DNA from: Spirulina sp. SIO3F2
GTDB lineage: Bacteria > Cyanobacteriota > Cyanobacteriia > Cyanobacteriales > Spirulinaceae
Reading direction: 5' to 3'
DNA length: 64,000 bases
NCBI GenBank assembly: GCA_010672165.1
Contig: JAAHHN010000006.1
Coordinates: 1-64,000, forward strand
Both the position numbers and the translations under genes were made by a program. Within the stretch, counting starts at the first letter, position 1. The number at the start of each line of letters is the position of its first letter. Positions 1 to 64,000 of this stretch are shown here, in pieces. A model generated the notes under the pieces. That model worked only from the letters and a program-made list of their open reading frames with translations, did not search any database and was not told the DNA's origin.

Positions 1-165
1 TTCGGGCAGGGTGGAAACGGTGCTAAAGGGGGGTAGCAACAGAATTGGGAGGCCGCTGCCGAGGGTTTCATAGGTGATTTGCAGGGTTTGGCCTTGCCAT
101 TGCCAGGTGTAGTGGTGAGTGGAGTTGGTTGGACTGGTGGTTAGGGTTGGCTGGGGTTGGTTCAT
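1..165 (-). CDS. Alpha/beta hydrolase, N-terminal part (cut by window edge)
   Basis: The reverse strand from the ATG at 165 reads 55 codons without a stop to the window edge. The peptide has a polar Thr/Ser-rich start, then a TWQWQGQTL strand and an ETLGSGLPILLLPPFSTVS stretch. This is the usual first two beta strands and oxyanion-hole region of alpha/beta hydrolases related to haloalkane dehalogenases and esterases. The catalytic nucleophile elbow lies outside the window, so the substrate cannot be inferred. Family assignment rests on this short N-terminus only. Confidence 0.6.
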   Translation of the reverse strand, partial: MNQPQPTLTTSPTNSTHHYTWQWQGQTLQITYETLGSGLPILLLPPFSTVSTLPE

Positions 166-212
166 GTGCTGATGAGGGAATGCCACTACTGCTATTGCTT
201 TAAAGATACCCG

Positions 213-623
213 TCACGGTCGGAGTATGAAGGCTTGGCAGTGCAGGGGTTTGTAGAGACTAAAGTCGCGGTGATCGAGAGTCAGAATCGTTTCAAGACCA
301 TAGCGTTCAGCAACTGCCATGACCGAGGCATCAACAAAGTCAATGCGGCTATCTTGATACTGCTTCAGGATTGCAGCGGTACGGGCTAGGTCTGGCGGTA
401 GTAAGCCGATGAGCTGAAAACGGCTCACGGGTAAAGATTCTAGAAATTTGATCAGTGCGGTGGTGCCAGCGTCGCGATCGAGAAGATAACCAACTTCTGC
501 CAGGACGGTTTGGGGAAGCAAGATTTGTCGCTGGCCTGCATAGATGGCTTTGACGGCACTGTGTTGGTCATCGCGCTGGTTCACCAGTGCAACCACAAAA
601 CCCGTATCCGCAATGGTGGTCAT
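213..623 (-). CDS. PIN-domain ribonuclease toxin, VapC-like
   Basis: A 136-residue protein. It starts MTTIADTGFVVALVNQRD, which places the first conserved acidic residue (Asp6) as in PIN domains. A conserved Glu lies in QTVLAEVGYLLDR and the second Asp cluster is in DFVDASVMAVAERYG, followed by LTLDHRDF near the C-terminus. These are the Mg-binding residues of the PIN nuclease fold, and VapC-type toxins cleave tRNA or rRNA. The start overlaps the stop of the upstream 88-residue gene by 4 bp (ATGA), the usual antitoxin-toxin coupling. The target RNA is unknown. Confidence 0.8.
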   Translation of the reverse strand: MTTIADTGFVVALVNQRDDQHSAVKAIYAGQRQILLPQTVLAEVGYLLDRDAGTTALIKFLESLPVSRFQLIGLLPPDLARTAAILKQYQDSRIDFVDASVMAVAERYGLETILTLDHRDFSLYKPLHCQAFILRP

Positions 624-886
624 GGTTTAGTTGTCCATCCAGACTGGGGCTGAATCTCTGTGGCCAGGATGTCTTCGGCGTTGGTGGCTAGATCCAGGGA
701 ACCGGAGTAGAGTCCGACAATGGGGTCATCTTCGATGCTGAGGGGTTCTTGGTCTTGAAGCTGGAAATATTGAAGCACAGCTTCATCAAGCAGTGTTTCG
801 AGATTTTTTTGCTGCTGGTTGGCGAGGGTGAGTAGTTTGGCGAGGGTGTCAGGGTTGGGTTTCCAGTTGAGGGTGATGTCGAGCAT
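620..886 (-). CDS. Probable antitoxin of the PIN-domain toxin
   Basis: An 88-residue acidic protein directly upstream of, and overlapping by 4 bp, the PIN-domain toxin gene. The N-terminus (MLDITLNWKPNPDTLAKL) is followed by a helical segment (ETLLDEAVLQYFQLQ) and an acidic tail (LSIEDDPIVGLYSGS) of the kind seen in small cyanobacterial antitoxins that wrap around a PIN toxin. No clear ribbon-helix-helix or AbrB motif is visible, so the antitoxin role is inferred from position, size and coupling. It probably represses its own promoter in complex with the toxin. Confidence 0.6.
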   Translation of the reverse strand: MLDITLNWKPNPDTLAKLLTLANQQQKNLETLLDEAVLQYFQLQDQEPLSIEDDPIVGLYSGSLDLATNAEDILATEIQPQSGWTTKP

Positions 887-928
887 GATGGGCTTGCCTA
901 GGTCTCTTTAATTAAGAGTAGTAGTTTG

Positions 929-1006
929 AGTAGGGTGTGTTAGCAGGGAAGCAATCTATCAACAAAAAAATGGTTTTCGCTCCTGCGTAACGCACCAAAA
1001 CCCACC
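929..1006. repeat. Dispersed palindrome of GTGCGTTA type
   Basis: The left arm (AGGGTGTGTTAGCAG) and right arm (CTGCGTAACGCACC) are imperfect inverted repeats, about 45 bases apart. GGTGCGTTA...TAACGCACC palindromes are common interspersed elements in cyanobacterial chromosomes. It lies between the antitoxin gene and the insertion sequence and contains no gene. Confidence 0.45.
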
Positions 1007-1057
1007 GACAATTTCAAGCCAAGCATCAATTCGTTCAGCAATACTACTACTGATGTT

Positions 1058-2233
1058 CTCAGTACAGGACAAAAAGCTTGAAAAGGAGAGTGAGAGAGGG
1101 TTTGATAGAAATCACCACAAAATCCACGAACCCTCATGGAAAAGATTAGCCAACTCCAAGAAAAATTGCGACCCCACCTTGGCTGGCATGGGGCAAGACT
1201 GACGTTCGTTGTGATGTTCATGGTGGCACTGTTCAGAGCCAAAACTGTGAATCTCACTGAACTCGCCACAGTCTGGGGTGGAAGAGCGCAAGAAGCCTCG
1301 AATTACAAAAGGATGCAGCGATTCTTTCGGTCATTTGAAGTAGAGATGGCCGAGGTTGCAAAGATGGTGATGAGCATTGCTGGCATCCCACAGCCGTGGG
1401 TCTTGAGCATCGACCGTACAAACTGGTCATTTGGTCAGACCCATTTCAATATCTTGATGCTGTGTGTGGTGCATGAAGGCATCGGCTATCCATTGATGTG
1501 GACAATGCTCGACAAGAAGAAGGGCAACAGCAACTGTTCTGAGCGGATGGATTTACTCGACCGCGTTGAGGCTCTATTTCCTCAGGGGTCAATTGCTTAC
1601 CTGACCGGAGATCGAGAGTTTATCGGCAAGCCTTGGCTGTCCTACCTGATGGTGGATGAGCCGATGCCGTTCCGTCTGCGCATTCGTCAGACCGATAAAA
1701 TCTGTGGGGGCAAGGGACAACCCGCGATTGCTGGGTCTCACCTATTTCGGTCTCTCGGAATTGGTCAGACTCGTATCCTACCCGGACGACGCTGGGTTTG
1801 GGGTCGCTGGGTTTACGTCATTGGCACTCGCCTTGAACCCAAACAGAAGAAGAGCAAGACTGACGATGATTTCCTGATTATCATTACTGACCATGCTCCC
1901 CAAACTGCCCTGGCTGATTATGGTCTTCGTTGGGGAATTGAAACCCTCTTTGGCGCACTCAAGACACGGGGCTTTGGTCTGGAATCCACACACTTCACTG
2001 ATGCTGACCGTCTCTCCAAGCTCCTGGCTCTATTGGCTCTGGCGTTTGTTTGGGCGATGAAGGCTGGCATCTGGCGACAGGCTCATCATCCCATTCGTCT
2101 GATTAAAGCTCATGGTCGTCGTGCTCGTAGTTTATTCCGTTATGGCTTTGACTTCTTGCGCCGCTTTTTCATTGATTCTCGCTCTTTTCCAGAGCCTCTC
2201 TTCAGCCCTGTACAACTTTTTTCCTGTACTTAG
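1058..2233 (+). mobile_element. Complete insertion sequence, IS4-type
   Basis: The ends are imperfect 12-bp inverted repeats, CTCAGTACAGGA at 1058-1069 and TCCTGTACTTAG at 2222-2233, with one mismatch. The single transposase gene fills the element and its TAG stop is formed by the right inverted repeat. The flanking 9-bp sequences ACTGATGTT (1049-1057) and ACTGACGTT (2234-2242) match at 8 of 9 positions and are read as a slightly diverged target duplication, the size usual for IS4-family elements. Length is about 1.18 kb. Confidence 0.75.
1136..2233 (+). CDS. Transposase, IS4 family DDE type
   Basis: A 365-residue DDE transposase. The N-terminal part has a helical DNA-binding region. The catalytic core shows the first Asp in WVLSIDRTNWSFG, the second in YLTGDREFIGKPWL and the Glu in YGLRWGIETLFGALKTRGF, which is the Y-(2)-R-(3)-E signature of the IS4 family. 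The start is the ATG at 1136, about 75 bases inside the left inverted repeat, and the stop lies within the right repeat. All three catalytic residues are present and the frame is open, so the enzyme may be active. Confidence 0.9.
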   Translation: MEKISQLQEKLRPHLGWHGARLTFVVMFMVALFRAKTVNLTELATVWGGRAQEASNYKRMQRFFRSFEVEMAEVAKMVMSIAGIPQPWVLSIDRTNWSFGQTHFNILMLCVVHEGIGYPLMWTMLDKKKGNSNCSERMDLLDRVEALFPQGSIAYLTGDREFIGKPWLSYLMVDEPMPFRLRIRQTDKICGGKGQPAIAGSHLFRSLGIGQTRILPGRRWVWGRWVYVIGTRLEPKQKKSKTDDDFLIIITDHAPQTALADYGLRWGIETLFGALKTRGFGLESTHFTDADRLSKLLALLALAFVWAMKAGIWRQAHHPIRLIKAHGRRARSLFRYGFDFLRRFFIDSRSFPEPLFSPVQLFSCT

Positions 2234-2240
2234 ACTGACG

Positions 2241-2422
2241 TTAGCCTAAGCCCAAGCGCTCGACTTTATCTAGGAGTTCATCAACCTCGGCCAAAACCTG
2301 TTCACCCTCTGCACAAGCAGCTTCCCAGCGTTGTCGCCAGAATGCTGTCCGTTCTTTGCTATGCTAGAGCGCTTCCGCAGAAAATCCACTTCAATCACAT
2401 TGGTATCACGTTTGATTGCCAT
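2241..2422 (-). pseudogene. Frameshifted short paralogue of the downstream 129-residue gene
   Basis: Reading the reverse strand from the ATG at 2422 gives MAIKRDTNVIEVDFLRKR, then the frame shifts. The next frame continues KERTAFWRQRWEAA and ends VDELLDKVERLGLG with a TAA at 2241-2243. The intact gene at 2433-2822 has the matching NVIEVNFLGKLSRKERISF and VDALLEDVEQMGLG. This is therefore a tandem, truncated and frameshifted relative of that gene's C-terminal half. The insertion sequence landed right next to its stop codon. Confidence 0.65.
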
Positions 2423-2432
2423 AACCCAACCC

Positions 2433-2822
2433 CTAACCTAAACCCATCTGTTCAACGTCTTCGAGCAAAGCATCAACTTCTCCCAAGAGTTCTCGTCCCT
2501 CAGCTTTGATTTGTTCACGTTGGGCCATTAGAAAAGAAATTCGCTCTTTTCTAGAGAGTTTGCCGAGAAAGTTAACTTCAATGACATTCGATCGCCCTTC
2601 AAGACGTTCCAATGTGTTAACGAGAATATTTTTAGTAGTCTTACGAGTTCTCGGGTTCTCTAAATTAACAGCCACAGACTCTCTAATTTCACTGACAGGA
2701 TACTGTTTGATCCCATTGTGCCGAGCAGCGTTAATATTCTGACAAATTGTTCGAGTTAGGTAGCGGCTCCAACCAAATGTATCGATCAGATCTTGCTGAG
2801 TGAGTACATTATCAATATTCAT
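2433..2822 (-). CDS. Conserved hypothetical, possible DNA-binding protein (129 aa)
   Basis: Not recognised as a named family. The N-terminal half (LTQQDLIDTFGWSRYLTRTICQ) resembles a helix-turn-helix in which DLIDTFGWS is the first helix and SRYLTRTIC the second. The C-terminal half is strongly helical and charged (MAQREQIKAEGRELLGEVDALLEDVEQ), suggesting a coiled coil or oligomerisation segment. A broken second copy of the C-terminal half lies just downstream. The start overlaps by 4 bp a short open stretch that looks like the end of a zinc-ribbon gene, so it was probably the second gene of an operon. Confidence 0.55.
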   Translation of the reverse strand: MNIDNVLTQQDLIDTFGWSRYLTRTICQNINAARHNGIKQYPVSEIRESVAVNLENPRTRKTTKNILVNTLERLEGRSNVIEVNFLGKLSRKERISFLMAQREQIKAEGRELLGEVDALLEDVEQMGLG

Positions 2823-2905
2823 GATTCCTCAAGATGAATGACGGCATCCGCTTGGCGCATGGGTTGACCACAGTAGGCACAAATTCCTTTGCGCTCATGA
2901 AACTA
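2819..2905 (-). pseudogene. Remnant of a small zinc-ribbon gene (C-terminal end only)
   Basis: The reverse strand reads HERKGICAYCGQPMRQADA, then VIHLEES and a TGA that overlaps the ATG of the 129-residue gene. A CxxC knuckle (CAYC) and the ATGA overlap suggest the end of a real upstream gene. There is an in-frame stop just before this stretch and no start codon, so only the 3' end is left. It is short, so the reading is tentative. Confidence 0.35.
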
Positions 2906-2983
2906 CACTTGAACTCCCTAACACAGTCAATGATCTGGAAGGGTCAAGCATGGTGACAAATGCAATTACTGCCAAAAGGATGT

Positions 2984-3016
2984 AGATATGATATAAAAAT
3001 GTATCATATAAGATAC
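2984..3016. promoter_or_regulatory. Overlapping inverted repeats, candidate operator/promoter
   Basis: The AT-rich stretch upstream of the ribbon-helix-helix gene contains ATGATA-N8-TATCAT and, overlapping it, GTATC-ATATAA-GATAC (3001-3016). Such nested palindromes next to a small ribbon-helix-helix gene are a typical autoregulatory operator arrangement. The TATAAAA and CATATAAGAT stretches could provide a -10 element; no convincing -35 element was fixed. Confidence 0.4.
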
Positions 3017-3098
3017 AATGAGCGAGTCCATAAAATGTGTATTGACCTTGAATGAGGTGAGAAAATAGGAGATGGTAGCTCTACAGCGGAACACTCCC

Positions 3099-3275
3099 AT
3101 GACTAAGCGATTAATGACATCTTTGCCGGATCGAACCTACGACCTACTCCAGAGTTGGGCTGAGTTTGAAGGGATGAGTCTTAGTGCATTGGTTGCTTAT
3201 TTACTCAAACGCAATGTGGACGAAGCAGAAAAAGAAGGCAAGATTGGCTCTGGGCAGCCAGGAGCAAAGCCATGA
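3099..3275 (+). CDS. Ribbon-helix-helix (CopG/Arc-like) small protein
   Basis: A 58-residue protein from the ATG at 3099: MTKRLMTSLPDRTYDLLQSW, then AEFEGMSLSALVAYLLKRNVDEA. One short beta strand followed by two helices with the G-x-S-x-S-x-L turn is the ribbon-helix-helix pattern of CopG-like repressors and antitoxins. An upstream ATG at 3072 would add nine residues, but a GGAG touches that codon with no spacing, so 3099 is preferred. The stop overlaps the next gene by 4 bp (ATGA), indicating translational coupling. It probably binds the palindromes at 2984-3016. Confidence 0.6.
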   Translation: MTKRLMTSLPDRTYDLLQSWAEFEGMSLSALVAYLLKRNVDEAEKEGKIGSGQPGAKP

Positions 3276-3850
3276 CCGATGCAATGAAGGCTCAACGAGC
3301 TGAAATTGAGTTAGGGAGACATATTCTGGAAGGATTTATGTTGCCGGATGGTTCCTACCGGATGAGCCAAACCCAAGCTGCTGAGATAGTGGGTTTGGGG
3401 CGCAAGAACGTGTCGGATTTTTTGCGCTCAAAAGCCGTCAAAACCTTACTAGGCAAGGGGTATACGGGTGAGAAAAATCCTAAGATTGAGATTGATTCGT
3501 CTAACCAAGTCCGAGGTGGCAGTCGGATTGATGGCTTGACGTTGGATGAAGTGGGAGCATATTGGATTTGGCAATGCTATCGCGGCAACAAGCAAGCTCT
3601 ATCGCTCTGTTTTGCCTTAATCACGGAGTCCTTAGAGCGTCGTTTTGATGGTGCGTTTGGTGTTGAGCGAAGTGAGTCAGCTCGGAATGAGCGCTTGCAA
3701 GCGCGGATTGAAAACTTGGAACGGGATTTACAGCAGCTCGGGGATGGGTTGGCATTTGAGGATTTGGTGTGGCAGGAACGAGATTTCTTTATGGAGGTGT
3801 TGCGTCAGCATGGAATTGATCCCTATGGGTTGCCTGATGCGGTTGGTTGA
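3272..3850 (+). CDS. Unknown protein with helix-turn-helix-like N-terminus (192 aa)
   Basis: Not assigned to a named family. The segment RMSQTQAAEIVGLGRKNVSD followed by FLRSK looks like a helix-turn-helix, with a turn at VGLGR. The middle (GLTLDEVGAYWIWQCYRGNKQA) is aromatic-rich and recalls the body of phage antirepressor-like proteins. The C-terminal third (NERLQARIENLERDLQQLGD) is a coiled coil. It is coupled by a 4-bp overlap to the ribbon-helix-helix gene. The pair could be a plasmid- or phage-derived regulator pair or a toxin-antitoxin-like unit; no nuclease motif is visible. Confidence 0.5.
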   Translation: MTDAMKAQRAEIELGRHILEGFMLPDGSYRMSQTQAAEIVGLGRKNVSDFLRSKAVKTLLGKGYTGEKNPKIEIDSSNQVRGGSRIDGLTLDEVGAYWIWQCYRGNKQALSLCFALITESLERRFDGAFGVERSESARNERLQARIENLERDLQQLGDGLAFEDLVWQERDFFMEVLRQHGIDPYGLPDAVG

Positions 3851-4272
3851 TATTTTTCTCAGCTTCTGGAGGGTGGGTCTAGCTTTTCAGGTATGGCTTC
3901 ACTAGAGCGGGGGAGAAAGTTATCAATCAAATAGAACAATTTCTACTCCTGTATAATGCATAAACATATATCGATAACCTCAATTCAAGAATCAGTTTGC
4001 TCACCAATACTGCGGCTGGTGTGTTACAGCGAAAACTGGTGGGCAATGCCCACCCTACTACTGGATTCACACTCATGTGTCTTCCCAAATTCTCATCTTT
4101 ACCAAGACATTGTATTGGTAATGCGATGTGATGTTGATAGATAAAGCCGATCGCTGGCATAGAGATCGATGATTTGCTATGTTAACAGTAGTCTATGTAG
4201 AACATAATCTCTACAGAGCAGCTTAATGATCCTGTCAGGTTTCTACTAACAATTAATTTCGGTCACTTTCTC
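3851..4272. other. Intergenic region before the MTase-HerA-NurA operon
   Basis: This 422-bp stretch holds no convincing gene. Its one recognisable element is the palindrome at 4038-4058. The part after 4140 is AT-rich and should contain the operon promoter. No Shine-Dalgarno sequence precedes the methyltransferase ATG. Confidence 0.5.
4038..4058. repeat. Dispersed palindrome GGTGGGCAATGCCCACC
   Basis: A perfect GGTGGGCA-TGCCCACC type palindrome followed by CTAC. The same 21-bp unit occurs at 11224-11244 and, inverted, at 34173-34193. It is a known kind of intergenic repeat in cyanobacteria. Confidence 0.7.
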
Positions 4273-5286
4273 ATGTCAATTAGAGTTACTAATGAATTTT
4301 ATAGAACAAGGTATGGAAAGCTATTGTTAGGTGACTTTCTAGATATTAGCAAACAATATCTTAATCGCTACTACAAGAATAAATTTCAGCTCATAATAAC
4401 GTCTCCTCCTTTTCCGCTAAATAATAAGAAGCGCTATGGTAATCTTCAGGGAGAGAATTATCTGACATGGTTTACAGGGCTTGCGCCTACATTTGAAAAT
4501 TTGTTGTCCGAACGAGGATCTTTAATAATTGAGATGGGGAACTCATGGGAAAAAGAGCGGCCAGTACAGTCACTGTTGCATCTTGAGTGCTTACTTGAAA
4601 TGGTGAAGCATCCAGATTGTAATCTGAGATTAGTACAAGAATTTATTGCTTATAATCCTTCCCGCCTTCCTTCTCCAGCACAATGGGTTACGGTCAATCG
4701 AATAAGAACAGTAGATAGCTATACTCATATATGGTGGATAGCTAAGCATGATTATCCAAAAGCTGATAATTCGAAGGTTTTACGTCCGTATAGTAAGGAA
4801 ATGCAAAGATTAATTCGAAGTAAAACATTTAACTCTGGCAAGCGACCATCTCAGCATGATATTAATCCCATTGCTTTTACTAGAGATAATGGAGGAAGCA
4901 TATCTCATAATCTATTTGAATTTGAACCAATCGATTTCAAAAGAAAAGTCAGATTGCCTCACAACGTATTGAGCTTTTCAAACACAAACTCCAACGATCA
5001 CTTTTTAAGAATGTGTCGTAAGAAGGGTATCACTCCTCATCCAGCTCGTATGAATCCAGGGCTTATTAGCTTCTTCACTGAGTTTTTAACAGATGAAGGA
5101 GATTTAGTACTCGATCCATTCTCTGGTAGTAATACAACTGGGTATGTTGCTGAAAAGCTTAAGCGAAGGTGGATATCTGTGGAGATAGACGAAAAATATG
5201 CTAATGAGTCTATAATACGTTTTGGTGATCCCAAGTTAGAGTCCAAAGTAACAAAGGCTTCATTGGAGGTAGTCCATCATGATTGA
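4273..5286 (+). CDS. Site-specific DNA methyltransferase (beta class, N4-cytosine or N6-adenine)
   Basis: A 337-residue SAM-dependent DNA methyltransferase. The catalytic motif SPPF is at residues 44-47, near the N-terminus, and the SAM-binding motif DPFSGSNTTG is at 281-290, near the C-terminus, followed by the acidic strand end ISVEID. The order catalytic-then-SAM marks the beta class; SPPF is commonest in N4-cytosine enzymes, though N6-adenine is possible. The middle (about 90-270) is the probable target-recognition region. The gene overlaps the HerA gene by 8 bp, so the two are translated together. It is AT-rich and unlike the chromosome further right. The recognition site cannot be read from sequence, and no classical restriction endonuclease is adjacent. 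Confidence 0.9.
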   Translation: MSIRVTNEFYRTRYGKLLLGDFLDISKQYLNRYYKNKFQLIITSPPFPLNNKKRYGNLQGENYLTWFTGLAPTFENLLSERGSLIIEMGNSWEKERPVQSLLHLECLLEMVKHPDCNLRLVQEFIAYNPSRLPSPAQWVTVNRIRTVDSYTHIWWIAKHDYPKADNSKVLRPYSKEMQRLIRSKTFNSGKRPSQHDINPIAFTRDNGGSISHNLFEFEPIDFKRKVRLPHNVLSFSNTNSNDHFLRMCRKKGITPHPARMNPGLISFFTEFLTDEGDLVLDPFSGSNTTGYVAEKLKRRWISVEIDEKYANESIIRFGDPKLESKVTKASLEVVHHD

Positions 5287-7321
5287 AGAAAAATTACGGG
5301 AAATTATTGGTGTTGATATTTTCTCTAAAGGTCGAGACTCAAGTATATTCATTGGTCGTCCTTTCTATCTTGATTATGAGAAGGCGAGAATACTGATTTC
5401 AGATGCCTGGAAGAGCCAGGTTAAAGGAATACCTCAAGGAACATTCCTTCTGGCATTTTATGATGGAGAAGATGATGTTGATGAGGTTATTCTTTTACGT
5501 GCTCTTACTCCCTCAAGACTGCCAACAGACAATGATGTAGTCTCATCAATGATTGAGTACTATAAAGGAGGCAATGACATAAGTGGTCGAGCGGGAGATG
5601 AGAAAGAGAGCAAGCTAGATGACATCACACGTTATGAATTTAGTTTTTCTGGTTTAGAATGTAGAGTTCTAGGAGCTTTCTATAAGATCAGGAAATCCGA
5701 AGTTGTTAATGGGGAAGAAGTTTTAACGGAAAGTCTAGAATTCGGAGCGGACTTAGAAAATTTCTATTCTGCCAATAACTACAGTGTCTATAAAGCCACA
5801 GGCGAAGTTTTGAGGAAAATTGTTAACCAGAGAGACTCGGACATTATTGCTGGAAATGAGAACGAGTTCAAAATTGGTTTCGTTCGCTACAGTTCAAGTC
5901 GTCGATTTCAGTCTAAAGAGCCTCCTGTCAATGTCTTCATTAGCCCTCAAGATTTTGTAGGGAAGCGAACAGCTTTATTTGGGATGACGCGGACAGGTAA
6001 GTCCAATACGGTGAAGAAGTTAATAGAGGCAATCGCTGAAATTTCAGCAAAAGCGTCATCATTACTTTTGCCAATTAGCTCAATTGATATCGAAGATTTT
6101 ACTAAGAGTGGGACACCACAGTATCCAGTTGGTCAGATTATCTTTGATGTCAATGGGGAATACGCTAATCCCAATATGCAGGATGCTGGGACAGCAATTT
6201 ATGAGTTATATAAAGAGCGGGTCAGTAGATATAGTGTTATTGAGAAAAAAGGATTCGATGTTCTAAGAGTTAACTTCTATAAGGAAATCAAAACAGGATT
6301 TGAACTAATAAAAAACTACCTGAATAATAATAGAATATCAGGAGATTATGTTAGGAACTTTGAGGCAATTGATTTATGGTCTGCTGAAGAGATTGAGTCG
6401 ACAAAAGATTATTCAAAAAAGACTCGAATGGAAAGAGTTTATGCTGCATATATTTGCTGTTTATATAAGGCTGGCTTTCTTGTCCCCAGCAAATTCAAAA
6501 TCAAATTCCCTGGCAAAAAAGAGTTAAATAAAAATTGTGATCCGAGTAACGGGATATCACTACAGGAAGCGTCATCTTGGTTCGAGAATGTTTGGAAAGA
6601 TTACAAAACGCAGTTCTTTAAAGATTACGAGCTGGAAAAAGGTTATGAATGGGCTGATGATGATTTGAAGGCTCTTTTGATATTTCTGACAGGTTTTAAA
6701 AGTCCTGAAGAGAAAAATCCTGTTAGTGGGTATAGAAAAATTCGAGTTAGCGAGCTACATGAACTTCATGTTCATGACAGTGACAGATCTTTTGATAAGG
6801 AAATCCCTCAATCTTTAAGAAGAGGAGAGATTGTAATTGTTGACTTATCTCAAGGTTCACCTGTTGTCCAGAAAACATTCTCTGAACGGATATGTAAATC
6901 AATTTTCAATGATGCCATGAATAATTTTGTTAGTGGCAAACCAAATAATTTTATTCAGTTTTATTTTGAGGAAGCCCATAATCTTTTTCCCAAGAAGGAT
7001 GAAAAAGATTTAACCGACACATATAATAGAATCGCAAAAGAAGGAGCAAAGCTTAGCTTAGGCATGATCTACGCAACACAAGAGGTAAGCTCTATTAGCT
7101 CAAATATACTCAAGAACACACAAAATTGGTTCATTGCTCATCTTAATAATGAAGATGAATTGAAAGAACTTAGGAAGTACTATGACTTTTCTGATTTTAT
7201 TACTTCATTACTGCGGTTTAGCTCAGGCAATGACAAGGGTTTTGTAAGGATGAAAACATATAGTAATCCATTTGTCGTGCCTGTTCAAATTGATCGTTTT
7301 CTAGCAAATAGAGGTATGTAA
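5279..7321 (+). CDS. HerA-type hexameric DNA translocase/ATPase
   Basis: A 680-residue FtsK-HerA superfamily ATPase (DUF87-like). The N-terminal about 215 residues match the position of the HerA barrel domain. Walker A is GMTRTGKS at 235-242. Walker B, with the catalytic acid, is FYFEEAHNLFP around 561-571, and the sensor-like strand MIYATQEVSSIS follows. A 250-residue insert between the Walker motifs is predominantly helical. HerA forms hexameric rings that pump DNA and feed NurA nuclease. The gene overlaps the methyltransferase by 8 bp and ends two bases before the NurA gene. The complete Walker motifs argue for an active motor. Confidence 0.88.
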   Translation: MIEEKLREIIGVDIFSKGRDSSIFIGRPFYLDYEKARILISDAWKSQVKGIPQGTFLLAFYDGEDDVDEVILLRALTPSRLPTDNDVVSSMIEYYKGGNDISGRAGDEKESKLDDITRYEFSFSGLECRVLGAFYKIRKSEVVNGEEVLTESLEFGADLENFYSANNYSVYKATGEVLRKIVNQRDSDIIAGNENEFKIGFVRYSSSRRFQSKEPPVNVFISPQDFVGKRTALFGMTRTGKSNTVKKLIEAIAEISAKASSLLLPISSIDIEDFTKSGTPQYPVGQIIFDVNGEYANPNMQDAGTAIYELYKERVSRYSVIEKKGFDVLRVNFYKEIKTGFELIKNYLNNNRISGDYVRNFEAIDLWSAEEIESTKDYSKKTRMERVYAAYICCLYKAGFLVPSKFKIKFPGKKELNKNCDPSNGISLQEASSWFENVWKDYKTQFFKDYELEKGYEWADDDLKALLIFLTGFKSPEEKNPVSGYRKIRVSELHELHVHDSDRSFDKEIPQSLRRGEIVIVDLSQGSPVVQKTFSERICKSIFNDAMNNFVSGKPNNFIQFYFEEAHNLFPKKDEKDLTDTYNRIAKEGAKLSLGMIYATQEVSSISSNILKNTQNWFIAHLNNEDELKELRKYYDFSDFITSLLRFSSGNDKGFVRMKTYSNPFVVPVQIDRFLANRGM

Positions 7322-7323
7322 TA

Positions 7324-8682
7324 ATGGGTAAGACTAGTCGCAGCAGAAAACCAGATGAATGGGCTGCCAAGATAAACCACACCCGTCTTATCAAAGATCC
7401 TTTTATTCAGAACTTCATCAAAGAGTGTCGATTTCCAAAAGATTCTTCCGAGATTGATAGTCAAGATACAGAGCTAATTTTTGATTTAATCGAGCCCCAA
7501 GTCAATCCAATAAAGTATATTATTTCTGTTGATGGTGGCTACACAACAGTAGAAGTAAAGAAGAACTTTCCTTCATCGAAAATTGCATTTTTTCAATTTG
7601 GAGCTTTACTTTTTGATCTAAAAGATTTAGAAGATCTTTCTGAAAAACCTTTTATTTTTCCAGAAGATATCAATAAACTGCACAACCTCAAGCCATTTAA
7701 ACTTGCCCTCCATGTTCAAAATGTTATCTCTAAAACACAGTCTTCTCTTCAAGACTCAATAAGAAGAGAAATTTATGAGTTTTTTCTGTGTGATAGAGAT
7801 AGTTCTACATTTATGGAAACTCTAGCATGGCTGACATTCAGAGAATATAATGTGTCTTCTCCTGTTGCTTGCTATAGATTGGGTACAGATCCTTACACTG
7901 GAAGTGCAGTAGAGTTGTATAGGAATCAGATGAACTCTGATTATACATTTGATCTTCCACAAGGAAAAATTTTCCTGACAGATATTTTTCGATTGCATGA
8001 AGTCATTGATGAAGATCACGGAGCAGGTGGAATACTTGGCTATATCACTCGACTCATTGAACAACTGATAATTGCCCACTTTATTCGATTTCTATATCGA
8101 TATCAAAAAGAATATTTAGGTAGTTTTTTGTTTATCGTTGATGGGCCACTCAGCTTTTCTGGTCAAACAGCAAATATGCATATCTTAATGCGCGATCTTT
8201 GCAACTTCTTACTCAAAGGACAAAATTTATTTTTAGTTGGACTAGAGAAAAGTGGTGCATTTGTCGATCACGCACAAGCCATCTGTATCCAAAATGAAAA
8301 AACAGAAATCTTGAAGAGGAATCAATGTCTAGTCCTGAAGAACAGTTATATCTATAAATACATAACACCTGGAGATCCAGTAAATTCACACTATGGCATC
8401 ACTTCTTACTATGGAGGTAAAGTTATTTTCCACTCATCTGATGGTCAAATCTATGTATTATCTGTTCCTGTGGAGGACAAAGATATTGTGCTAAATCCAA
8501 CTAAAAAGGATTATCAAAATCTTGATATAATTTTGCATAATATTCAGAAGCTAAAGTGCGATTTGTATGACGACTCAATCATCCCAATTACACTAGCCAA
8601 TAAACTGGTCTCTTTAGCAAATAATCCAAGTCAAACTTTCCTTGAGAAATTTGTTTCTCAGAACATCAAAGAGCCTTCATGA
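7324..8682 (+). CDS. NurA-domain nuclease
   Basis: A 452-residue NurA-like nuclease. The first metal-binding motif is SVDGGY, with Asp70 and a Glu at 77. The second is FIVDGPLSFSGQ with Asp273, followed by LFLVGLEKSGAFVDHA. This matches the NurA pattern of an RNase H-like core with split acidic residues. NurA nucleases degrade DNA ends or single strands when stimulated by HerA. The gene begins two bases after the HerA stop and is AT-rich like the other two. With the methyltransferase, this suggests the nuclease is the effector and the methyltransferase marks self DNA; that role is inferred. Confidence 0.8.
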   Translation: MGKTSRSRKPDEWAAKINHTRLIKDPFIQNFIKECRFPKDSSEIDSQDTELIFDLIEPQVNPIKYIISVDGGYTTVEVKKNFPSSKIAFFQFGALLFDLKDLEDLSEKPFIFPEDINKLHNLKPFKLALHVQNVISKTQSSLQDSIRREIYEFFLCDRDSSTFMETLAWLTFREYNVSSPVACYRLGTDPYTGSAVELYRNQMNSDYTFDLPQGKIFLTDIFRLHEVIDEDHGAGGILGYITRLIEQLIIAHFIRFLYRYQKEYLGSFLFIVDGPLSFSGQTANMHILMRDLCNFLLKGQNLFLVGLEKSGAFVDHAQAICIQNEKTEILKRNQCLVLKNSYIYKYITPGDPVNSHYGITSYYGGKVIFHSSDGQIYVLSVPVEDKDIVLNPTKKDYQNLDIILHNIQKLKCDLYDDSIIPITLANKLVSLANNPSQTFLEKFVSQNIKEPS

Positions 8683-8827
8683 CTTTCTTTTTTATAATTT
8701 CTATTGATCTAAGAGACAGCTCTACCGATACTTTTAATTGGGATCATTATCTCTAGTTCTACTTCTCCTTTGTGCTTCAAAAAAAAATTTTTGGCTTTAC
8801 TGGATATGGAGAGACTTAATAGTATAA

Positions 8828-8850
8828 TCCTTCATAACGAATGTGAAGGA
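8828..8850. promoter_or_regulatory. Hairpin TCCTTCA-N9-TGAAGGA before a hypothetical gene
   Basis: A perfect 7-bp inverted repeat whose right arm contains an AAGGAG Shine-Dalgarno-like string only one base from the ATG at 8853. It could be a transcript-end hairpin of the operon or a structure masking a ribosome site. No T-tract follows. Confidence 0.35.
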
Positions 8851-8891
8851 GTATGTTCTTAGCCCTGGAGATATTCCTGAGAGTTCATAGG

Positions 8892-9296
8892 ATGAAGCCA
8901 CAGAAGAGTAAAACTATGGACGATCGCGCCTTCACCAAACTCACAAATTACCTGAGCCGTATCCCGGCAATAGAAACCCCGATCGCCCACGGTGCAGATT
9001 CAACAGGCTGGTGGGTTAAGTTCTCGATTGATATTGACCATGAACTGGCTTGGCAGGTCGTGCAAGAATTGGGTCATGTGCTCAACTATCTTTCGCTCAA
9101 TGAACGCCTACCCACAGTTTTCAAACCTGTTTCACCGCCACCCTATCTGAACGGTGGGCCAAGAGACTTCCTGTCCTGGGTGATTGAATGCGAAAACCTG
9201 GATTTTCGTCCGGGCACAGTCGCTGATTGGTTAGAGGGACGCTTGCCGCGTCCAGTTGATGATTTAGCCGAATGGCAAGATTCTGAGGAAGAGTGA
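8892..9296 (+). CDS. Hypothetical protein (about 134 aa)
   Basis: A small soluble protein of unknown function. Its core is SRIPAIETPIAHGADSTGWW, then VKFSIDIDHELAWQVVQELG and a proline-rich segment ending in DWLEGRLPRPVDDLAEWQ. The start is uncertain: the ATG at 8853 has a Shine-Dalgarno sequence only one base away, 8892 has none, and 8916 (MDDRAF) has a weak GAAGAG. It follows the NurA gene in the same direction after 209 bases, with a visible change to more GC-rich codon use, so it probably belongs to the resident chromosome. Confidence 0.6.
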   Translation: MKPQKSKTMDDRAFTKLTNYLSRIPAIETPIAHGADSTGWWVKFSIDIDHELAWQVVQELGHVLNYLSLNERLPTVFKPVSPPPYLNGGPRDFLSWVIECENLDFRPGTVADWLEGRLPRPVDDLAEWQDSEEE

Positions 9297-9304
9297 TAGA
9301 GCGC

Positions 9305-10069
9305 TTATGACAGCCATGCCATTCTTCTCACTCGCTGCACCAACGCCAAACCCAAAATCGCCCCAAACCCTAATGGCAGCCAAGTAATCAACCAACGAAA
9401 CATAAACATCCGCAGCCCCATCACCGAGTTATATTCCAGCAATAGGTGTAAATGCGGAAAAGCTGAAACAACGCCTGTCGCAACAAAAAGACCAAGGCAT
9501 TGGAACCAATGGCGATGGTTTTGCCACAGCGGCAGTTTTCTCGACACGCAGAACGTTTTGAGCGTCTGTCTGTAAAACCTGAGCAACATGACCATACCCA
9601 CCAGAGAACCAAGATGTTGCAAAAGCCGATGGGGAGTAATCTCGTCGCCGAACTGGGTGAACAGGGGCTGTCGCAACAGTACAATATGCAGGGCAGCCCA
9701 GCCATTAGGATGGGTGAAGCTATCCACAATGTTGTGGGAATAGGCCCCGAGAAGAAGGGCAATGATGACGCCCAGCGGATTGGCGACGCGATGCGGCAGC
9801 GCTTCCCAAAAGGCGCGATGGGGCTGGGGCAACAGCGCCGCCAAATCTCGCCAGAGCCAGAGGCATAGACCATAAACAGTCAAACCAATCGGTAAACTCA
9901 CCAGCAAACCGCCCCGTGCTGAATGGGCAACCCAGGCGAGGTCAAAACGACGGATGAAATAGCCAAAATCTGGGATGATGCTGCCCACTGCTGCGGCCAG
10001 CAACAGATGGGGGGAGAGCTTGCGGTGTAGGGGCATGAGAAAACCAGCATGGGAGAGGGTAAAAGGCAT
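9305..10069 (-). CDS. DUF4184 family membrane protein
   Basis: A 254-residue integral membrane protein that begins MPFTLSHAGFLMPLHRKLSP, the signature start of DUF4184. Conserved features are His and Asp residues in HLLLAAAVGSIIPDFGYF and LGAYSHNIVDSFTHPNG. These resemble the His/Asp motifs of metal-dependent membrane hydrolases such as the YdjM/DUF457 group. About six hydrophobic segments are present. The biochemical role is unknown. Its gene is monocistronic, and the overlapping frames on the other strand are shadows. Confidence 0.8.
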   Translation of the reverse strand: MPFTLSHAGFLMPLHRKLSPHLLLAAAVGSIIPDFGYFIRRFDLAWVAHSARGGLLVSLPIGLTVYGLCLWLWRDLAALLPQPHRAFWEALPHRVANPLGVIIALLLGAYSHNIVDSFTHPNGWAALHIVLLRQPLFTQFGDEITPHRLLQHLGSLVGMVMLLRFYRQTLKTFCVSRKLPLWQNHRHWFQCLGLFVATGVVSAFPHLHLLLEYNSVMGLRMFMFRWLITWLPLGFGAILGLALVQRVRRMAWLS

Positions 10070-10243
10070 CGTTTTGGGAACAACAATAGCGCGATGATTT
10101 CAACGCATCTATATCATCTGAAACCATAAGTTTTTGGTGAAGATCGGCTAGTGGCTGGATAATCAAAGCCGCTGAAACTACAATGACGCCATCGCCACAT
10201 CCCGAAAAGCCCCACCCCAACAGTCCAACACCTGACAATCACC

Positions 10244-11194
10244 ATGCTTGAGCTGCGCAACTACCATTCCGTTATTCCCGCTACCGTGTTTTTCGCTACG
10301 CTCCTCCTTGCTGGCTGCAACACCTTGCCCGCTTGCGTTCAGGATGATTGTAATTGTGGCGACTTTACGTATCAAGAAGAGGCTCAGGTGGTGCTGGATG
10401 CCTTTGAGGGTGATCCCCACCGCTTAGATCAAGATGGCAATGGTCGAGCCTGTGAGTCGTTGCCGCGTCAGCCAAACCGTGCCCCGATCGCGGCAGATGA
10501 CCCGCTGCCCTATGGCAACCCCAGCGATGCGAGTCCTTCTGATTTAAGTGACTTGCTGATCGAAAAAGACCAATATACTCTGGCCTATAGTTGCGATCGC
10601 GGCATTGCCCATTGGGTGGCCTGGCGACTGAATACGGACTGGTTTGGCCCCGCCGAGCGCAACGATGACTTCCGCGCTGACCCTGACCTGCCTGAAGGGT
10701 GCCCAGTGGTGACGCCCAGCGACTATCGCGGTAGCGGGTTCGATCGCGGCCATCTAGCCCCCTCGGCCGATCGCACCCGTAGCCAAGCGGATAACAGCGC
10801 CACCTTCTTGATGACGAACATGATCCCCCAAGCCCCCGAAAACAATCGGGAAGTGTGGCGCGAACTGGAGGAATATACCCGAGACTTGGTGTTTGAGGGC
10901 CATGAGCTGTACATCATTGCAGGTGGGAGTGGCACGCAAGGCAAGCTGGCGGGGAAGGTGACGATCCCTCGGTATACCTGGAAGATTATTTTGATTCTGG
11001 ATGACGACAATCCGACGGTTACGGAAGACACACCCATCATCGCGGTGTGGATGCCGAATGATGATTCGGTGGACGATACCGACTGGCAAGATTATTTGGT
11101 TTCGGTGGACAAGATTGAAAAAGAGACAGGTTTTGATTTCTTTTCCGTGCTAGCGAAGCCACTCCAACGGGCGATCGAATCGCAGGTGTATTAG
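10244..11194 (+). CDS. Secreted DNA/RNA non-specific endonuclease with Excalibur domain
   Basis: A 316-residue protein. An N-terminal signal ends in the lipobox LLLAGC, so it is a probable lipoprotein. Next is an Excalibur calcium-binding domain (DCNCGDFTYQEEAQ ... DPHRLDQDGNGRACE, about residues 37-75). The C-terminal two thirds is the beta-beta-alpha-metal nuclease with the catalytic motif GFDRGHLAPSADR and the metal-binding Asn in TNMIPQAPENN. This Serratia-nuclease/NucA family degrades DNA and RNA outside the cell, for nutrient use or against incoming DNA. The Excalibur domain usually anchors such nucleases at the surface. It stands alone. Confidence 0.88.
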   Translation: MLELRNYHSVIPATVFFATLLLAGCNTLPACVQDDCNCGDFTYQEEAQVVLDAFEGDPHRLDQDGNGRACESLPRQPNRAPIAADDPLPYGNPSDASPSDLSDLLIEKDQYTLAYSCDRGIAHWVAWRLNTDWFGPAERNDDFRADPDLPEGCPVVTPSDYRGSGFDRGHLAPSADRTRSQADNSATFLMTNMIPQAPENNREVWRELEEYTRDLVFEGHELYIIAGGSGTQGKLAGKVTIPRYTWKIILILDDDNPTVTEDTPIIAVWMPNDDSVDDTDWQDYLVSVDKIEKETGFDFFSVLAKPLQRAIESQVY

Positions 11195-11223
11195 ATCGCT
11201 TGCGATCGCTGAAGCTCCCTGCT

Positions 11224-11244
11224 GGTGGGCAATGCCCACCCTAC
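11224..11244. repeat. Dispersed palindrome GGTGGGCAATGCCCACC
   Basis: Second exact copy of the 21-bp unit seen at 4038-4058, in the same orientation, 30 bases after the nuclease stop codon. It may act as a weak transcript-end hairpin. Confidence 0.7.
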
Positions 11245-11287
11245 GCAGATGTTTTACACTACAGTCAGGCTTAGTTCAAATCACCCC

Positions 11288-12424
11288 ATGAAACGTTTTC
11301 TTGCTCTTTTATTTTGCTGTCTCACCCTTACCGCCTGTAGCCCCAGCGTGGCTCAGGAGCGGCAGTTTCTAGACCTTTCGGTCAGCTTTCTGGGTGAAGT
11401 GCAACTGCCCAAACAGGAGGTTGAGGGTACACCTGTCGGGGGAATATCAGGCATCACGTTCGATCGCCAAACCCAGAAATACTATGCCCTTAGTGATGAT
11501 CGTTCCAACCTTGCCCCTGCCCGCTTCTACACCCTCAGCCTCGATTGGCCTAACCCTGAACAGGCTCCCGATGCGGTCATAATTGAGCAGGTCACGACCC
11601 TCAAAGATGCCAACGGGGCAGAATTTGCCCCTGGTAGCCTTGACCCCGAAGCGATCGCTCTTTCGCCACGCGGTAGCGTCTTTATCAGTAGTGAAGGGGA
11701 TGTGAAGCACAAGATTGCGCCGTGGATTAAAGAATTTGACCTCGCTACAGGGCAAGAACATAGCACTGTGCGTTTGCCTGCCCGCTTCTTACCGGAATCT
11801 CCTATCCGGGAAGAAGACCCACCCCACGGTATCCAAAATAATCTGGCTTTTGAATCCTTAACACTCAACTGGACAGGGCTTTCGGCCGAAGATCCCTTCC
11901 GGCTCTTCACTGTTCCCGAAGCGCCCCTTGTCCAAGACCGTATTCCTGCCGAGTCTGAGGAAAATCAGGGGCGGTTGCGGTTGTTGCATTATGTGGTGAA
12001 CCCAGTAGGCGATCCGGTCATTGTTTCTGAGAATGCTTATCTGCTTGAACCGCCGCCCCAGCTTGCTCTATCTCATGGTTTGAGTGAACTGCTGGCGCTA
12101 GATACAGAGGGCTATCTGCTCAGCTTAGAACGCTCCTTTAGTCTGAGTGGCATTACTGCCCGTCTGTTTCAGGTGGTGGCAGGGAATGCGACGGATACGT
12201 CTCGGATTGCTATTTTGGGTGGCCCCTTAAGCACCGTCACACCGCTCAAAAAGCAACTATTGCTGGATCTCACTGATCTGGAGATTTATCTGGATAACCT
12301 CGAAGCCATGACGTTAGGCCCCCAGTTACCCGATGGGAGTCGCTTGTTAGTGCTGGTTAGTGATGACAATTTTGACAAGCAGCAGGTGACGCAGTTCTTA
12401 TTTTTCCGGTTAGCAGGGGTATAA
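11288..12424 (+). CDS. Esterase-like activity of phytase family lipoprotein
   Basis: A 378-residue protein. The ATG at 11288 is chosen because it starts a clean lipoprotein signal, MKRFLALLFCCLTLTACSPS; the longer frame back to 11225 adds unlikely residues encoded by the palindromic repeat. The body has GGISGITFDRQTQKYYALSD, a PEAIALSPRGSVFISSEGD segment and DNLEAMTLGPQLPDG. These are the repeated acidic blades of the phytase-like esterase family (a beta-propeller). It is probably anchored on the outer face of the cytoplasmic membrane and may hydrolyse phosphate esters; the true substrate is unknown. Confidence 0.8.
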   Translation: MKRFLALLFCCLTLTACSPSVAQERQFLDLSVSFLGEVQLPKQEVEGTPVGGISGITFDRQTQKYYALSDDRSNLAPARFYTLSLDWPNPEQAPDAVIIEQVTTLKDANGAEFAPGSLDPEAIALSPRGSVFISSEGDVKHKIAPWIKEFDLATGQEHSTVRLPARFLPESPIREEDPPHGIQNNLAFESLTLNWTGLSAEDPFRLFTVPEAPLVQDRIPAESEENQGRLRLLHYVVNPVGDPVIVSENAYLLEPPPQLALSHGLSELLALDTEGYLLSLERSFSLSGITARLFQVVAGNATDTSRIAILGGPLSTVTPLKKQLLLDLTDLEIYLDNLEAMTLGPQLPDGSRLLVLVSDDNFDKQQVTQFLFFRLAGV

Positions 12425-12576
12425 AACAACAATTCAGCTCGCATTACACACAAGCTGTTGCAGCAAAATATTGGGATTTTTTGCGGTCTTACATTGATCA
12501 GTGGAGTCTGGCTTATGATCAGCCCATAACCCTCTCTATATCAGTCCCAATCTTGGGTTTATTGCTGCTCAGTCCC

Positions 12577-15384
12577 ATGAATTTAGACCCTGATCGCGAT
12601 CGCTTCAGTCAGCTCAACCAGAAAATCAATACTCTCGAACAACGGCTTCGGTCTCTTGAACAACACCAGCGTCATGGGCAAGAATCAACATTGCTTGCCC
12701 AGCAACGTGCTCTGTTGGGCATCTTGCTGAAGATTCTGGAATCACCAGAGTTGGAGAGTATTTTTCAACTAACGGTGCAAGATGTGCGACATCTTCTGGG
12801 CTGCGATCGCGCAGCCATTTATCGTTTGAACACAGAAGCAAATAATCAAGAGGGTTGCATTATTGCTGAAGATGTTTTACCTGGATACCCCTCAGCCCTG
12901 CAAATTCAGGTAGAAGACTGCTGCTTTAGCGTTGAGCGGGGTGAGTACCTACGACAACATTATCAAACAGGGTTTGTCTGGGCCCATCATGACATTCATA
13001 ATGAGGAAATAGACGACTGTTATCGTCAAACTCTAGACACATTTCAAGTTCGGGCTAACTTAGTCGTTCCCTTACTAACGGCGGATATATTTTGGGGTTT
13101 ACTTTGCATTCATCAATGTTCAGCACCCCGCATTTGGCAGCAACCTGAAATTGAGTTTGCTCAACAGATTGCGGTACATCTAGGGATTGCAATCCAACAT
13201 GCCCAATTTGTGGGTCAATTGCAACAACAGTCCGCGTTGCTGGGACAGTCCGTTGAGCAGGCGTTGCAACGGGAAAAGGCAGTGACATCGATTATTGATA
13301 AAATTCGCCGCTCTCTTAACTTACAGACCATTTTTGATACAGCGGTTGAGGAGGTTCGCCTTTTGTTACAGAGCGATCGCGCAGTTATTTATCGTTTTAA
13401 CCCAGACTGGAGTGGTCAGTTTGTTGCTGAGTCAATGGCTCCGGGGTGGAATTCTCTTTTAACGATTCAACAGACCCATCCCCAAATCAATCAAAATGTT
13501 AGTTTGTGTAGTTTGCAAGACTTGGCTAAGGCTGGTGGGATAACCGATACCTATTTGCAAAATATCCAAGGAGAAGGATTGAGTCATGGGGAAATGTATC
13601 GGATTTGTTCGGATATTTACCAAGCTGGATTTCCTGATTGTTATATTCAAACTTTAGAACTCTATCAGGTTAAGGCTTATGCCATCGTTGCGTTGTACCA
13701 AAATCAGGAATTATGGGGATTATTTGCGGTCTATCAAAATGATTCTCACCGTCAATGGCAACCCGATGAAATTCAGTTTCTCACCCAAATTGCGAATCAG
13801 CTTGGCGTGGGAATTTACCAGGCTAGTCTACTTGAGCGCAAAAGTAATTTTTTGGCCCATATGAGTCACGAATTACGAACCCCCCTCAATTCAATTCTGG
13901 GGTTTGCTCAAATTCTCAACCGTGATAGTACGCTTTCTGAGCAGCAACATGAATATCTCAGAACAATTGTGCGAGGTGGCGAGCATCTTTTATCTCTGGT
14001 GAGTGATGTTTTGGAGATGTCTAAAATTGAAGCGGGGCAGATGACCGTGAATAACACTCAGTTTGATCTGCAAGTCCTCCTCAATAATCTCCATGAAATG
14101 TTTCAGATGAAAGCCCATGCTCAGGGGCTTCGACTGATCTTTGAGCGGGATAAACAACTGCCTCGTTATATCGAAACGGATGAAAGCAAGCTGCGCCAAA
14201 TTCTGATCAATTTACTGAGTAATGCCATTAAGTTTACGGAGTCTGGTCATGTCACTCTGCGGGCTCAATGTCTAACGCCAACCAAGCTAACTGCTGAGCA
14301 GCGCACAGGAGTTTGGCTAGTCCAGACAGCTAGGGCCGTGCCGAACCCAAATACTCAACCTCAAACACCGCTTGATCCTAGCAGTCCAGACCCAGGACTA
14401 GAGACAATAAGCAACGGGCTGTATTTAAGTTTTGAGATCGAAGATTCTGGCCCAGGTATTGCCCCAGAAGAACAAGCTAAACTGTTCCAACCCTTTGTCC
14501 AAACCCAAGTGGGGATTAATTCTCAGCAGGGGACTGGGTTGGGTTTGGTGATTAGCAAACAGTTTGTGGAGTTGTTGGGTGGTCAGATTTTTGTTGAAAG
14601 TCAGACTGGGCACGGCTCAACTTTTCGTTTTATGATTCAGGTCACAGCGGTCTCAGCAGCAGCACAACAGGCGCTGGCCAATCCCCAACAAGTGATTGGT
14701 TTGGTGGTAGGGACACCCACTTATCGCATTTTGGTAGTGGATGATCGGGCAGAAAGTCGTCAAATTTTGGTCGATTTGCTCCGTCCGATCGGCTTTGAGG
14801 TGCGAGAAGCAACAGATGGGAAGGTTGCCTATGAGCAATGGCAAGAATGGCAACCCCATCTCATTTGGATGGATATGCGCATGCCAGAGATGGATGGTTA
14901 TGCGGCAACCCGCTTGATTCGTAGTGCAACCATCGGGCAACAACCTGTGATTATTGCCCTTACTGCCACTGTGATGGAAAAACCCCAGTCTCTCGCGTTT
15001 ACTGCGGGTTGCAATGATTTTGTCAGCAAGCCATTCCGTGAAGATATTATTTTTGATAAGCTGGCGCAGCACCTGGGCTTACAATATGTCTACGCACAAC
15101 CCGATCTGGCCCAAAATGCTAAATCGGCTTCAATACCAATAAACTCATCTCGGCTTGGTGTGGATAGCCTGTTTCATGAGACTGTTCAAGCTGCGATCGC
15201 AACAATGTCGCCCGAGTGGTGTGCAGAGATGTATCGGGCTGCTCTGGGTGCACGAGAACAGCGTCTACTAGATTTAATTGCTGCGCTGCCCAATGAACAG
15301 CAAAGTGTTCGAGCATCCTTAAGTGATGCAGTTCAGGCTTTAGAGTTTGAGGCGATCGCTCAGATTTTTGCTTCGCCAACATAA
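12577..15384 (+). CDS. Hybrid sensor histidine kinase (GAF-GAF-HisKA-HATPase-REC)
   Basis: About 935 residues from the ATG at 12577 (MNLDPDRDRFSQLNQKINTL); a TTG at 12481 would add an odd 32-residue lead. A coiled coil is followed by two GAF domains, each with the LLGCDRAAIYR or LLQSDRAVIYR signature. The kinase core has SHELRTPLNSILGF with phospho-acceptor His431, the N box QILINLLSNAIKFT and G boxes DSGPGIAPEE and GTGLGLVIS. A receiver domain follows (ILVVDDRAESRQ, acceptor Asp766 in MDMRMPEMDG) and then a helical tail. No chromophore cysteine was identified with confidence, so the GAF ligand is open. It probably signals with the response-regulator cyclase just downstream. Confidence 0.9.
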   Translation: MNLDPDRDRFSQLNQKINTLEQRLRSLEQHQRHGQESTLLAQQRALLGILLKILESPELESIFQLTVQDVRHLLGCDRAAIYRLNTEANNQEGCIIAEDVLPGYPSALQIQVEDCCFSVERGEYLRQHYQTGFVWAHHDIHNEEIDDCYRQTLDTFQVRANLVVPLLTADIFWGLLCIHQCSAPRIWQQPEIEFAQQIAVHLGIAIQHAQFVGQLQQQSALLGQSVEQALQREKAVTSIIDKIRRSLNLQTIFDTAVEEVRLLLQSDRAVIYRFNPDWSGQFVAESMAPGWNSLLTIQQTHPQINQNVSLCSLQDLAKAGGITDTYLQNIQGEGLSHGEMYRICSDIYQAGFPDCYIQTLELYQVKAYAIVALYQNQELWGLFAVYQNDSHRQWQPDEIQFLTQIANQLGVGIYQASLLERKSNFLAHMSHELRTPLNSILGFAQILNRDSTLSEQQHEYLRTIVRGGEHLLSLVSDVLEMSKIEAGQMTVNNTQFDLQVLLNNLHEMFQMKAHAQGLRLIFERDKQLPRYIETDESKLRQILINLLSNAIKFTESGHVTLRAQCLTPTKLTAEQRTGVWLVQTARAVPNPNTQPQTPLDPSSPDPGLETISNGLYLSFEIEDSGPGIAPEEQAKLFQPFVQTQVGINSQQGTGLGLVISKQFVELLGGQIFVESQTGHGSTFRFMIQVTAVSAAAQQALANPQQVIGLVVGTPTYRILVVDDRAESRQILVDLLRPIGFEVREATDGKVAYEQWQEWQPHLIWMDMRMPEMDGYAATRLIRSATIGQQPVIIALTATVMEKPQSLAFTAGCNDFVSKPFREDIIFDKLAQHLGLQYVYAQPDLAQNAKSASIPINSSRLGVDSLFHETVQAAIATMSPEWCAEMYRAALGAREQRLLDLIAALPNEQQSVRASLSDAVQALEFEAIAQIFASPT

Positions 15385-15492
15385 GTGCTTAAAGCTGCGA
15401 TTAAATAATGTTTTAGCCCAACCATGTCAGCTTAGAGTTGTTAAGAAATGATGACCCATGTCATTGTCATTTGCTGTCTTCAGGAGTGATTG

Positions 15493-16851
15493 ATGAATGA
15501 TCCCCCTTGCATAGCCAATCCAACCCCAGAAAATGCGCACCATCGTGGTGATATTCTTATCGTTGATGATGTCCCTGAGAATTTGCAAGTTCTCTTTCTC
15601 ATGCTGAGTGAACAGAACTATGCAGTGCGGCGGGTTAGGAGTGGGCAGCAGGCGCTGAATGTTGTAAACCATGATCCACCTGATTTAATTCTGCTCGATA
15701 TTCGAATGCCAGGATTAGATGGCTATGAAGTCTGTTCTCGAATCAAAAGCAATCCAGATACGCAGCAGATTCCAATTATTTTTCTGAGTGCGCTTAATCA
15801 CACCTTAGATAAGGTTAAAGCCTTTACTGTTGGTGGGGCAGATTATATTAGTAAACCCTTCCAAGCTGAAGAAGTCTTTGCTCGGATTGAAAATCAACTT
15901 ACCATCCAACGCCAGCATCACATGCTAGATGTTGAGCGGGCCAGATTATCCAACATTATTGAAGCCGCACGTTTGGGAACTTGGGAGTGGAATATACAGA
16001 CGGGGGAGACGATTTTTAACGATCGCTGGGCTGAAATTATTGGCTATGAACCGAATGAAGTTCAGTCTGTAACGATGGCAGTATGGATAACACTCATTCA
16101 TCCCGATGACCTCGAAAAGTCTCAAAAACTAATGGCAAATCACTTTAAGGGGACACAGGATTTTTATGACATTGAATATCGAATCAAACATAAAGATGGC
16201 CATTGGATATGGGTACATGATCGAGGCAAAGTAATTCAATGGGATAGTCAGAGAAAACCATTAATGATGTTTGGAACCCATTCCGACATCACAGAAAAAA
16301 AAGAGATGGAGCATCAAATCAGAGAGCTTTCGATTCGTGATCCACTCACGAATACTTATAACCGTAGATATATTCTAGAAAGGCTCAAGCAGAATCTTCT
16401 CCGATTCAAGCAAGATGAAATGCCTTTTTCAATTGCACTTATTGATATTGATCATTTCAAAAATGTCAATGATTTCTATAGTCATCTTACAGGTGATTAT
16501 ATTCTTAAAGAGTTTACAAGAATTATTAATAAAAATATCGAGAAGTATGACCTTCTGGGTCGATATGGTGGAGAAGAGTTTATAGTTGTGGGTTATGATC
16601 AAGCTGGAACTGCAACCGTGAAGTTGGAGTATCTCTTGAAAGTTGTTAGAGATACTGTTTTTGAACATGAAGAAAACAGCATAAAAATCACTTTTAGTGG
16701 TGGAGTCGCTGAAGCGTGTGATTTTGCCGATGAATTCTCGATCGAAGAAATGATTTCTGCTGCTGATAAGCGGCTTTATCTAGCGAAAGAATTGGGCAGA
16801 AATAGAATTATTGATGCAAAACGGCACACACGAGAGCATGTGGTCAGTTAA
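15493..16851 (+). CDS. Response regulator diguanylate cyclase (REC-PAS-GGDEF)
   Basis: A 452-residue protein. The ATG at 15493 has AGGAG six bases upstream and is preferred to the TTG before it. The receiver domain starts ILIVDDVPENLQVLF with phospho-acceptor Asp69 (LLDIRMPGLDGYE). A PAS fold with a PAC motif follows (LGTWEWNIQTGETIF ... YRIKHKDGHWIWVHDRG). The C-terminal GGDEF domain carries the active-site GGEEF at 359-363, so it should make cyclic di-GMP. No clear RxxD inhibitory site precedes it. It lies 108 bases after the hybrid kinase in the same direction, so the kinase is a likely phosphodonor. Confidence 0.9.
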   Translation: MNDPPCIANPTPENAHHRGDILIVDDVPENLQVLFLMLSEQNYAVRRVRSGQQALNVVNHDPPDLILLDIRMPGLDGYEVCSRIKSNPDTQQIPIIFLSALNHTLDKVKAFTVGGADYISKPFQAEEVFARIENQLTIQRQHHMLDVERARLSNIIEAARLGTWEWNIQTGETIFNDRWAEIIGYEPNEVQSVTMAVWITLIHPDDLEKSQKLMANHFKGTQDFYDIEYRIKHKDGHWIWVHDRGKVIQWDSQRKPLMMFGTHSDITEKKEMEHQIRELSIRDPLTNTYNRRYILERLKQNLLRFKQDEMPFSIALIDIDHFKNVNDFYSHLTGDYILKEFTRIINKNIEKYDLLGRYGGEEFIVVGYDQAGTATVKLEYLLKVVRDTVFEHEENSIKITFSGGVAEACDFADEFSIEEMISAADKRLYLAKELGRNRIIDAKRHTREHVVS

Positions 16852-17149
16852 CATCAGGAACCTGACGGGAAAGGAAGAGAACGCCCGACTCCAAAATGTG
16901 AGTCAGTCACGGCAAGAGTTTGAAGTCTAACTGATGACAGCTTCTACTCGAATCGGGCATTGATTGTAGAAACCTTACAAAATCCGCAATCACACACGTG
17001 GCCCACCACAATAAATTAGAATCTGCCAAATCCTTACCAATGGAAGAGCTTTGAGCATCGAGTTGATGGCAGATCCTGAGAAAATGAATCTTAGTTCATC
17101 AAAAATGATTTTTATGTACTAAGATAGCTATATGGTTTAGGAAACACTC
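16852..17149. other. Intergenic region with a dispersed 38-nt repeat
   Basis: No gene is visible in these 298 bases. Positions 16905-16943 match, on the opposite strand, 56937-56974 with only a few differences. The region from 17040 to 17149 is AT-rich and should hold the promoter for the SWIM cluster. Confidence 0.5.
16905..16943 (-). repeat. Dispersed 38-39 nt repeat, copy 1
   Basis: The reverse complement reads AGCTGTCATCAGTTAGACT, then two variable bases, AAACTCTTGC, two variable bases and TGACT. The copy at 56937-56974 on the other strand differs only at those four positions. Neither lies in a gene; both follow a stop codon within about 60 bases. Confidence 0.55.
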
Positions 17150-18496
17150 ATGTGGACCGCTGAACAAGTCCTCGCTTTATCCCCCGATGCGGGCTCAACC
17201 AAAAACGGGAAAGCCCTGGCCAATGTTGCTAAATGGGTTAGCCTAAACAAAACAGAGCAAGCCATTTGGGGGGAATGCAAAGGCAGTGGTAAAAAGCCCT
17301 ACCGCACCCAAATCGACCTCAGTGAGCCGGCCTTTAAATGTAGTTGCCCCAGCCGCAAATTTCCTTGCAAACATGCCCTTGGACTCTTTTTACTGTTTGC
17401 TGAGCAATCCGCTGCTTTTGAGCAGACCGCCCCACCAGATTGGGTGACGGAATGGCTAGCCAAGCGATCGCAAGCTCAAGAGCGCAAACAAGCCAAAGCG
17501 GCCAAAGCCACTGACCCCGAAGCCCAAGCCAAACGAGCTGAGAAGCGTGCCAGCAAAATTGCGGCGGGCTTAACCGACCTCGACCAATGGTTGCAAGACA
17601 TTGTGCGTCAGGGGTTAGCCACACTCCCCAACCAGCCCTACAACTTTTGGGATCAAACGGCCGCTCGCCTAGTGGATGCCCAAGCTCCGGGTTTAGCCCG
17701 ACGGATACGCAGCCTCGCAGGGATTCCCTATTCAGGACAGGACTGGCCCGATCGCATGTTAAGAGCCTTGGGTTTACTGAACCTTTTGGTGCAGGGCTAT
17801 CAACGACTCGATACGCTTGCCCCCGCTATGCAAGCGGAGGTGCGATCGCAAATTGGCTGGACGCAAACCCAGGACGACTTGCTGCGGCGAGCTGAACAAG
17901 GCGATCCATTGGTGGAACACATCAAAGATACGTGGCAGGTGCTGGGGAAACTGGTGCTTGAAGAAGAGCGCCTCAAAGTGCAGCGGGTTTGGCTCTGGGG
18001 TCAGCACGGTCAACAGATGGCGTTGGTGCTGAGCTTTGCCCACGGCAAGCAACCGCTAGATGTGAGCCTTGTGCCTGGGACAAGCTTTGAGGGGGAGCTG
18101 ATTTTCTATCCCGGAACTGGGCTGCGGCGGGCTTTTGTGGTGAGTCGAGAGGCTGTAGTTGAGTCTACCTCAGTCGTGGTTCAGGCAATTGGCAGTACAC
18201 AGGACAGCGCGATCGCAACCGCCATCGAACATTACGCTCAGGCGCTCGGACAAAACCCCTGGCTAGAGCAATATCCTCTGCTACTTGATTCAGTGCATCT
18301 GATTCAAAAAGAGCAATGGTGGCTCCAAGATGCTGATGGCTATGTGTTGCCGATTTCGCCTCAGTTTCAGCAACCGTGGGAAATGTTGGCGATGAGTGGT
18401 GGGCACCCCATCACCGTCTTCGGGGAATGGGATGGGGCGCTGTTTTTGCCCTTGAGTCTGTGGACAGCAACAGAATTTTTGACGTTTGGGAGCTAA
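17150..18496 (+). CDS. SWIM zinc-finger family protein
   Basis: A 448-residue protein. The SWIM motif CxCx(n)CxH is visible as CSCPSRKFPCKH at about residues 65-76, preceded by GECKGSGKKPYRTQIDL. This is the usual SWIM context, binding zinc and mediating protein or DNA contacts. A charged Ala/Lys-rich linker (ERKQAKAAKATDPEAQAKRA) leads to a helical C-terminal domain without a known catalytic motif. It is the first gene of the SWIM-DUF5691-MoxR-DUF5682-VWA cluster and overlaps the DUF5691 gene by 11 bp. Its exact role is unknown; as a DNA- or protein-binding subunit it may give target specificity. Confidence 0.85.
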   Translation: MWTAEQVLALSPDAGSTKNGKALANVAKWVSLNKTEQAIWGECKGSGKKPYRTQIDLSEPAFKCSCPSRKFPCKHALGLFLLFAEQSAAFEQTAPPDWVTEWLAKRSQAQERKQAKAAKATDPEAQAKRAEKRASKIAAGLTDLDQWLQDIVRQGLATLPNQPYNFWDQTAARLVDAQAPGLARRIRSLAGIPYSGQDWPDRMLRALGLLNLLVQGYQRLDTLAPAMQAEVRSQIGWTQTQDDLLRRAEQGDPLVEHIKDTWQVLGKLVLEEERLKVQRVWLWGQHGQQMALVLSFAHGKQPLDVSLVPGTSFEGELIFYPGTGLRRAFVVSREAVVESTSVVVQAIGSTQDSAIATAIEHYAQALGQNPWLEQYPLLLDSVHLIQKEQWWLQDADGYVLPISPQFQQPWEMLAMSGGHPITVFGEWDGALFLPLSLWTATEFLTFGS

Positions 18497-20054
18497 CGCA
18501 ATGGAGCAATGGCAGACTTTGGTAGCAACCGCATTGATGGGGACAGGGCGGCAAGCGCCGACCCCACCCACGGGCGAGGGGGCGCTTGCTACAACTCTCA
18601 GTCAATTGGATTGGAGCCAACCGGAACAAGCGATTTTGGGGGCAGCGGGGGCGATCGCGCTTCATCAGGCAGTCGGTCAGCAACCCCAGCAGCAAGATTG
18701 GCAACCCATCGAGCCCGGTTCAACCGAGCATTTCCCCATCATTGCGCCTTCAATTGCCCGTCATCTTGAGACTGCGATCGATAACGACCCAGAGCTATTA
18801 CCAGAACTCCTGACACTTATTGCTCAAACCCAACAACGCATACCAGAGCGGCTATTACCCAGGCTGCTCAATTTGGGGCAGCGACATACAGAATTGCGAC
18901 ACCATATTACCCCTGTCATTGGCCAACGGGGTCAATGGTTGGCAACTCGAAAAGAGAACTGGCGCTATGGCCGAGTTGGGGATATTCAAAGCTTTAATCC
19001 CAACGCCCCTGAGGCGCAGGAACTCTGGCACAACGGTCGGCAAAGCGAGCGGCTGTTATTTTTCCAACGTTGGCGTGAGGTAGACCCTGACGGAGCCAGA
19101 GCTGCACTCGCCACCATTTGGCCGAAAGCCGCAGCCCGAGAGCGAGAAGGATTGACTCAAATACTGGAGACGAGCCTCTCAATGGCCGACGAGCCGTTTT
19201 TAGAGGCAGCACTGGACGATCGCGCCCCAAGCGTGCGCAAAGCGGTGGTACAACTCCTAATTAAGTTGCCAGAGTCACGGCTCTGCCAACGGATGGCGAC
19301 GCGGTTGCACCAACTGCAAGCGTCAGACCAGCAAGGGCTGCTCAGCGTGAGCGCCCCGAAAACCTACGAGCCAGATTGGGAGCGGGATGGCCTCCCCAAG
19401 CGAGTTCCTGCTAAGAGAGGGGAGCAAGGCTGGTGGCTAGAGCAAATGGTGGCGGCCGCCCCGCTAGATATCTGGGGTGATCCCGCGAGGGCGATGGCGG
19501 CGATCGCCAAGGGCAGATGGCAACATGAACTGCGGGCAGGCTGGGAATTAGCTGCGCAACGACAAAAACGAGCAGACTGGGCTGATGTTATCCTCACTCA
19601 AATCAATTGGCCAATTGCTGGTGGCAACCAACAAAAGCGACGCACAATTCGTCAGCTCTTGGCTTTACTGACCCCCTCGCGCCGAGAGCATCACCTTCAG
19701 GCTCAACTCTCCAACAATGCGTTTCATGGCGACTGGTTAGAGTTGATGTCTGAATGTGCCAACCAATGGACTTTGGCATTTAGTCAGGTGGTTCTGGAGC
19801 AACTGACTAAAATCATGATTCAACGCGGCAGCACCAGATATTCCGCTGTGCGTTCCTTCTTGGATCACTTTCGCCTGACCCTCCATCCCGACTTGGCTCC
19901 CGAGGTCGCTCAAGCGGTGGCAGAGCTACCGGCTAAGACAAATTCCATGCACCTCTTTGAACGCCATTGCTTCAAGCTGATTGAGACGCTCACCATCCGC
20001 CGTGAGTTCTGGCAGCACTTTCAGGTGGGGTTAGATATAGAGGAGAAATCCTAG
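18486..20054 (+). CDS. DUF5691 family protein
   Basis: A 522-residue protein that starts MGANAMEQWQTLVATALMGT (the ATG at 18501 is an alternative), followed by GRQAPTPPTGEGALATTLSQ, the usual DUF5691 opening. The sequence is alpha-helical and repeat-like (LLPRLLNLGQRHTELRHHI ... DDRAPSVRKAVVQLLIKLPE), which suggests HEAT-like repeats. No catalytic motif is seen. It overlaps the SWIM gene by 11 bp and so is co-translated. In other genomes DUF5691, SWIM, MoxR, DUF5682 and VWA genes occur together, so it is probably a scaffold for that ATPase system. Confidence 0.82.
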   Translation: MGANAMEQWQTLVATALMGTGRQAPTPPTGEGALATTLSQLDWSQPEQAILGAAGAIALHQAVGQQPQQQDWQPIEPGSTEHFPIIAPSIARHLETAIDNDPELLPELLTLIAQTQQRIPERLLPRLLNLGQRHTELRHHITPVIGQRGQWLATRKENWRYGRVGDIQSFNPNAPEAQELWHNGRQSERLLFFQRWREVDPDGARAALATIWPKAAAREREGLTQILETSLSMADEPFLEAALDDRAPSVRKAVVQLLIKLPESRLCQRMATRLHQLQASDQQGLLSVSAPKTYEPDWERDGLPKRVPAKRGEQGWWLEQMVAAAPLDIWGDPARAMAAIAKGRWQHELRAGWELAAQRQKRADWADVILTQINWPIAGGNQQKRRTIRQLLALLTPSRREHHLQAQLSNNAFHGDWLELMSECANQWTLAFSQVVLEQLTKIMIQRGSTRYSAVRSFLDHFRLTLHPDLAPEVAQAVAELPAKTNSMHLFERHCFKLIETLTIRREFWQHFQVGLDIEEKS

Positions 20055-20103
20055 TGCAGATATTTTGTCCGTCAATATTCCAACCCCCTACGGAGATTCG
20101 CAC

Positions 20104-20547
20104 ATGAATAACCCAATCATTGCTTCGCTGCAATCTCGGCGAACATTTTTAATCACCACGATTGCAGCAGTTTTACCCTTCACAGTGGCCTGTTCCAGCG
20201 ATACCTTCCGGCCCTTTACTGAACCCAAAAATTGGTTTAACGATGTGATGGGTTTGGGGGCTGAGCTAGAGCAGTTTTTGCCAGCGGGGCAAGTGAAGCT
20301 GAATGCTGAGGGCAGAGTGTTAACCGTCACGCTGATTAATACCCCCAGTAATGATGCCTCACCTGAGGAGCGCGAAGCGTTCGCAGGCGAGGTGGCAGAT
20401 CAAGTCCGAGCCTACTTAAAGGCAGAGCAAATTTTCCCAAATCTGAAAACAATTGTTGTTTCTTTCAAACGGCAGGAGAAGCGTGGCGCTGTTGATGTAA
20501 TGACATCTGTTGGTAGCGTTAACTATCGCTTCCCGATCAAAGGATAA
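20104..20547 (+). CDS. Small secreted lipoprotein, hypothetical (147 aa)
   Basis: Starting at the ATG at 20104 the protein has SRRTFLITTIAAVLPFTVAC, a Tat-like twin-arginine signal ending in a lipobox cysteine. The mature domain (ELEQFLPAGQVKLNAEGRVL, then SFKRQEKRGAVDVMTSVGSV) is short, with alternating strands and one helix. The family is not recognised. It sits between the DUF5691 and MoxR genes but is separated from the latter by about 100 bases, so it may be an insertion into the cluster rather than a member. Confidence 0.6.
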   Translation: MNNPIIASLQSRRTFLITTIAAVLPFTVACSSDTFRPFTEPKNWFNDVMGLGAELEQFLPAGQVKLNAEGRVLTVTLINTPSNDASPEEREAFAGEVADQVRAYLKAEQIFPNLKTIVVSFKRQEKRGAVDVMTSVGSVNYRFPIKG

Positions 20548-20650
20548 AGGTCATGAACCAACCAAAATTTGCGCGATATAGACCAGAGAAATTCCTCCCA
20601 TCTAATTCGTAACTTCTTGTCTCCATTCACACAATATTTTCTAGCGCTCT

Positions 20651-21781
20651 ATGGCCAGCCCGAAATCCAAATCAACTAAAACTAAACCCAGCCAAGATGA
20701 CACCGTCAAAGCAATCTTGCGGCAACATGCTGAAGAGCAATTTGCCACTGAACTCACCGCTTTGGCCGAAGCCGACGATCGCCAACGTCCCCCCAACTGG
20801 CAGCTCTCCCCTTGGGCTGTGGCCACCTATTTAATGGGGGGCAAAGTGGGGAAAACTGAAATCTCTGCCAAATATGTGGGTCAGCGGCGGTTGATGGAAG
20901 TGGCGATCGCCACCCTGGCCACCGATCGCGCTCTCCTGCTCTACGGCATCCCAGGCACAGGCAAGTCCTGGGTTTCGGAGCATTTGGCGGCAGCCATTTC
21001 AGGGAACTCGACATTACTGATTCAAGGCACAGCGGGAACGAGTGAAGAAGCGATTCGCTACGGCTGGAACTATGCCCAACTACTCTCGAAAGGGCCATCA
21101 ATGGACGCGATCGTCGCTAGTCCTCTGATGAATGCGATGTCTGCGGGCAAAATTGCACGGGTGGAAGAACTCACGCGGATTCCTGCGGATGTGCAGGATA
21201 CCTTGATCACTGTGCTCTCAGAAAAGACGCTGCCGATCGCGGAACTCGGCGAAGAAGTCCAAGCCACCAAAGGCTTTAACCTGATTGCCACCGCCAATAA
21301 CCGTGACAAGGGCGTTAATGAACTTTCCAGTGCGCTCAAGCGGCGCTTCAACACGGTGATTTTGCCCACGCCCAACACGATGGATGAAGAGGTACAGATT
21401 GTGCAAAAGCGGGTTACGAGCCTGGGGCGTGCCCTGGAATTACCGACTGAAGCTCCTGCTCTTACGGAAATCCGCCGTATTGTCACCATCTTCCGGGAAC
21501 TGCGCAGCGGCGTCACGGAAAACGGCAAGACCAAGCTTAAGTCCCCCAGCGGCACGCTCAGTACGGCGGAGGCGATTTCAGTAGTGAGTAGCGGGATGGC
21601 GCTGGCAGCGCATTTTGGGGATGGCAGCCTGAGCGCTGAAGATCTGGCAGCGGGGGTGCAAGGTGCGGTGGTCAAAGATCCGGTGCAAGATGCGGTGGTT
21701 TGGAAGGAATATTTGGAAACGGTGGTTAAGGAGCGGGAGGGTTGGAAGGATATTTATCGCGCCTGCCGTGAGTTGGGTTAG
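20651..21781 (+). CDS. MoxR-type AAA+ ATPase
   Basis: A 376-residue AAA+ protein. Walker A is GIPGTGKSWVSEHL at about residues 99-112. A Walker B region and sensor follow (GKIARVEELTRIPADVQDTL, LIATANNRDKGVNELSSALKRRF), the latter with sensor 1 Asn and the arginine finger. MoxR ATPases work with VWA-domain partners in chaperone- or metallochelatase-like remodelling; the VWA protein of this cluster is encoded 4 kb downstream. The DUF5682 gene starts 12 bases after the stop. All key ATPase motifs are present. Confidence 0.88.
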   Translation: MASPKSKSTKTKPSQDDTVKAILRQHAEEQFATELTALAEADDRQRPPNWQLSPWAVATYLMGGKVGKTEISAKYVGQRRLMEVAIATLATDRALLLYGIPGTGKSWVSEHLAAAISGNSTLLIQGTAGTSEEAIRYGWNYAQLLSKGPSMDAIVASPLMNAMSAGKIARVEELTRIPADVQDTLITVLSEKTLPIAELGEEVQATKGFNLIATANNRDKGVNELSSALKRRFNTVILPTPNTMDEEVQIVQKRVTSLGRALELPTEAPALTEIRRIVTIFRELRSGVTENGKTKLKSPSGTLSTAEAISVVSSGMALAAHFGDGSLSAEDLAAGVQGAVVKDPVQDAVVWKEYLETVVKEREGWKDIYRACRELG

Positions 21782-21793
21782 GGGGATTACACA

Positions 21794-24043
21794 ATGACCA
21801 TCACCGTTTTTGGTATTCGCCATCATGGGCCAGGCTCAGCACGCAGTTTGACGCGATCGCTCCAGCAGCTCCAGCCCGATATTGTGCTTGTGGAAGGGCC
21901 GCCTGATGCCGATTCAGCCATTCCCCTCGTCACCCATCCCGAGATTAAGCCCCCTGTCGCCCTGCTCATTTATGCCCCTGACCAGCTCCAACAGGCGTCG
22001 TTTTATCCCTTTGCGGTTTTCTCCCCCGAATGGCAGGCGATCCGCTACGGTCTCCAGCAACAGATCCCCGTCCGATTTATGGACTTGCCCCAAGCCTATC
22101 GCTTGGCGTTGACGGACTCGGACGCTGAGCCTAAGGAAGCCGCAACACCTCCTGTGCAACCCGCTATCCCCGCCGATCCCCTGGCTTGGCTCGCTGAAGC
22201 AGCGGGCTACAACGATAGTGAACGTTGGTGGGAGCATCTGGTGGAACAGCGTCAAGATGGGACGGAATTGTTTGCCGCCATTCTGGAGGCGATGACTGCC
22301 CTACGTCAGGAGGTGGAACAGGTGCAGCCGCCGAATTTAGAGCATCTGGGCGATCGCCGTGAGGCTATGCGGGAAGCCTATATGCGTAAAACGATCCGCC
22401 AAGCCCAGAAGGAGGGCTTCGAGTCGATCGCGGTGGTCTGTGGCGCTTGGCATGCTCCCGTGCTCACCGAACCCTTGCCCCCTCAGAAAGCGGATAACAC
22501 CCTGCTCAAGGGCCTGAAAAAAGTCAAAGTTAAAGCCACTTGGATTCCGTGGACATACGGGCGGCTCTCCACTGCGAGCGGTTATGGGGCGGGTATCAAT
22601 TCGCCGGGTTGGTATGAGCATCTCTGGCAGTCTTCGGCTGATACGGCTGGACAAACGGTGATCCAATGGATGACGCGGGTGGCGCGATTGCTGCGCAAAG
22701 AGGATCTGGATGCTTCCTCCGCTAGTGTGATTGAGTCGGTGCGCTTGGCGGAGACGTTGGCGGCACTGCGGGACTCGGCAATGCCCGGTCTGGCTGAAAT
22801 GAATGAGGCGGCTCAGACGATCTTTTGCTTTGGCGATGCTGTGCCGATGCAGCTGATTCATCGGGACTTAATTGTCAGCGATCGCCTCGGTCAAGTCCCG
22901 CCTGAAACGCTCCTGATTCCCCTCCAGCAAGATTTACAGCGCTTGCAAAAAAAACTGCGTCTCAAGCCCGAAGCCAATGAGAAGTTGATCACGCTGGATT
23001 TACGGAAGCCGAATGATTTGGCGCGATCGCAGCTCCTCCATCGTCTCAACTTGCTGAATATCCTTTGGGGTGAACTGCGCCATGCTCGTGGCAAGGGCAC
23101 CTTTAAGGAAGCCTGGGAAATCTGTTGGCAACCGGAACTGAGTCTGAGTGTGATTGAGGCGGGGTGTTGGGGCAATACGATTGTTGCGGCGGCGACGGGT
23201 TATGTGCAACACCAAGCCGCCAACGCTGAGAGTCTGGCGGCTCTGACTAACTTGCTGGATCAGGTGTTGCTGGCGGCCTTGCCTGACGTGGTTCCCCCCT
23301 TGATTGCCCAACTCCAGTCTGTCTCAGCGGTGGCTAGCGATGTCACGCATCTGATGGACGCTCTACCGCCGCTGGTGAATGTGCTGCGCTATCGGGATGT
23401 GCGCCAGACGGATGGCTCGCTGGTGGCGCAAGTGTTGGATGGTTTGGTGGTGCGGATTTGTGTGGGGCTGCCGGGGGCTTGCGCTTCGCTTGATGATGAT
23501 GCGGCTGCGGCAATGCTCAAGGCGATTAATCAGACTCAGGCGGCGCTCAAACTTCTCCAGGATGAGAACCATCTAGAGCAATGGTCAGGGATGTTGTTGC
23601 AACTGAGCGATCGCGCCAATCTACACGGGTTAGTGGCGGGTCGTTGTTGTCGGCTGTTGCTGGATGATGGGCATTTGGAGCCGGAGGCGGCGGCGCAGCG
23701 GTTGGGTTTGGCGCTCTCGTTGGCGAATGAGCCGATCCAGGCGGCAGCTTGGGTGGAAGGGTTTTTGCAGGGGAGTGGTTTGCTGCTGATCCATGATGAT
23801 GCGATCTGGCGGGTGTTGGATGATTGGGTCACGCAGTTGCCGACGGATGCGTTTACAACGCTGGTGCCGTTGTTGCGGCGGACGTTTGCACATTTTTCTG
23901 CGCCAGAGCGGCGGCAGATGGGGGAGCGGGTGCGATCGGGGCGGCAGGAGCAGCAAGTTGCGGTTAGTGGGACGTTTGATGGCGATCGGGCGGATCGAGT
24001 GTTGCCGTTGGTGGCGCAGTTATTAGGCCTCGAAAAGTTGTAA
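21794..24043 (+). CDS. DUF5682 family protein
   Basis: A 749-residue protein beginning MTITVFGIRHHGPGSARSLT, the typical DUF5682 start. A strand-helix pattern (DIVLVEGPPDADSAIPLVT) and later ESIAVVCGAWHAPVL resemble TraB/erythromycin-esterase-like folds with conserved Glu and His residues; the catalytic role is inferred only. The C-terminal 400 residues are helical and leucine-rich. It follows the MoxR gene by 12 bases and is part of the SWIM/DUF5691/MoxR/DUF5682/VWA set. In the complete cluster the VWA gene would normally come next, but here 1.65 kb of other sequence intervenes. Confidence 0.85.
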   Translation: MTITVFGIRHHGPGSARSLTRSLQQLQPDIVLVEGPPDADSAIPLVTHPEIKPPVALLIYAPDQLQQASFYPFAVFSPEWQAIRYGLQQQIPVRFMDLPQAYRLALTDSDAEPKEAATPPVQPAIPADPLAWLAEAAGYNDSERWWEHLVEQRQDGTELFAAILEAMTALRQEVEQVQPPNLEHLGDRREAMREAYMRKTIRQAQKEGFESIAVVCGAWHAPVLTEPLPPQKADNTLLKGLKKVKVKATWIPWTYGRLSTASGYGAGINSPGWYEHLWQSSADTAGQTVIQWMTRVARLLRKEDLDASSASVIESVRLAETLAALRDSAMPGLAEMNEAAQTIFCFGDAVPMQLIHRDLIVSDRLGQVPPETLLIPLQQDLQRLQKKLRLKPEANEKLITLDLRKPNDLARSQLLHRLNLLNILWGELRHARGKGTFKEAWEICWQPELSLSVIEAGCWGNTIVAAATGYVQHQAANAESLAALTNLLDQVLLAALPDVVPPLIAQLQSVSAVASDVTHLMDALPPLVNVLRYRDVRQTDGSLVAQVLDGLVVRICVGLPGACASLDDDAAAAMLKAINQTQAALKLLQDENHLEQWSGMLLQLSDRANLHGLVAGRCCRLLLDDGHLEPEAAAQRLGLALSLANEPIQAAAWVEGFLQGSGLLLIHDDAIWRVLDDWVTQLPTDAFTTLVPLLRRTFAHFSAPERRQMGERVRSGRQEQQVAVSGTFDGDRADRVLPLVAQLLGLEKL

Positions 24044-24089
24044 ACAAAACATTGTCATTTAAAGTTCGACTTCTAAAAACAGGATCGCA

Positions 24090-24515
24090 ATGGAAATAGA
24101 AATCATTGGTGAAAATAAAGATTTTCAAGTCATCGAAAAAGTTATCAGAGACATCGATTGGGATTATGACGAAGAAAAACCAGTCAAGATGCCTCATCTT
24201 CAAGCAAAGATAAGACTGAACAAAAAAGCCAAAAAGTCTTATATGTGTGACATATCATATTATGACTGCAAAGGAATTTTCTTGGGTGTTGATGAATCCT
24301 CCCATCATTTCAAAGAAAATAATTCTAATTTTCCTTCTCCATTTTCAACAGCCTTGAACATTCCGGAAAATGCAGAACGGATTGTTGTTACCTTTATTGA
24401 GTCTGAAAAAAACGAGTCATTGTCAGAAGTTTTATGGAGTCTGGCATTCATATCAGGTTTGATTGTTTTGATCTCGTGGTCGGTTAAAGCCGTAATGGAA
24501 ATATTCAGCAGCTAA
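24090..24515 (+). CDS. Hypothetical protein with C-terminal membrane helix (141 aa)
   Basis: Starts MEIEIIGENKDFQVIEKVIR; the middle is a beta-rich soluble domain (KSYMCDISYYDCKGIFLGVD) and the end is a single hydrophobic helix (LAFISGLIVLISWSVKAVM). No family is recognised. It is AT-rich compared with the DUF5682 gene before it and lies inside the stretch that separates DUF5682 from the VWA gene, so it is probably part of the inserted DNA. It may be a small membrane-associated accessory protein. Confidence 0.55.
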   Translation: MEIEIIGENKDFQVIEKVIRDIDWDYDEEKPVKMPHLQAKIRLNKKAKKSYMCDISYYDCKGIFLGVDESSHHFKENNSNFPSPFSTALNIPENAERIVVTFIESEKNESLSEVLWSLAFISGLIVLISWSVKAVMEIFSS

Positions 24516-24595
24516 ACGGCTAAGTCTTACTGAACCTGATGTAATTCTCTATTCCAATCCCCAAAAAGTTCTGTATTACTCTCCCATTTAGCTCA

Positions 24596-24832
24596 TAAAC
24601 AACGATCCTCAAAACAAAGAACGACTCCGTCGCTGGCGACTGATCTTGGGCGGTGGCGAGGCTGATGGCATCTGTAGCGAAGCGGGCAGCGGGGGCAATG
24701 CCAACAGCCTGCTGGGCAAAAGCGGCATGGCAATGGATAAAGCCTTGGCAGCCCTCTACGACGGTGACAAAACCCGAGGCGGGGGGTTGGGGAAATCTGC
24801 GCCGAATGTGGCGCGGTGGTTAGGAGATATTG
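24596..24832 (+). pseudogene. Start-less duplicate of the VWA gene 5' end
   Basis: About 235 bases from 24596 are nearly identical to 25693-25928, the first 79 codons of the VWA gene. The initiating ATG has become ATA (CTCATAAACAACG against CTCATGAACAACG), and similarity stops abruptly after GGAGATAT near 24830. A few base changes (AGCGGG for AACGCG, CTGGGC for CTGGAT) show some divergence. It is a non-functional partial duplication that flanks the inserted SUKH gene. Confidence 0.8.
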
Positions 24833-24848
24833 CAGTGGTAGTTAATGT

Positions 24849-25514
24849 TCAACGCAACCCACTCAGTAAATTTGAGATTTTATGGAACCAACGATTGTAT
24901 CTCTCAGAATCATTGATCTTGACAATCCAGAATATCATCATTGAGGACAAACTTACTTGTGGAATATTAGGGTTATTTATTGTCCTTATCTCTTCAAATC
25001 TTTCCTTATCAAATTCTATCCAAGCACCGTCCTTATTCTGGGTCAAGCTAAACACATTTCTATCGCAGCATTGTGTAAGAGTCGATATCATCTTTGTAAG
25101 GCTCTCGTATGCCAAAACAAGGCTTTTATCTTCAAGATCAAAGAAAAAGATGGGAGCTGTATCTTTCTGGAATGTTGCACCAAGAGTAAATACATAGACA
25201 TAATCACCCAATGCGAAGATCGGGCACAGATCATCTAGTTCATGTGTTGGCTCCTCAAGTAGCTGTGAGCGCATGTAGAGCATCTTAGATGCACTGTAAA
25301 AGTCCATGCCGAGGAAAGCATAGCTACTATGGGACATGCCATTGCGCCAGGCATACAACTCTAGAATTTCATCGGCTATTGAGAACGGTAAATCCTTAAA
25401 TATCCTTTGAGATTCAGAGCGACTTATTCCAGGCTCAAAATATATATCGTCTCTCGGATCATTGCTTTCGATCCAAGAGACTATTCTGTCTAAATTTCGT
25501 TGTAATTCTGTCAC
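24849..25514 (-). CDS. SMI1/KNR4 (SUKH) family protein, possible immunity protein
   Basis: A 221-residue protein. The motif FSIADEILELYAWRNGMSHS is the hallmark of the SUKH fold, with a preceding helix (SRSESQRIFKDLPF) and later strands (GDYVYVFTLGATFQKD, PIFFFDLED). SUKH proteins often serve as immunity proteins against polymorphic nuclease toxins, although some are standalone regulators. The gene is AT-rich, on the opposite strand to the cluster, and lies between the two copies of the VWA 5' end, so it came with the insertion. No matching toxin gene is visible nearby. Confidence 0.7.
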   Translation of the reverse strand: MTELQRNLDRIVSWIESNDPRDDIYFEPGISRSESQRIFKDLPFSIADEILELYAWRNGMSHSSYAFLGMDFYSASKMLYMRSQLLEEPTHELDDLCPIFALGDYVYVFTLGATFQKDTAPIFFFDLEDKSLVLAYESLTKMISTLTQCCDRNVFSLTQNKDGAWIEFDKERFEEIRTINNPNIPQVSLSSMMIFWIVKINDSERYNRWFHKISNLLSGLR

Positions 25515-25692
25515 GATAGTGATTATGATTTAAAATTGATTGCAGAACGTTAGTCCTAGGTGCAATCCAAACAGCTTTCAAGAGATTTCTGTCCTCCTCA
25601 ATGTAGCCTCAACCAGGTGAATAAATTTCCATTTATCCACAAATTCAGCGTATTCAAAATAGGTCTAGCCTTGCCACGGTAAATTTACTCTC

Positions 25693-26877
25693 ATGAACAA
25701 CGATCCTCAAAACAAAGAACGACTCCGCCGCTGGCGACTGATCTTGGGCGGTGGTGAAGCCGATGGCATCTGTAGCGAAGCGGGCAACGCGGGCGATGCC
25801 AACAACCTGCTGGATAAAGGCGGCATGGCAATGGATAAAGCCTTGGCAGCCCTCTACGACGGCGACAAAACCCGAGGCGGGGGGTTGGGTAAATCTGCGC
25901 CGAACGTGGCGCGGTGGTTGGGGGATATTCGGAACTACTTTCCCAGCGCGATCGTGCGTGTGATGCAACAGGATGCCCTAGAGCGGCTGAACTTGCAACA
26001 GATGCTCCTAGAGCCCGAGATGCTGGAGGCAGTGGAAGCCGATGTACATTTGGTGGCGAATTTGATGTCGCTCAATGGCGTGATTCCAGCGCGGACGAAG
26101 GAAACAGCGCGTCTGGTGGTGCGCAAGGTCGTTGAAGAGCTGATGCGCAAGTTGCAGAACCCTATGCAAGAAGCGGTCACAGGTAGCCTCAACCGCAGTC
26201 AGCGCAACAATCGCCCCCGCCATAATGAAATTGACTGGAACCGCACGATTCGGGCTAATCTGCGCCATTATCAGCCGGAGTATCAAACGATTGTGCCGGA
26301 GCGATTAATTGGCTTTGGTCGGAAGCGATCGGCCCTTAAAGACATCATTCTCTGCGTAGATCAGAGTGGTTCAATGGCCTCTTCTGTGGTCTATGCCAGC
26401 ATCTTTGCAGCAGTATTGGCGTCAATTCCGGCGGTGAGTACCCGCTTAGTGGTGTTTGATACGACAGTTGTTGACCTGACAGAAATGTTGCAAGATCCGG
26501 TGGATGTGCTGTTTGGCACGCAGTTGGGAGGCGGCACAGATATTAACCAAGCACTTTCCTACTGTCAGGGTTATGTGCGGCAGCCCCAGGAGACGATTTT
26601 GGTGTTGATTAGTGACCTCTATGAAGGAGGCAACCGAGACGCGATGGTGAAACGGGTGGCGTCGTTGGTCGCATCCGGAGTACAGATGGTGACGCTATTA
26701 GCGTTGAGTGATGAGGGTGCGCCGAGTTTTGACCATCACCATGCAATGGTGTTCTCTAGCCTGGGTGTGCCTGCCTTTGCCTGTACACCGGATCAGTTTC
26801 CAGGGTTAATGGCAGCGGCAATTAATCGGGATGATCTGGGACAGTGGGCAGCACAGCAGGAGATTGTGGTGGCTTAA
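25693..26877 (+). CDS. VWA-domain protein, partner of the MoxR ATPase
   Basis: A 394-residue protein. The N-terminal part (LGGGEADGICSEAG ... DKTRGGGLGKSAPNVARWLG) is a conserved helical domain. The C-terminal von Willebrand A domain shows the MIDAS motif DQSGS from Asp223 (ILCVDQSGSMASSVVY), the Thr in GGGTDINQAL and the Asp in LVLISDLYEGG. A complete MIDAS implies Mg-dependent ligand binding. Paired MoxR/VWA proteins act as chaperone-like machines. The gene is intact, but it is displaced from DUF5682 by an insertion carrying a partial copy of its own first 79 codons. Confidence 0.88.
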   Translation: MNNDPQNKERLRRWRLILGGGEADGICSEAGNAGDANNLLDKGGMAMDKALAALYDGDKTRGGGLGKSAPNVARWLGDIRNYFPSAIVRVMQQDALERLNLQQMLLEPEMLEAVEADVHLVANLMSLNGVIPARTKETARLVVRKVVEELMRKLQNPMQEAVTGSLNRSQRNNRPRHNEIDWNRTIRANLRHYQPEYQTIVPERLIGFGRKRSALKDIILCVDQSGSMASSVVYASIFAAVLASIPAVSTRLVVFDTTVVDLTEMLQDPVDVLFGTQLGGGTDINQALSYCQGYVRQPQETILVLISDLYEGGNRDAMVKRVASLVASGVQMVTLLALSDEGAPSFDHHHAMVFSSLGVPAFACTPDQFPGLMAAAINRDDLGQWAAQQEIVVA

Positions 26878-26892
26878 ATGGGATAGCGAAGA

Positions 26893-27186
26893 ATGATTGA
26901 TACATTCTACGATCAGGGTACAGCCGACATTTTCGATGGCAATGATTCTAAAGCCGCTCGCAAAGCCTGTCCTCCAAGCTTATGGAATGTCGCATGTCGC
27001 AAGCTTGACCAAATTGATTCAGCAACAGATTTGCAGGATCTCAGAATTCCGCCGAACAATCGTCTGGAATCCCTCAAAGGCGATCGCGCTGGTCAATACA
27101 GTATTCGGATCAATCGCCAGTATCGTATTTGCTTCCAGTGGAGAGATCAAAACGCAACCAATGTAGAAATTGTTGATTATCACTGA
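26893..27186 (+). CDS. higB: HigB-type mRNA interferase toxin
   Basis: A 97-residue RelE/ParE-superfamily protein. The start MIDTFYDQGTADIFDGN and the end GQYSIRINRQYRICFQW, followed by VEIVDYH, are diagnostic of the HigB family of ribosome-dependent mRNA endonucleases. Toxin first and antitoxin second is the normal higBA order. The gene begins 16 bases after the VWA stop, so it may also be read through from that cluster. The frame is intact and the basic C-terminal residues are present. Confidence 0.85.
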   Translation: MIDTFYDQGTADIFDGNDSKAARKACPPSLWNVACRKLDQIDSATDLQDLRIPPNNRLESLKGDRAGQYSIRINRQYRICFQWRDQNATNVEIVDYH

Positions 27187-27199
27187 AGAATAAATTGTT

Positions 27200-27514
27200 A
27201 TGAGAATCCCAACCCATCGCGCTCCGACCCATCCCGGTGAAATGCTCACTGAAGAATTTTTACGGCCACTGAATTTATCTCCTGAAGACTTGGCCAAATC
27301 ACTCTATATTCCCTTAGACCAACTCGAAGCCTTACTCAAGCAGCAGCAATCACTAACACCAGCTCTAGCATTGCGCTTGGCGAAATATTTTGAGATGTCA
27401 GCCGATTTCTGGCTGAATCTGCAATTGCGTTGGGATCTCTACCACGCTCAACAACAAGATGCCCAAGCCTTGGCCCAGATTCGGCCGCGCACGACGCCTG
27501 TTTATCCAAATTAA
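27200..27514 (+). CDS. higA: HigA-type antitoxin, XRE family
   Basis: A 104-residue protein with the HigA signature RAPTHPGEMLTEEFLRPLNL, then an XRE helix-turn-helix (LSPEDLAKSLYIPLDQLEAL) and the C-terminal motif ADFWLNLQLRWDLYHA. It binds HigB and represses the higBA promoter. It starts 14 bases after higB and continues the same transcript. No anomaly is seen. Confidence 0.88.
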   Translation: MRIPTHRAPTHPGEMLTEEFLRPLNLSPEDLAKSLYIPLDQLEALLKQQQSLTPALALRLAKYFEMSADFWLNLQLRWDLYHAQQQDAQALAQIRPRTTPVYPN

Positions 27515-27660
27515 TGAGGTGCGGGCTTGCCTCGTGTCATGGCTCCGCTGTGACATGCACCGTGCGCGGCTCTGCCGCCTCCAGGTCACCGCAAACCTCG
27601 GAGCGATGAGAGGCAGAGCCTCCCCACCCGCATTACCAGGCAGAGCCTGGTAACGAGCAA
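27515..27660. repeat. Cyanobacterial GCAGAGCCT hairpin repeats
   Basis: After the higA stop there is a GC-rich stretch with GAGGCAGAGCCTC-type and CCAGGCAGAGCCTGG-type palindromes, including the perfect hairpin TTACCAGGCAGAGCCTGGTAA near 27634-27654, followed by CGAG. This GCAGAGCC-centred family is widespread between genes in cyanobacteria. It separates two convergent genes and may serve as a transcript end. Confidence 0.7.
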
Positions 27661-27687
27661 TCAACGCCGGACACAGACATTACAACC

Positions 27688-29583
27688 TTAAAACCGATGC
27701 CCAATGCCGAACTGTAAACGGCTATCGCCCTGATTCGAGATACCAAAATCAGCCCGAATTACACCCAAAGGTGAATCAACACGAATACCTGCGCCATAAC
27801 CAAACCCGGAACCCGGCTTCGACTCATCCGCTTCGCCATCTTCCCCCAGCCATAAAGGACTCGACCCCATATCACTGGCAAAGTCAGCAAAGAGGACGCC
27901 TGTTAAAGGTGAAGAGAAGAGCGGCACGCGGTATTCCGCCGACGCCAGCACATAGCTGCGACTGGCCGCCAAGTCACCCGTGCCATAGCCCCGAACTGAG
28001 TTTGCACCCCCGACCAAAAAGAGCTGATGGGCGGGCAAGTCGCCGATGGTTGTGCCGCCTTGGAGATTAAACGCGATCACCTCCGGGTTGTCGTTGCTAA
28101 ACAAACTGGTGGCTTGATAGGTGCTGTAGCTAGCGTTGAGCTGGTTCATGGCAATATCACCGCTACCAACAGGGATCGATTGCTCGCTGCTAAGGCTAAA
28201 CACCGAGCCGGAGGTGGGATTGCGCAGATTATCCCGCTGGTCATTGGTGACTTGAGCCCGGATTGTGTAAAGGTCATCAATGCCCGTTTCGCTGGTGGAG
28301 AGGGCATTCCCGTATTGATCCACCGAGGCTAGCGAACCATCACTGTCTCGGACACTAACCCGACGATAGTTGACCCCCACAGCGGTTTGCCAGTCATCGA
28401 TCGCGCCCTGGACTTCCACACCGCCGCCAAAGCGACCTTCGCGGGGGCGATCGCCATTCTCTAGACGCACTTCATCATCAAAGCTGCTGGAAATCCCCCG
28501 CTGCCGAAAGGCATGGAGTTCATAGCCCAAGGTATCCGGCTGGCTGACTCGATAGGGGCTACCAAAGCGGGTTTCAAACTGGATATCTTTGGTGCCCAGT
28601 TGCAGATTGGCATTCAAGTTTTGCCCAATGCCGCCAAAGTTGCGATCGTTGTAGCTGAGTGTGCCGAAAACCCCGGACGCTTTGCTATAGCCACCGCCCA
28701 CATTCACCCCACGCGCAGAGGCTTCGCGCAATTCGTAGGTGACATTAACGCGATCGCCATTGTCCCGCAGGGCCACATGAGCCTGCTCAAACAGTCCCAG
28801 TTGATAGAGTTGCGCTAAATCTTCCTGAACCTGCGCCACGGTAAACACATCCCCTGGCTGGATACCGAGATAGCGGTGGACAAAGTCCGGCTGGGTACGG
28901 CCATCTGTCAGTTGTCCTTCTTCATCGATAAAGGCTACATCAACTTCCGCCACAATCCCCTCTTGCACATTCACCAGGAGACTCCCATCCGGCCGTGCTT
29001 GTACATCTTTAACCTTAGCGATCGCATAGCCTTCGTCTTGATACCACTGGTTGACCTGAGCAATGCCCTGATTAATTGCACTCGGTTGCACTGCTTGACC
29101 CATTTGGTCAGCAAAGAGATTTTGAGCCGTGGCGGTGGAGAGCACCTCAGCATCAACCAGTTGGACGCGATCGATAACTACCGGCGTGAGGTTGTATTGC
29201 ACATCCCAACCCTGATCATTGGGGACAGCGGCCACCTGCACCTCTCTAAACAGTTGGGTGGCACGGAGGGCAGCCACATCTGCTTCGATTTGCTCGTTGC
29301 TGGTAGGGCGACCCGCTTGGGTGCTCAGGGTGTTGTAGGCAATTTGAGTCAGTTCTGGAGAAGCGCCTGTGACATCCACTTGCGTCGCCAGAACAGCTAA
29401 GTCATTGGAGAGAGCGGCGGGGGGAACCTCGGCAGCAGCTTGCAAGTTTGGCTCAGGCTGCTGGCTGAATTCAGGCTGCGCATCGATGGTTACGGGAGTA
29501 ATATCTTGGGCAGCAGCGGTAGGAGCGATGCCCATAGCAACAGGGGCGATCGCAGCAACGGAAACAACAGCAGCACGCATCAT
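27688..29583 (-). CDS. BamA/TamA (Omp85) family outer-membrane protein
   Basis: About 631 residues from the ATG at 29583, which has GGAG ten bases upstream and begins a signal sequence (MMRAAVVSVAAIAPVAMGIA). Two or three POTRA domains follow (PELTQIAYNTLSTQAGRPTS, VDRVQLVDAEVL, VAEVDVAFIDEEGQ) and then a 16-strand barrel with GGYSKASGVFGTLSYNDRNF and the lid motif VRGYGTGDLAASRSYVL, ending in FGIGHRF. It inserts proteins into, or moves material across, the outer membrane. A longer frame back to 29820 would overlap the divergent TPR gene and is not preferred. It is not a TpsB-type transporter. Confidence 0.85.
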   Translation of the reverse strand: MMRAAVVSVAAIAPVAMGIAPTAAAQDITPVTIDAQPEFSQQPEPNLQAAAEVPPAALSNDLAVLATQVDVTGASPELTQIAYNTLSTQAGRPTSNEQIEADVAALRATQLFREVQVAAVPNDQGWDVQYNLTPVVIDRVQLVDAEVLSTATAQNLFADQMGQAVQPSAINQGIAQVNQWYQDEGYAIAKVKDVQARPDGSLLVNVQEGIVAEVDVAFIDEEGQLTDGRTQPDFVHRYLGIQPGDVFTVAQVQEDLAQLYQLGLFEQAHVALRDNGDRVNVTYELREASARGVNVGGGYSKASGVFGTLSYNDRNFGGIGQNLNANLQLGTKDIQFETRFGSPYRVSQPDTLGYELHAFRQRGISSSFDDEVRLENGDRPREGRFGGGVEVQGAIDDWQTAVGVNYRRVSVRDSDGSLASVDQYGNALSTSETGIDDLYTIRAQVTNDQRDNLRNPTSGSVFSLSSEQSIPVGSGDIAMNQLNASYSTYQATSLFSNDNPEVIAFNLQGGTTIGDLPAHQLFLVGGANSVRGYGTGDLAASRSYVLASAEYRVPLFSSPLTGVLFADFASDMGSSPLWLGEDGEADESKPGSGFGYGAGIRVDSPLGVIRADFGISNQGDSRLQFGIGHRF

Positions 29584-29766
29584 CTTGGGTTTTCTCCATA
29601 ATCTGGACAGGATAGATGTGATGACGGGCGTAAGTTGCGCGGGTTGCGACGGCTGTGGCAGCTCGGGGGGTGGCACAGGTTTCGGGATGCCGGGTTTGGG
29701 GTTCAAAATTGCTAGTGTTGAAGTAACTGCAATTTTGCGGATGCTGCCCATTGCCCCGATCGCGCC

Positions 29767-31071
29767 ATGACTCGTCAGCCTGAACACCTTATGCAGCAAT
29801 ATGCCGAACGCCTGCTGCAACTGCGCCCCAATCTCCGCCAGCTCCCAGAACCAGCGGATTTAGACGCGATCGCGCTAGATGTGGGGTTGAGCTTGGACGA
29901 TTTAGCGCTGCTACGTCAACGGGTCGAAGATCATGTGACCCGAGCTGAAGGCTACAGCGAGTTCCGGCGTTGGGACGACGCGATCGCAGAACTGGAACAG
30001 GCTACTGCTCTTGACCCCCTCAACCTCAAAACCCTCTATCAACTCGCAGACACCCATCGTCATCGCTATACGCAACGGGGCAAACGGCGCGATCGCAATG
30101 CTGCCGCCCATCTCGCTCACCAATGCTTGCAGCTTGACCCCAGTTTCCGGCCAGCCTTGGTGTTATTGGATGAACTGGAGCAACCCCGAGGGGTACTCAA
30201 ATGGCTGCGATCGCCTGCCGCGGGCTTCACTGCCATCATGCTGGTTGGTCTCACTGGCGCAGGCTATGGCTTATGGACAGCGCGGCATGACATTACCCTC
30301 CCCTGGCTTGAGCCTACATCCGTAAATCCTCGCCCAGTTCCCACGCCGACTGTGCAATCGGGAACTCAGGAATTGAAAATACCTGTGGAGCTGATTACGC
30401 CCCCTGAACTACCGGGTTTAACCCTTGACCAAGTCACCTCTCGACTTACAACTTACAGCAGCGGTAAATCTTTCTACAAAGTGAAATTGCTACTGGTGAA
30501 TGAGAGCGATCAAGAACTAGAGAAGGTGAGTGCGGTGTTGACGTTGCTGGATGACCGGGGGAAAGCGATCGCCACCCATAATAAAGCACTGCTTGATACC
30601 TACGAAGCCCCTTTACGACCCGGCGATCGTCATGCGTGGGATTGGCTCAAGGAAACCCAAACTAGTGTTAGCACCGTCCAAATTACGGTACAAACTGTGG
30701 AATCAGTACCTGCTGCAACGCGCTACAGCCCCGGTCGTCCAATTGAGTTGCAATGGCAGACCGAACCCCCTGCGGATGTGGCTATTCAGCTGACAGAACG
30801 CCGTTCAGGAACCCGTGAGTCTTGGGGCTCAAACTTTTCCCATGAAGCCGAATTAGTCTTTGAAAATGTGGGGACATTGCCTGTACGAGGGCTCAAGGTG
30901 CGAGTACGACATTATGATGCCGCAGGCGACACGCTCCTCAGCAAAGAACGATATGTGGTGACGGGTCAAGATCCGTCGCTCTTACCGGGGCAGTCACGAC
31001 GACTCAAGGCGCTAACAACAGGTTTACCCCAGAATTTTCAATATGAAGTGGTGGTAATCGAAATGAAGTAG
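29767..31071 (+). CDS. TPR membrane protein with FxLYD-like domain
   Basis: A 434-residue protein. N-terminal tetratricopeptide repeats (GYSEFRRWDDAIAELEQATA, LDPLNLKTLYQLADTHRH) lie in the cytoplasm. A single membrane helix (AAGFTAIMLVGLTGAGYGLW, near residue 160) follows. The external part has a strand-rich FxLYD-like domain (YKVKLLLVNESDQELEKVSA) and a second similar region. It is probably an envelope scaffold. It diverges from the Omp85 gene, with which it may share a regulatory region of about 180 bases. Confidence 0.7.
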   Translation: MTRQPEHLMQQYAERLLQLRPNLRQLPEPADLDAIALDVGLSLDDLALLRQRVEDHVTRAEGYSEFRRWDDAIAELEQATALDPLNLKTLYQLADTHRHRYTQRGKRRDRNAAAHLAHQCLQLDPSFRPALVLLDELEQPRGVLKWLRSPAAGFTAIMLVGLTGAGYGLWTARHDITLPWLEPTSVNPRPVPTPTVQSGTQELKIPVELITPPELPGLTLDQVTSRLTTYSSGKSFYKVKLLLVNESDQELEKVSAVLTLLDDRGKAIATHNKALLDTYEAPLRPGDRHAWDWLKETQTSVSTVQITVQTVESVPAATRYSPGRPIELQWQTEPPADVAIQLTERRSGTRESWGSNFSHEAELVFENVGTLPVRGLKVRVRHYDAAGDTLLSKERYVVTGQDPSLLPGQSRRLKALTTGLPQNFQYEVVVIEMK

Positions 31072-31321
31072 GCAAGCAAAACATCGCGCTATTGAACACA
31101 TTATCTTGACATTACACTAGAATTTTGTCCTGATTTCACGGTACTGTCCCAGAACAGAGCATAGCGAGGTGTACAGTAACGAGAAACTTATATCAATAAT
31201 TAATGTCAAGCTATAGAAAGCTGCTCGCCCCTACCAAACTGGCATAGAGTCAGATGTATAAAGCTTTTAACCATAATTTAGAACGACTTGCCCTAGGGAG
31301 ACATGCTTAACAAGAGGAGAA
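31072..31321. other. Intergenic region before the exoprotein gene
   Basis: These 250 bases contain no gene. A TTGACA string at 31108 could be a -35 element, but no well-spaced -10 element follows. GAGGAG before 31322 is the ribosome-binding site of the exoprotein. Confidence 0.4.
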
Positions 31322-33952
31322 ATGGTGATGCAGCAGTCAAACTGGGTTCGTTCAATACAGTTTTTGCTCCTAGGGCGGGTCGGCAGCACAATCGGTAGTG
31401 TTGCGATAAGCGGTTTCACGATAGGTAGTTTCACGATCGCGCCGCCCCTTATGGCGCAAACCATCAATGCAGATGGCACCGTTGGCACTACCGTCAGTGG
31501 TGCTGGCCCCTTCACCATCACAGGCGGCACGATCCAAGGCACAAACCTCTTCCATAGCTTCACGGACTTTTCCCCCACCACAGCGGCCACCACCTTCGAC
31601 CTCAACAACGCCAGTTATGGAGGGACAGCCAGTGGCATTACCGCCATCATTAACCGGGTCACGGGCGGCAATATCTCCAATATGAATGGCCTGCTACAAG
31701 TGCTGGGTGGAGCTGATCCAGATTTCTTTTTAATTAATCCCAACGGGATTGTTTTTGGCCCCAATGCTCAGCTCGATCTCAATGGCTCTTTTATTGGCAG
31801 CACTGCCAACAGTATTGTGTTTCCAGAGGGCCTGGAATTTGCTGCTAGCGACACAACGGCCGCACCACTTCTAACCATTAATCGTCCCGTCGGTCTCCAG
31901 ATGGGCAGCGATCCCGGCAGCATCGCGGTCAACGATGTGGGTCATGATTTGACTCGACAGCTTTTTCAACCCACTGTCCGTTCCATGCTCACGACTTCGC
32001 CGTTACAAGTGGCGACGGGCCAAACTCTAGCACTGATAGGAGGAGATGTTGATCTAACTGGTGGTGTTTTGATGGCCGAAGGGGGCAACATTGAATTGGG
32101 CACACCTCACAATGCCACTGTGGGTTTAACGCCTGGGACAACAGGTTGGACAGTCGATTATGCATCGGCTACCAATATCTTCGGTGATATCACTCTAATG
32201 CAACAGGCCTTACTCGATGTCAGTAGTGATGGAGCGGGAACCGCGGCAGGTTCGACCCGGTTATTTGGCGCCAACGTTGCTTTATCAGAAGGGTCAATTG
32301 TCCTGAGTCAGAATTTAAGCAGTCAACCGGGTGGGGGCATTCAAGTGGATGCCACCGACACTGCTCTCCTGGGCACATCCGCCTTGACTACCGATGCCAA
32401 TAGTTCCCTACGAACCGAGACGGCTGGCTTAGGGCGGAGTGGTGATATTGAGGTTTACGCTGGACTGCTAGAAATGCAAGATTCAGCACGACTACAAACG
32501 CGTACTTTTGGTTCCGGTGATGCAGGTCGGGTAACGGTTGCGGTAGATAATACGTTTAATGCGTTGGAGGAATCATTCTTCGGCTCCATTACCTACAGCA
32601 TGGGCAATGCCGATAATGTGAAGTTGCAAGCGCAAACCCTAAATGCGTTGGATGGCTCCATTCTCGGCTCCTTTACCCTCAATAATCCATTTAGTCCTGG
32701 GCCAACAGGTGCAGCGGGAGATGTGGCGATCGCCGCCGACCAGATTAATGTGCAGGGCACAAACTCAGAGTTTTCATCGGGTGCGGGTTTAGGCTCCGTG
32801 TCCTTTGGTACCGGCCGGGGTGGCAATGTAACCGTTAATGCTCGACGGATTGATATTAGTGATGGGGGCCGGATTTCGACGGAGATTGCCAACTCAGGGG
32901 ATGCAGGCGACCTTAATATCACTGCCACTGAGCGAATTATCATCCGTGATACTCCTGCAACGGGTGAAGAAACTGGCATCCTATCCAATGGCATGATTGA
33001 ATCGCCTGCTACACGGGCTATATTTGGTTTGCCCGCTATTCCCACTGGTGGCTCTGGCAATATCAATATTCAAACGCCCTATCTGGAGGTAGGTCAGGAT
33101 GGCTTAGTTACTGCCCGCAATGAGGGGACGGGGGATTCTGGCAATATCAATATCAGCGGTGATGTAGTTTATCTCAATGAAGGGGGCCACTTAAGCACAT
33201 CCACTTTTTCTGGTGAAGGAGGGGGGATTAACCTCAATTTGCAAACACTCCTGCTCTTGCGGCGTGGCAGTTTTATTTCTACTGAAGCAGGCGGAACAGG
33301 CAATGGCGGCAATATCAACATCTCTGCCCCAGTGATCGCGGGTTATGAAAATAGCGACATCATTGCCAATGCCTTCCAAGGGAATGGGGGGAATATCACC
33401 ATCACCACCCAAGGGATTTTTGGCTTGGCATTCCGCGATCGCCTCACTGCCGACAATGACATTACTGCCAGCTCTCAATTTGGCGTCAACGGCACGTTAA
33501 CGATCAATGAGTTTAGCCTCAACCCCAGTTCGGGTTTGGTGGAGCTGGCGATCAACCTGAGTGATGCCAGTGATCAGGTGAATGGGGCTTGCAATGCCAC
33601 GGGGACGAGCGAGTTTATTGCCACGGGACGCGGCGGTATTTCACCTGCACCCACCAGCCAAAATGTGGATTTGCATTGGCAAGATATCCGCGATCTCAGT
33701 CCCTTTTGGGACACCACCACACCCAGCTCCGCGATGCCGCAACGACCTGTTCCAACGGCAAAAATCAGAGAAGCAACGGGGTTCCAACAGTTGGCCAATG
33801 GGCAAATGGCTCTGGTAGCGCGAGTGCCCCAAGCACCGGATTGGCAGTCGACGGCAACTTGCGGAATGCAAATGGAAACATCGGCGCTTCCTGTGCCGAG
33901 TTGGAATCAAAGCAACCAACCTGTAACCCCCTTACCAAGGGGGTCGGCGTAG
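31322..33952 (+). CDS. Two-partner-secretion exoprotein with haemagglutinin N-terminal domain
   Basis: An 876-residue protein. A signal segment ending PPLMAQTI leads to the TPS domain, with FHSFTDFSPT and the hallmark DFFLINPNGIVFGPNAQLDL around residues 135-155. The body is a beta-helix of repeated strands such as GSGNINIQTPYLEVGQDGLV and GDSGNINISGDVVYLNEGGH. A CNATGTSEFIATGRGG stretch begins the C-terminal region typical of cyanobacterial CHAT-linked exoproteins. It is exported by a TpsB porin, which is absent from this window. The last residues (TPLPRGSA) are encoded by a dispersed palindromic repeat. Confidence 0.85.
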   Translation: MVMQQSNWVRSIQFLLLGRVGSTIGSVAISGFTIGSFTIAPPLMAQTINADGTVGTTVSGAGPFTITGGTIQGTNLFHSFTDFSPTTAATTFDLNNASYGGTASGITAIINRVTGGNISNMNGLLQVLGGADPDFFLINPNGIVFGPNAQLDLNGSFIGSTANSIVFPEGLEFAASDTTAAPLLTINRPVGLQMGSDPGSIAVNDVGHDLTRQLFQPTVRSMLTTSPLQVATGQTLALIGGDVDLTGGVLMAEGGNIELGTPHNATVGLTPGTTGWTVDYASATNIFGDITLMQQALLDVSSDGAGTAAGSTRLFGANVALSEGSIVLSQNLSSQPGGGIQVDATDTALLGTSALTTDANSSLRTETAGLGRSGDIEVYAGLLEMQDSARLQTRTFGSGDAGRVTVAVDNTFNALEESFFGSITYSMGNADNVKLQAQTLNALDGSILGSFTLNNPFSPGPTGAAGDVAIAADQINVQGTNSEFSSGAGLGSVSFGTGRGGNVTVNARRIDISDGGRISTEIANSGDAGDLNITATERIIIRDTPATGEETGILSNGMIESPATRAIFGLPAIPTGGSGNINIQTPYLEVGQDGLVTARNEGTGDSGNINISGDVVYLNEGGHLSTSTFSGEGGGINLNLQTLLLLRRGSFISTEAGGTGNGGNINISAPVIAGYENSDIIANAFQGNGGNITITTQGIFGLAFRDRLTADNDITASSQFGVNGTLTINEFSLNPSSGLVELAINLSDASDQVNGACNATGTSEFIATGRGGISPAPTSQNVDLHWQDIRDLSPFWDTTTPSSAMPQRPVPTAKIREATGFQQLANGQMALVARVPQAPDWQSTATCGMQMETSALPVPSWNQSNQPVTPLPRGSA
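33927..33943. repeat. CCCCCTTACCAAGGGGG palindrome, copy 1
   Basis: An inverted repeat inside the last codons of the exoprotein gene. A reverse-oriented relative lies at 34103-34121. This CCCCCTTGGTAAGGGGG family is common in cyanobacterial intergenic DNA; here it forms the end of a reading frame. Confidence 0.6.
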
Positions 33953-34102
33953 CCGGGGGGATGAGTAATGTCAAAGTTGCAATTGCCCAAACGTTGGTGG
34001 TCGGTGCGTTCTGCTACTCGCTTTGCAAGGGCTATGTCAACGCTAAAATACCCGACGCGAATACGACTTGTCTGCTCATTTCTGTACCCGCAATCCCCCC
34101 TT

Positions 34103-34121
34103 CCCCCCTTGGTAAGGGGGG
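34103..34121. repeat. CCCCCTTGGTAAGGGGG palindrome, copy 2
   Basis: Reverse-oriented relative of the repeat at 33927-33943, followed by GTGACGCCG as the first copy is followed by TCGGCGTAG on the other strand. The two copies flank about 160 bases of non-coding DNA. Confidence 0.6.
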
Positions 34122-34172
34122 TGACGCCGCGAGCGGCTGGGATGGTTTTTAGATTCGTGTTTGAGCAGTTGT

Positions 34173-34193
34173 GTAGGGTGGGCATTGCCCACC
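34173..34193. repeat. Dispersed palindrome GGTGGGCATTGCCCACC, inverted copy
   Basis: Third copy of the 21-bp unit of 4038-4058 and 11224-11244, here in the opposite orientation (GTAGGGTGGGCATTGCCCACC). Confidence 0.7.
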
Positions 34194-34335
34194 AAATCAA
34201 GGGTTTCATACCGGATTACAGAACTCTAGCGATAGATCAGGAAGTGAGGGTTGAGCGGAGTCGAAACCCGGTTTTGAATCATAAAGCTTCGTCTATAGTT
34301 TTAAAATTTGAATTTGGTATCAGGAGAGCAATATC

Positions 34336-36942
34336 ATGATGCGATCACGCCTCCAATTTCCCCTACAAACCCTCCGACGCTATGGACGACAATGTTTAGC
34401 CTTTAGCTTTGGGCTGTTGCTGACCTGGATAGTTGCACAAGGAACAGTGCAAGTTGCCGCCCAAACCCAATCCCCTGTAACAGACTCAGACACCCCGATC
34501 GCCCAAGCCGCCCCTGACCCAACCGATGCCCTAACGCAAGGCCGCCGTTACTATCAGCAAGGCCGCTACGCCCAAGCCCAACAAGCCTGGGAGCAAGCCG
34601 TAACAGAATTTGCCCGGAACGGCGATCGCGCCCGCCAGGCCTTGGGTCTAAGCTACTTAGCGATGGTGCATCAAGATTTGGGAGATTGGTCAGCGGCGGA
34701 AAAAGCGATCGCTCAGAGCTTAGCCTTGCTCTCTCAAAATTCGGGTCAGTTCCCCACCATTGTGCTAGCTCAGGTTTTAAATACCCAAGCCAGCTTACAG
34801 TTCAACCAAAGTCAGTTTCAGCCCGCCTATCAAACCTGGCAACAGGCCCAAGCCCATTACACCGCAGCCGGAGACCAGCTTGGGGCTTGGGGCACACAAA
34901 TTAATCAAGCTCAAGCTCTCAAAGAACTGGGTTTTTATCGTCGAGCTACACAGATGCTGTTGGCTTTGAATACAGACCTCGCTGAATTACCGGATTCGGA
35001 GTTAAAGCTCTCCGGTTTGCAGACCCTGGGTAGTGCTCTGCAAGCGGTGGGGAATACCCCGATGAGCTATCAAGCGTTAGAGCAAGGGCTCACGATCGCT
35101 CAGGAATTAGGAGCAACACGCCAGATTAGCCGCCTGCATACCCAGATTGGCCGATTGGTGGCACAGCTCGGCGATTTGGATCGGGCGCTGGCCTATTTCC
35201 AAACCGCAGCCCGAGTTGCGGATCAAGCCATCGATCAGCTCCCCGCCAATTTGGAACTATTGAAGATTTATCGTTTGCAGTCCCGCTGGTCTGCGGCTGG
35301 TGCGATCGCCCCCCAACTCTATGAGCAGTTGGCCACCCTGCCCCCGAGCCGCACCCAACTTTATGGTGTGATTAACCTCGCTCATCAAGTCCAGCAATTG
35401 CCACCCGATACGCTGGGTCTGAGTTTCACCCAACTGGATATTCTCCTGCGCGATGCTGCCACCACCGCCGCGCAATTCCAAGACCACCGGGCGATCGCCC
35501 ATATCCTGCGCGAACGGGGCAATCTCTACGCTTTAGCTGAGCAACCCAGCCAAGCGATTGAGCTAATGGAACAGTCTGTCACCCTAGCACGGGCGCTGCC
35601 TGCGGAGGATGTGCTCTCGCAATCAGCTTGGCGCTTGGGACAACTGTTGGGAGCGTCGGGAGAGCGGGATGGGGCGATCGCGGCTTATATCGAAGCCGTC
35701 CAAGCCTTGCAATCGCTGCGGGGGGATTTAGTGGCGATTAACCAGGATCTGCAATTTTCGTTTCGGGAAGGGGTTGAACCCGTGTATCGAGAACTGGTTT
35801 CCCTGTTGCTGGCGACCCCCCAGCCCAGCCAGACCGAACTAGAGCAAGCACGCAACACGATTGAAGGCTTACAACTGGCGGAACTGGATAACTATTTTCA
35901 AGAAGCCTGCGCGGATCTCGAAGCCCAGAATATTGACCAAGCTGATCCGGCGGCGACGGTGTTTTACCCGATTATCTTGCCCGATAAGCTAGCGGTGATT
36001 CTGGCTCAAGCAGGGCAACCGCTGCGCTACTACCAAACTGCAATTCCCCAAGCGCAACTAGAGCAGCAACTCGATCAGTTATTGATGGATTTGCATCCAG
36101 CGGCGGATTATGAAAAGCGTCTTGCTAATGCTGGGCAGCTTTATGATTGGTTGATCCGGCCAGCCCAAGCGCAGCAAGCCTTGCACAACACTAAAACCTT
36201 GGTCTTTGTGTTGGATGGCATGTTACGGAATATTCCCATGTCGGTGCTCTATGATGGCGAGCACTATTTAATTGAGCAATATGCGATCGCCTTCTCACCG
36301 GGTTTGCAATTGCTTCAGGGCCAACCGTTGAGCGATCGCAACTTGGATGCGGTGGTGGGGGGGATTAGCGCCGCACGGGGTCAGTTTCGGGCGCTACCGG
36401 AAGTGGAGCGGGAAGTGGAACGCATTGCCCAACAAACAGATTCCACCACCTTAATCAATGCCGAATTTACCAGCGCTGCGGTGAGCCAGGCCGTGCAAAC
36501 CCGACCGATTGATGTGGTGCATCTGGCGACTCATGGTCAGTTTAGCTCTAACCCTGAAGAAACATTTTTCTTGACCTGGAACGGCCGGATTAATGTTCGG
36601 GAATTGGCCGACATTTTGCAAAATCGCCAGCAGGCGGAGGGTAAACCTATTGAGCTACTGGTGCTGAGTGCCTGCGATACTGCAACGGGAGACGATCGGG
36701 CAACCTTGGGGTTGGCGGGGTTAGCGGTGAAATCGGGTGTACGTTCTACGGTCGCCACTCTCTGGCCGATTAAAGATCAAGTGGCGGCACAATTAATGAT
36801 CGACTTCTACGAGCAGTTACTGACGCCGGGGGTGACACGCGCCGAAGCCCTACGCCAAGCCCAACTGCGCTTGCTGGCCCAACCCGATTATCAAGACCCA
36901 TTTTTTTGGTCGCCTTATATCTTGGTGGGGAATTGGCGTTGA
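34336..36942 (+). CDS. CHAT-domain protein with TPR repeats
   Basis: An 868-residue protein. An N-terminal signal/membrane segment (CLAFSFGLLLTWIVAQGTVQ) is followed by many TPR units (GRRYYQQGRYAQAQQAWEQA, and others to about residue 480). The C-terminal CHAT domain has the caspase-like catalytic dyad His733 (VVHLATHGQFSS) and Cys780 (LLVLSACDTATGD), then VRSTVATLWPIKD and the end FWSPYILVGNWR. It is a probable periplasmic or membrane-attached cysteine protease. The gene follows the exoprotein, as in many cyanobacteria, and may process or regulate it. The dyad is intact. Confidence 0.9.
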   Translation: MMRSRLQFPLQTLRRYGRQCLAFSFGLLLTWIVAQGTVQVAAQTQSPVTDSDTPIAQAAPDPTDALTQGRRYYQQGRYAQAQQAWEQAVTEFARNGDRARQALGLSYLAMVHQDLGDWSAAEKAIAQSLALLSQNSGQFPTIVLAQVLNTQASLQFNQSQFQPAYQTWQQAQAHYTAAGDQLGAWGTQINQAQALKELGFYRRATQMLLALNTDLAELPDSELKLSGLQTLGSALQAVGNTPMSYQALEQGLTIAQELGATRQISRLHTQIGRLVAQLGDLDRALAYFQTAARVADQAIDQLPANLELLKIYRLQSRWSAAGAIAPQLYEQLATLPPSRTQLYGVINLAHQVQQLPPDTLGLSFTQLDILLRDAATTAAQFQDHRAIAHILRERGNLYALAEQPSQAIELMEQSVTLARALPAEDVLSQSAWRLGQLLGASGERDGAIAAYIEAVQALQSLRGDLVAINQDLQFSFREGVEPVYRELVSLLLATPQPSQTELEQARNTIEGLQLAELDNYFQEACADLEAQNIDQADPAATVFYPIILPDKLAVILAQAGQPLRYYQTAIPQAQLEQQLDQLLMDLHPAADYEKRLANAGQLYDWLIRPAQAQQALHNTKTLVFVLDGMLRNIPMSVLYDGEHYLIEQYAIAFSPGLQLLQGQPLSDRNLDAVVGGISAARGQFRALPEVEREVERIAQQTDSTTLINAEFTSAAVSQAVQTRPIDVVHLATHGQFSSNPEETFFLTWNGRINVRELADILQNRQQAEGKPIELLVLSACDTATGDDRATLGLAGLAVKSGVRSTVATLWPIKDQVAAQLMIDFYEQLLTPGVTRAEALRQAQLRLLAQPDYQDPFFWSPYILVGNWR

Positions 36943-37373
36943 GTCTGTCTAATTTATCGCAAGCCACCCATATTTATGGTCATGCCCAGCGAGCAATTTC
37001 TTGCGAAAAAAGAATAATAAATGTTTTTTTGTCCGGATTGGGCTGAGTCATCCTTGAAGGGTGTATGCAATTAACCTATCGGTTCTTGCTCCCTTGAGCT
37101 GGGTTGATAGTTTTAGGCAAAACTGAATCCAGATATCTAGCTCAATCGCTGATGTTTAGGGGTGCGATCGCCAATTGGACAAACTAAAAAATCAATTCTT
37201 AACCTGGACTTTTCACGTGATGAAAACTATTGAGCCAAATCACTGACGACTACGGTGAAATTGTTTATTATATAAACTGAACGCTCTATTTGAGTAAAGT
37301 TCAGGGATGGCATCCTCACCAGTATTCCCTCACCTTTTAAGACTGACCTGTTCGCATTCGGAGTTTCACCCCC
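36943..37373. other. Intergenic region before the DUF928 gene
   Basis: 431 bases with no gene or clear repeat. It includes a single HIP1-like site and AT-rich segments near 37240-37300 that could hold the promoter. Confidence 0.45.
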
Positions 37374-38510
37374 ATGCAATTCCCCAACCGCCGCTTATTT
37401 TCCCAGCCCTTGGGTTTGCTACTCTTGGCAAGCTCACTGCTGAGTCCCAGTCTATTAACCCATCATGCGCAGGCTCTGACCCCAGATGGGGAGGGAAGTC
37501 GCGCTCAGGTTGCCTCTTTTCAGGACGCCGACTGGAACTTGATTCCTTATCCCGACCAAAATGCACCCACCCAAAGCCGGGGCGGGGCGTCTCGTAGTGG
37601 AGAGTGGAACTTAATTTCTTACCCAGATCAAGGTGCGCCCACCCAGAGCCGCGGTGGGGCCTCTCGAAACGGAGAATGGAATCTAATTCCTTATCCTGAC
37701 CAGGGCACACCGTCTCAGAGTCGCGGTGGCGCATCCCGAAACGGAGAATGGAACCTGATTCCCTATCCCGACCAAGGCACACCATCCCAAAGTCGCGGTG
37801 GCGCGTCCCGAAACGGAGAATGGAATCTGATTCCCTATCCTGACCAAGGCACACCATCCCAAAGCCGAGGTGGGACATCCCGTGATGGGGAATGGAACTT
37901 GGTTCCTTATCCTGACCAAGGTATCCCTGCCCAAAGCCGTGGTGGGTCTTCTCGCCGTACAGATTTGCCCCAAGATATGGTCACCCTGATGCCTGAGATT
38001 GGCTACGGTCTCACCGTCTCCAGCCATCCCACGTTTTTCTTCTATTTACCCGATTCTAATGCTCAGGCGGGTTTGTTCCGCTTGAAGGATGCAGAGGGTA
38101 AAGTCCTCTATGAACAAGCGATTGAGCAACCGAATCAGGCCGGAATTGTGGCGATCGCCCTGCCGGAGCAGTTGCCTGAATTAACTATTGGAGACTATTA
38201 CCAATGGTATGTTGTCCTCCAATCTGAGGGTAAATTCCGGCCCTCCAGCCCCTTTATCGATGGTTGGGTGCAACGGGTTGAGCCAACTCCGCAGGTTCAG
38301 CAGGCTGAGGCGGGTGATAATGTCTTGGGTTATGCCCAAGCTCTCACCCATCAGAATGTGTGGTACGACACCCTGACCGCCATCAATACCATCCGCACCG
38401 CACAACCCCATTCCGTTGAGGCTCAACAGCAATGGCAAGCGTTACTCACCTCTGTCAGTTTAGAGGCGCTGGTTGATGCCCCCGTGGTGGTTCAAGGCAC
38501 ATCGCATTAA
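37374..38510 (+). CDS. DUF928 protein with six 24-residue tandem repeats
   Basis: A 378-residue secreted protein. A signal peptide (RRLFSQPLGLLLLASSLLSP) is followed by six tandem 24-residue units between about residues 53 and 196. Each has the form GEWNLIPYPDQG, then TPSQSRGGASRN. The DUF928 domain follows (GYGLTVSSHPTFFFYLPDSN ... YYQWYVVLQSEGKFRPSSPF, then IDGWVQRVEP). DUF928 genes typically sit next to CHAT and haemagglutinin genes in cyanobacteria; the molecular role is unknown. The repeat block is unusual: DUF928 proteins normally have only one such Arg/Gly-rich linker. Confidence 0.85.
   Translation: MQFPNRRLFSQPLGLLLLASSLLSPSLLTHHAQALTPDGEGSRAQVASFQDADWNLIPYPDQNAPTQSRGGASRSGEWNLISYPDQGAPTQSRGGASRNGEWNLIPYPDQGTPSQSRGGASRNGEWNLIPYPDQGTPSQSRGGASRNGEWNLIPYPDQGTPSQSRGGTSRDGEWNLVPYPDQGIPAQSRGGSSRRTDLPQDMVTLMPEIGYGLTVSSHPTFFFYLPDSNAQAGLFRLKDAEGKVLYEQAIEQPNQAGIVAIALPEQLPELTIGDYYQWYVVLQSEGKFRPSSPFIDGWVQRVEPTPQVQQAEAGDNVLGYAQALTHQNVWYDTLTAINTIRTAQPHSVEAQQQWQALLTSVSLEALVDAPVVVQGTSH
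37530..37961 (+). repeat. Six in-frame 72-bp tandem repeats
   Basis: Six copies of a 72-bp unit inside the DUF928 gene. Copies 3, 4 and 5 are almost identical at DNA level, while the outer ones are more diverged. This pattern is expected from recent slippage or unequal recombination, so copy number may vary between strains. Confidence 0.9.
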
Positions 38511-38765
38511 GTGCTTTGAACACAGAATAATTAGATCTCTTGCATTAGTTGGTCTGGTGAACAGATTGAAGTATCTGCGCCTGTTCTACGGTTTGACCTC
38601 TGAGATAACCGTAGTGCAGGCATCTTTTGCTGGAACTTGATGAATAATCATCAAGACAAATACGATGAAGTGGTGTTTTGGAGACATTCAAATTTGCATA
38701 ACGGTAGCTCCCCCCTCATGATTGAAGTGATGCTTCAAGTGCTATGCCAACGTTGTGGTTAGAAT
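38511..38765. other. Intergenic region before the CHASE2 cyclase gene
   Basis: 255 bases without a recognisable gene, repeat or strong promoter match. Confidence 0.4.
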
Positions 38766-40874
38766 ATGTTTCGCCGCCCCTTCCAGTTGCCTTTATCTGT
38801 CCGGTCAACGGGGCCGTTGTGGTTGGGGATTATCCTTTCAATCATCACCATCGATCACTGGGGGCTGCTCCATCGCTTAGAGTGGGGGGTTCGGGATCAA
38901 TGGGTTCAGCTCCACACGCTTATGAACCAAGAGTCGGATATCGTTATTGTCACGATTGATGAGCAAGATATCCAACAAATCGGTGATTGGCCAATCCCAG
39001 ATCGGGATTTAGCGCAGGTCTTACGCAATATTCATGCCCAAGGCCCCACTGCCATTGGGATGGATCTCTATCGGGATTTGCCGGAGGAGCCTGGCCATGA
39101 AGAACTTCTAGAGGTCTATCGCACAGTTCCCGAACTGGTGGGTATTGAAAAAATTGCAGGCGATCGCGTCCCCCCACCCCCCGTTTTACAAGAGCAGGGT
39201 CAAGTGGCAATCGCGGATCTGGTGCCTGACCCCGATCGCACCATTCGTCGCGGTCTGCTTTCCGTAACAGATGCGGCCGATGGCGATCGCTTTAAATTGT
39301 CCCTAGGCGCGAGCGTGGCACTGCAACATCTCGCCAAACGCCATGGCATTACCCCCAAGTCCATCAATGACAAGCGTCAACTCTTACAGTTGGGTGAAGC
39401 TCGCTTGATTCCCCTCCGGCATGGGGCGGGCGGTTATGCCAATGAGGATCTGGAGGGGTATCAAATCCTCCTGAATTGGTGGACTAATACGGATGGCTAT
39501 ACCCAGGTGCGGTTTCGAGATGTGCTCGACGATCGCATTTCGGCTGACCTGATGCGCGATCGTATTGTTTTGATCGGCTCGATCGCAAGCAGCACCAACG
39601 ATTTAATCGATACGCCTTATAGCACTGCCTTATTTGAAGCCCACACGCCTATGCCTGGGGTGATGATCCATGCCAATGTAGCCAGCCAATTGCTCCAAAG
39701 CGCCCTCACGGGTCGCCCCGCCCTCCGCAGTTTTACCCAACCGGGGCAATGGCTTTGGATTATGCTTTGGGCAACCTGGGGCATCTGGGGGAGTGGGCTT
39801 TGGGTGCAAACTCAAACCACACAGCAATGGTGGCAAAGCCGGGTGTTGTTATTTACCCTCCTGAGCTTGGCGGGTTTGGGTCTGGGGAGCTATTGGGCCT
39901 TCGGTTGGAGCATTGTTATTCCCATCACCGCCCCCAGTCTGGCGTTTGTTTTGGGGGTGGTGGGGTCGAGTAATGCCTATAAACAAAAGTGTTTAATTGA
40001 GGCGAATCAGTCCTTAGCGAGCTATGCCCAGCAGTTAGAAGCGCTCAACGCAGCCTATGAACATTTTGTCCCTGCTCAGTTTTTAAATCTACTCGAAAAA
40101 GACAGTATTGTTGATGTGGAGCTGGGCGATCAAACGGAACGGGAAATGACGATTCTGTTCTCTGATATTCGCAACTTCACCCGTCTTTCGGAGCAAATGA
40201 CGCCTGCTGAAAATTTTGCGTTTATTAATCGCTATTTAAAATGTATGGAGCCCCAGATTAAACGACATCGGGGCTTTGTGGATAAGTATATTGGGGATGC
40301 GATCATGGCGTTATTTCCCCATACTGCTGATGATGCCCTGTCCAGCGCGATCGCGATGCTCCAAGCCCTAAAAGACTATAACAACTTCGAGCATGACCCC
40401 AGCCAAACTCAGTCTCTGAGTATCGGGATTGGTTTGCATACGGGCTATTTAATGTTGGGTACCGTGGGGGGCTCAGATCGTATGGATGGTACGGTAATTG
40501 GCAATTCTGTTAATCTGGCGGCTCGGGTAGAAGAACTCACCAAAGAATATGGGGTTTCGCTATTGATTACCCAGCAGACTCTTGCTGCTTTAGAGAAAGC
40601 CCAAGACTATGATCTGCGGTTTGTGGATCAACTCAAAGCCCGGGGTAAAACAGAAGCGATCGCACTCTTTGAAGTCTTCTCGGCCGATCCCCCTGACTTG
40701 AGAACGGCCAAGAATTTCACGAAGGGAAAATTCGAGCGGGCGGTATTGTTATTTAAAAGAGAAAAAATTCAGGAGGCGAGTCTATTGTTTCAGGATTGTT
40801 TGATGTCCCATGATGGCGATCGCGTGGCGGCTTATTATGTTAGAAAATGTGAGGAGCTTCAAGATTTTGTTTGA
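38766..40874 (+). CDS. CHASE2-domain class III adenylate/guanylate cyclase
   Basis: A 702-residue membrane protein. An N-terminal helix leads to an extracytoplasmic CHASE2 sensor (VIVTIDEQDIQQIGDWPIPD ... GPTAIGMDLYRDLPEEPG ... DRIVLIGSIASSTND), then three membrane helices (about residues 325-405). A class III catalytic domain follows with metal-binding Asp467 (FSDIRNFTRLSEQM) and Asp511 (YIGDAIMALFPH) and the pair IGLHTGYLMLGTVGG and GNSVNLAARVE. It should make cAMP or cGMP; the choice was not decided. CHASE2 cyclases often accompany CHAT/DUF928/haemagglutinin genes, which suggests sensing linked to surface-protein production. Confidence 0.9.
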   Translation: MFRRPFQLPLSVRSTGPLWLGIILSIITIDHWGLLHRLEWGVRDQWVQLHTLMNQESDIVIVTIDEQDIQQIGDWPIPDRDLAQVLRNIHAQGPTAIGMDLYRDLPEEPGHEELLEVYRTVPELVGIEKIAGDRVPPPPVLQEQGQVAIADLVPDPDRTIRRGLLSVTDAADGDRFKLSLGASVALQHLAKRHGITPKSINDKRQLLQLGEARLIPLRHGAGGYANEDLEGYQILLNWWTNTDGYTQVRFRDVLDDRISADLMRDRIVLIGSIASSTNDLIDTPYSTALFEAHTPMPGVMIHANVASQLLQSALTGRPALRSFTQPGQWLWIMLWATWGIWGSGLWVQTQTTQQWWQSRVLLFTLLSLAGLGLGSYWAFGWSIVIPITAPSLAFVLGVVGSSNAYKQKCLIEANQSLASYAQQLEALNAAYEHFVPAQFLNLLEKDSIVDVELGDQTEREMTILFSDIRNFTRLSEQMTPAENFAFINRYLKCMEPQIKRHRGFVDKYIGDAIMALFPHTADDALSSAIAMLQALKDYNNFEHDPSQTQSLSIGIGLHTGYLMLGTVGGSDRMDGTVIGNSVNLAARVEELTKEYGVSLLITQQTLAALEKAQDYDLRFVDQLKARGKTEAIALFEVFSADPPDLRTAKNFTKGKFERAVLLFKREKIQEASLLFQDCLMSHDGDRVAAYYVRKCEELQDFV

Positions 40875-40961
40875 GCCGCAGGTATGAGAGCATGAGGCTC
40901 AATGCATTGTCTATCATTTCTCTATTAAGCAAACGAAAGAAGGATAAAGTGAGCGCCTCCC

Positions 40962-42872
40962 TTACTCATCGTTCACCATTGCATTTGCTTCTAACTGCCC
41001 CTGATATTCTTGAGCAAGCTGCCACAACTCCTGAGTCGATCGCGCCTCCCTCACCGCCTCCCGTAACGCCCCAAGAACCTGTTCATAGCGATCGCGGCTC
41101 GGCAATTGACTATCCACTGCGCGAATCTTGGGATGAGCTGTCGCCGAAGACTGCTCGTTAGAACTAAAGAGCGCCTCATGCAACTTTTCTCCTGGACGCA
41201 GCCCCATAATCTGAATCGGAATATCGACGCCCGGTTGATACCCCGCTAGATAAATCATTTGCTCAGCGAGATCATAAATGCGCACCGGTTCCCCCATATC
41301 CAGGATGAGGATCTGACCTGATTTCCCTACTGCCAGACTTTGAACCACTAACTGCGCTGCTTCTGGTGTGGTCATAAAATACCGAGTCATGGCCGCATCA
41401 GTGACCGTGACCGGCCCACCCCGCTCGATCTGCGCTTGGAAAATCGGTACCACACTGCCCCGACTGCCCAGCACATTGCCAAACCGTACCGTCAAAAAGC
41501 GGGTTTTACTCTGAGCCGCCAACGGACGGACAAGCAACTCTGCTAAACGCTTACTCAAGCCCATAAAGTTAGCCGGGTCAACCGCTTTATCCGTGGAAAT
41601 CATCACGAAGGCTTGTACACCGGCCTGAGCAGCCAACTGAGCCAAGGTCGCCGAAGCTAGGGTATTGTTTTCCAGGGCTTCGGTGGGATTATGCTCCATC
41701 AACGGCACATGCTTATGGGCAGCCGCATGGAATAAAAGATGGGGCTGCCAGGTTTGCAGCAACTGTTCAATCCGCTTGGTATGACGAATATCGGCAATCA
41801 GCGCCTGAGTTTCCAGATGGGGGAAGGTGCGCATGAGTTCTTGCTGGATATTGAAGATGCTATTTTCCCCACGCCCCAACAGCAAGAGGCGTTGTGGCTT
41901 TAGACGGGCAAGCTGGCGGCAAATTTCGGAGCCGATCGTCCCCCCTGCGCCCGTGACTAAAACTGTTTTTTGGTAAACCTGCTCACTTGCAGCAGGGAAC
42001 TGGGTTGCAAACTCGGCTGCAAAATCGAGATGAATTTCGGGGCGACCCAAAATATCCTGAATTTGCAAGGGGCGCACCTGGGGAGTCAGGGAGCGATCGC
42101 GCAGCAGTTCGGTCTGACCCGGCAGGATCTTGAGCTGGAAGGGCGTATTATGGAGCTGGTCAACAATGCGGCGAATTTCTGAAGTCGGTGCTGAGGGCAT
42201 CGCAATCAATACATCCTCCACCTGCTGGGTTTGAGCGATCGCCAACAGTTGCTCCGTCGTCCCCAAAACCCGGACGCCTTCGACTCGACGGCTGACTTTG
42301 GTACGATCGTCGTCAATAAAGCCCACTACATTTATGGCTAAATCAGGGGTTTGTAGAATTTCCTGTACCAGCATGACCCCGGCTTGTCCTGCCCCAATCA
42401 CCAGCACCCGTCGACAGAGCTGCGTCTTTTTTCTAATCCCCCACAGGGGCTGGCGGACTAAGCGCCGACGGGCATAGCGAATGACCACCATCCCCATCAG
42501 GCAAAAGCTCCAATCGATTACCGCGACCCCCAGCGGTATACCCAGGGATGACCCCCCTAAGCGGGGCAACATTAACCGAGTTACCACCAACACCAACAGG
42601 GAATAAAAGCTAACGGCATTGAGTAAGCGAATAAAGTCATTGAGGCCAAACAAGCGCCAGATCTGTTGATATAAACCAAAGAAGAGTTGTGTGGTGAAGC
42701 GTCCAGGAATCGCCACTAGGGGTAAGACCCAAGCGAGGGTTTGGTAACCTGGCTCAATTTGCCCTTCAAATCGCACCAAGAAGGCGATATAGCAAGCGAG
42801 AAATGCCCAAGCTGCATCTAGGATTACTTGGGCAAAACGGTAGATGGAGGGGGTTTTCGAAGGGATACGCAT
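40962..42872 (-). CDS. Polysaccharide biosynthesis nucleoside-diphosphate-sugar epimerase/dehydratase (CapD/FlaA1-like)
   Basis: About 636 residues from the ATG at 42872 (MRIPSKTPSIYRFAQVILD); a further 15 codons upstream come from a repeat-like region. The N-terminus has four membrane helices. A CoA-binding-like Rossmann fold follows (VLVIGAGQAGVMLVQEILQ). The catalytic short-chain dehydrogenase domain has GAGGTIGSEICRQLARLKPQ as NAD(P) site, DIRHTKRIE and the STDKAVDPANFMGLSKR region, where the usual Tyr of YxxxK is replaced by Met. That substitution is normal in this 4,6-dehydratase/5-epimerase subgroup. It makes activated sugars for capsule or O-antigen. Confidence 0.88.
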   Translation of the reverse strand: MRIPSKTPSIYRFAQVILDAAWAFLACYIAFLVRFEGQIEPGYQTLAWVLPLVAIPGRFTTQLFFGLYQQIWRLFGLNDFIRLLNAVSFYSLLVLVVTRLMLPRLGGSSLGIPLGVAVIDWSFCLMGMVVIRYARRRLVRQPLWGIRKKTQLCRRVLVIGAGQAGVMLVQEILQTPDLAINVVGFIDDDRTKVSRRVEGVRVLGTTEQLLAIAQTQQVEDVLIAMPSAPTSEIRRIVDQLHNTPFQLKILPGQTELLRDRSLTPQVRPLQIQDILGRPEIHLDFAAEFATQFPAASEQVYQKTVLVTGAGGTIGSEICRQLARLKPQRLLLLGRGENSIFNIQQELMRTFPHLETQALIADIRHTKRIEQLLQTWQPHLLFHAAAHKHVPLMEHNPTEALENNTLASATLAQLAAQAGVQAFVMISTDKAVDPANFMGLSKRLAELLVRPLAAQSKTRFLTVRFGNVLGSRGSVVPIFQAQIERGGPVTVTDAAMTRYFMTTPEAAQLVVQSLAVGKSGQILILDMGEPVRIYDLAEQMIYLAGYQPGVDIPIQIMGLRPGEKLHEALFSSNEQSSATAHPKIRAVDSQLPSRDRYEQVLGALREAVREARSTQELWQLAQEYQGQLEANAMVNDE

Positions 42873-42879
42873 AGAACAA

Positions 42880-42945
42880 TAGAGTTCACAATTCGGGTTT
42901 CGGGGTTCAGGGTTCAAGGTTCAGAGTTTTCTGAGTTTAGGGTTG
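42880..42945. repeat. Degenerate TTCAGGG heptamer repeats
   Basis: A run of GGTTTCGGGGTTCAGGGTTC, AAGGTTCAGAGTTT and TGAGTTTAGGGTTG, directly in front of the epimerase gene. The same heptamer type occurs near 43136-43178, 58557-58600 and, reversed, 59931-59962. Such short tandem repeats are common in filamentous cyanobacteria. Confidence 0.6.
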
Positions 42946-43297
42946 TCTGGCGTGCTCATGGTTTTTTCTCCAGGAAGGTTCCAGCCATGCCTTTCAACCC
43001 AAACACTTACGCAATCGACCCACATTGTTAAGCTGATGCAGCCTGTGTATCAAGGCGATGAAAACTCCAGAACAGCCTTGAACTCATAACTCTACCAATC
43101 GATGATTACTCCTCCAAACTCAGACGTTTAAATCTCAGCGAAGTTCAGAGGTCAGAGTTTAGAATTCAGGGTTTAGCATTGTTCCGTGTGAACATTGCCC
43201 ATCAGATCAGGACTTTGGCGTGTTACATGTACTCGGTCTCATTTGGACAAGGCTGCGGGAACTCCTCAAGATTCTGTCTGTAGCGATAACTCCGAAC
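42946..43297. other. Intergenic region with heptamer repeats
   Basis: 352 bases without a gene. It contains a second heptamer patch (about 43136-43178: AGTTCAGAGGTCAGAGTTTAG) and a degenerate relative of the ATTGCCCA palindrome near 43190-43205. Confidence 0.45.
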
Positions 43298-43933
43298 TTA
43301 TTGACTCCGTCGCCGCCAGAGCACGATACCCATGGCCAAGAGTGCGATCGCGCCCCCAGTGATGAGTGCAATTAATCTAGGTGAACGCTGATCAGATGGG
43401 AGCGTCAGATCTGCCGATGAAGCGATCGTCTCAGATCCATTGTCTGAAGGATTCTTGGACTGTGCCTCTGGCTGCGTTGGCGATTTTAGCGCGGAACCCG
43501 CCGCCACCAGCACATCAAACCGTAACTCAAAGGGTGCAAAGTCTTTCTCTGTTTGGGGTTGCCCAGTTAAGACCAACTCATAAGCCCCCACTGTGGGAAA
43601 GGTGAACTGCGCACCGGGAATATCTGCATAGCCCTCAGCTGATACAGGGTTGAGAGGAGGCTCAAGGATGGGCTGTGCCTCTGCCGGGGTAGCATAAACG
43701 GCCAGAGCACAATCACAAGCCGCTAGAGGAATCGATTGACCGCCTTTACGTGTCAGGGCAAACCAGATCTCGGTGACTTCACCAGCTTTAGGTGTGTCAT
43801 CCGGCTCAATATGCAGCGTGGCCCCCACATCAGTGCTCAGCTCCACTTGATGGGCGAGGCTAGTCTGTGGCGTGATGTTCAGTACAACAAGGTTGAGGCT
43901 GGTGAGGGCGAGACGGAGAAGAAAGTGCCGCAT
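43298..43933 (-). CDS. Secreted protein with C-terminal membrane anchor, hypothetical (211 aa)
   Basis: A signal peptide (LRLALTSLNLVVLNITPQTS, then LAHQ) is followed by a beta-rich domain with DDTPKAGEVTEIWFALTRKG, CDCALAVYATP and PTVGAYELVLTGQ. A Ser/Pro-rich stretch and a C-terminal membrane helix (LIALITGGAIALLAMGIVLW) complete it. The fold resembles small FixH- or CopC-like periplasmic metal-handling domains, and the CDC pair could bind metal, but this is inference. It overlaps the end of the upstream TauE/UreH-like gene by 74 bp, so the two are translationally coupled and probably act together in metal transport. Confidence 0.6.
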   Translation of the reverse strand: MRHFLLRLALTSLNLVVLNITPQTSLAHQVELSTDVGATLHIEPDDTPKAGEVTEIWFALTRKGGQSIPLAACDCALAVYATPAEAQPILEPPLNPVSAEGYADIPGAQFTFPTVGAYELVLTGQPQTEKDFAPFELRFDVLVAAGSALKSPTQPEAQSKNPSDNGSETIASSADLTLPSDQRSPRLIALITGGAIALLAMGIVLWRRRSQ

Positions 43934-45170
43934 AATGTTGCTCCACAGAAAAACACGACCACACCCAGCGCGATCGCACCCCTAAGACAACCACAACCAG
44001 CCCGATCAGTAAAGCGCTACCTCCCTGGTGGAACCAAGGGCGAGTGAGGTTGCCGCCGTAGCTAGAACCCACGAGCAGGGCATGGCTAGATGCAAAAATC
44101 AACGCGGGAACTGTCAGGAGATGGAGTTGTCGCCAGCGTGTACCGAGATAGCGTTGGGCTGCGTCAAAGCTGGTGAGGGCAGCAGGCGTAAGCAGTATCA
44201 GGGCGATCACGCCCCCCACAATGCCCCATTGCTGACTAGGAACCATAAACTGCACCGCTGCCCAGCGCCAATCCCAAGCATGTGCGAAGCTATGCAAAAT
44301 ATGAACTCCACTGAGGAGAAAGGCGCCCACGCCCAAAAGTCGGCGATATCGCAGGGGGCCAGCCCAGATCCGGCTGAGGGGACGGGCGACCAATGCCAAC
44401 ATCAGGCAAATCAACGCCCCATGGCCGCCATAATCGTTCATGGTCTCGCCTGTGCGCAGCAGCAGCAGTAGGCCAATCAATAGCGTCAGCCAGCCTGCTA
44501 AACGGAAAAGCTGGCTGCGGCGATCGCTGCTCAACTGCGCACTCACCACCCCCAAACCCAGCATCGTGGGCATGGTGCCCATGCCGAAGGCCAGCATCGT
44601 TAAACTCCCCTGCCAGAGTTCAGCGGTATCGGCGGCCGTAATCTGAGCTGCATACAAAAAACCACAGGGCATTAATCCCCAAATCATCCCTAAAAGTAGT
44701 GGGGTGAAGGGCGATCTCGTTTCCCCCCAACGATTGATGAGAGCGTTGAGGCGATCGTGAAGTTTGCCGCTGGCGAGGGGATTCAATAGGGGAATTTTCG
44801 GCAAAAGTTGGGGATTAATCTGCACCAAGCCGAACCAGACCAGTAGTGTTCCAGTGCAGAGGGTCAGAACCCGCCGGAGCTCGCTGCCAACACCTGCCAT
44901 TTGTCCACTGGCCACCAGCACCGAGCCGATCGCGCCGATCGCCGCACCCACGAGGGCATAACTAAGGATGCGCCCTAGATTGAGCAACAGGTGAAACCGC
45001 CATTGTTGCCAGGGGGTGGTGAGGGGGGCGTTTTGGGTTTGTCCGAGCGAGAGTGCCACCGCGATCGGGCCACACATGCCCAAGCAATGCCCAAAACTAC
45101 CCAGCAGCCCCACCAGACCAATCAACAAATACTTAATTGTAGTCGGCTCAGTTCCAGTCAAAAGGGTCAT
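43860..45170 (-). CDS. TauE/SafE (UreH-like) membrane protein fused to a ferric-reductase-like domain
   Basis: A 436-residue polytopic membrane protein. The first half has the sulfite-exporter/UreH-type helices with the marker GLLGSFGHCLGMCGPIAVAL, then GMIWGLMPCGFLYAAQITAA. The second half (HILHSFAHAWDWRWAAVQFM ... LHLLTVPALIFASSHALLVG) has His residues spaced like haem ligands in ferric-reductase transmembrane domains. Such proteins are linked to copper or iron handling and cytochrome assembly. The gene is followed by an overlapping gene for a small secreted protein. The His/Cys-rich C-terminal tail (QPQPCCTEHH) may bind metal. Confidence 0.75.
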   Translation of the reverse strand: MTLLTGTEPTTIKYLLIGLVGLLGSFGHCLGMCGPIAVALSLGQTQNAPLTTPWQQWRFHLLLNLGRILSYALVGAAIGAIGSVLVASGQMAGVGSELRRVLTLCTGTLLVWFGLVQINPQLLPKIPLLNPLASGKLHDRLNALINRWGETRSPFTPLLLGMIWGLMPCGFLYAAQITAADTAELWQGSLTMLAFGMGTMPTMLGLGVVSAQLSSDRRSQLFRLAGWLTLLIGLLLLLRTGETMNDYGGHGALICLMLALVARPLSRIWAGPLRYRRLLGVGAFLLSGVHILHSFAHAWDWRWAAVQFMVPSQQWGIVGGVIALILLTPAALTSFDAAQRYLGTRWRQLHLLTVPALIFASSHALLVGSSYGGNLTRPWFHQGGSALLIGLVVVVLGVRSRWVWSCFSVEQHYAALSSPSRPHQPQPCCTEHHATD

Positions 45171-45273
45171 ATTGGCAATTCAACAATTCAATCCCAAGAA
45201 GTACAGTATGCTACAAGTATGAGCATCAGTTTAACGGGGCTCGCACACCATTCTATCTCTGGAGGTCAGACCC

Positions 45274-45557
45274 ATGAAGCCAGCCCATTACAACCCCAAT
45301 CTGCCCCTCGAAGACCAATTTGACTGGATTGACGAACTCGAATCCCTATCTTTTTGAGCGCTCTAGCAAGCGTCGTCGGGGCTACCCCTCCGAGACTGCT
45401 GTGAAACGAGGCGATCGCGTTGTTCACGGTCACAAAGAGCTGCATGAAAAGCTCGGGAATAATGATCTTTGCCCCTGTGGTTCTGGCCGCTGCTTTCAAG
45501 CGGTGCTGTCGTAATAGCGGTCGCTACGATGGTAGTCTTCGCAGTCATTATTTTTAG
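45274..45557 (+). pseudogene. SEC-C motif protein gene with two frameshifts
   Basis: A GGAGGT ribosome site seven bases before ATG 45274 starts [20 protein letters not shown], which stops at 45355. A +1 shift near the CCCTATCTTTTT run opens [20 protein letters not shown] ... [15 protein letters not shown] second +1 shift in TGCTTTCAAG restores [13 protein letters not shown] and a TAG at 45555. The joined product is a small protein with a zinc-binding SEC-C motif (CPCGSG...CC). Both shifts sit in short homopolymers, so recent decay, sequencing error or programmed shifting are all possible. Confidence 0.7.
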
Positions 45558-45609
45558 GGGATCTTGAATCATCATAAGTAACGCGAATGTACAATTGGCT
45601 TCCATCACA

Positions 45610-45642
45610 AAGCTGTCCTCTTACAACAAGAGGACAGCTTTA
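45610..45642. terminator. Perfect 14-bp hairpin terminator
   Basis: AAAGCTGTCCTCTT and AAGAGGACAGCTTT form a perfect 14-bp stem with a five-base loop (ACAAC). A and T runs at the stem ends give it the look of a bidirectional terminator between the SEC-C remnant on the plus strand and the small membrane protein gene on the minus strand. Confidence 0.85.
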
Positions 45643-45713
45643 TTGTTGCTTGCGATCGCAGACGATCAACCCTGCAATTGTTCAATCAAGCTGGATAGGA
45701 GGACACCCACTTT

Positions 45714-45914
45714 TTATTGAGTAATATCAGACCAGAGTGTTCCTTCGTGGGGAACAGCACTGATTTGGGTTTGCGCATTCAGATCAAGCGTTGCAGTGCT
45801 CAGTCCGACTTGGATGACGGAGTAGCCTGCAACAAAGCCCGCAAAGGCAGCACAGGCGGCAATGATAGCTCGTTGAGAAAGAGAGTTAGAGGTAGAAGGT
45901 TGTGAGGATTGCAT
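45714..45914 (-). CDS. Small single-pass membrane protein (66 aa)
   Basis: MQSSQPSTSNSLSQRAIIAA begins a polar N-terminus, then one hydrophobic helix (CAAFAGFVAGYSVIQVGLST) and a polar tail (ISAVPHEGTLWSDITQ). The family is not recognised. Gene-like features are an AT-rich upstream promoter region and the strong terminator just downstream. GAGG lies a few bases upstream of its start (AACCTCAG on the plus strand). Function is unknown. Confidence 0.55.
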   Translation of the reverse strand: MQSSQPSTSNSLSQRAIIAACAAFAGFVAGYSVIQVGLSTATLDLNAQTQISAVPHEGTLWSDITQ

Positions 45915-46102
45915 CGTTATTAACCTCAGAGTGTTGTTTATTGGCTTATATCTATGATAGATAATTTTTCTATTGACTAAAATAAATTTATTGCATTAAT
46001 TTGATTAGCTCTGCTTTACGTTTACATTGCTCAGCCTTCTGCCATCGCTTGTCTAGAATGGACGGTCTAGTAGAAAATGGCAGCGATGTGTCTGCTTTTT
46101 TT

Positions 46103-47200
46103 ATGAATCGCAAAAAGCTCTGGTATCAACACCTCAGGGTTCAAGTGCTCCTAGTGGGCGGAACTTTTCTCGGTCTGGTCTTGTTCATGCTGGTGTTTTG
46201 GCTGATCATGCGGAGTCTAGCGGGTGCGTTCACTAAGGCAGAAGCACGCGAATGGATTATTAGCCTGTTGTTCTTAATCCTCTCAGCGGGGAGTGTTTAC
46301 TACTTAAATTTTCAAGCCAATCAACGCAGTAAAAAAGTGCGGAAAGCGGCTGAAGCTGAGCGCCAGTACCACCGACAGCAGTCTGAGGCCGATCGCCAAT
46401 ACCAACGGCAACAGGCCGAAGCCGATCGAGAATATCAACGACAACAACTTGAACAACACCGTCAACAACTGGAAAGCGATCGCCTTCAACGTCAGACCGA
46501 TGCGGCGGCTGATCGCCAAGAACGACGCGACCAATTGGCTTACCAAGCCTATCTACAACAGATGGCGGTGCTCTTTATTGATAATAAAATTGCCACTGAA
46601 CAGGTGGAGAGCGAGATTTTTCAATTTGCCCAAGCCCTAACCGCTGACGTGCTACGAGGGCTCAAGGATGAAGCTCGGCGCAATCAAGTGATCTTCTTTT
46701 TGCGATCGCTGACCTTAACGGAAACCGAAACCGTGGAGCCAGACCGGGTTTCTTCGCTGCTACGTGGGATTCATCTTGATCGTGCCGAATTGCGCAACCT
46801 CCAAGCCCCTTATGCCAACTTCACCCATGCTCACCTAATCAGAGCAAATCTGCGAGGGGCAATTTTTACAGGTGCAAATCTGCAAGGGGCGTATTTAGAA
46901 AAAGCAGATCTGACCGGTGCTTATCTGGAACGGGCTTATCTTTATGGTGCACATCTCAATGGTGCTTACCTAGAAGGCGCTTATCTGGTGGGTGCGAATC
47001 TTGTGGAAGCTAACCTGAGGGCAGCCAAGCTGATTGGTGCTCATCTAGAAGGAGCGAGCCTGGAGGGGGCAAACTTAGAAGGGGCAGATCTGACGAATGC
47101 CAATTTCAGGGGAGCTAACCTCAATGGTGCTTTTTTTGAGAATGCGCTGTTTCGTAATACCACAATGCCGGATGGTCGGCTTCAAGATGGCGATCGCTAA
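46103..47200 (+). CDS. Pentapeptide-repeat protein with membrane helices and coiled coil
   Basis: About 365 residues from the ATG at 46103 (MNRKKLWYQHLRV); an ATG at 46058 would add 15. Two membrane helices (VQVLLVGGTFLGLVLFMLVF and WIISLLFLILSAGSVYYL) are followed by a striking coiled coil of repeated RQYQRQQAEADREYQRQQ units. The C-terminal part is a pentapeptide-repeat beta-helix of the A(D/N)LxG type (ANLRGAIFTGANLQGAYLEK ... GANLEGADLTNANFRGANL). Such proteins are abundant in cyanobacteria and of mostly unknown function. It is probably anchored with the helix in the cytoplasm. Confidence 0.82.
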   Translation: MNRKKLWYQHLRVQVLLVGGTFLGLVLFMLVFWLIMRSLAGAFTKAEAREWIISLLFLILSAGSVYYLNFQANQRSKKVRKAAEAERQYHRQQSEADRQYQRQQAEADREYQRQQLEQHRQQLESDRLQRQTDAAADRQERRDQLAYQAYLQQMAVLFIDNKIATEQVESEIFQFAQALTADVLRGLKDEARRNQVIFFLRSLTLTETETVEPDRVSSLLRGIHLDRAELRNLQAPYANFTHAHLIRANLRGAIFTGANLQGAYLEKADLTGAYLERAYLYGAHLNGAYLEGAYLVGANLVEANLRAAKLIGAHLEGASLEGANLEGADLTNANFRGANLNGAFFENALFRNTTMPDGRLQDGDR

Positions 47201-47242
47201 TTGTAAGCTAGCCCTTATCTCAGTATGGGACAAAAGTTATAG

Positions 47243-47333
47243 TTTGTAGGTTGGGTTGACGAAGGAAACCCAAAACCAGCCAGGATTACAGGGAATGTGT
47301 TGGGTTTCGTCATCACTCAACCCAACCTACAAA
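47243..47333. repeat. Palindromic element of about 91 bp (MITE-like)
   Basis: The ends are inverted repeats: TTTGTAGGTTGGGTTGA at 47243-47259 and TCAACCCAACCTACAAA at 47317-47333. The inner parts (GACGAAGGAAACCCAA and TTGGGTTTCGTC) are also complementary, so the whole folds into one hairpin. There is no open frame. The GTAGGTTGGGTTGA element is a familiar interspersed unit in cyanobacteria. It lies between two convergent genes and may act as terminator. Confidence 0.75.
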
Positions 47334-47371
47334 ATTATCAGGGTTTCTAGTAATGTTTGCTCAACCTACAT

Positions 47372-48604
47372 CTAAATAGCGGATGCAACGATAACTTCAT
47401 TCTGATTGAGAGAAATTAAGTATGTATTAAAAAGTAGTCCGCTTGACTCTTGAATGAAATATGCTTCGTTATCTTGCGTGGAAAATGCAAATCCATTTTG
47501 GTCTAATTTTCCTTCAACAATTATATTTGCATCACTAGCTGGTAACACTCCGTGTATTTCAAGCTTATTGACATCTACACCTGATGGCAAACTAATATCT
47601 GTGGGGATTTCATCTCTATGTAAACTGCTGATATACTCAATGTCATTATTTAATGTATCAAAAAACCTATCCTGTTCAGGAGTTCTATGCGCAATTTTAT
47701 CAAAGCTCTTGAGCGCCTCAACTGAATATTCTTGATCTGCCATAAACATTACTGTTTTGAGTTCACCATGAATATTCTCATGCTGAAGTAAATGAAGATA
47801 GCGTGTTTTAGTATCCTCAAAGTCAACTTGATAGGCAAAGAACTTACTCTGGGGTCTATTGGATAGACGGTCTTGAATAACAGGATCAGGCAAAACTTTT
47901 ATACCATCCAATGAAGATTGCTTCTGTTGATAAAATGCCATAACATCATCAATGTTATCTAATGTGTGTTGAGCACTTGCTAACTCTTCATCACTGTCCG
48001 GGAAGAAACCATCTGAGCCTGCAACCGCATTATCGTACTCAAAAAACTTTTCTATAATTTCATCAACATTGTTACCTGGGGGGGCATTGGGATCTGTTCC
48101 AGAATTCCCCTTATTCGTTGCTTGATTGTTTGGGTCTTGATTTTGAGGCGTTGTATTCGATGGATTTGGCTCTTCTGGATTCTCAGACTCAAGTGTCTTT
48201 GCCTCCGCAGGCTCCGGCTTAGGGGGATTAGTTGGTGTTGAGCGCAGCGGCGTGGATTGGGGTTGAGGCGTTTTGTTCGGGGTCTGGTTATTCTTTTTGG
48301 ATGTTTGCTTGGTCTCTTTAGACTCCGGCTTCGTAGGCTGAAGCGCTTGCTTGCCCGCTTTGGATTCATCCTTGTCCTGATTAGCCTTGCCCTCACCCAA
48401 CTCACGATTAAGGGGCAGCAGCTTGATCGTCTCAACCGCCTCTTCTTTCGGTGTCTCCGCCTCAACGACAGGCTGCTCCTCCGGCAACGGGAGCCCCAGC
48501 AATAGCCCATGAAGACCTACTGACACGACCACCGTGACGTAAAACAACCAATGGGACGGTTTAACAACTGACCCTAAGATTGATTGAGATGGTTTGCGTA
48601 GCAT
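47372..48604 (-). CDS. TonB-like membrane-anchored protein
   Basis: A 410-residue protein. One N-terminal membrane helix (WLFYVTVVVSVGLHGLLLGL) is followed by a long Pro/Lys/Asn/Gln-rich, low-complexity periplasmic stretch (PTKPESKETKQTSKKNNQTP and NPSNTTPQNQDPNNQ). The C-terminal domain of about 210 residues (ADQEYSVEALKSFDKIAHRT ... SLPSGVDVNKLEIHGVLPAS) is folded but not recognised. The architecture is that of cyanobacterial TonB-like proteins that span the periplasm; the C-terminal domain lacks an obvious canonical TonB signature. It is divergent from murT by about 130 bases. Confidence 0.6.
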   Translation of the reverse strand: MLRKPSQSILGSVVKPSHWLFYVTVVVSVGLHGLLLGLPLPEEQPVVEAETPKEEAVETIKLLPLNRELGEGKANQDKDESKAGKQALQPTKPESKETKQTSKKNNQTPNKTPQPQSTPLRSTPTNPPKPEPAEAKTLESENPEEPNPSNTTPQNQDPNNQATNKGNSGTDPNAPPGNNVDEIIEKFFEYDNAVAGSDGFFPDSDEELASAQHTLDNIDDVMAFYQQKQSSLDGIKVLPDPVIQDRLSNRPQSKFFAYQVDFEDTKTRYLHLLQHENIHGELKTVMFMADQEYSVEALKSFDKIAHRTPEQDRFFDTLNNDIEYISSLHRDEIPTDISLPSGVDVNKLEIHGVLPASDANIIVEGKLDQNGFAFSTQDNEAYFIQESSGLLFNTYLISLNQNEVIVASAI

Positions 48605-48732
48605 TGATTTGGTCTCCTCTCCACACTTGTTATTGTAGACGCCGATTAAGGATTGGCGGTTTCCGAAGTCCCCGTTTGGGCTTAAGATTTGGGCTTAAGC
48701 TTTGGAACTTGAGCCGCTATTGTAAAAAATCT

Positions 48733-50076
48733 ATGAATGGACTGGATCGAATTCGTCTCGGGGCCGCAGTGGCGATCGCCAAAACCACCACCGCGATCGT
48801 CAAAGGTCTCAAGCTCGGGGCAGCAAGTGTTCTCCCTGGCTCGATCGCCCGTCGCATTCATCCCCATATCTTGCCCTTGCTCTTTGAACAGGTGCGTCTG
48901 GGTGTGATTTTGATTGTCGGCACTAATGGCAAAACCACCACCTCGCTCTTGCTGCGGGAAATCCTGGAAACCCAAGGCTGGCGTGTCACCCACAACGCCA
49001 CGGGCGCAAACCTGATCAACGGGCTTATTACTGCTTTACTCGCCGACACCAATCTGATCGGGACGCTGCGCACCGATTACGGCATTTTGGAAGTGGACGA
49101 AAATATTCTGCCTCTACTGCTTAAAGACTGCCGACCCCGCTATATCCTGGCCCTGAACCTGTTTCGGGATCAGCTCGATCGCTACGGTGAAGTCGATACG
49201 ATCAGTCGGCGCTGGCGCAAAGCGATCGCGCCCCTCCCCGCTGAGACCGTTGTAGTGGTTAATGCCGATGACCCGACCTTGAACTATTTAGGGCAAAATC
49301 TAGCCCAGAGTTCAGGGCAAACAGTGCGATTCTTCGGCTTGAGTGAGCCGAAGCTCTATCTCAAAGCGATCCAACATGCGGTGGACTCAATCTATTGTCC
49401 TAATTGTGGGGCATCGCTGGATTACCAGGGCGTCTATCTCTCGCATCTAGGCGACTACACCTGTCCCAGTTGTGGCTTTGCTAAAAATCAACCGGATTTG
49501 GATAGTAACGACTGGGGCCAAATCCTGATCGGTGTTTATAACAAGTACAACACCCTAGCGGCAGGGCTGCTAGCTCAAGAAATTGGTGTGGGACGGGCTG
49601 AAATTAACCAAGCGATTCAGTCTTTTAAAGCCGCCTTTGGCCGGGCGGAAGAGCTGACGGTGCAGGGCAAGCATGTGCGGATTTTGCTTTCTAAGAATCC
49701 GGTGGGTATGAATGAAACAATCCGGGCGGTACATGATATTCAAGCCCAAGGGCAATCGTCTGTCAGCTTGGTGATCCTCAACGATCGCATTCCTGATGGC
49801 ACGGATGTCTCCTGGATCTGGGATGTGGATATGGAGCAATTGGTGGAGCAGGGTGGCACGATTATTGTTAGCGGCGATCGCGTTTTTGATATGGCGCTGC
49901 GGATTGAATATAGCCCCCATCCTGAGGATCTCAATTTGATTGTGGAGCCGGATTTACAGCAGGCAGTGGACAAGGCGATCGCCCACACCCCTGCCACGGA
50001 AACTCTGCATATCTTACCCACCTATTCGGCGATGCTCGAAGTGCGCAAACTGCTCACCGGCCGAGAGATTCTATAA
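48733..50076 (+). CDS. murT: Lipid II isoglutaminyl synthase subunit MurT
   Basis: About 447 residues from the ATG at 48733 (MNGLDRIRLGAAVAIAKTT). The Mur ligase core has the ATP site IVGTNGKTTTSLLLRE and LEVDENILPLLLKDCRPRYI, followed by NLFRDQLDRYGEVD. A characteristic MurT zinc ribbon is visible as CPNCGASL ... CPSCGF. The C-terminal DUF1727 domain is present (VRILLSKNPVGMNETIRAVH and DVSWIWDVDMEQL). With GatD it amidates the glutamate of lipid II. The usual gatD neighbour is not present here; the next gene is a DUF1825 gene. All motifs are intact. Confidence 0.92.
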   Translation: MNGLDRIRLGAAVAIAKTTTAIVKGLKLGAASVLPGSIARRIHPHILPLLFEQVRLGVILIVGTNGKTTTSLLLREILETQGWRVTHNATGANLINGLITALLADTNLIGTLRTDYGILEVDENILPLLLKDCRPRYILALNLFRDQLDRYGEVDTISRRWRKAIAPLPAETVVVVNADDPTLNYLGQNLAQSSGQTVRFFGLSEPKLYLKAIQHAVDSIYCPNCGASLDYQGVYLSHLGDYTCPSCGFAKNQPDLDSNDWGQILIGVYNKYNTLAAGLLAQEIGVGRAEINQAIQSFKAAFGRAEELTVQGKHVRILLSKNPVGMNETIRAVHDIQAQGQSSVSLVILNDRIPDGTDVSWIWDVDMEQLVEQGGTIIVSGDRVFDMALRIEYSPHPEDLNLIVEPDLQQAVDKAIAHTPATETLHILPTYSAMLEVRKLLTGREIL

Positions 50077-50193
50077 GGGAAGGCTCAACCCCAGCAAGGA
50101 CGGTAATCCGACTTGTTTTGAGCCGATCGCCTCCCCTACAATGGGGGGGTCAACAGCACTCAAAACGCTTTTTGGGGAATTCGCCGGGGAGGA

Positions 50194-50514
50194 ATGATGG
50201 GATTTTTTGAGTCCGAAGTGGTACAAAATGAAGCCCGCAAGCTTTTTGAAGATTATCAATCGCTGATGCAGCTAGGCGGCGAATATGGCAAGTTTGACCG
50301 GGAAGGCAAGAAGCTCTTTATTGATCAGATGGAAGCGCTGATGGAGCGCTACAAGATTTTTATGAAGCGGTTTGAGCTGTCGGATGATTTTATGGCGCAG
50401 ATGACGGTGCAGCAGCTTAAGACGCAGTTGAACCAGTTTGGCATTACGCCGCAGCAGATGTTTGATCAGATGAATGTGACGTTGGAGCGGATGAAGTCAG
50501 AGATTGAACCGTAG
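50194..50514 (+). CDS. DUF1825 family protein
   Basis: A 106-residue soluble helical protein, MGFFESEVVQNEARKLFEDY ... FDREGKKLFIDQMEALMERY ... LKTQLNQFGITPQQMFDQMN. This sequence is found throughout cyanobacteria and chloroplast-bearing relatives as DUF1825. No catalytic motif is present and the function is unknown. It begins with two consecutive Met codons after a GAGGA ribosome site. It follows murT by 117 bases in the same direction. Confidence 0.88.
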   Translation: MMGFFESEVVQNEARKLFEDYQSLMQLGGEYGKFDREGKKLFIDQMEALMERYKIFMKRFELSDDFMAQMTVQQLKTQLNQFGITPQQMFDQMNVTLERMKSEIEP

Positions 50515-50583
50515 TTTTGTGTTGAGTTTTAGCAAATAGCTTACACACATAATCTTTTCGTCTTCCAATGCAAAAGTTGACAT

Positions 50584-51273
50584 TTAACATCCTAAATCAT
50601 TGGTATTACGTGTAAGCAGTTTTGTATGGCTGCCGAGGACACCGAGTAATTGTTCCTTTGGTTGATAGGTATCTAAGTCCAATGGTGAAACTGACCACGC
50701 GTGGGCAATATTCATAACACACATCTCATCAGGATAATTGAGATCGTCACGCTCCCAATATGAGTCGTCTTCGGCTTCAGGACTTCGTTCATCAAAGAAG
50801 GCAAAATTCAAGTCTTTTTCTTCGCAAGTCATCGCGCCTTTGTCCCAGAATGTTTCACCGGATTCGCCGCTGTAACCATATCCGCGAACTAGCGATCCTG
50901 AAACAGCTTTTGCCCATAAGTGATACTCAACAACACGGTGTGTGGAGAAGACAAGCGCTACACCGAATATTTGACTGAGTTGAATAAGAGGTTGGATAAT
51001 TTCATCAGGTTGATTGATCAGATACAATCCCGTAATGAGTGTCCATCCATAAACAGGTGAAGTTACAAACACCACCTGTTGACTAGTATCGTTTTCGTAG
51101 ACATATTTGATACCAGTTTGCCAGTTTGCGGGTTGAGCATCTTGTAATTGAAGTGTGGCGATAACTGCATTCGTGTCATTGGTTGGTAATGCCCACCATG
51201 TGGTTTTGAATCCAAATCCACATGGATTATCTGGTAATTGTGGTGGTAAGTTAAGAACCATCGTTAGAGACAC
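50584..51273 (-). CDS. Hypothetical protein of unknown family (229 aa)
   Basis: Not recognised. It is a mixed alpha/beta soluble protein with aromatic motifs (GFGFKTTWWALPTNDTN, HRVVEYHLWAKAVSGSLVRG, YGYSGESGETFWDKG) and an acidic stretch (DERSPEAEDDSYWERDD). The pattern VEYHLWAKAVSGSLVRGYGY, then ETFWDKGAMTCEE, recalls bacterial immunity-like proteins that sit alone next to variable genes, but no family can be claimed. It is AT-richer than its neighbours and adjoins a divergent TrpF gene and an Rpn nuclease, so it is probably accessory. Confidence 0.5.
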   Translation of the reverse strand: MSLTMVLNLPPQLPDNPCGFGFKTTWWALPTNDTNAVIATLQLQDAQPANWQTGIKYVYENDTSQQVVFVTSPVYGWTLITGLYLINQPDEIIQPLIQLSQIFGVALVFSTHRVVEYHLWAKAVSGSLVRGYGYSGESGETFWDKGAMTCEEKDLNFAFFDERSPEAEDDSYWERDDLNYPDEMCVMNIAHAWSVSPLDLDTYQPKEQLLGVLGSHTKLLTRNTNDLGC

Positions 51274-51306
51274 GGTGTTGAAAGTTGGTTTGTCATGCCG
51301 TGATTC

Positions 51307-52029
51307 TTATTGTGCAACCGTGTGGTTATAAACTACCCTCATGAAGGCTTTCAATTTACCTTCGTCTAACCTACCGTCTGTTCTTACTCCCGTACACAAA
51401 TCAAGACCGAAGGGTTTAACTGTTTTAATCGCCTCCTCAACATTCTCTGACCGTAGTCCACCAGCTAGAAATACAGGTTTTGAACTTCTTCTAACAAATT
51501 CTGCACTCAAATTCCAGTCATGGACACGGCCAGTCCCACCTAGTTCAGGGACTTTAGCGGATGGTCGCCCACTGTCAAGCAGAAACGCATCTACATAAGG
51601 AATGTAGTGATTGATTAAGTTGAGAGATTCACTACTCTCTATATGTATAACCTGTACCCTTTTGATCGTATTTCTAGGTAGTATTGTTTCTAGCTTTTCA
51701 TACTCTGCTCGATCGATATGGTTAACAACTTGGACAGTCGTCGGTCGCACAAGTCTTACATGTTCATAGATTCCTTGAGCAGTGGTCTCAGAGGTTAAGA
51801 GAAATGTGGCGATCGGGGGTGGCACAATTTTAGTGATTTTTGACGCGATCGCGTCACTGATAACACCAGGGCCAGAAGGCATCGCACCAACCAAACCCAG
51901 AGCGTCAGCACCCGCTCTGATGGCAATACGGGCTTCCTCCTCACTGGCAATGCAGCAAACTTTAACCCGTGTTCGACCTAATCCTGGCACATTTACTATC
52001 CTTATTGAATTGAGAGAGCCATTACACAA
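51307..52029 (-). CDS. TrpF-like phosphoribosylanthranilate isomerase (divergent)
   Basis: A 240-residue TIM-barrel protein. Strand 1 with the general-base Cys is RVKVCCIASEEEA. Later strands include ALGLVGAMPSGPGV, VQVVNHIDRAEY, AFLLDSGRPSAKVPELGGTG (catalytic Asp and phosphate loop), PVFLAGGLRSENV and GLDLCTGVRTDG. The Cys and Asp of TrpF are conserved, but the first motif reads KVCCIAS rather than the usual KICGxT, and the last reads DLCTGVRTDG rather than DVNSGVE. It is probably a second, specialised paralogue and perhaps not the main tryptophan enzyme. Start position is uncertain (the frame begins MCNGSLNSIRIVNVPGLGRT). Confidence 0.75.
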   Translation of the reverse strand: MCNGSLNSIRIVNVPGLGRTRVKVCCIASEEEARIAIRAGADALGLVGAMPSGPGVISDAIASKITKIVPPPIATFLLTSETTAQGIYEHVRLVRPTTVQVVNHIDRAEYEKLETILPRNTIKRVQVIHIESSESLNLINHYIPYVDAFLLDSGRPSAKVPELGGTGRVHDWNLSAEFVRRSSKPVFLAGGLRSENVEEAIKTVKPFGLDLCTGVRTDGRLDEGKLKAFMRVVYNHTVAQ

Positions 52030-52062
52030 CCTTCAGTATTTGAACTCGTTTAGATAATGTGT

Positions 52063-52896
52063 TTAGTCGTCTGACTCCTCTGCCCCATCCAACTCCGCCT
52101 GGGTCATTCCCAGCCGCTTCAACAACGGTTCAATCGGCACATTAAACCCTCGCAAAAATGGCACAAGCTGTCGTAGGAGCTTGATATACCCTTCACGGAG
52201 AAACTCCTCACGACTCTCCTCACGCCCCTCTCGACGACCCCGCTCCAAAGTCCGTTGTTCAACCTCTTGAACAATATCCTGATAAAAAACCGACTCCCGC
52301 ATTGCCTGACTCCTCATGATTCGTTTGATCACAGCCAACTTCAATTTTAGCCCAGCAAAGATCGCCGTCGCTGTCTCCAAATTTCCCTGCATTCCCACAT
52401 CTGTCGTCATCTCCCCAATCCGAACTTTCATCTGTTCCAATAACCCCTCCGCATCGTGATTCGCCGCCTCCGATAGAATCGCCAAAGGCAACAAACCCGG
52501 AGCATTCCAAAAAACGTCTCGCGGCTGCTCCCATAACCGAATCACTTCAAACCGATGGGTCATGCCTTGCAATTGAAATTTCGTCTCGTCCACCAGCGGG
52601 GAATTGGTTCGACGCAGATAAATCACGACTTGCTTCACCTGCTGGTTCGGAAACTTCTTGGTGAGCCGCAGAAAATAATCCGCCATTCTGCGAGGTATCG
52701 TTGGGTCAGGGTTAGTTTGAAACTCTACATGCAACACCCTATCTTCACCCTGAAGTAACAGAGAATCAACTCGGACAGGTTCTGTGATCAGTTCGGTGGG
52801 TTCTAAGCGCGTTAAGGGAAACGATTTACCCAATAGCCAAACCGCAAAATCATCTGGATAGGTTTCAATCAGATACTTGCAGAAGTTGTCGTACAC
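52063..52896 (-). CDS. Rpn family recombination-promoting nuclease/putative transposase
   Basis: A 277-residue PD-(D/E)XK protein. The core has DDFAVWLLGKSFPLTRLEPT, Asp in VRVDSLLLQGED and the catalytic strand RVLHVEFQTNPD. A helical middle and a charged C-terminal helix follow (VEQRTLERGRREGREESREE), then LRQLVPFLRGFNVP. Rpn proteins nick DNA and promote recombination or act in phage defence; in cyanobacteria these are very abundant. The GTG start at 52896 lies within one arm of an 8-bp inverted repeat. Confidence 0.82.
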   Translation of the reverse strand: MYDNFCKYLIETYPDDFAVWLLGKSFPLTRLEPTELITEPVRVDSLLLQGEDRVLHVEFQTNPDPTIPRRMADYFLRLTKKFPNQQVKQVVIYLRRTNSPLVDETKFQLQGMTHRFEVIRLWEQPRDVFWNAPGLLPLAILSEAANHDAEGLLEQMKVRIGEMTTDVGMQGNLETATAIFAGLKLKLAVIKRIMRSQAMRESVFYQDIVQEVEQRTLERGRREGREESREEFLREGYIKLLRQLVPFLRGFNVPIEPLLKRLGMTQAELDGAEESDD

Positions 52897-52920
52897 ATAA
52901 ATATAGTTTTTTTGTACGAC
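52888..52920. promoter_or_regulatory. Inverted repeat GTCGTACA-N17-TGTACGAC over the rpn start
   Basis: GTCGTACA at 52888-52895 and TGTACGAC at 52913-52920 are perfect 8-bp arms 17 bases apart. The left arm includes the GTG start codon of the Rpn gene and the spacer holds AT-rich sequence with an A run. It could be an operator or an RNA hairpin controlling translation; the first codons TACGAC belong to the arm. Confidence 0.5.
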
Positions 52921-53014
52921 ATTATCGTAGCACAGTCTTCATTTAGTCAGAATCGGAGCGGGTGGAATTCGGTGAATACCCACGTTGACCAAGCGGCATT
53001 CATAGGTGATAGCT

Positions 53015-54529
53015 CTAGAACTGTGACATCTCATAGCCAAACACTGCCGGATCAACCGCACTTAAATCAATATCCCCCAACCCCAACTCCGCCCAACGGG
53101 CATCCACCTGCGCCGCCACATCCGGGTCAGACTCCAACACCTCACCCCATGCATGGTCTGTTTCCGGCGGGATCTTCGTCGTCGCATCAATGCCCATTCG
53201 ACCCCCCAGACCCAACTTCTCGCTGGCGAAATCCAAGGTATCAAACGGCGTCTCTGGCAAAATAAACACATCCCGCGCTGGGTCAACCTTCGAGCTGATT
53301 GCCCAGACCACCTGACGCGGATCGCGGATATTGATGTCCTTATCTACCACCACCACGAACTTTGTATAGGTGAATTGGGGCAGGGCACTCCAGAACGCCA
53401 ACGCCGCTCGTTTCGCCTGACCTGGGTAAGCCTTATCGATCGCAATAATCGCCATCTTGTAACTCAAGGCCTCCATCGGCAACAGAAAATCCACAATCTC
53501 CGAGACCTGCTGCCGAAGGATGGGCGTATAGACCCGATTGAGCGCGATCGCCATCATCGCTTCTTCTTTCGGGGGGCGACCACTAAAGGTGGTGAGATAA
53601 ATGGGATCCTTGCGATGGGTCAGACAGTGGAACCGAATCAGGGGCGAGTCTTCGACGCCACCGTAATAGCCCATGTGGTCACCGCAGGGGCCATCGGGCA
53701 ACATTTCGCCAGGGGTGATGGTGCCTTCCAAAACAAACTCGGACTGAGCAGGCACTTCGAGATCTACCGTTTTGCACTTCGCCAGATGTACCCCTGCCTT
53801 GCCATAGAGTCCCGCAAAGAGCCATTCCGAGAGATCTACTGGGATCGGGGTGGCTGCGGCCATAATGATTAACGGATCGACCCCGAGAGCGATCGCCACT
53901 TCCAACTTTTTGCCTGCTTCGGCTGCTTTACGTAAATGCCGTGCGCCCCCCCGCACCGAGAGCCAATGCACGGTCATCGTGTTTTTCGACTGCAACTGGA
54001 GCCGATAAACCCCCACATTGGGGATGCCTGTTTCCACATCCTTGGTAATCACTAACCCCAGGGTGATGATTTTCCCCGCATCTCCTGGATAAGGACGAAT
54101 GAGTGGTAGCGTATTGAGATCCAGCTCGTCGTCTTTAATCACCACCTGATGGCAGGGGGGCAAAAAATCCCGTAGCGGTTTGGCTTTCACCACATCAAAG
54201 AGCACTTTGCCAAAGTCGATCGCCTGGGTAACGGTTTTAGGCGGCTTGGGCTGTTGCAACATACCCAGCTTACGGCCGAGGTCTTCTAGTTCTTGGGGGT
54301 TTTCCCGATTCATTGCCCAGCAAATCCGCTCAACTGTGCCCATCAGGTTCACGGCTACCGGAAATTTGGAGCCTTTGACATTTTCAAACAGCAAGCCTGG
54401 CCCACCTACCGCCAACATCCGATTGGCAATCTCGGCAATTTCTAAATCGGGGTCAACGGGGGCAGTGATGCGGCGCAGCTGGCCCCGGTCTTCGAGCAGT
54501 TGAATAAATCCCCGCAGGTCTCTAGGCAT
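53015..54529 (-). CDS. ubiD: UbiD family decarboxylase
   Basis: About 504 residues from the ATG at 54529 (MPRDLRGFIQLLEDRGQLRR). The N-terminal lobe has DPDLEIAEIANRMLAVGGPG and a prenyl-FMN/metal site region in NVGVYRLQLQSKNTMTVHWL; the conserved Glu and Arg lie in CGDHMGYYGG and the nearby PxGxxxDH. The C-terminal domain includes KFVVVVDKDINIRDPRQVVW and SEKLGLGGRMGIDATTK. It decarboxylates an aromatic or unsaturated acid using prenylated FMN made by UbiX, probably in plastoquinone biosynthesis. A longer frame would add residues in front, but the ATG chosen fits the family start. Confidence 0.88.
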   Translation of the reverse strand: MPRDLRGFIQLLEDRGQLRRITAPVDPDLEIAEIANRMLAVGGPGLLFENVKGSKFPVAVNLMGTVERICWAMNRENPQELEDLGRKLGMLQQPKPPKTVTQAIDFGKVLFDVVKAKPLRDFLPPCHQVVIKDDELDLNTLPLIRPYPGDAGKIITLGLVITKDVETGIPNVGVYRLQLQSKNTMTVHWLSVRGGARHLRKAAEAGKKLEVAIALGVDPLIIMAAATPIPVDLSEWLFAGLYGKAGVHLAKCKTVDLEVPAQSEFVLEGTITPGEMLPDGPCGDHMGYYGGVEDSPLIRFHCLTHRKDPIYLTTFSGRPPKEEAMMAIALNRVYTPILRQQVSEIVDFLLPMEALSYKMAIIAIDKAYPGQAKRAALAFWSALPQFTYTKFVVVVDKDINIRDPRQVVWAISSKVDPARDVFILPETPFDTLDFASEKLGLGGRMGIDATTKIPPETDHAWGEVLESDPDVAAQVDARWAELGLGDIDLSAVDPAVFGYEMSQF

Positions 54530-54683
54530 GGGTAATGGTGGCGTTGTTACATTACTTAATGATTTTAGGTGGCCGTGGGGGCGATCGCCAAGGTTCATGA
54601 TTTTAATGCGATAGACACAATGAGAGAACAGGCGATTTCTGTTTGTTAGGATGTAGGACGTGTAAATTGAGGGGATAAACAGA

Positions 54684-54895
54684 GTGCCCCAGAAAATTCG
54701 GGAACTGAAAGCGCTCCTGCGTCGAGCCGGGTTTAGCGAACGCCCAGGAAAAGGCGTCATACGAAATGGTTACATCCGTTGTACCCCGGCCGGATCACGC
54801 TCTCAGGAAAAGATAGTGCTGATGCGAAACTCTACCAAGAAAAAGAAGTTATGCAAGCAGTTCGATTGGTAAAACAACAAGAGAATGGCAAATGA
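54684..54895 (+). pseudogene. hicA: hicA mRNA-interferase toxin gene with 1-bp deletion
   Basis: From the GTG at 54684 the frame reads KIRELKALLRRAGFSERPGK, matching HicA. Near 54755 one base is missing: the present frame gives GVIRNGYIRC..., while the next frame gives SHTKWLHPLYPGRITLSGKD and EKEVMQAVRLVKQQENGK. The second frame is the true HicA continuation with the catalytic His (SHTKW), ending in a TGA that overlaps the hicB ATG. The toxin is therefore inactive unless the shift is a sequencing error. Confidence 0.8.
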
Positions 54896-55098
54896 AACAG
54901 TTGCAATACTCAATGGTAATTGTTTGGTCGGCAGAAGATGATTGCTATCTTGTTCATTTACCAGACTTTCCCGAGCAGCATTACCGAACTCACGGCGAGA
55001 GTTATGCTGAAGCCGCTCAGAATGGTGAGGAGGTGTTAGCACTGTTACTAGAAGACGATGGTTTGCCGTTGCCACAACCTCGATCTGCTGTGGCTTAG
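54892..55098 (+). CDS. hicB: HicB-type antitoxin
   Basis: A 68-residue protein, MKQLQYSMVIVWSAEDDCYL, then VHLPDFPEQHYRTHGESYAE. This is the single-domain HicB fold (partial RNase H-like), matching the family from the start. It overlaps the frameshifted hicA by 4 bp (ATGA), as in the functional operon order. The C-terminal part is short and there is no added DNA-binding domain. With its toxin gene broken, the antitoxin may be a relic or may protect against other HicA copies. Confidence 0.85.
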   Translation: MKQLQYSMVIVWSAEDDCYLVHLPDFPEQHYRTHGESYAEAAQNGEEVLALLLEDDGLPLPQPRSAVA

Positions 55099-55223
55099 GG
55101 TGCGTCATTACTATAATTCCAGCAGTCCTGTGGGAAACGGGATCAAGCACCCGACCCAAACAACAAGCAAAAGGGCTGTAAGTTAGTTATCGCAGTGGTT
55201 TGCAATTTAGCTGACGGAAGCTC

Positions 55224-55964
55224 TTAATAACTCCCCCGCAAAATATCGCCAGCACTCACCCCATAAACCTCCTGAGCCGTTTGTACAGCCCGCTGGGTAC
55301 TCACCGTAAGACGACCATCTACAGCCCCCGTGTAAAACTCTGCTTCCTGGAGCCGCCGCTGCATGGTTTGAATCTGAGCAGTGCTGATCGCGTTTTGCAG
55401 ACTTGTCCATGTGCCCCGACCCACCACACCATCAGGCTCAATGCCCCGCGATCGCTGGAATGCCATCAAGGCTTGCTTAGTGGTGTTATCAAAGTTGTTG
55501 GTAATGCTGCCGTTGAGATGCCCCAGCAACAAGAGCCGAAACTGCATCTCTCGTACCCGTTCGCCCGTTGCGCCCTGCTTGAAAGGCTGGAAACTGGTCG
55601 TGGCAGCGTTGAGTGCATTCAGGGTGCGGGGGCCGACAATCCCATCGACGGGTAAGCCTTGCGATCGCTGAAATTGCCGCACAGCTGCTTCAGTTTGGGG
55701 ACCAAAAAAACCCGTGACCGGCCCATTAAATGCCCCGACTTGCTTGAGCTTTTGTTGCAGGCTTTGCACGGCGGAACCCCTCTGGCCGCGTTTGAGCAGT
55801 TGTTTGGTTGTGTCGCTAATGCTGGGTTGTTCTATTGGATTCGCAATCACAACATTAGGCGTTGTCACAAGCGGTAGCCCTAACAAAGTGGTAGCGAGAC
55901 TCCACTGAATCAGCGATCGGACAGGGATACAACCTTGGGGGACAGCAGAAAACCGAAAAACCAT
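55224..55964 (-). CDS. Secreted peptidoglycan-binding protein (multiple PG-binding domains)
   Basis: A 246-residue protein from the ATG at 55964 (MVFRFSAVPQGCIPVRSLIQ), with a hydrophobic signal region (WSLATTLLGLPLVTTPNVVI). Two clear PG_binding_1 repeats are visible: GSAVQSLQQKLKQVGAFNGP ... FFGPQTEAAVRQFQRSQGLP and GERVREMQFRLLLLGHLNGS ... TKQALMAFQRSRGIEPDGVV. A third, shorter unit is at the C-terminus (IQTMQRRLQEAEFYTGAVDG). It probably binds cell-wall peptidoglycan in the periplasm; no hydrolase domain is attached. Confidence 0.85.
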   Translation of the reverse strand: MVFRFSAVPQGCIPVRSLIQWSLATTLLGLPLVTTPNVVIANPIEQPSISDTTKQLLKRGQRGSAVQSLQQKLKQVGAFNGPVTGFFGPQTEAAVRQFQRSQGLPVDGIVGPRTLNALNAATTSFQPFKQGATGERVREMQFRLLLLGHLNGSITNNFDNTTKQALMAFQRSRGIEPDGVVGRGTWTSLQNAISTAQIQTMQRRLQEAEFYTGAVDGRLTVSTQRAVQTAQEVYGVSAGDILRGSY

Positions 55965-56151
55965 TTCAAAACCTAATGCAGGAAAGCTTCTGCTGCTTTT
56001 TGTACCGCAACTACAGGGGCGATCGCAAGCAGATATCAACCCTAAGCTCATTCACGAAGCGGTGGGGAGTGGCATACACTGTTTTGCAGGTATGACGCCG
56101 CAACACTATTGATCATCTGAGATGGGGACTATTGCGTCCTCTTGAGTACCC

Positions 56152-56259
56152 ATGTCTGTCACCCTAAAACTTCAACAACTGAATATGCCCCCTGGTCAGC
56201 GCTTACGCATCCACTTCCTCAGTTCCAAGCGATACGCTAGGGAGCAAACTAATGCTTGA
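56152..56259 (+). pseudogene. Probable remnant of an Uma2-family nuclease gene
   Basis: The frame MSVTLKLQQLNMPPGQRLRI, then HFLSSKRYAREQTNA and TGA, resembles the first 20 residues of Uma2-family PD-(D/E)XK proteins (LKLxQLxxPPGQR). The remaining family is absent. The frame ends 4 bp into the phytol-kinase-like gene. It could also be a leader peptide, but the similarity suggests a truncated gene. Confidence 0.4.
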
Positions 56260-56926
56260 TACTGCGTACCTGATGTTGGGCAGCGTATTTGCCTATCTTA
56301 TTGTGCTGGTGGTCATCGCCGAAGGGTTGGGCGAGCTGCCCCAAACCGGGCCAGAAATTACTCGAAAAATTGTTCATATCGGTGCAGGTAATGTCATGCT
56401 CTTGGCCTGGTGGTTTGCCATTCCCCGCTGGATGATCCTCGTTGCTTCAGCAATTGCAGGGATAGTGGCTTTGGTATCTTACTTTTTGCCCATTTTGCCA
56501 AGTATTAACAGTGTAGGACGCCAAAGCTTAGGAACTTTTTTTTACGCGGTGAGCATTGGGGTGGTTTCTACGTTGTTTGTCCCCCCGCATTTTGCCTTCG
56601 CCGTGGTGGGTATTTTGGTGATGGCCTGGGGAGATGGCCTGGCTGCAGTGTTTGGTCAGCGCTGGGGCCGCCACCCTTATCAGGTTTTAGGCAATCGCAA
56701 AAGCTGGGAAGGCTCAGCCACAATGACGATCGCCAGCACTGCTGTTACGGGTCTAACACTTGGTGGTGCTTTTGGATTTAGCCTGGAGGTTAGCTTGATT
56801 GCTGTGGCTGTGGGCGCGATCGCAACTCTACTTGAAGCGATCTCACAATGGGGCATTGATAACTTAACGGTTCCCCTCGGCAGTGCTGGGGCAAGCTTTG
56901 TGCTGGCCCAATGGTTATTGGGATAG
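56252..56926 (+). CDS. Phytol kinase-like / polyprenol kinase membrane protein
   Basis: A 224-residue membrane protein with about six helices. Motifs are GPEITRKIVHIGAGNVMLLA, then AVVGILVMAWGDGLAAVFGQ, then RKSWEGSATMTIAS. These are the signatures of the CTP-dependent dolichol/phytol kinase family (related to VTE5 and the cyanobacterial homologue). It phosphorylates phytol released from chlorophyll for tocopherol and prenyl-lipid recycling. The start is the ATG at 56252, preceded by AGGGAG. It overlaps the end of the Uma2-like remnant. Confidence 0.8.
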   Translation: MLDTAYLMLGSVFAYLIVLVVIAEGLGELPQTGPEITRKIVHIGAGNVMLLAWWFAIPRWMILVASAIAGIVALVSYFLPILPSINSVGRQSLGTFFYAVSIGVVSTLFVPPHFAFAVVGILVMAWGDGLAAVFGQRWGRHPYQVLGNRKSWEGSATMTIASTAVTGLTLGGAFGFSLEVSLIAVAVGAIATLLEAISQWGIDNLTVPLGSAGASFVLAQWLLG

Positions 56927-56936
56927 CGTCACTAGG

Positions 56937-56974
56937 AGCTGTCATCAGTTAGACTGTAAACTCTTGCTATGACT
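56937..56974 (+). repeat. Dispersed 38-39 nt repeat, copy 2
   Basis: AGCTGTCATCAGTTAGACT followed by GTAAACTCTTGCTATGACT. It matches the reverse complement of 16905-16943 at all but four positions and lies 11 bases after the phytol-kinase-like stop. Confidence 0.55.
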
Positions 56975-57004
56975 AGCTTACAGCCCCTTTTTCTGCGACA
57001 CTTC

Positions 57005-57658
57005 CTAAATTTGGCGGGTCTCTCGTGCCCAGCGTGCTAATTCTGTCCGATTGTGCAGCGTGGTTTTGCTCAGCATATTCGAGACATGGCTCTCAACCGT
57101 TCGTTGGCTGACCTCTAGGCGGTCTGCAATATCTCGATTGGCCAGCCCCTGAGCGACGAGCCGCACGACTTTCTTTTCTTTGGGCGTAAGGGAGACGGTG
57201 GGAGGCACGCGTAAGACTCGACCCTTAAGCTTTTTGCCAATGGGCGTGAGACGTTGACTCAAGCGATTGACTAGCTTGAGCGATGACTCTACTTGAGCAA
57301 CGAGTTCTTCGGGTTCAAAGGGTTTGACAATATAAACATCTGCGCCTCTGGAGAGGCCTTTTACGCGATCTTGAGTCTGACTTTTGGCTGATAAAAACAA
57401 AAAGGGAATCCAATCGGTTCGTGGATCTTCACGAACTTTTTCCACAAATGCATAACCATCCATCTGTGGCATCATAATGTCACAAATGATCATATCGGGG
57501 AGGTCTTGTGCCAGGCAGTCTAGACCTTCTTGGCCACTCTCAGCAGTTGTGACGTTATAACCTCGAAATTCTAGATAGTCACGCACAAGCAAAATTAAGT
57601 TTGGGTCATCATCGATCAAAAGTAGCTTCGGTTGAGGGCGAGCGGATGCGTCTGACAT
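57005..57658 (-). CDS. LuxR/NarL-type response regulator, Ycf29-like
   Basis: A 217-residue two-domain regulator. The receiver has KLLLIDDDPNLILLVRDYLE with phospho-acceptor Asp in IICDIMMPQMDGYAF and Lys in YIVKPFEPEELV. The LuxR-type helix-turn-helix is LTPKEKKVVRLVAQGLANRD, then IADRLEVSQRTVESHVSNML. The arrangement and sequence resemble Ycf29, a regulator kept in some plastids and all cyanobacteria. It lacks an adjacent kinase gene. Confidence 0.83.
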   Translation of the reverse strand: MSDASARPQPKLLLIDDDPNLILLVRDYLEFRGYNVTTAESGQEGLDCLAQDLPDMIICDIMMPQMDGYAFVEKVREDPRTDWIPFLFLSAKSQTQDRVKGLSRGADVYIVKPFEPEELVAQVESSLKLVNRLSQRLTPIGKKLKGRVLRVPPTVSLTPKEKKVVRLVAQGLANRDIADRLEVSQRTVESHVSNMLSKTTLHNRTELARWARETRQI

Positions 57659-57727
57659 CAGTTTTTAGAAGGGGTCAACAAAGAGCTATGTAACAAATCA
57701 GTCATTTGGCCGCTGCTTGCTACATCT

Positions 57728-58555
57728 TTATTTAGTATTACATGGGTTTTCGGCTTCATTCAATGGTGGTTGATTCGAGAGAATCGTTGATTTGCCTGGG
57801 TTTGCAGTATGATTATCTCCCTGTGCAGTCAGTGGTCTTTGCTGTAAAACTTCAACTTTTTGTTGTTGGAGCCACCGTTGAAACTGGCGCTCCAAAAGCT
57901 GCTCCCGAGTGCTGTCATCTAACTGGGCCGGCAAATATTGCTCTAGACGCACAATTACTACCCAGTTTTCAATGTTGGTGGGGGGCCACAGTTGTCCAGA
58001 TTGGCTGCGGCGGAGCATATGGCCAATGATGGGGTGGGGATGGGCAATGGGAACGGGGCCAATCTTGCCCCCTGATTTTGCCTCTGGCCCTTGAGAATAG
58101 GCTTGGGCAAGCTCCGCAAACGAGGCTTCATCATTCGTCAGCCGGAAGTAAAGTTCTTGGGCCACACCGGCGTCCTGAGTCCGCAGCAGGGAGTAGACGA
58201 CCTGATCGAATTGATCTTTGTGGTCATGGAATTCGGTGGCAATGTTTTGACCCCAGCGTTCGGTCTTGAACGCCTTAAGCTTGAGCGATCGCATCAACTG
58301 ATGATTCAATGCTTCTAGACTCAAGCTGCGCTGTTGCAGCCATTGTTGGAGCTGTTGGGGGGTTTCAAGATGTTGCTGTTGACAGAACTCAGCACGGGCT
58401 GTGTAAAGCTGGGCTTCTGTGCATTCAATGGGGGTGATCGCCTCTTCCACGATCAGTTCTTGGACAAGTTTGGGCAGCAGATCATATTTTTGGAGCAACG
58501 GGATTAGTTCCGTCGCGTCAATGGTGCGTTGGCCAATTTTTAAGACAGGGGACAT
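57728..58555 (-). CDS. Parvulin-type peptidylprolyl isomerase
   Basis: A 275-residue protein. The N-terminal part is a SurA/PrsA-like chaperone helix bundle (ELIPLLQKYDLLPKLVQELI, FCQQQHLETPQQLQQWLQQR). The parvulin domain is visible as VAQELYFRLTNDEASFAELA, then QAYSQGPEAKSGGKIGPVPI and AHPHPIIGHMLRRSQSGQLW. No signal peptide is seen, so it may act in the cytoplasm or be exported another way. Such proteins accompany secretion genes in cyanobacteria. A heptamer-repeat block lies directly before the start codon. Confidence 0.82.
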   Translation of the reverse strand: MSPVLKIGQRTIDATELIPLLQKYDLLPKLVQELIVEEAITPIECTEAQLYTARAEFCQQQHLETPQQLQQWLQQRSLSLEALNHQLMRSLKLKAFKTERWGQNIATEFHDHKDQFDQVVYSLLRTQDAGVAQELYFRLTNDEASFAELAQAYSQGPEAKSGGKIGPVPIAHPHPIIGHMLRRSQSGQLWPPTNIENWVVIVRLEQYLPAQLDDSTREQLLERQFQRWLQQQKVEVLQQRPLTAQGDNHTANPGKSTILSNQPPLNEAENPCNTK

Positions 58556-58556
58556 T

Positions 58557-58600
58557 TGGGGTTTAGGGTTCAGGGTTCAAAGTTCAGGGTTCAAAGTTTT
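58557..58600. repeat. TTCAGGG heptamer repeats before a gene start
   Basis: GGGGTTTAGGGTTCAGGGTT, CAAAGTTCAGGGTTCAAAG and TTTT. Same family as 42880-42945, again directly in front of a minus-strand start codon. Confidence 0.6.
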
Positions 58601-58643
58601 GGGGCATGAAAAAGAGAAATTCGGAATTTAACATTCCGAATAC

Positions 58644-59723
58644 TTAACTGTTTAACTGTTCCACAATCGCGGCGGCGAGCGCTTCTGTGCCTTGGCGATC
58701 GAGGGGTTGAGTGCTTTGGGGAGGGGAGGGAGTATCGTATAAAAAGTCCCAGGAGGCATCAAAAAAGGCAGTGGGTGGAATAATTTGATGTGCGCCGTGT
58801 TTGCGGAGGCCGTTGAGTAAGAGTGGTGTTTCGGCAAAGCCATCACGCAACAGTGACACTAAGGGACGCTCTAGGCGTAGAGCTTCGGAGAACGTACTAA
58901 AACCGGGTTTGGAGATAACCCGGCCACAGAGGGGCATAAAGTCCACAGGTCGATAGCCCCGGTCTTCAATCTTGACCAGATTAGGCAACTCAGGGGCTTG
59001 GCGATCAAACGTGATGAATTGCCAATCGGGGAAGGCTTGCAGATTGTGGTAGGGGATAGTGCTTAAGCCTAAGCCTCCGAAGGTGAGCAATATGGTCTGG
59101 TCAGGGTCACGATTAAGTTGAAATTGGTCTCGGAGTTCGGCATCGGTGAATCGGGGGCTGCCCCCTGTGAGTCCCACATCGGTAATCTTGGGAAAGGCGG
59201 CCATCGATTCATGGAGCGGCAGACGAAAGAGGCGATCGCATTGGCCAAAGCAATGCTCAATCCAGACCACAATTTCGGCAAACGGTTCACCCCAGTCTCG
59301 ATAAATAAAGTCCCAGCCAAAGTTGCTCATCATCCAACAGGGCAGCTCGGCAGCATGGGCGATGGGGGCAGCCAGGGGCGGGATATCTGCAAAGACGAGA
59401 TCCACTTGATTAGTGCGCAAAAATTCGGATTCACTGGCGATAATTTGATCTTGGCGATCGCGGATCTCCGTCAGTTTACTCAGAGTGGCGTCAAGATCCA
59501 TATTGAGGCTATCGGCTTGGATCACCCCCACATCGTAGGTGCGCGGGCGGTGGATGAAGTCACCGGAAATATAGCTCTCCAGCAACCACCGGGGAGCGGT
59601 GGTCGCTAGAATCAGTAAGACATCCGGACAGAGTTGTTGCACTGCGTTAGCAACGGAAGCGGCACGAGTGGCATGACCAAAGCCGTGGTTCGTGATAGCA
59701 ACGTAGAGGGTGGGGGGCGACAT
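58644..59723 (-). CDS. MurG-like glycosyltransferase
   Basis: A 359-residue GT-B type protein. The N-terminal start LYVAITNHGFGHATRAASVA contains the GxGHxxR nucleotide-fold signature, followed by VDLVFADIPPLAAPIAHAAE. The C-terminal domain has ILLTFGGLGLSTIPY and FMPLCGRVISKPGFSTFSEA, then LRLERPLVSLL, the donor-binding pattern of UDP-glycosyltransferases such as MurG-like and hexosyl enzymes. Acceptor is unknown. It stands alone on the minus strand. Confidence 0.75.
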   Translation of the reverse strand: MSPPTLYVAITNHGFGHATRAASVANAVQQLCPDVLLILATTAPRWLLESYISGDFIHRPRTYDVGVIQADSLNMDLDATLSKLTEIRDRQDQIIASESEFLRTNQVDLVFADIPPLAAPIAHAAELPCWMMSNFGWDFIYRDWGEPFAEIVVWIEHCFGQCDRLFRLPLHESMAAFPKITDVGLTGGSPRFTDAELRDQFQLNRDPDQTILLTFGGLGLSTIPYHNLQAFPDWQFITFDRQAPELPNLVKIEDRGYRPVDFMPLCGRVISKPGFSTFSEALRLERPLVSLLRDGFAETPLLLNGLRKHGAHQIIPPTAFFDASWDFLYDTPSPPQSTQPLDRQGTEALAAAIVEQLNS

Positions 59724-60064
59724 GGGTATGAAGTGAGAGATGCATCAATAATACTGGCGCTACGTGCATGCTGTTTGGGCTATCCCAGCAATTTGTTTCA
59801 TCAACCTTTGGCCAAGCCAATACCAATCGTGCTTAACTCTGGTGCAAGGCCGCATGGGGTTTGCTCCCTAGTGCAAAACGGCAGAAATAAGCCATCCACT
59901 CAAAATTCACAGAATGCCTGTTGTATAAGTATTTTGAACTCTGAACTTTGCACTCTGAACTCCGCCTCGCGGTACTACCTGGATGATTCATCAGGTAGGC
60001 GAGATTGCCCAATCAATTGCATTGCGACCTGCCCCACGGTGAAATCATGTTGCAAATATGTTGG
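59724..60064. other. Intergenic region with heptamer repeats and a hairpin
   Basis: 341 bases without a convincing gene. A reversed heptamer patch lies at about 59931-59962 (TTTTGAACTCTGAACTTTGC), and CTACCTG (59975-59981) pairs with CAGGTAG (59992-59998) around a ten-base loop, a possible terminator of the gene to its right. Confidence 0.5.
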
Positions 60065-60952
60065 TTAACGCCCAACTAAGCCCTGCATTGCTCCCACCAA
60101 AACCGATAACGCCTGATCTTGAGCATTAACTGAAGTTTCGAGTTCATTAATCTGCGCCTTCAGGGCTTCGATATCTTTATTGGCTGCTTCGAGTTCATCG
60201 GTGAGGTTTTTGGGCACTTGTTGATTGAGCGATTCGACCTTAGCTGTCAGTTCCGCAACTGTGTTGCTATCGAGCTCTTCAAGCCTGAGACTGTTGTTGG
60301 CGATCGCATCGTTGTAGTTTGCTAAACGCAACTGTGCATCCTTGAGATTAACCGCTAACCACCCCAGCACAATCCCCAACAAAATTAAACCTCCTGTCGC
60401 AATACCTACCAGCCACCACACCCGCTTTTGGAGATGCGTAATCTGTTGACCATAAAAATCTGAATCGGAGAGCATCACCATACGCAAATCCCAGAGCTCT
60501 TGGGTCAGCTCAGCCAGGGTTTTGGCTGTGGGGGCTAAATTTGGCGTTGCTGGGCGGAGAGCGGATGTTTGGGGGGGAGATAGTTGTGGCTCAGGGGTAG
60601 AGGCGAGAGCAGGGGGAGCTTGAGACGCGATCGCTTTGAGCGGCGGCAGCGGCACATCCGGAACAGCGGTAGGGGCAATTGCTGAGTTTGGAACAGCGAC
60701 CAAGTGTGGTTTTGCAGACGCTTGAGCGCGAGGACGGCGCAATGGCACTAAATTATCCGCTGAAGATGCTTTCGGTGTAGGGTAGGGCAGTACATTAACC
60801 CTCGGTACTACTGTAGAGGCGTCTAGTGTAGACGGGTCTGGATTGGAGACAACGGGATCGTCACTCACATCCGAAAGCACCGCCATTAAATCTGAAAGGG
60901 CGATCGACTCTCGGTGAGAAGAACGAGAAGATAAGTTTTGTGCCTGTGCCAT
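60065..60952 (-). CDS. Hypothetical membrane protein with coiled coil (295 aa)
   Basis: A long Pro/Ala/Ser-rich, probably disordered N-terminus (residues 1-145) leads to the helix TAKTLAELTQELWDLRMVML. One membrane span (VWWLVGIATGGLILLGIVLG) lies near residue 185. A C-terminal coiled coil follows (ELTAKVESLNQQVPKNLTDE, LEAANKDIEALKAQINELET). The family is unknown. It precedes the Cdv3/CoaD genes in the same direction, so a role in cell division or wall structure is possible but not shown. Confidence 0.6.
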   Translation of the reverse strand: MAQAQNLSSRSSHRESIALSDLMAVLSDVSDDPVVSNPDPSTLDASTVVPRVNVLPYPTPKASSADNLVPLRRPRAQASAKPHLVAVPNSAIAPTAVPDVPLPPLKAIASQAPPALASTPEPQLSPPQTSALRPATPNLAPTAKTLAELTQELWDLRMVMLSDSDFYGQQITHLQKRVWWLVGIATGGLILLGIVLGWLAVNLKDAQLRLANYNDAIANNSLRLEELDSNTVAELTAKVESLNQQVPKNLTDELEAANKDIEALKAQINELETSVNAQDQALSVLVGAMQGLVGR

Positions 60953-61033
60953 AGGGAGCGCCTCTGAACTCGAATCCGTAAATTTGATCCCTCTAACGCG
61001 ATATGCTGACGTTATTTGCCATAACCTTACGAA

Positions 61034-61705
61034 TTAAGTATTAAAGGGACGTGAATTGCTGGCAGAGCTTGCCGCACTGATCTCACTACTCAATTGACGA
61101 CGCCCATTACGGACAACCCGCATCATTTCGGTTAATTGGTCTTCGAGGCGACCCAGTACCGCATCGGCATAATCATCCGCTCCATCCTGGATATCGTCAC
61201 ATTCATCTAGAACCACTTGGCGCATCTGCTCTAGCTCTTGCATCGCCTGCATCCGCATCTGTTCAATCTCGGCAAGGGCTTGCTGGCGCATTTGCTCACT
61301 ATCTTGTTGCACATCTTGGCGGACTTGGGCGGCTTCTAGTTCGGCTTGACGCACCAGGGTCATTTCATCTAAGGCTTGAGAGGCTTGGCGTTGGGCATTC
61401 TCAATAATGTTTTGGGCGTATTCTTCAGCCTGCAAGAGGATTTCCTCTTTTTGACGAATAATCTCGATCGCTTCTTCAAACGCACCGGGCAAATTCATTC
61501 GAATCACATCCAGATGATCGAGCAGTTGCTCTTCATTAATCACCGTTTTGCCGGTGAAAGGGATGCGAGGATTATCTAAAATCAGCTCTTCTAAACGGTT
61601 CAGCTCCGCCTGCACATCAAAGCCAAGCGGCGCTGCTTCACCCGTTGGAGCCGTAGAACCTACTCCGTCAAATTGAGTGTTACCAGGGGGGTCTTGTTGA
61701 AGCAT
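61034..61705 (-). CDS. cdv3: Cell division protein Cdv3 (DivIVA-like)
   Basis: A 223-residue coiled-coil protein. The N-terminal core [20 protein letters not shown], then [20 protein letters not shown], is the DivIVA-like domain of cyanobacterial Cdv3. A long helix with repeated [20 protein letters not shown] ... [20 protein letters not shown] follows. Cdv3 localises at the division site. It overlaps the 3' end of coaD by 46 bp on the same strand, so the two genes are transcribed together. The N-terminal 30 residues are variable and the real start could be later. Confidence 0.75.
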
Positions 61706-62166
61706 CGGTAAATATCTTGGGCAACGTTGGCAGGAACGAGATGGTCAATGGGGCCACCAAATTGGGCAATTTCTTTAACCACACTACTACTGAGGAAACT
61801 ATACTCGGTCGATGTGGCCAGAAACACGGTCTCTAGACCGGCATTGAGGGTTTTGTTGGTATGGGCCATTTGCAGCTCTTTCTCAAAATCAGAGAGAACT
61901 CGCAAACCGCGCAACAGCACTGTAGCGCCACAGGCTTGGGCATATTCTACCGTTAACCCTGTAAAGCTATCGACTTTCACGTTGGGGAGATGGTTCGTGG
62001 CTTCGGTAATCTGGGCAATGCGGTGGGAGACCTCAAACAGGGGGTTTTTGCTGAGATTGCAGAGCACCCCCACAATGACGTGGTCATAGAGGCGACTGCC
62101 GCGCTCGATAATGTCGAGGTGTCCCAGGGTGATGGGGTCAAAGCTACCAGGGTAAAGGGCTATCAA
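61660..62166 (-). CDS. coaD: Phosphopantetheine adenylyltransferase
   Basis: A 168-residue protein. The start [20 protein letters not shown] carries the nucleotidyltransferase HxGH motif (TLGH), and the C-terminal catalytic region includes [20 protein letters not shown], with the ISSTxxR-like element as LSSSVVKE. CoaD transfers AMP to 4'-phosphopantetheine in coenzyme A synthesis. Length is typical. It overlaps the cdv3 start by 46 bp. Confidence 0.93.
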
Positions 62167-62235
62167 GGTGAGGCGTCCTCGGCGCGATCGTCTCTAAATT
62201 ATACGGCCTGGTTTTAGAGAAGTCTGTGCAGCGGT

Positions 62236-63936
62236 TTACTGCATCAACTTTTCGACCCGCTCCCGCACCCAGAGCCGGAACAAATTGCGCCCCAACAGCA
62301 GCAACCAAAACCCCGAGCCACACCAAAACACGATCGCCCAGTTGAGATAGCCTGCAATCAAAATTCCCACTCCCGCCAAGAGCAGGATGCCAAATAATCC
62401 CGTGTAGACCAAACATTTCAGCGCCAGATTAATCCGCCGCAAAAGGCGATCGCTTCGCTCCGAGCGGGTGGGGAATTCAAAATCACCCTGTTCTAAGCGC
62501 GTTTCAAGACTGGCCACTGCCGTGGTAATTGGATGGGGCTGGTTTACCTTGGCTCTAACAAATGCCGTGGTTTGCTGGGCGACCTTGGTGAGCAAATTTC
62601 GCTTGTCTGCTCCTTCCGTGAAGCTCTTGATGAATGGTTTGCTGGCTTTGAGCAGGTTGTAATTGGGGTTGAGCGATCGCGCAATCCCATCGAGGGTCGT
62701 GATCGCTTTGACCACAAACATCATCTCTGAGGGTAGACGAAACGGCTCCTGTTCAAACAACACATACACTTCCCCACTCATCTCTTGGAATGCCCGCAAG
62801 TCAATAGGCTTTTCTCGAAAGCGGTCTAAGACAAACTTTACCATGCGTCGCAGGGGCACAATATTATCTCCATCTGCTTCGAGCAAGCCCATCTGGATCA
62901 AGCTCTGGAGCAAGCCTTCGGAATTCCGCTCAATCACCGCAAAAAAGGTGGAGACCATCTCATCTTGCTTCAGACCTTGGATTTCGGACATCGTGCCGAA
63001 ATCATAAAAAATCAAGCGACCATCCGGGTTAACCGCCATATTGCCCGGATGGGGGTCAGATTGGAAAAAGCCATCTTCTAAAATTTGTTTGAGATAGCAA
63101 GAGACCCCCGCCTCAATAATCGTATCGGGGTCGAGTTGATTGGCTTTGAGCGTGGGCACATCATCAATTTTGATCCCCGGTAAGTATTCCAAGGTCAGCA
63201 CCCGCGTGGCCGTGTAATGCCAATGCACTTTGGGAACCATCACTTCCCGGAAGCGCTGGAAATTGGTTTTAAACCGCTCGGCGTTTTGCCCCTCATGGAT
63301 GTAGTCAATCTCAAAATAGAGCAGCCGGAAGAACTCCTGATACAGCGGTTCGAGATCATATTTCTGCACCTTGGGCAGCAAGCGATTAAGCCACGGCACA
63401 ATCCGCTGTAAGACTTTGAAATCTAAATCCAGCAAGGTCTGAAGACCTGGACGCTGTACTTTGACCACCACATCTTCGCCCGTGGGCAAGGTTGCCCGGT
63501 GAACCTGCCCCAAGCTAGCAGCAGCGATAGGCTGCCGCTCAAACGTCGTAAACAAATGCTCCACCGATTGCCCCAGCTCTGCTTCGATCACTGCCACAGC
63601 TTGATTGGCATCAAATGGTGGCACCTGATCCTGGAGGTTGCTTAGAGCTTCGGCATAGGTTGGCGGAATCAGATCCGAGCGAGTGGAGAGGGCCTGACCC
63701 AGTTTGATAAAGGTGGGCCCCAGTTCAAGCAGTTCGTGAACCAGCCAGCGGGCACGACGCTCCACTTGACGAGGCGTATTCTTCCCGGTAGCGCGATCCC
63801 AGGCGACAGCCAAGCCAAACTGGGTGGCACAGCGGAAAATATCCAGTTTTCGAGTTAAGGGGGAATCGCGTCGCCGTTGCCAACGGGGGGGCTTCATGCC
63901 AAAGATATCGCTGCGATCGCGCAGCTCAAACGTCAA
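62236..63936 (-). CDS. ABC1/UbiB family atypical kinase
   Basis: A 566-residue protein kinase-like protein. The KxGQ motif appears in FIKLGQALSTRSDLIPPTYA, the Ala-rich loop in AAASLGQVHRATLPTGEDVV, the catalytic Lys in VVKVQRPGL, the Asp in SDPHPGNMAVNPDG and the DFG-like motif in YDFGTMSEIQGL. Two C-terminal membrane helices are present (CLVYTGLFGILLLAGVGILI, WAIVFWCGSGFWLLLLGRNL). Cyanobacterial members are linked to quinone or lipid metabolism and stress. The frame starts at a TTG at 63936; an ATG at 63897 (MKPPRWQRRR) is an alternative. Confidence 0.9.
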   Translation of the reverse strand: MTFELRDRSDIFGMKPPRWQRRRDSPLTRKLDIFRCATQFGLAVAWDRATGKNTPRQVERRARWLVHELLELGPTFIKLGQALSTRSDLIPPTYAEALSNLQDQVPPFDANQAVAVIEAELGQSVEHLFTTFERQPIAAASLGQVHRATLPTGEDVVVKVQRPGLQTLLDLDFKVLQRIVPWLNRLLPKVQKYDLEPLYQEFFRLLYFEIDYIHEGQNAERFKTNFQRFREVMVPKVHWHYTATRVLTLEYLPGIKIDDVPTLKANQLDPDTIIEAGVSCYLKQILEDGFFQSDPHPGNMAVNPDGRLIFYDFGTMSEIQGLKQDEMVSTFFAVIERNSEGLLQSLIQMGLLEADGDNIVPLRRMVKFVLDRFREKPIDLRAFQEMSGEVYVLFEQEPFRLPSEMMFVVKAITTLDGIARSLNPNYNLLKASKPFIKSFTEGADKRNLLTKVAQQTTAFVRAKVNQPHPITTAVASLETRLEQGDFEFPTRSERSDRLLRRINLALKCLVYTGLFGILLLAGVGILIAGYLNWAIVFWCGSGFWLLLLGRNLFRLWVRERVEKLMQ

Positions 63937-64000
63937 TATGCAGTCAAATCCTACCGTTTTTTGGGGTCATGTTAACAATTATTACGGAGAGGGGGTGAGT

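Follow-up and report, generated by a model that had tools for sequence, protein, structure and literature searches.

A conserved gene module that is uncharacterised in the literature searched was found in the cyanobacterium Spirulina sp. SIO3F2. It comprises genes for a two-partner secretion (TPS) exoprotein, a TPR-CHAT protein, a DUF928 protein and a CHASE2 receptor. Its best, though still tentative, reading is a signalling pathway of the cell envelope in which proteolysis would change the output of the receptor. The window, that is, the whole stretch of DNA analysed, comprises 64,000 nucleotides (positions 1 to 64,000 of contig JAAHHN010000006.1, C410 in our numbering) and contains the following features:

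31322-33952, + strand: TpsA-type exoprotein, 876 aa, with an N-terminal TPS domain at residues 48-313
34336-36942, + strand: TPR-CHAT protein, 868 aa (PF12770), a putative secreted protease, separase/Csx29-like
37374-38510, + strand: DUF928 protein, 378 aa (PF06051), predicted to be secreted
37533-37946, + strand: 72-bp tandem repeat inside the DUF928 gene (TRF)
38766-40874, + strand: CHASE2 receptor with class III cyclase output, 702 aa (PF05226, PF00211)
27688-29820, - strand: Omp85 protein, BamA/Toc75-type (TIGR00992, PF01103)

Open reading frames and Pfam matches bore out the preliminary description, which had placed the four genes at these positions and in this order. All four frames are on the + strand, separated by intergenic gaps of 255-431 bp, and the four families are certain by Pfam. 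The exoprotein matched PF05860 (E 6.4e-45; 154.5 bits against a curated cut-off of 33.5), its sole Pfam domain, and TIGR01901 (E 2.2e-16). Its TPS domain contains the NLFHSF segment and, being N-terminal and above the cut-off, is the secretion domain expected of a TpsA protein. The CHAT domain (PF12770, E 6.7e-62) is C-terminal in a protein with TPR repeats, and the DUF928 gene product matched PF06051 with an E value of 1.1e-47. The receptor matched PF05226 (CHASE2, E 3.8e-61) and PF00211 (Guanylate_cyc, E 3.1e-20), and its segments FSDIRNF, DKYIGDAI and GNSVNLAAR, read by eye, form a class III cyclase signature. A perfect inverted repeat with 17-nt arms, 160 nt apart (33927-34120), overlaps both the TPS gene, at its end, and the gap that precedes the CHAT gene; it is possibly a small mobile element or repeat. 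The gene of an FxLYD-domain protein (29767-31071, + strand) is divergent from the listed Omp85 frame, with an overlap of 54 bp.

Gene neighbourhoods were scanned with home-made HMMs built from proteins of the own genome. The CHAT-centred sample consisted of 39 stretches out of the best 52 matches (down to G164), chosen by similarity; two matches from the own genome, L194, L204, L209, L211 and seven more were left out. DUF928 genes occurred in 31 of these stretches, CHASE2 genes in 30 and TPS genes in 22, and some of the eight stretches lacking DUF928 were cut by contig ends. The order CHAT-DUF928-CHASE2 was found on one strand in 26/39 stretches and the full order TPS-CHAT-DUF928-CHASE2 in 13/39, in line with the earlier claim that the group is a familiar one in cyanobacteria. 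Numerous genera and families, spread over one taxonomic order, share this arrangement. The 60 DUF928-centred stretches, not a random sample because they were taken from the better-scoring among the matches listed, contained CHASE2 in 39, CHAT in 30 and TPS in 26 cases, with the three-gene order in nine and the four-gene order in seven. A CHASE2 gene was located within 350 bp of the DUF928 gene, on the same strand, in 33 of the 60. Since ten of these pairs had neither CHAT nor TPS, DUF928 and CHASE2 would appear to be the core pair, with CHAT and TPS as additions. Of 98 genomes taken from the phylum, 31 had DUF928, and the own genome encodes 22 such proteins.

The stretches around gammaproteobacterial CHAT relatives (L066, L068, L069) contained no DUF928 or CHASE2 genes. 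Most of the neighbours scanned there encode housekeeping functions, cell-wall proteins or a YDG-repeat protein, and one had no match. In a Methylococcaceae bin, also outside the Cyanobacteria, a short TPS gene comes after a CHAT gene (L067:161-2712). Literature searches, whose coverage of subscription journals was mostly lacking, returned no paper on the four-gene group, on CHAT domains together with hemagglutinins in cyanobacteria, or on CHASE2 together with filamentous hemagglutinin; DUF928 was named in a single one of the papers covered.

The DUF928 protein combines a signal-like N-terminus and a disordered repeat tail with, according to the model, an Ig-like sandwich and helices. In the AF2 model, built from three sequences (mean pLDDT 57), the tail was below 50 and the domain of beta-sandwich and helices was confident. 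The best solved match was the C-terminal domain of MtxA from magnetotactic bacteria (PDB 4z29; Foldseek E 1.7e-5), with a Z score of 11.2, 150 of 169 residues aligned and an rmsd of 4.0; the next entry had a Z score of 7.7. MtxA is described as an Ig-like and TPR-like protein that is probably periplasmic or extracellular, without obvious known homologues, and mtxA as followed by a CHASE2-adenylate cyclase gene (PMC4439547). For the window protein, the model likewise predicts an Ig-like plus TPR-like fold, and a CHASE2-cyclase gene is directly downstream (38766-40874). Searches of PDB chains with the single sequence and with a 25-sequence profile did not find 4z29. A link by sequence was therefore dropped, and because no similarity was found, we regard DUF928 as MtxA-like in fold and not as a member of the MtxA family. 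That DUF928 is a partner of CHASE2 seems more likely than not.

The tail is encoded by a tandem repeat that the preliminary description had missed (TRF: period 72 bp, 5.8 copies, 80% matches, 37533-37946). It specifies about six units with a GG[AS]SR core, in the window four times GGASR and once each GGTSR and GGSSR. In most DUF928 relatives the motif is single-copy. Of 149 distinct DUF928 proteins, 114 had the core ahead of the domain (shuffled sequences: mean 11.4, maximum 21) and 3 had it inside the domain part. The strict form GG[AGS][ST]R occurred in 2/900 unannotated and 0/100 CHAT frames of at least 200 residues and in 5/97 TPS frames. An alignment of 25 DUF928 proteins has nine invariant columns, the motif arginine among them.

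Gene context was counted for 123 of these proteins, leaving out the 26 of the 149 that came from short loci only. Where the DUF928 gene directly follows a stand-alone CHAT gene, 27 of 42 had GGASR-type cores, against 9 of the 81 others; three or more motif copies were present in 14/42 and 5/81, respectively. These statistics are confounded by descent. Some core match was found in 33 of 51 DUF928 genes with no CHAT gene near. They include a second repeat-type DUF928 gene (L133:5206-6492, - strand; G000:C246) with eight core matches, whose stretch has a CHASE2 gene and lacks CHAT and TPS. Four GGATR matches in TPS proteins had given rise to the idea that the tail mimics the TPS entry segment GG..RG.NLFHSF. 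This segment was recognisable in 126 of 140 TPS frames (90 unfused, 36 fused), and the idea was rejected because arginine stands there in only 11 of the 90 unfused proteins.

The output of the receptor is swapped between a cyclase and a hybrid histidine kinase while the CHASE2 part stays. A hybrid histidine kinase was found in eight of the ten receptors scanned and a cyclase in the other two; the receptors with cyclase output are those of the window, L195 and L254. Six of the eight kinase receptors adjoin a DUF928 gene with at least three core matches, and the other two adjoin a two-core (L226) and a single-copy (L258) DUF928 gene. Among 18 repeat-type DUF928 genes with a close CHASE2 gene on the same strand, 15 were paired with a long receptor without cyclase, two with another receptor form and one, that of the window, with a cyclase.

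In the window CHAT protein, the catalytic His (in HLATHG) and Cys (in LSACDT) are both intact. About 110 CHAT matches were found in the own genome, and both residues were kept in 52 of the 53 long CHAT domains examined there; in the exception, a contig end cuts the domain before the Cys. A signal-like N-terminus was recognised by eye in the window protein and in most of the listed CHAT relatives. Separase and Csx29 were among the best Foldseek matches of the AF2 model (built from eight sequences; mean pLDDT 74.5, with a weak part of pLDDT <50 at residues 778-810 beside the Cys). Separase was matched with Z scores of 20.6-22.1 over 605-681 residues and Csx29 with 19.4-19.9 over 541-546 residues; TPR-only proteins scored higher (e.g. 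LGN, Z 25). With its His/Cys pair and its predicted TPR plus caspase fold, the protein resembles the CHAT proteases of clan CD. In the own genome, a 1786-aa protein of POTRA domains, TPR and CHAT (L135:5831-11191, - strand; G000:C268) adjoins DUF928 and CHASE2 genes; CHAT is there joined to outer-membrane assembly domains.

The whole-genome profile search found 77 TPS domains over the cut-off in the own genome. TPS and CHAT share one frame in at least 35 of these 77 TPS frames, a lower bound since many contigs end inside such genes. The fusion exoproteins are up to 2,283 aa long and many stand in tandem arrays (examples: G000:C428 (L095, L096), C144 (L115), C157 (L107), C395 (L105), C83 (L102)); three of six scanned also contain DUF4347. 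At least 13 of 18 relatives have such fusions too, as judged by matching contig and frame length among the matches listed. That both fused and separate arrangements occur supports a functional tie between exoprotein and CHAT.

These findings could be accounted for by the following mechanism. The exoprotein would be exported by a TpsB encoded elsewhere in the genome, most likely at C54:6920-9172 (- strand). The TPR-CHAT protein would cross the inner membrane by means of its signal peptide and function, in the periplasm or on the surface, as a protease resembling separase. The client of this protease would probably be DUF928, with the flexible N-terminal tail, the repeated GG[AS]SR and the invariant arginine, whose MtxA-like body (Ig-like plus TPR-like) would dock on the CHASE2 domain outside the cytoplasm. 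When the tail is cut or bound, the cyclase output of the receptor would change. In an economical version, the secreted CHAT protein would act on DUF928 or on the exoprotein, with a change in receptor output as the result. As a complete explanation, this envelope signalling module with a path from proteolysis to the receptor is a serious candidate to which we give a little less than even confidence. Action of CHAT on DUF928 is conceivable and somewhat less probable than that; the role of the exoprotein as upstream sensor is more tentative still; and it is doubtful that the motif arginine is the cut site. A preference for arginine exists in some peptidases of clan CD, including separase. The CHAT fold does not predict such specificity, because Csx29-type relatives cut between A and S, L and D, and M and K and not after arginine (PMC11106740). 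The preliminary description had proposed a surface-sensing or regulated-proteolysis pathway. Gene order, the His/Cys pair, the signal-like N-terminus and the swapped outputs make this the best reading; that the missing TpsB is an anomaly was not supported.

Alternatively, the repeat tail might be a docking ligand for the TPR superhelix of CHAT, the true substrate being the exoprotein or something else. The N-terminal part of the CHAT model does match the peptide-binding TPR proteins LGN, Rap and NprR (Z about 22-25), and the TPS-CHAT fusions place protease and exoprotein in one chain. However, TPR folds match one another generally, and the motif is present in many DUF928 genes without CHAT nearby, so that we consider docking rather unlikely. 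The four genes might also share no common pathway, with surface and signalling genes multiplying together and linked by local duplication. The large expansions in the own genome (77 TPS, about 110 CHAT matches, 22 DUF928) and the occurrence of DUF928 in other settings are consistent with this. It is made unlikely, slightly more so than docking, by a gene order kept across so many genera and families and by the exchange of receptor outputs around a constant CHASE2 part.

A TPS-delivered effector or contact-inhibition system, with the caspase-fold domain as the weapon, is improbable. Caspase-like domains do serve polymorphic toxins, as processing peptidases or C-terminal toxins (PMC3482391), and the own genome holds the 35 or more TPS-CHAT fusions, many in tandem arrays. 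The CHAT protein of the window, however, is separate from TPS and bears a signal-like N-terminus and TPR of its own, nor did any gene of immunity type turn up in the window. The combination of a TpsB gene, a C-terminal toxin and an immunity gene that would mark a CdiBAI system was not found in the locus. A PADLOC scan gave only weak TPR/BovA matches for CHAT, and the cyclase domain matched Pycsar cyclases.

As had been noted, the window lacks a TpsB gene: the whole-genome search gave no ShlB/TpsB match there or elsewhere on contig C410, and therefore none is located just outside the window on that contig. The preliminary description had suggested looking for TpsB homologues in the genome, and ten ShlB matches were located at about nine loci, one of which is split into two pieces. 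A TpsB is thus available in the genome, though not encoded adjacent to the exoprotein. An adjacent tpsB gene in the same operon is usual, not universal, and its absence is no reason to deny TpsA membership. In the own genome and 18 relatives, TPS matches (E up to 0.001) were at least as numerous as TpsB matches in 19/19 genomes and more numerous in 18/19. TpsB genes were present in 2 of the 39 stretches around the nearest relatives of the window CHAT protein and in 8/60 DUF928-centred ones. The absence, which had been presented as anomalous, is unremarkable given 77 TPS domains, only about nine TpsB loci and a TpsB gene that rarely adjoins the module; we do not regard it as an anomaly.

The window exoprotein probably uses a TpsB encoded in trans, elsewhere in the genome. 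The TpsB tree (19 rows) showed two clades with a starred split. In the TPS tree (133 rows; domains <150 residues and exact duplicates left out; bootstrap not settled), a single clade of 66 rows (100/100) included all 39 TPS-CHAT fusions, and the ten TPS rows beside or fused to clade-B TpsB all fell opposite it. The window TPS was placed in a starred ten-row clade together with six of the TPS genes on C61, both C54 TPS genes and one L250 gene, the latter on a long branch. The TpsB gene at C54:6920-9172 (- strand) adjoins the two C54 genes of this clade and is, judging from sequence, the best candidate transporter of the window exoprotein. Relaxed pairing of TpsB transporters and exoproteins is known from Burkholderia (PMC10449530). 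The C61 array (G000:C61, L086) has seven consecutive TPS genes and no TpsB; the six placed above are followed by a last one that is cut by the contig end. For C54 and C61 as a single TpsB-TpsA array, no exact terminal overlap of at least 15 bases was found in the three end pairings tried. At two further loci (L213:1092-5417 and L239:294-4685), TPS and TpsB are in a single open frame of about 1,450 aa that adjoins CHAT, DUF928 and CHASE2 genes. The porin-like gene near the group is indeed of the BamA type (TIGR00992 304.6 bits, PF01103 191.8 bits), and export of the exoprotein by this Omp85 is highly improbable: it is the nearest outer-membrane barrel gene, but it scores as BamA/Toc75 and not as ShlB, is on the opposite strand with nothing to suggest an export role, and dedicated TpsB genes adjoin same-clade TPS genes in the genome.

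A many-to-few pairing of exoproteins and TpsB would explain the apparently missing transporter, and this puzzle is ordinary; the part worth testing is the link of DUF928, MtxA and CHASE2. CHASE2 receptors are widespread, and we know of no ligands for them. DUF928, with a solved look-alike that also precedes a CHASE2-cyclase, is a direct candidate for a CHASE2 partner. CHAT proteases are known above all from CRISPR defence, and a large CHAT family with secretion signals or exoprotein fusions would place caspase-like proteolysis outside the bacterial cytoplasm. More speculatively, and with little confidence, DUF928 and MtxA might form one structural class of periplasmic CHASE2 partners, tuned in cyanobacteria by a secreted, separase-like CHAT protease via an amplifiable arginine-motif tail, in a protease-activated receptor pathway in which the number of repeats determines sensitivity.

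Among known systems, the module resembles two-partner secretion with the Hmw1B-type TpsB of cyanobacteria in its TPS domain with NLFHSF and in the ShlB-family TpsB genes of the genome. It differs in having no TpsB beside the exoprotein, in the ratio of about nine TpsB loci to 77 TPS domains, and in its constant neighbours, a secreted putative protease and a receptor. With Csx29 (Craspase) and separase, the window CHAT protein shares a predicted architecture in which a TPR superhelix precedes a CHAT domain of caspase fold containing His/Cys, whereas it has a signal-like N-terminus, lacks a CRISPR or cohesin partner and is linked to TPS, DUF928 and CHASE2 genes. Like other CHASE2 receptors with cyclase or histidine kinase output, the receptor has the same sensor domain and exchangeable outputs; here, in contrast, it is genetically linked to a putative periplasmic partner, DUF928, and to a secreted CHAT protein. 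The closest likeness to DUF928 is with MtxA, which has a signal peptide, an Ig-like plus TPR-like body and a CHASE2-cyclase gene next to it; the two differ in that no sequence similarity is detectable and that the accessible text on MtxA mentions no CHAT or TPS neighbour (PMC4439547).
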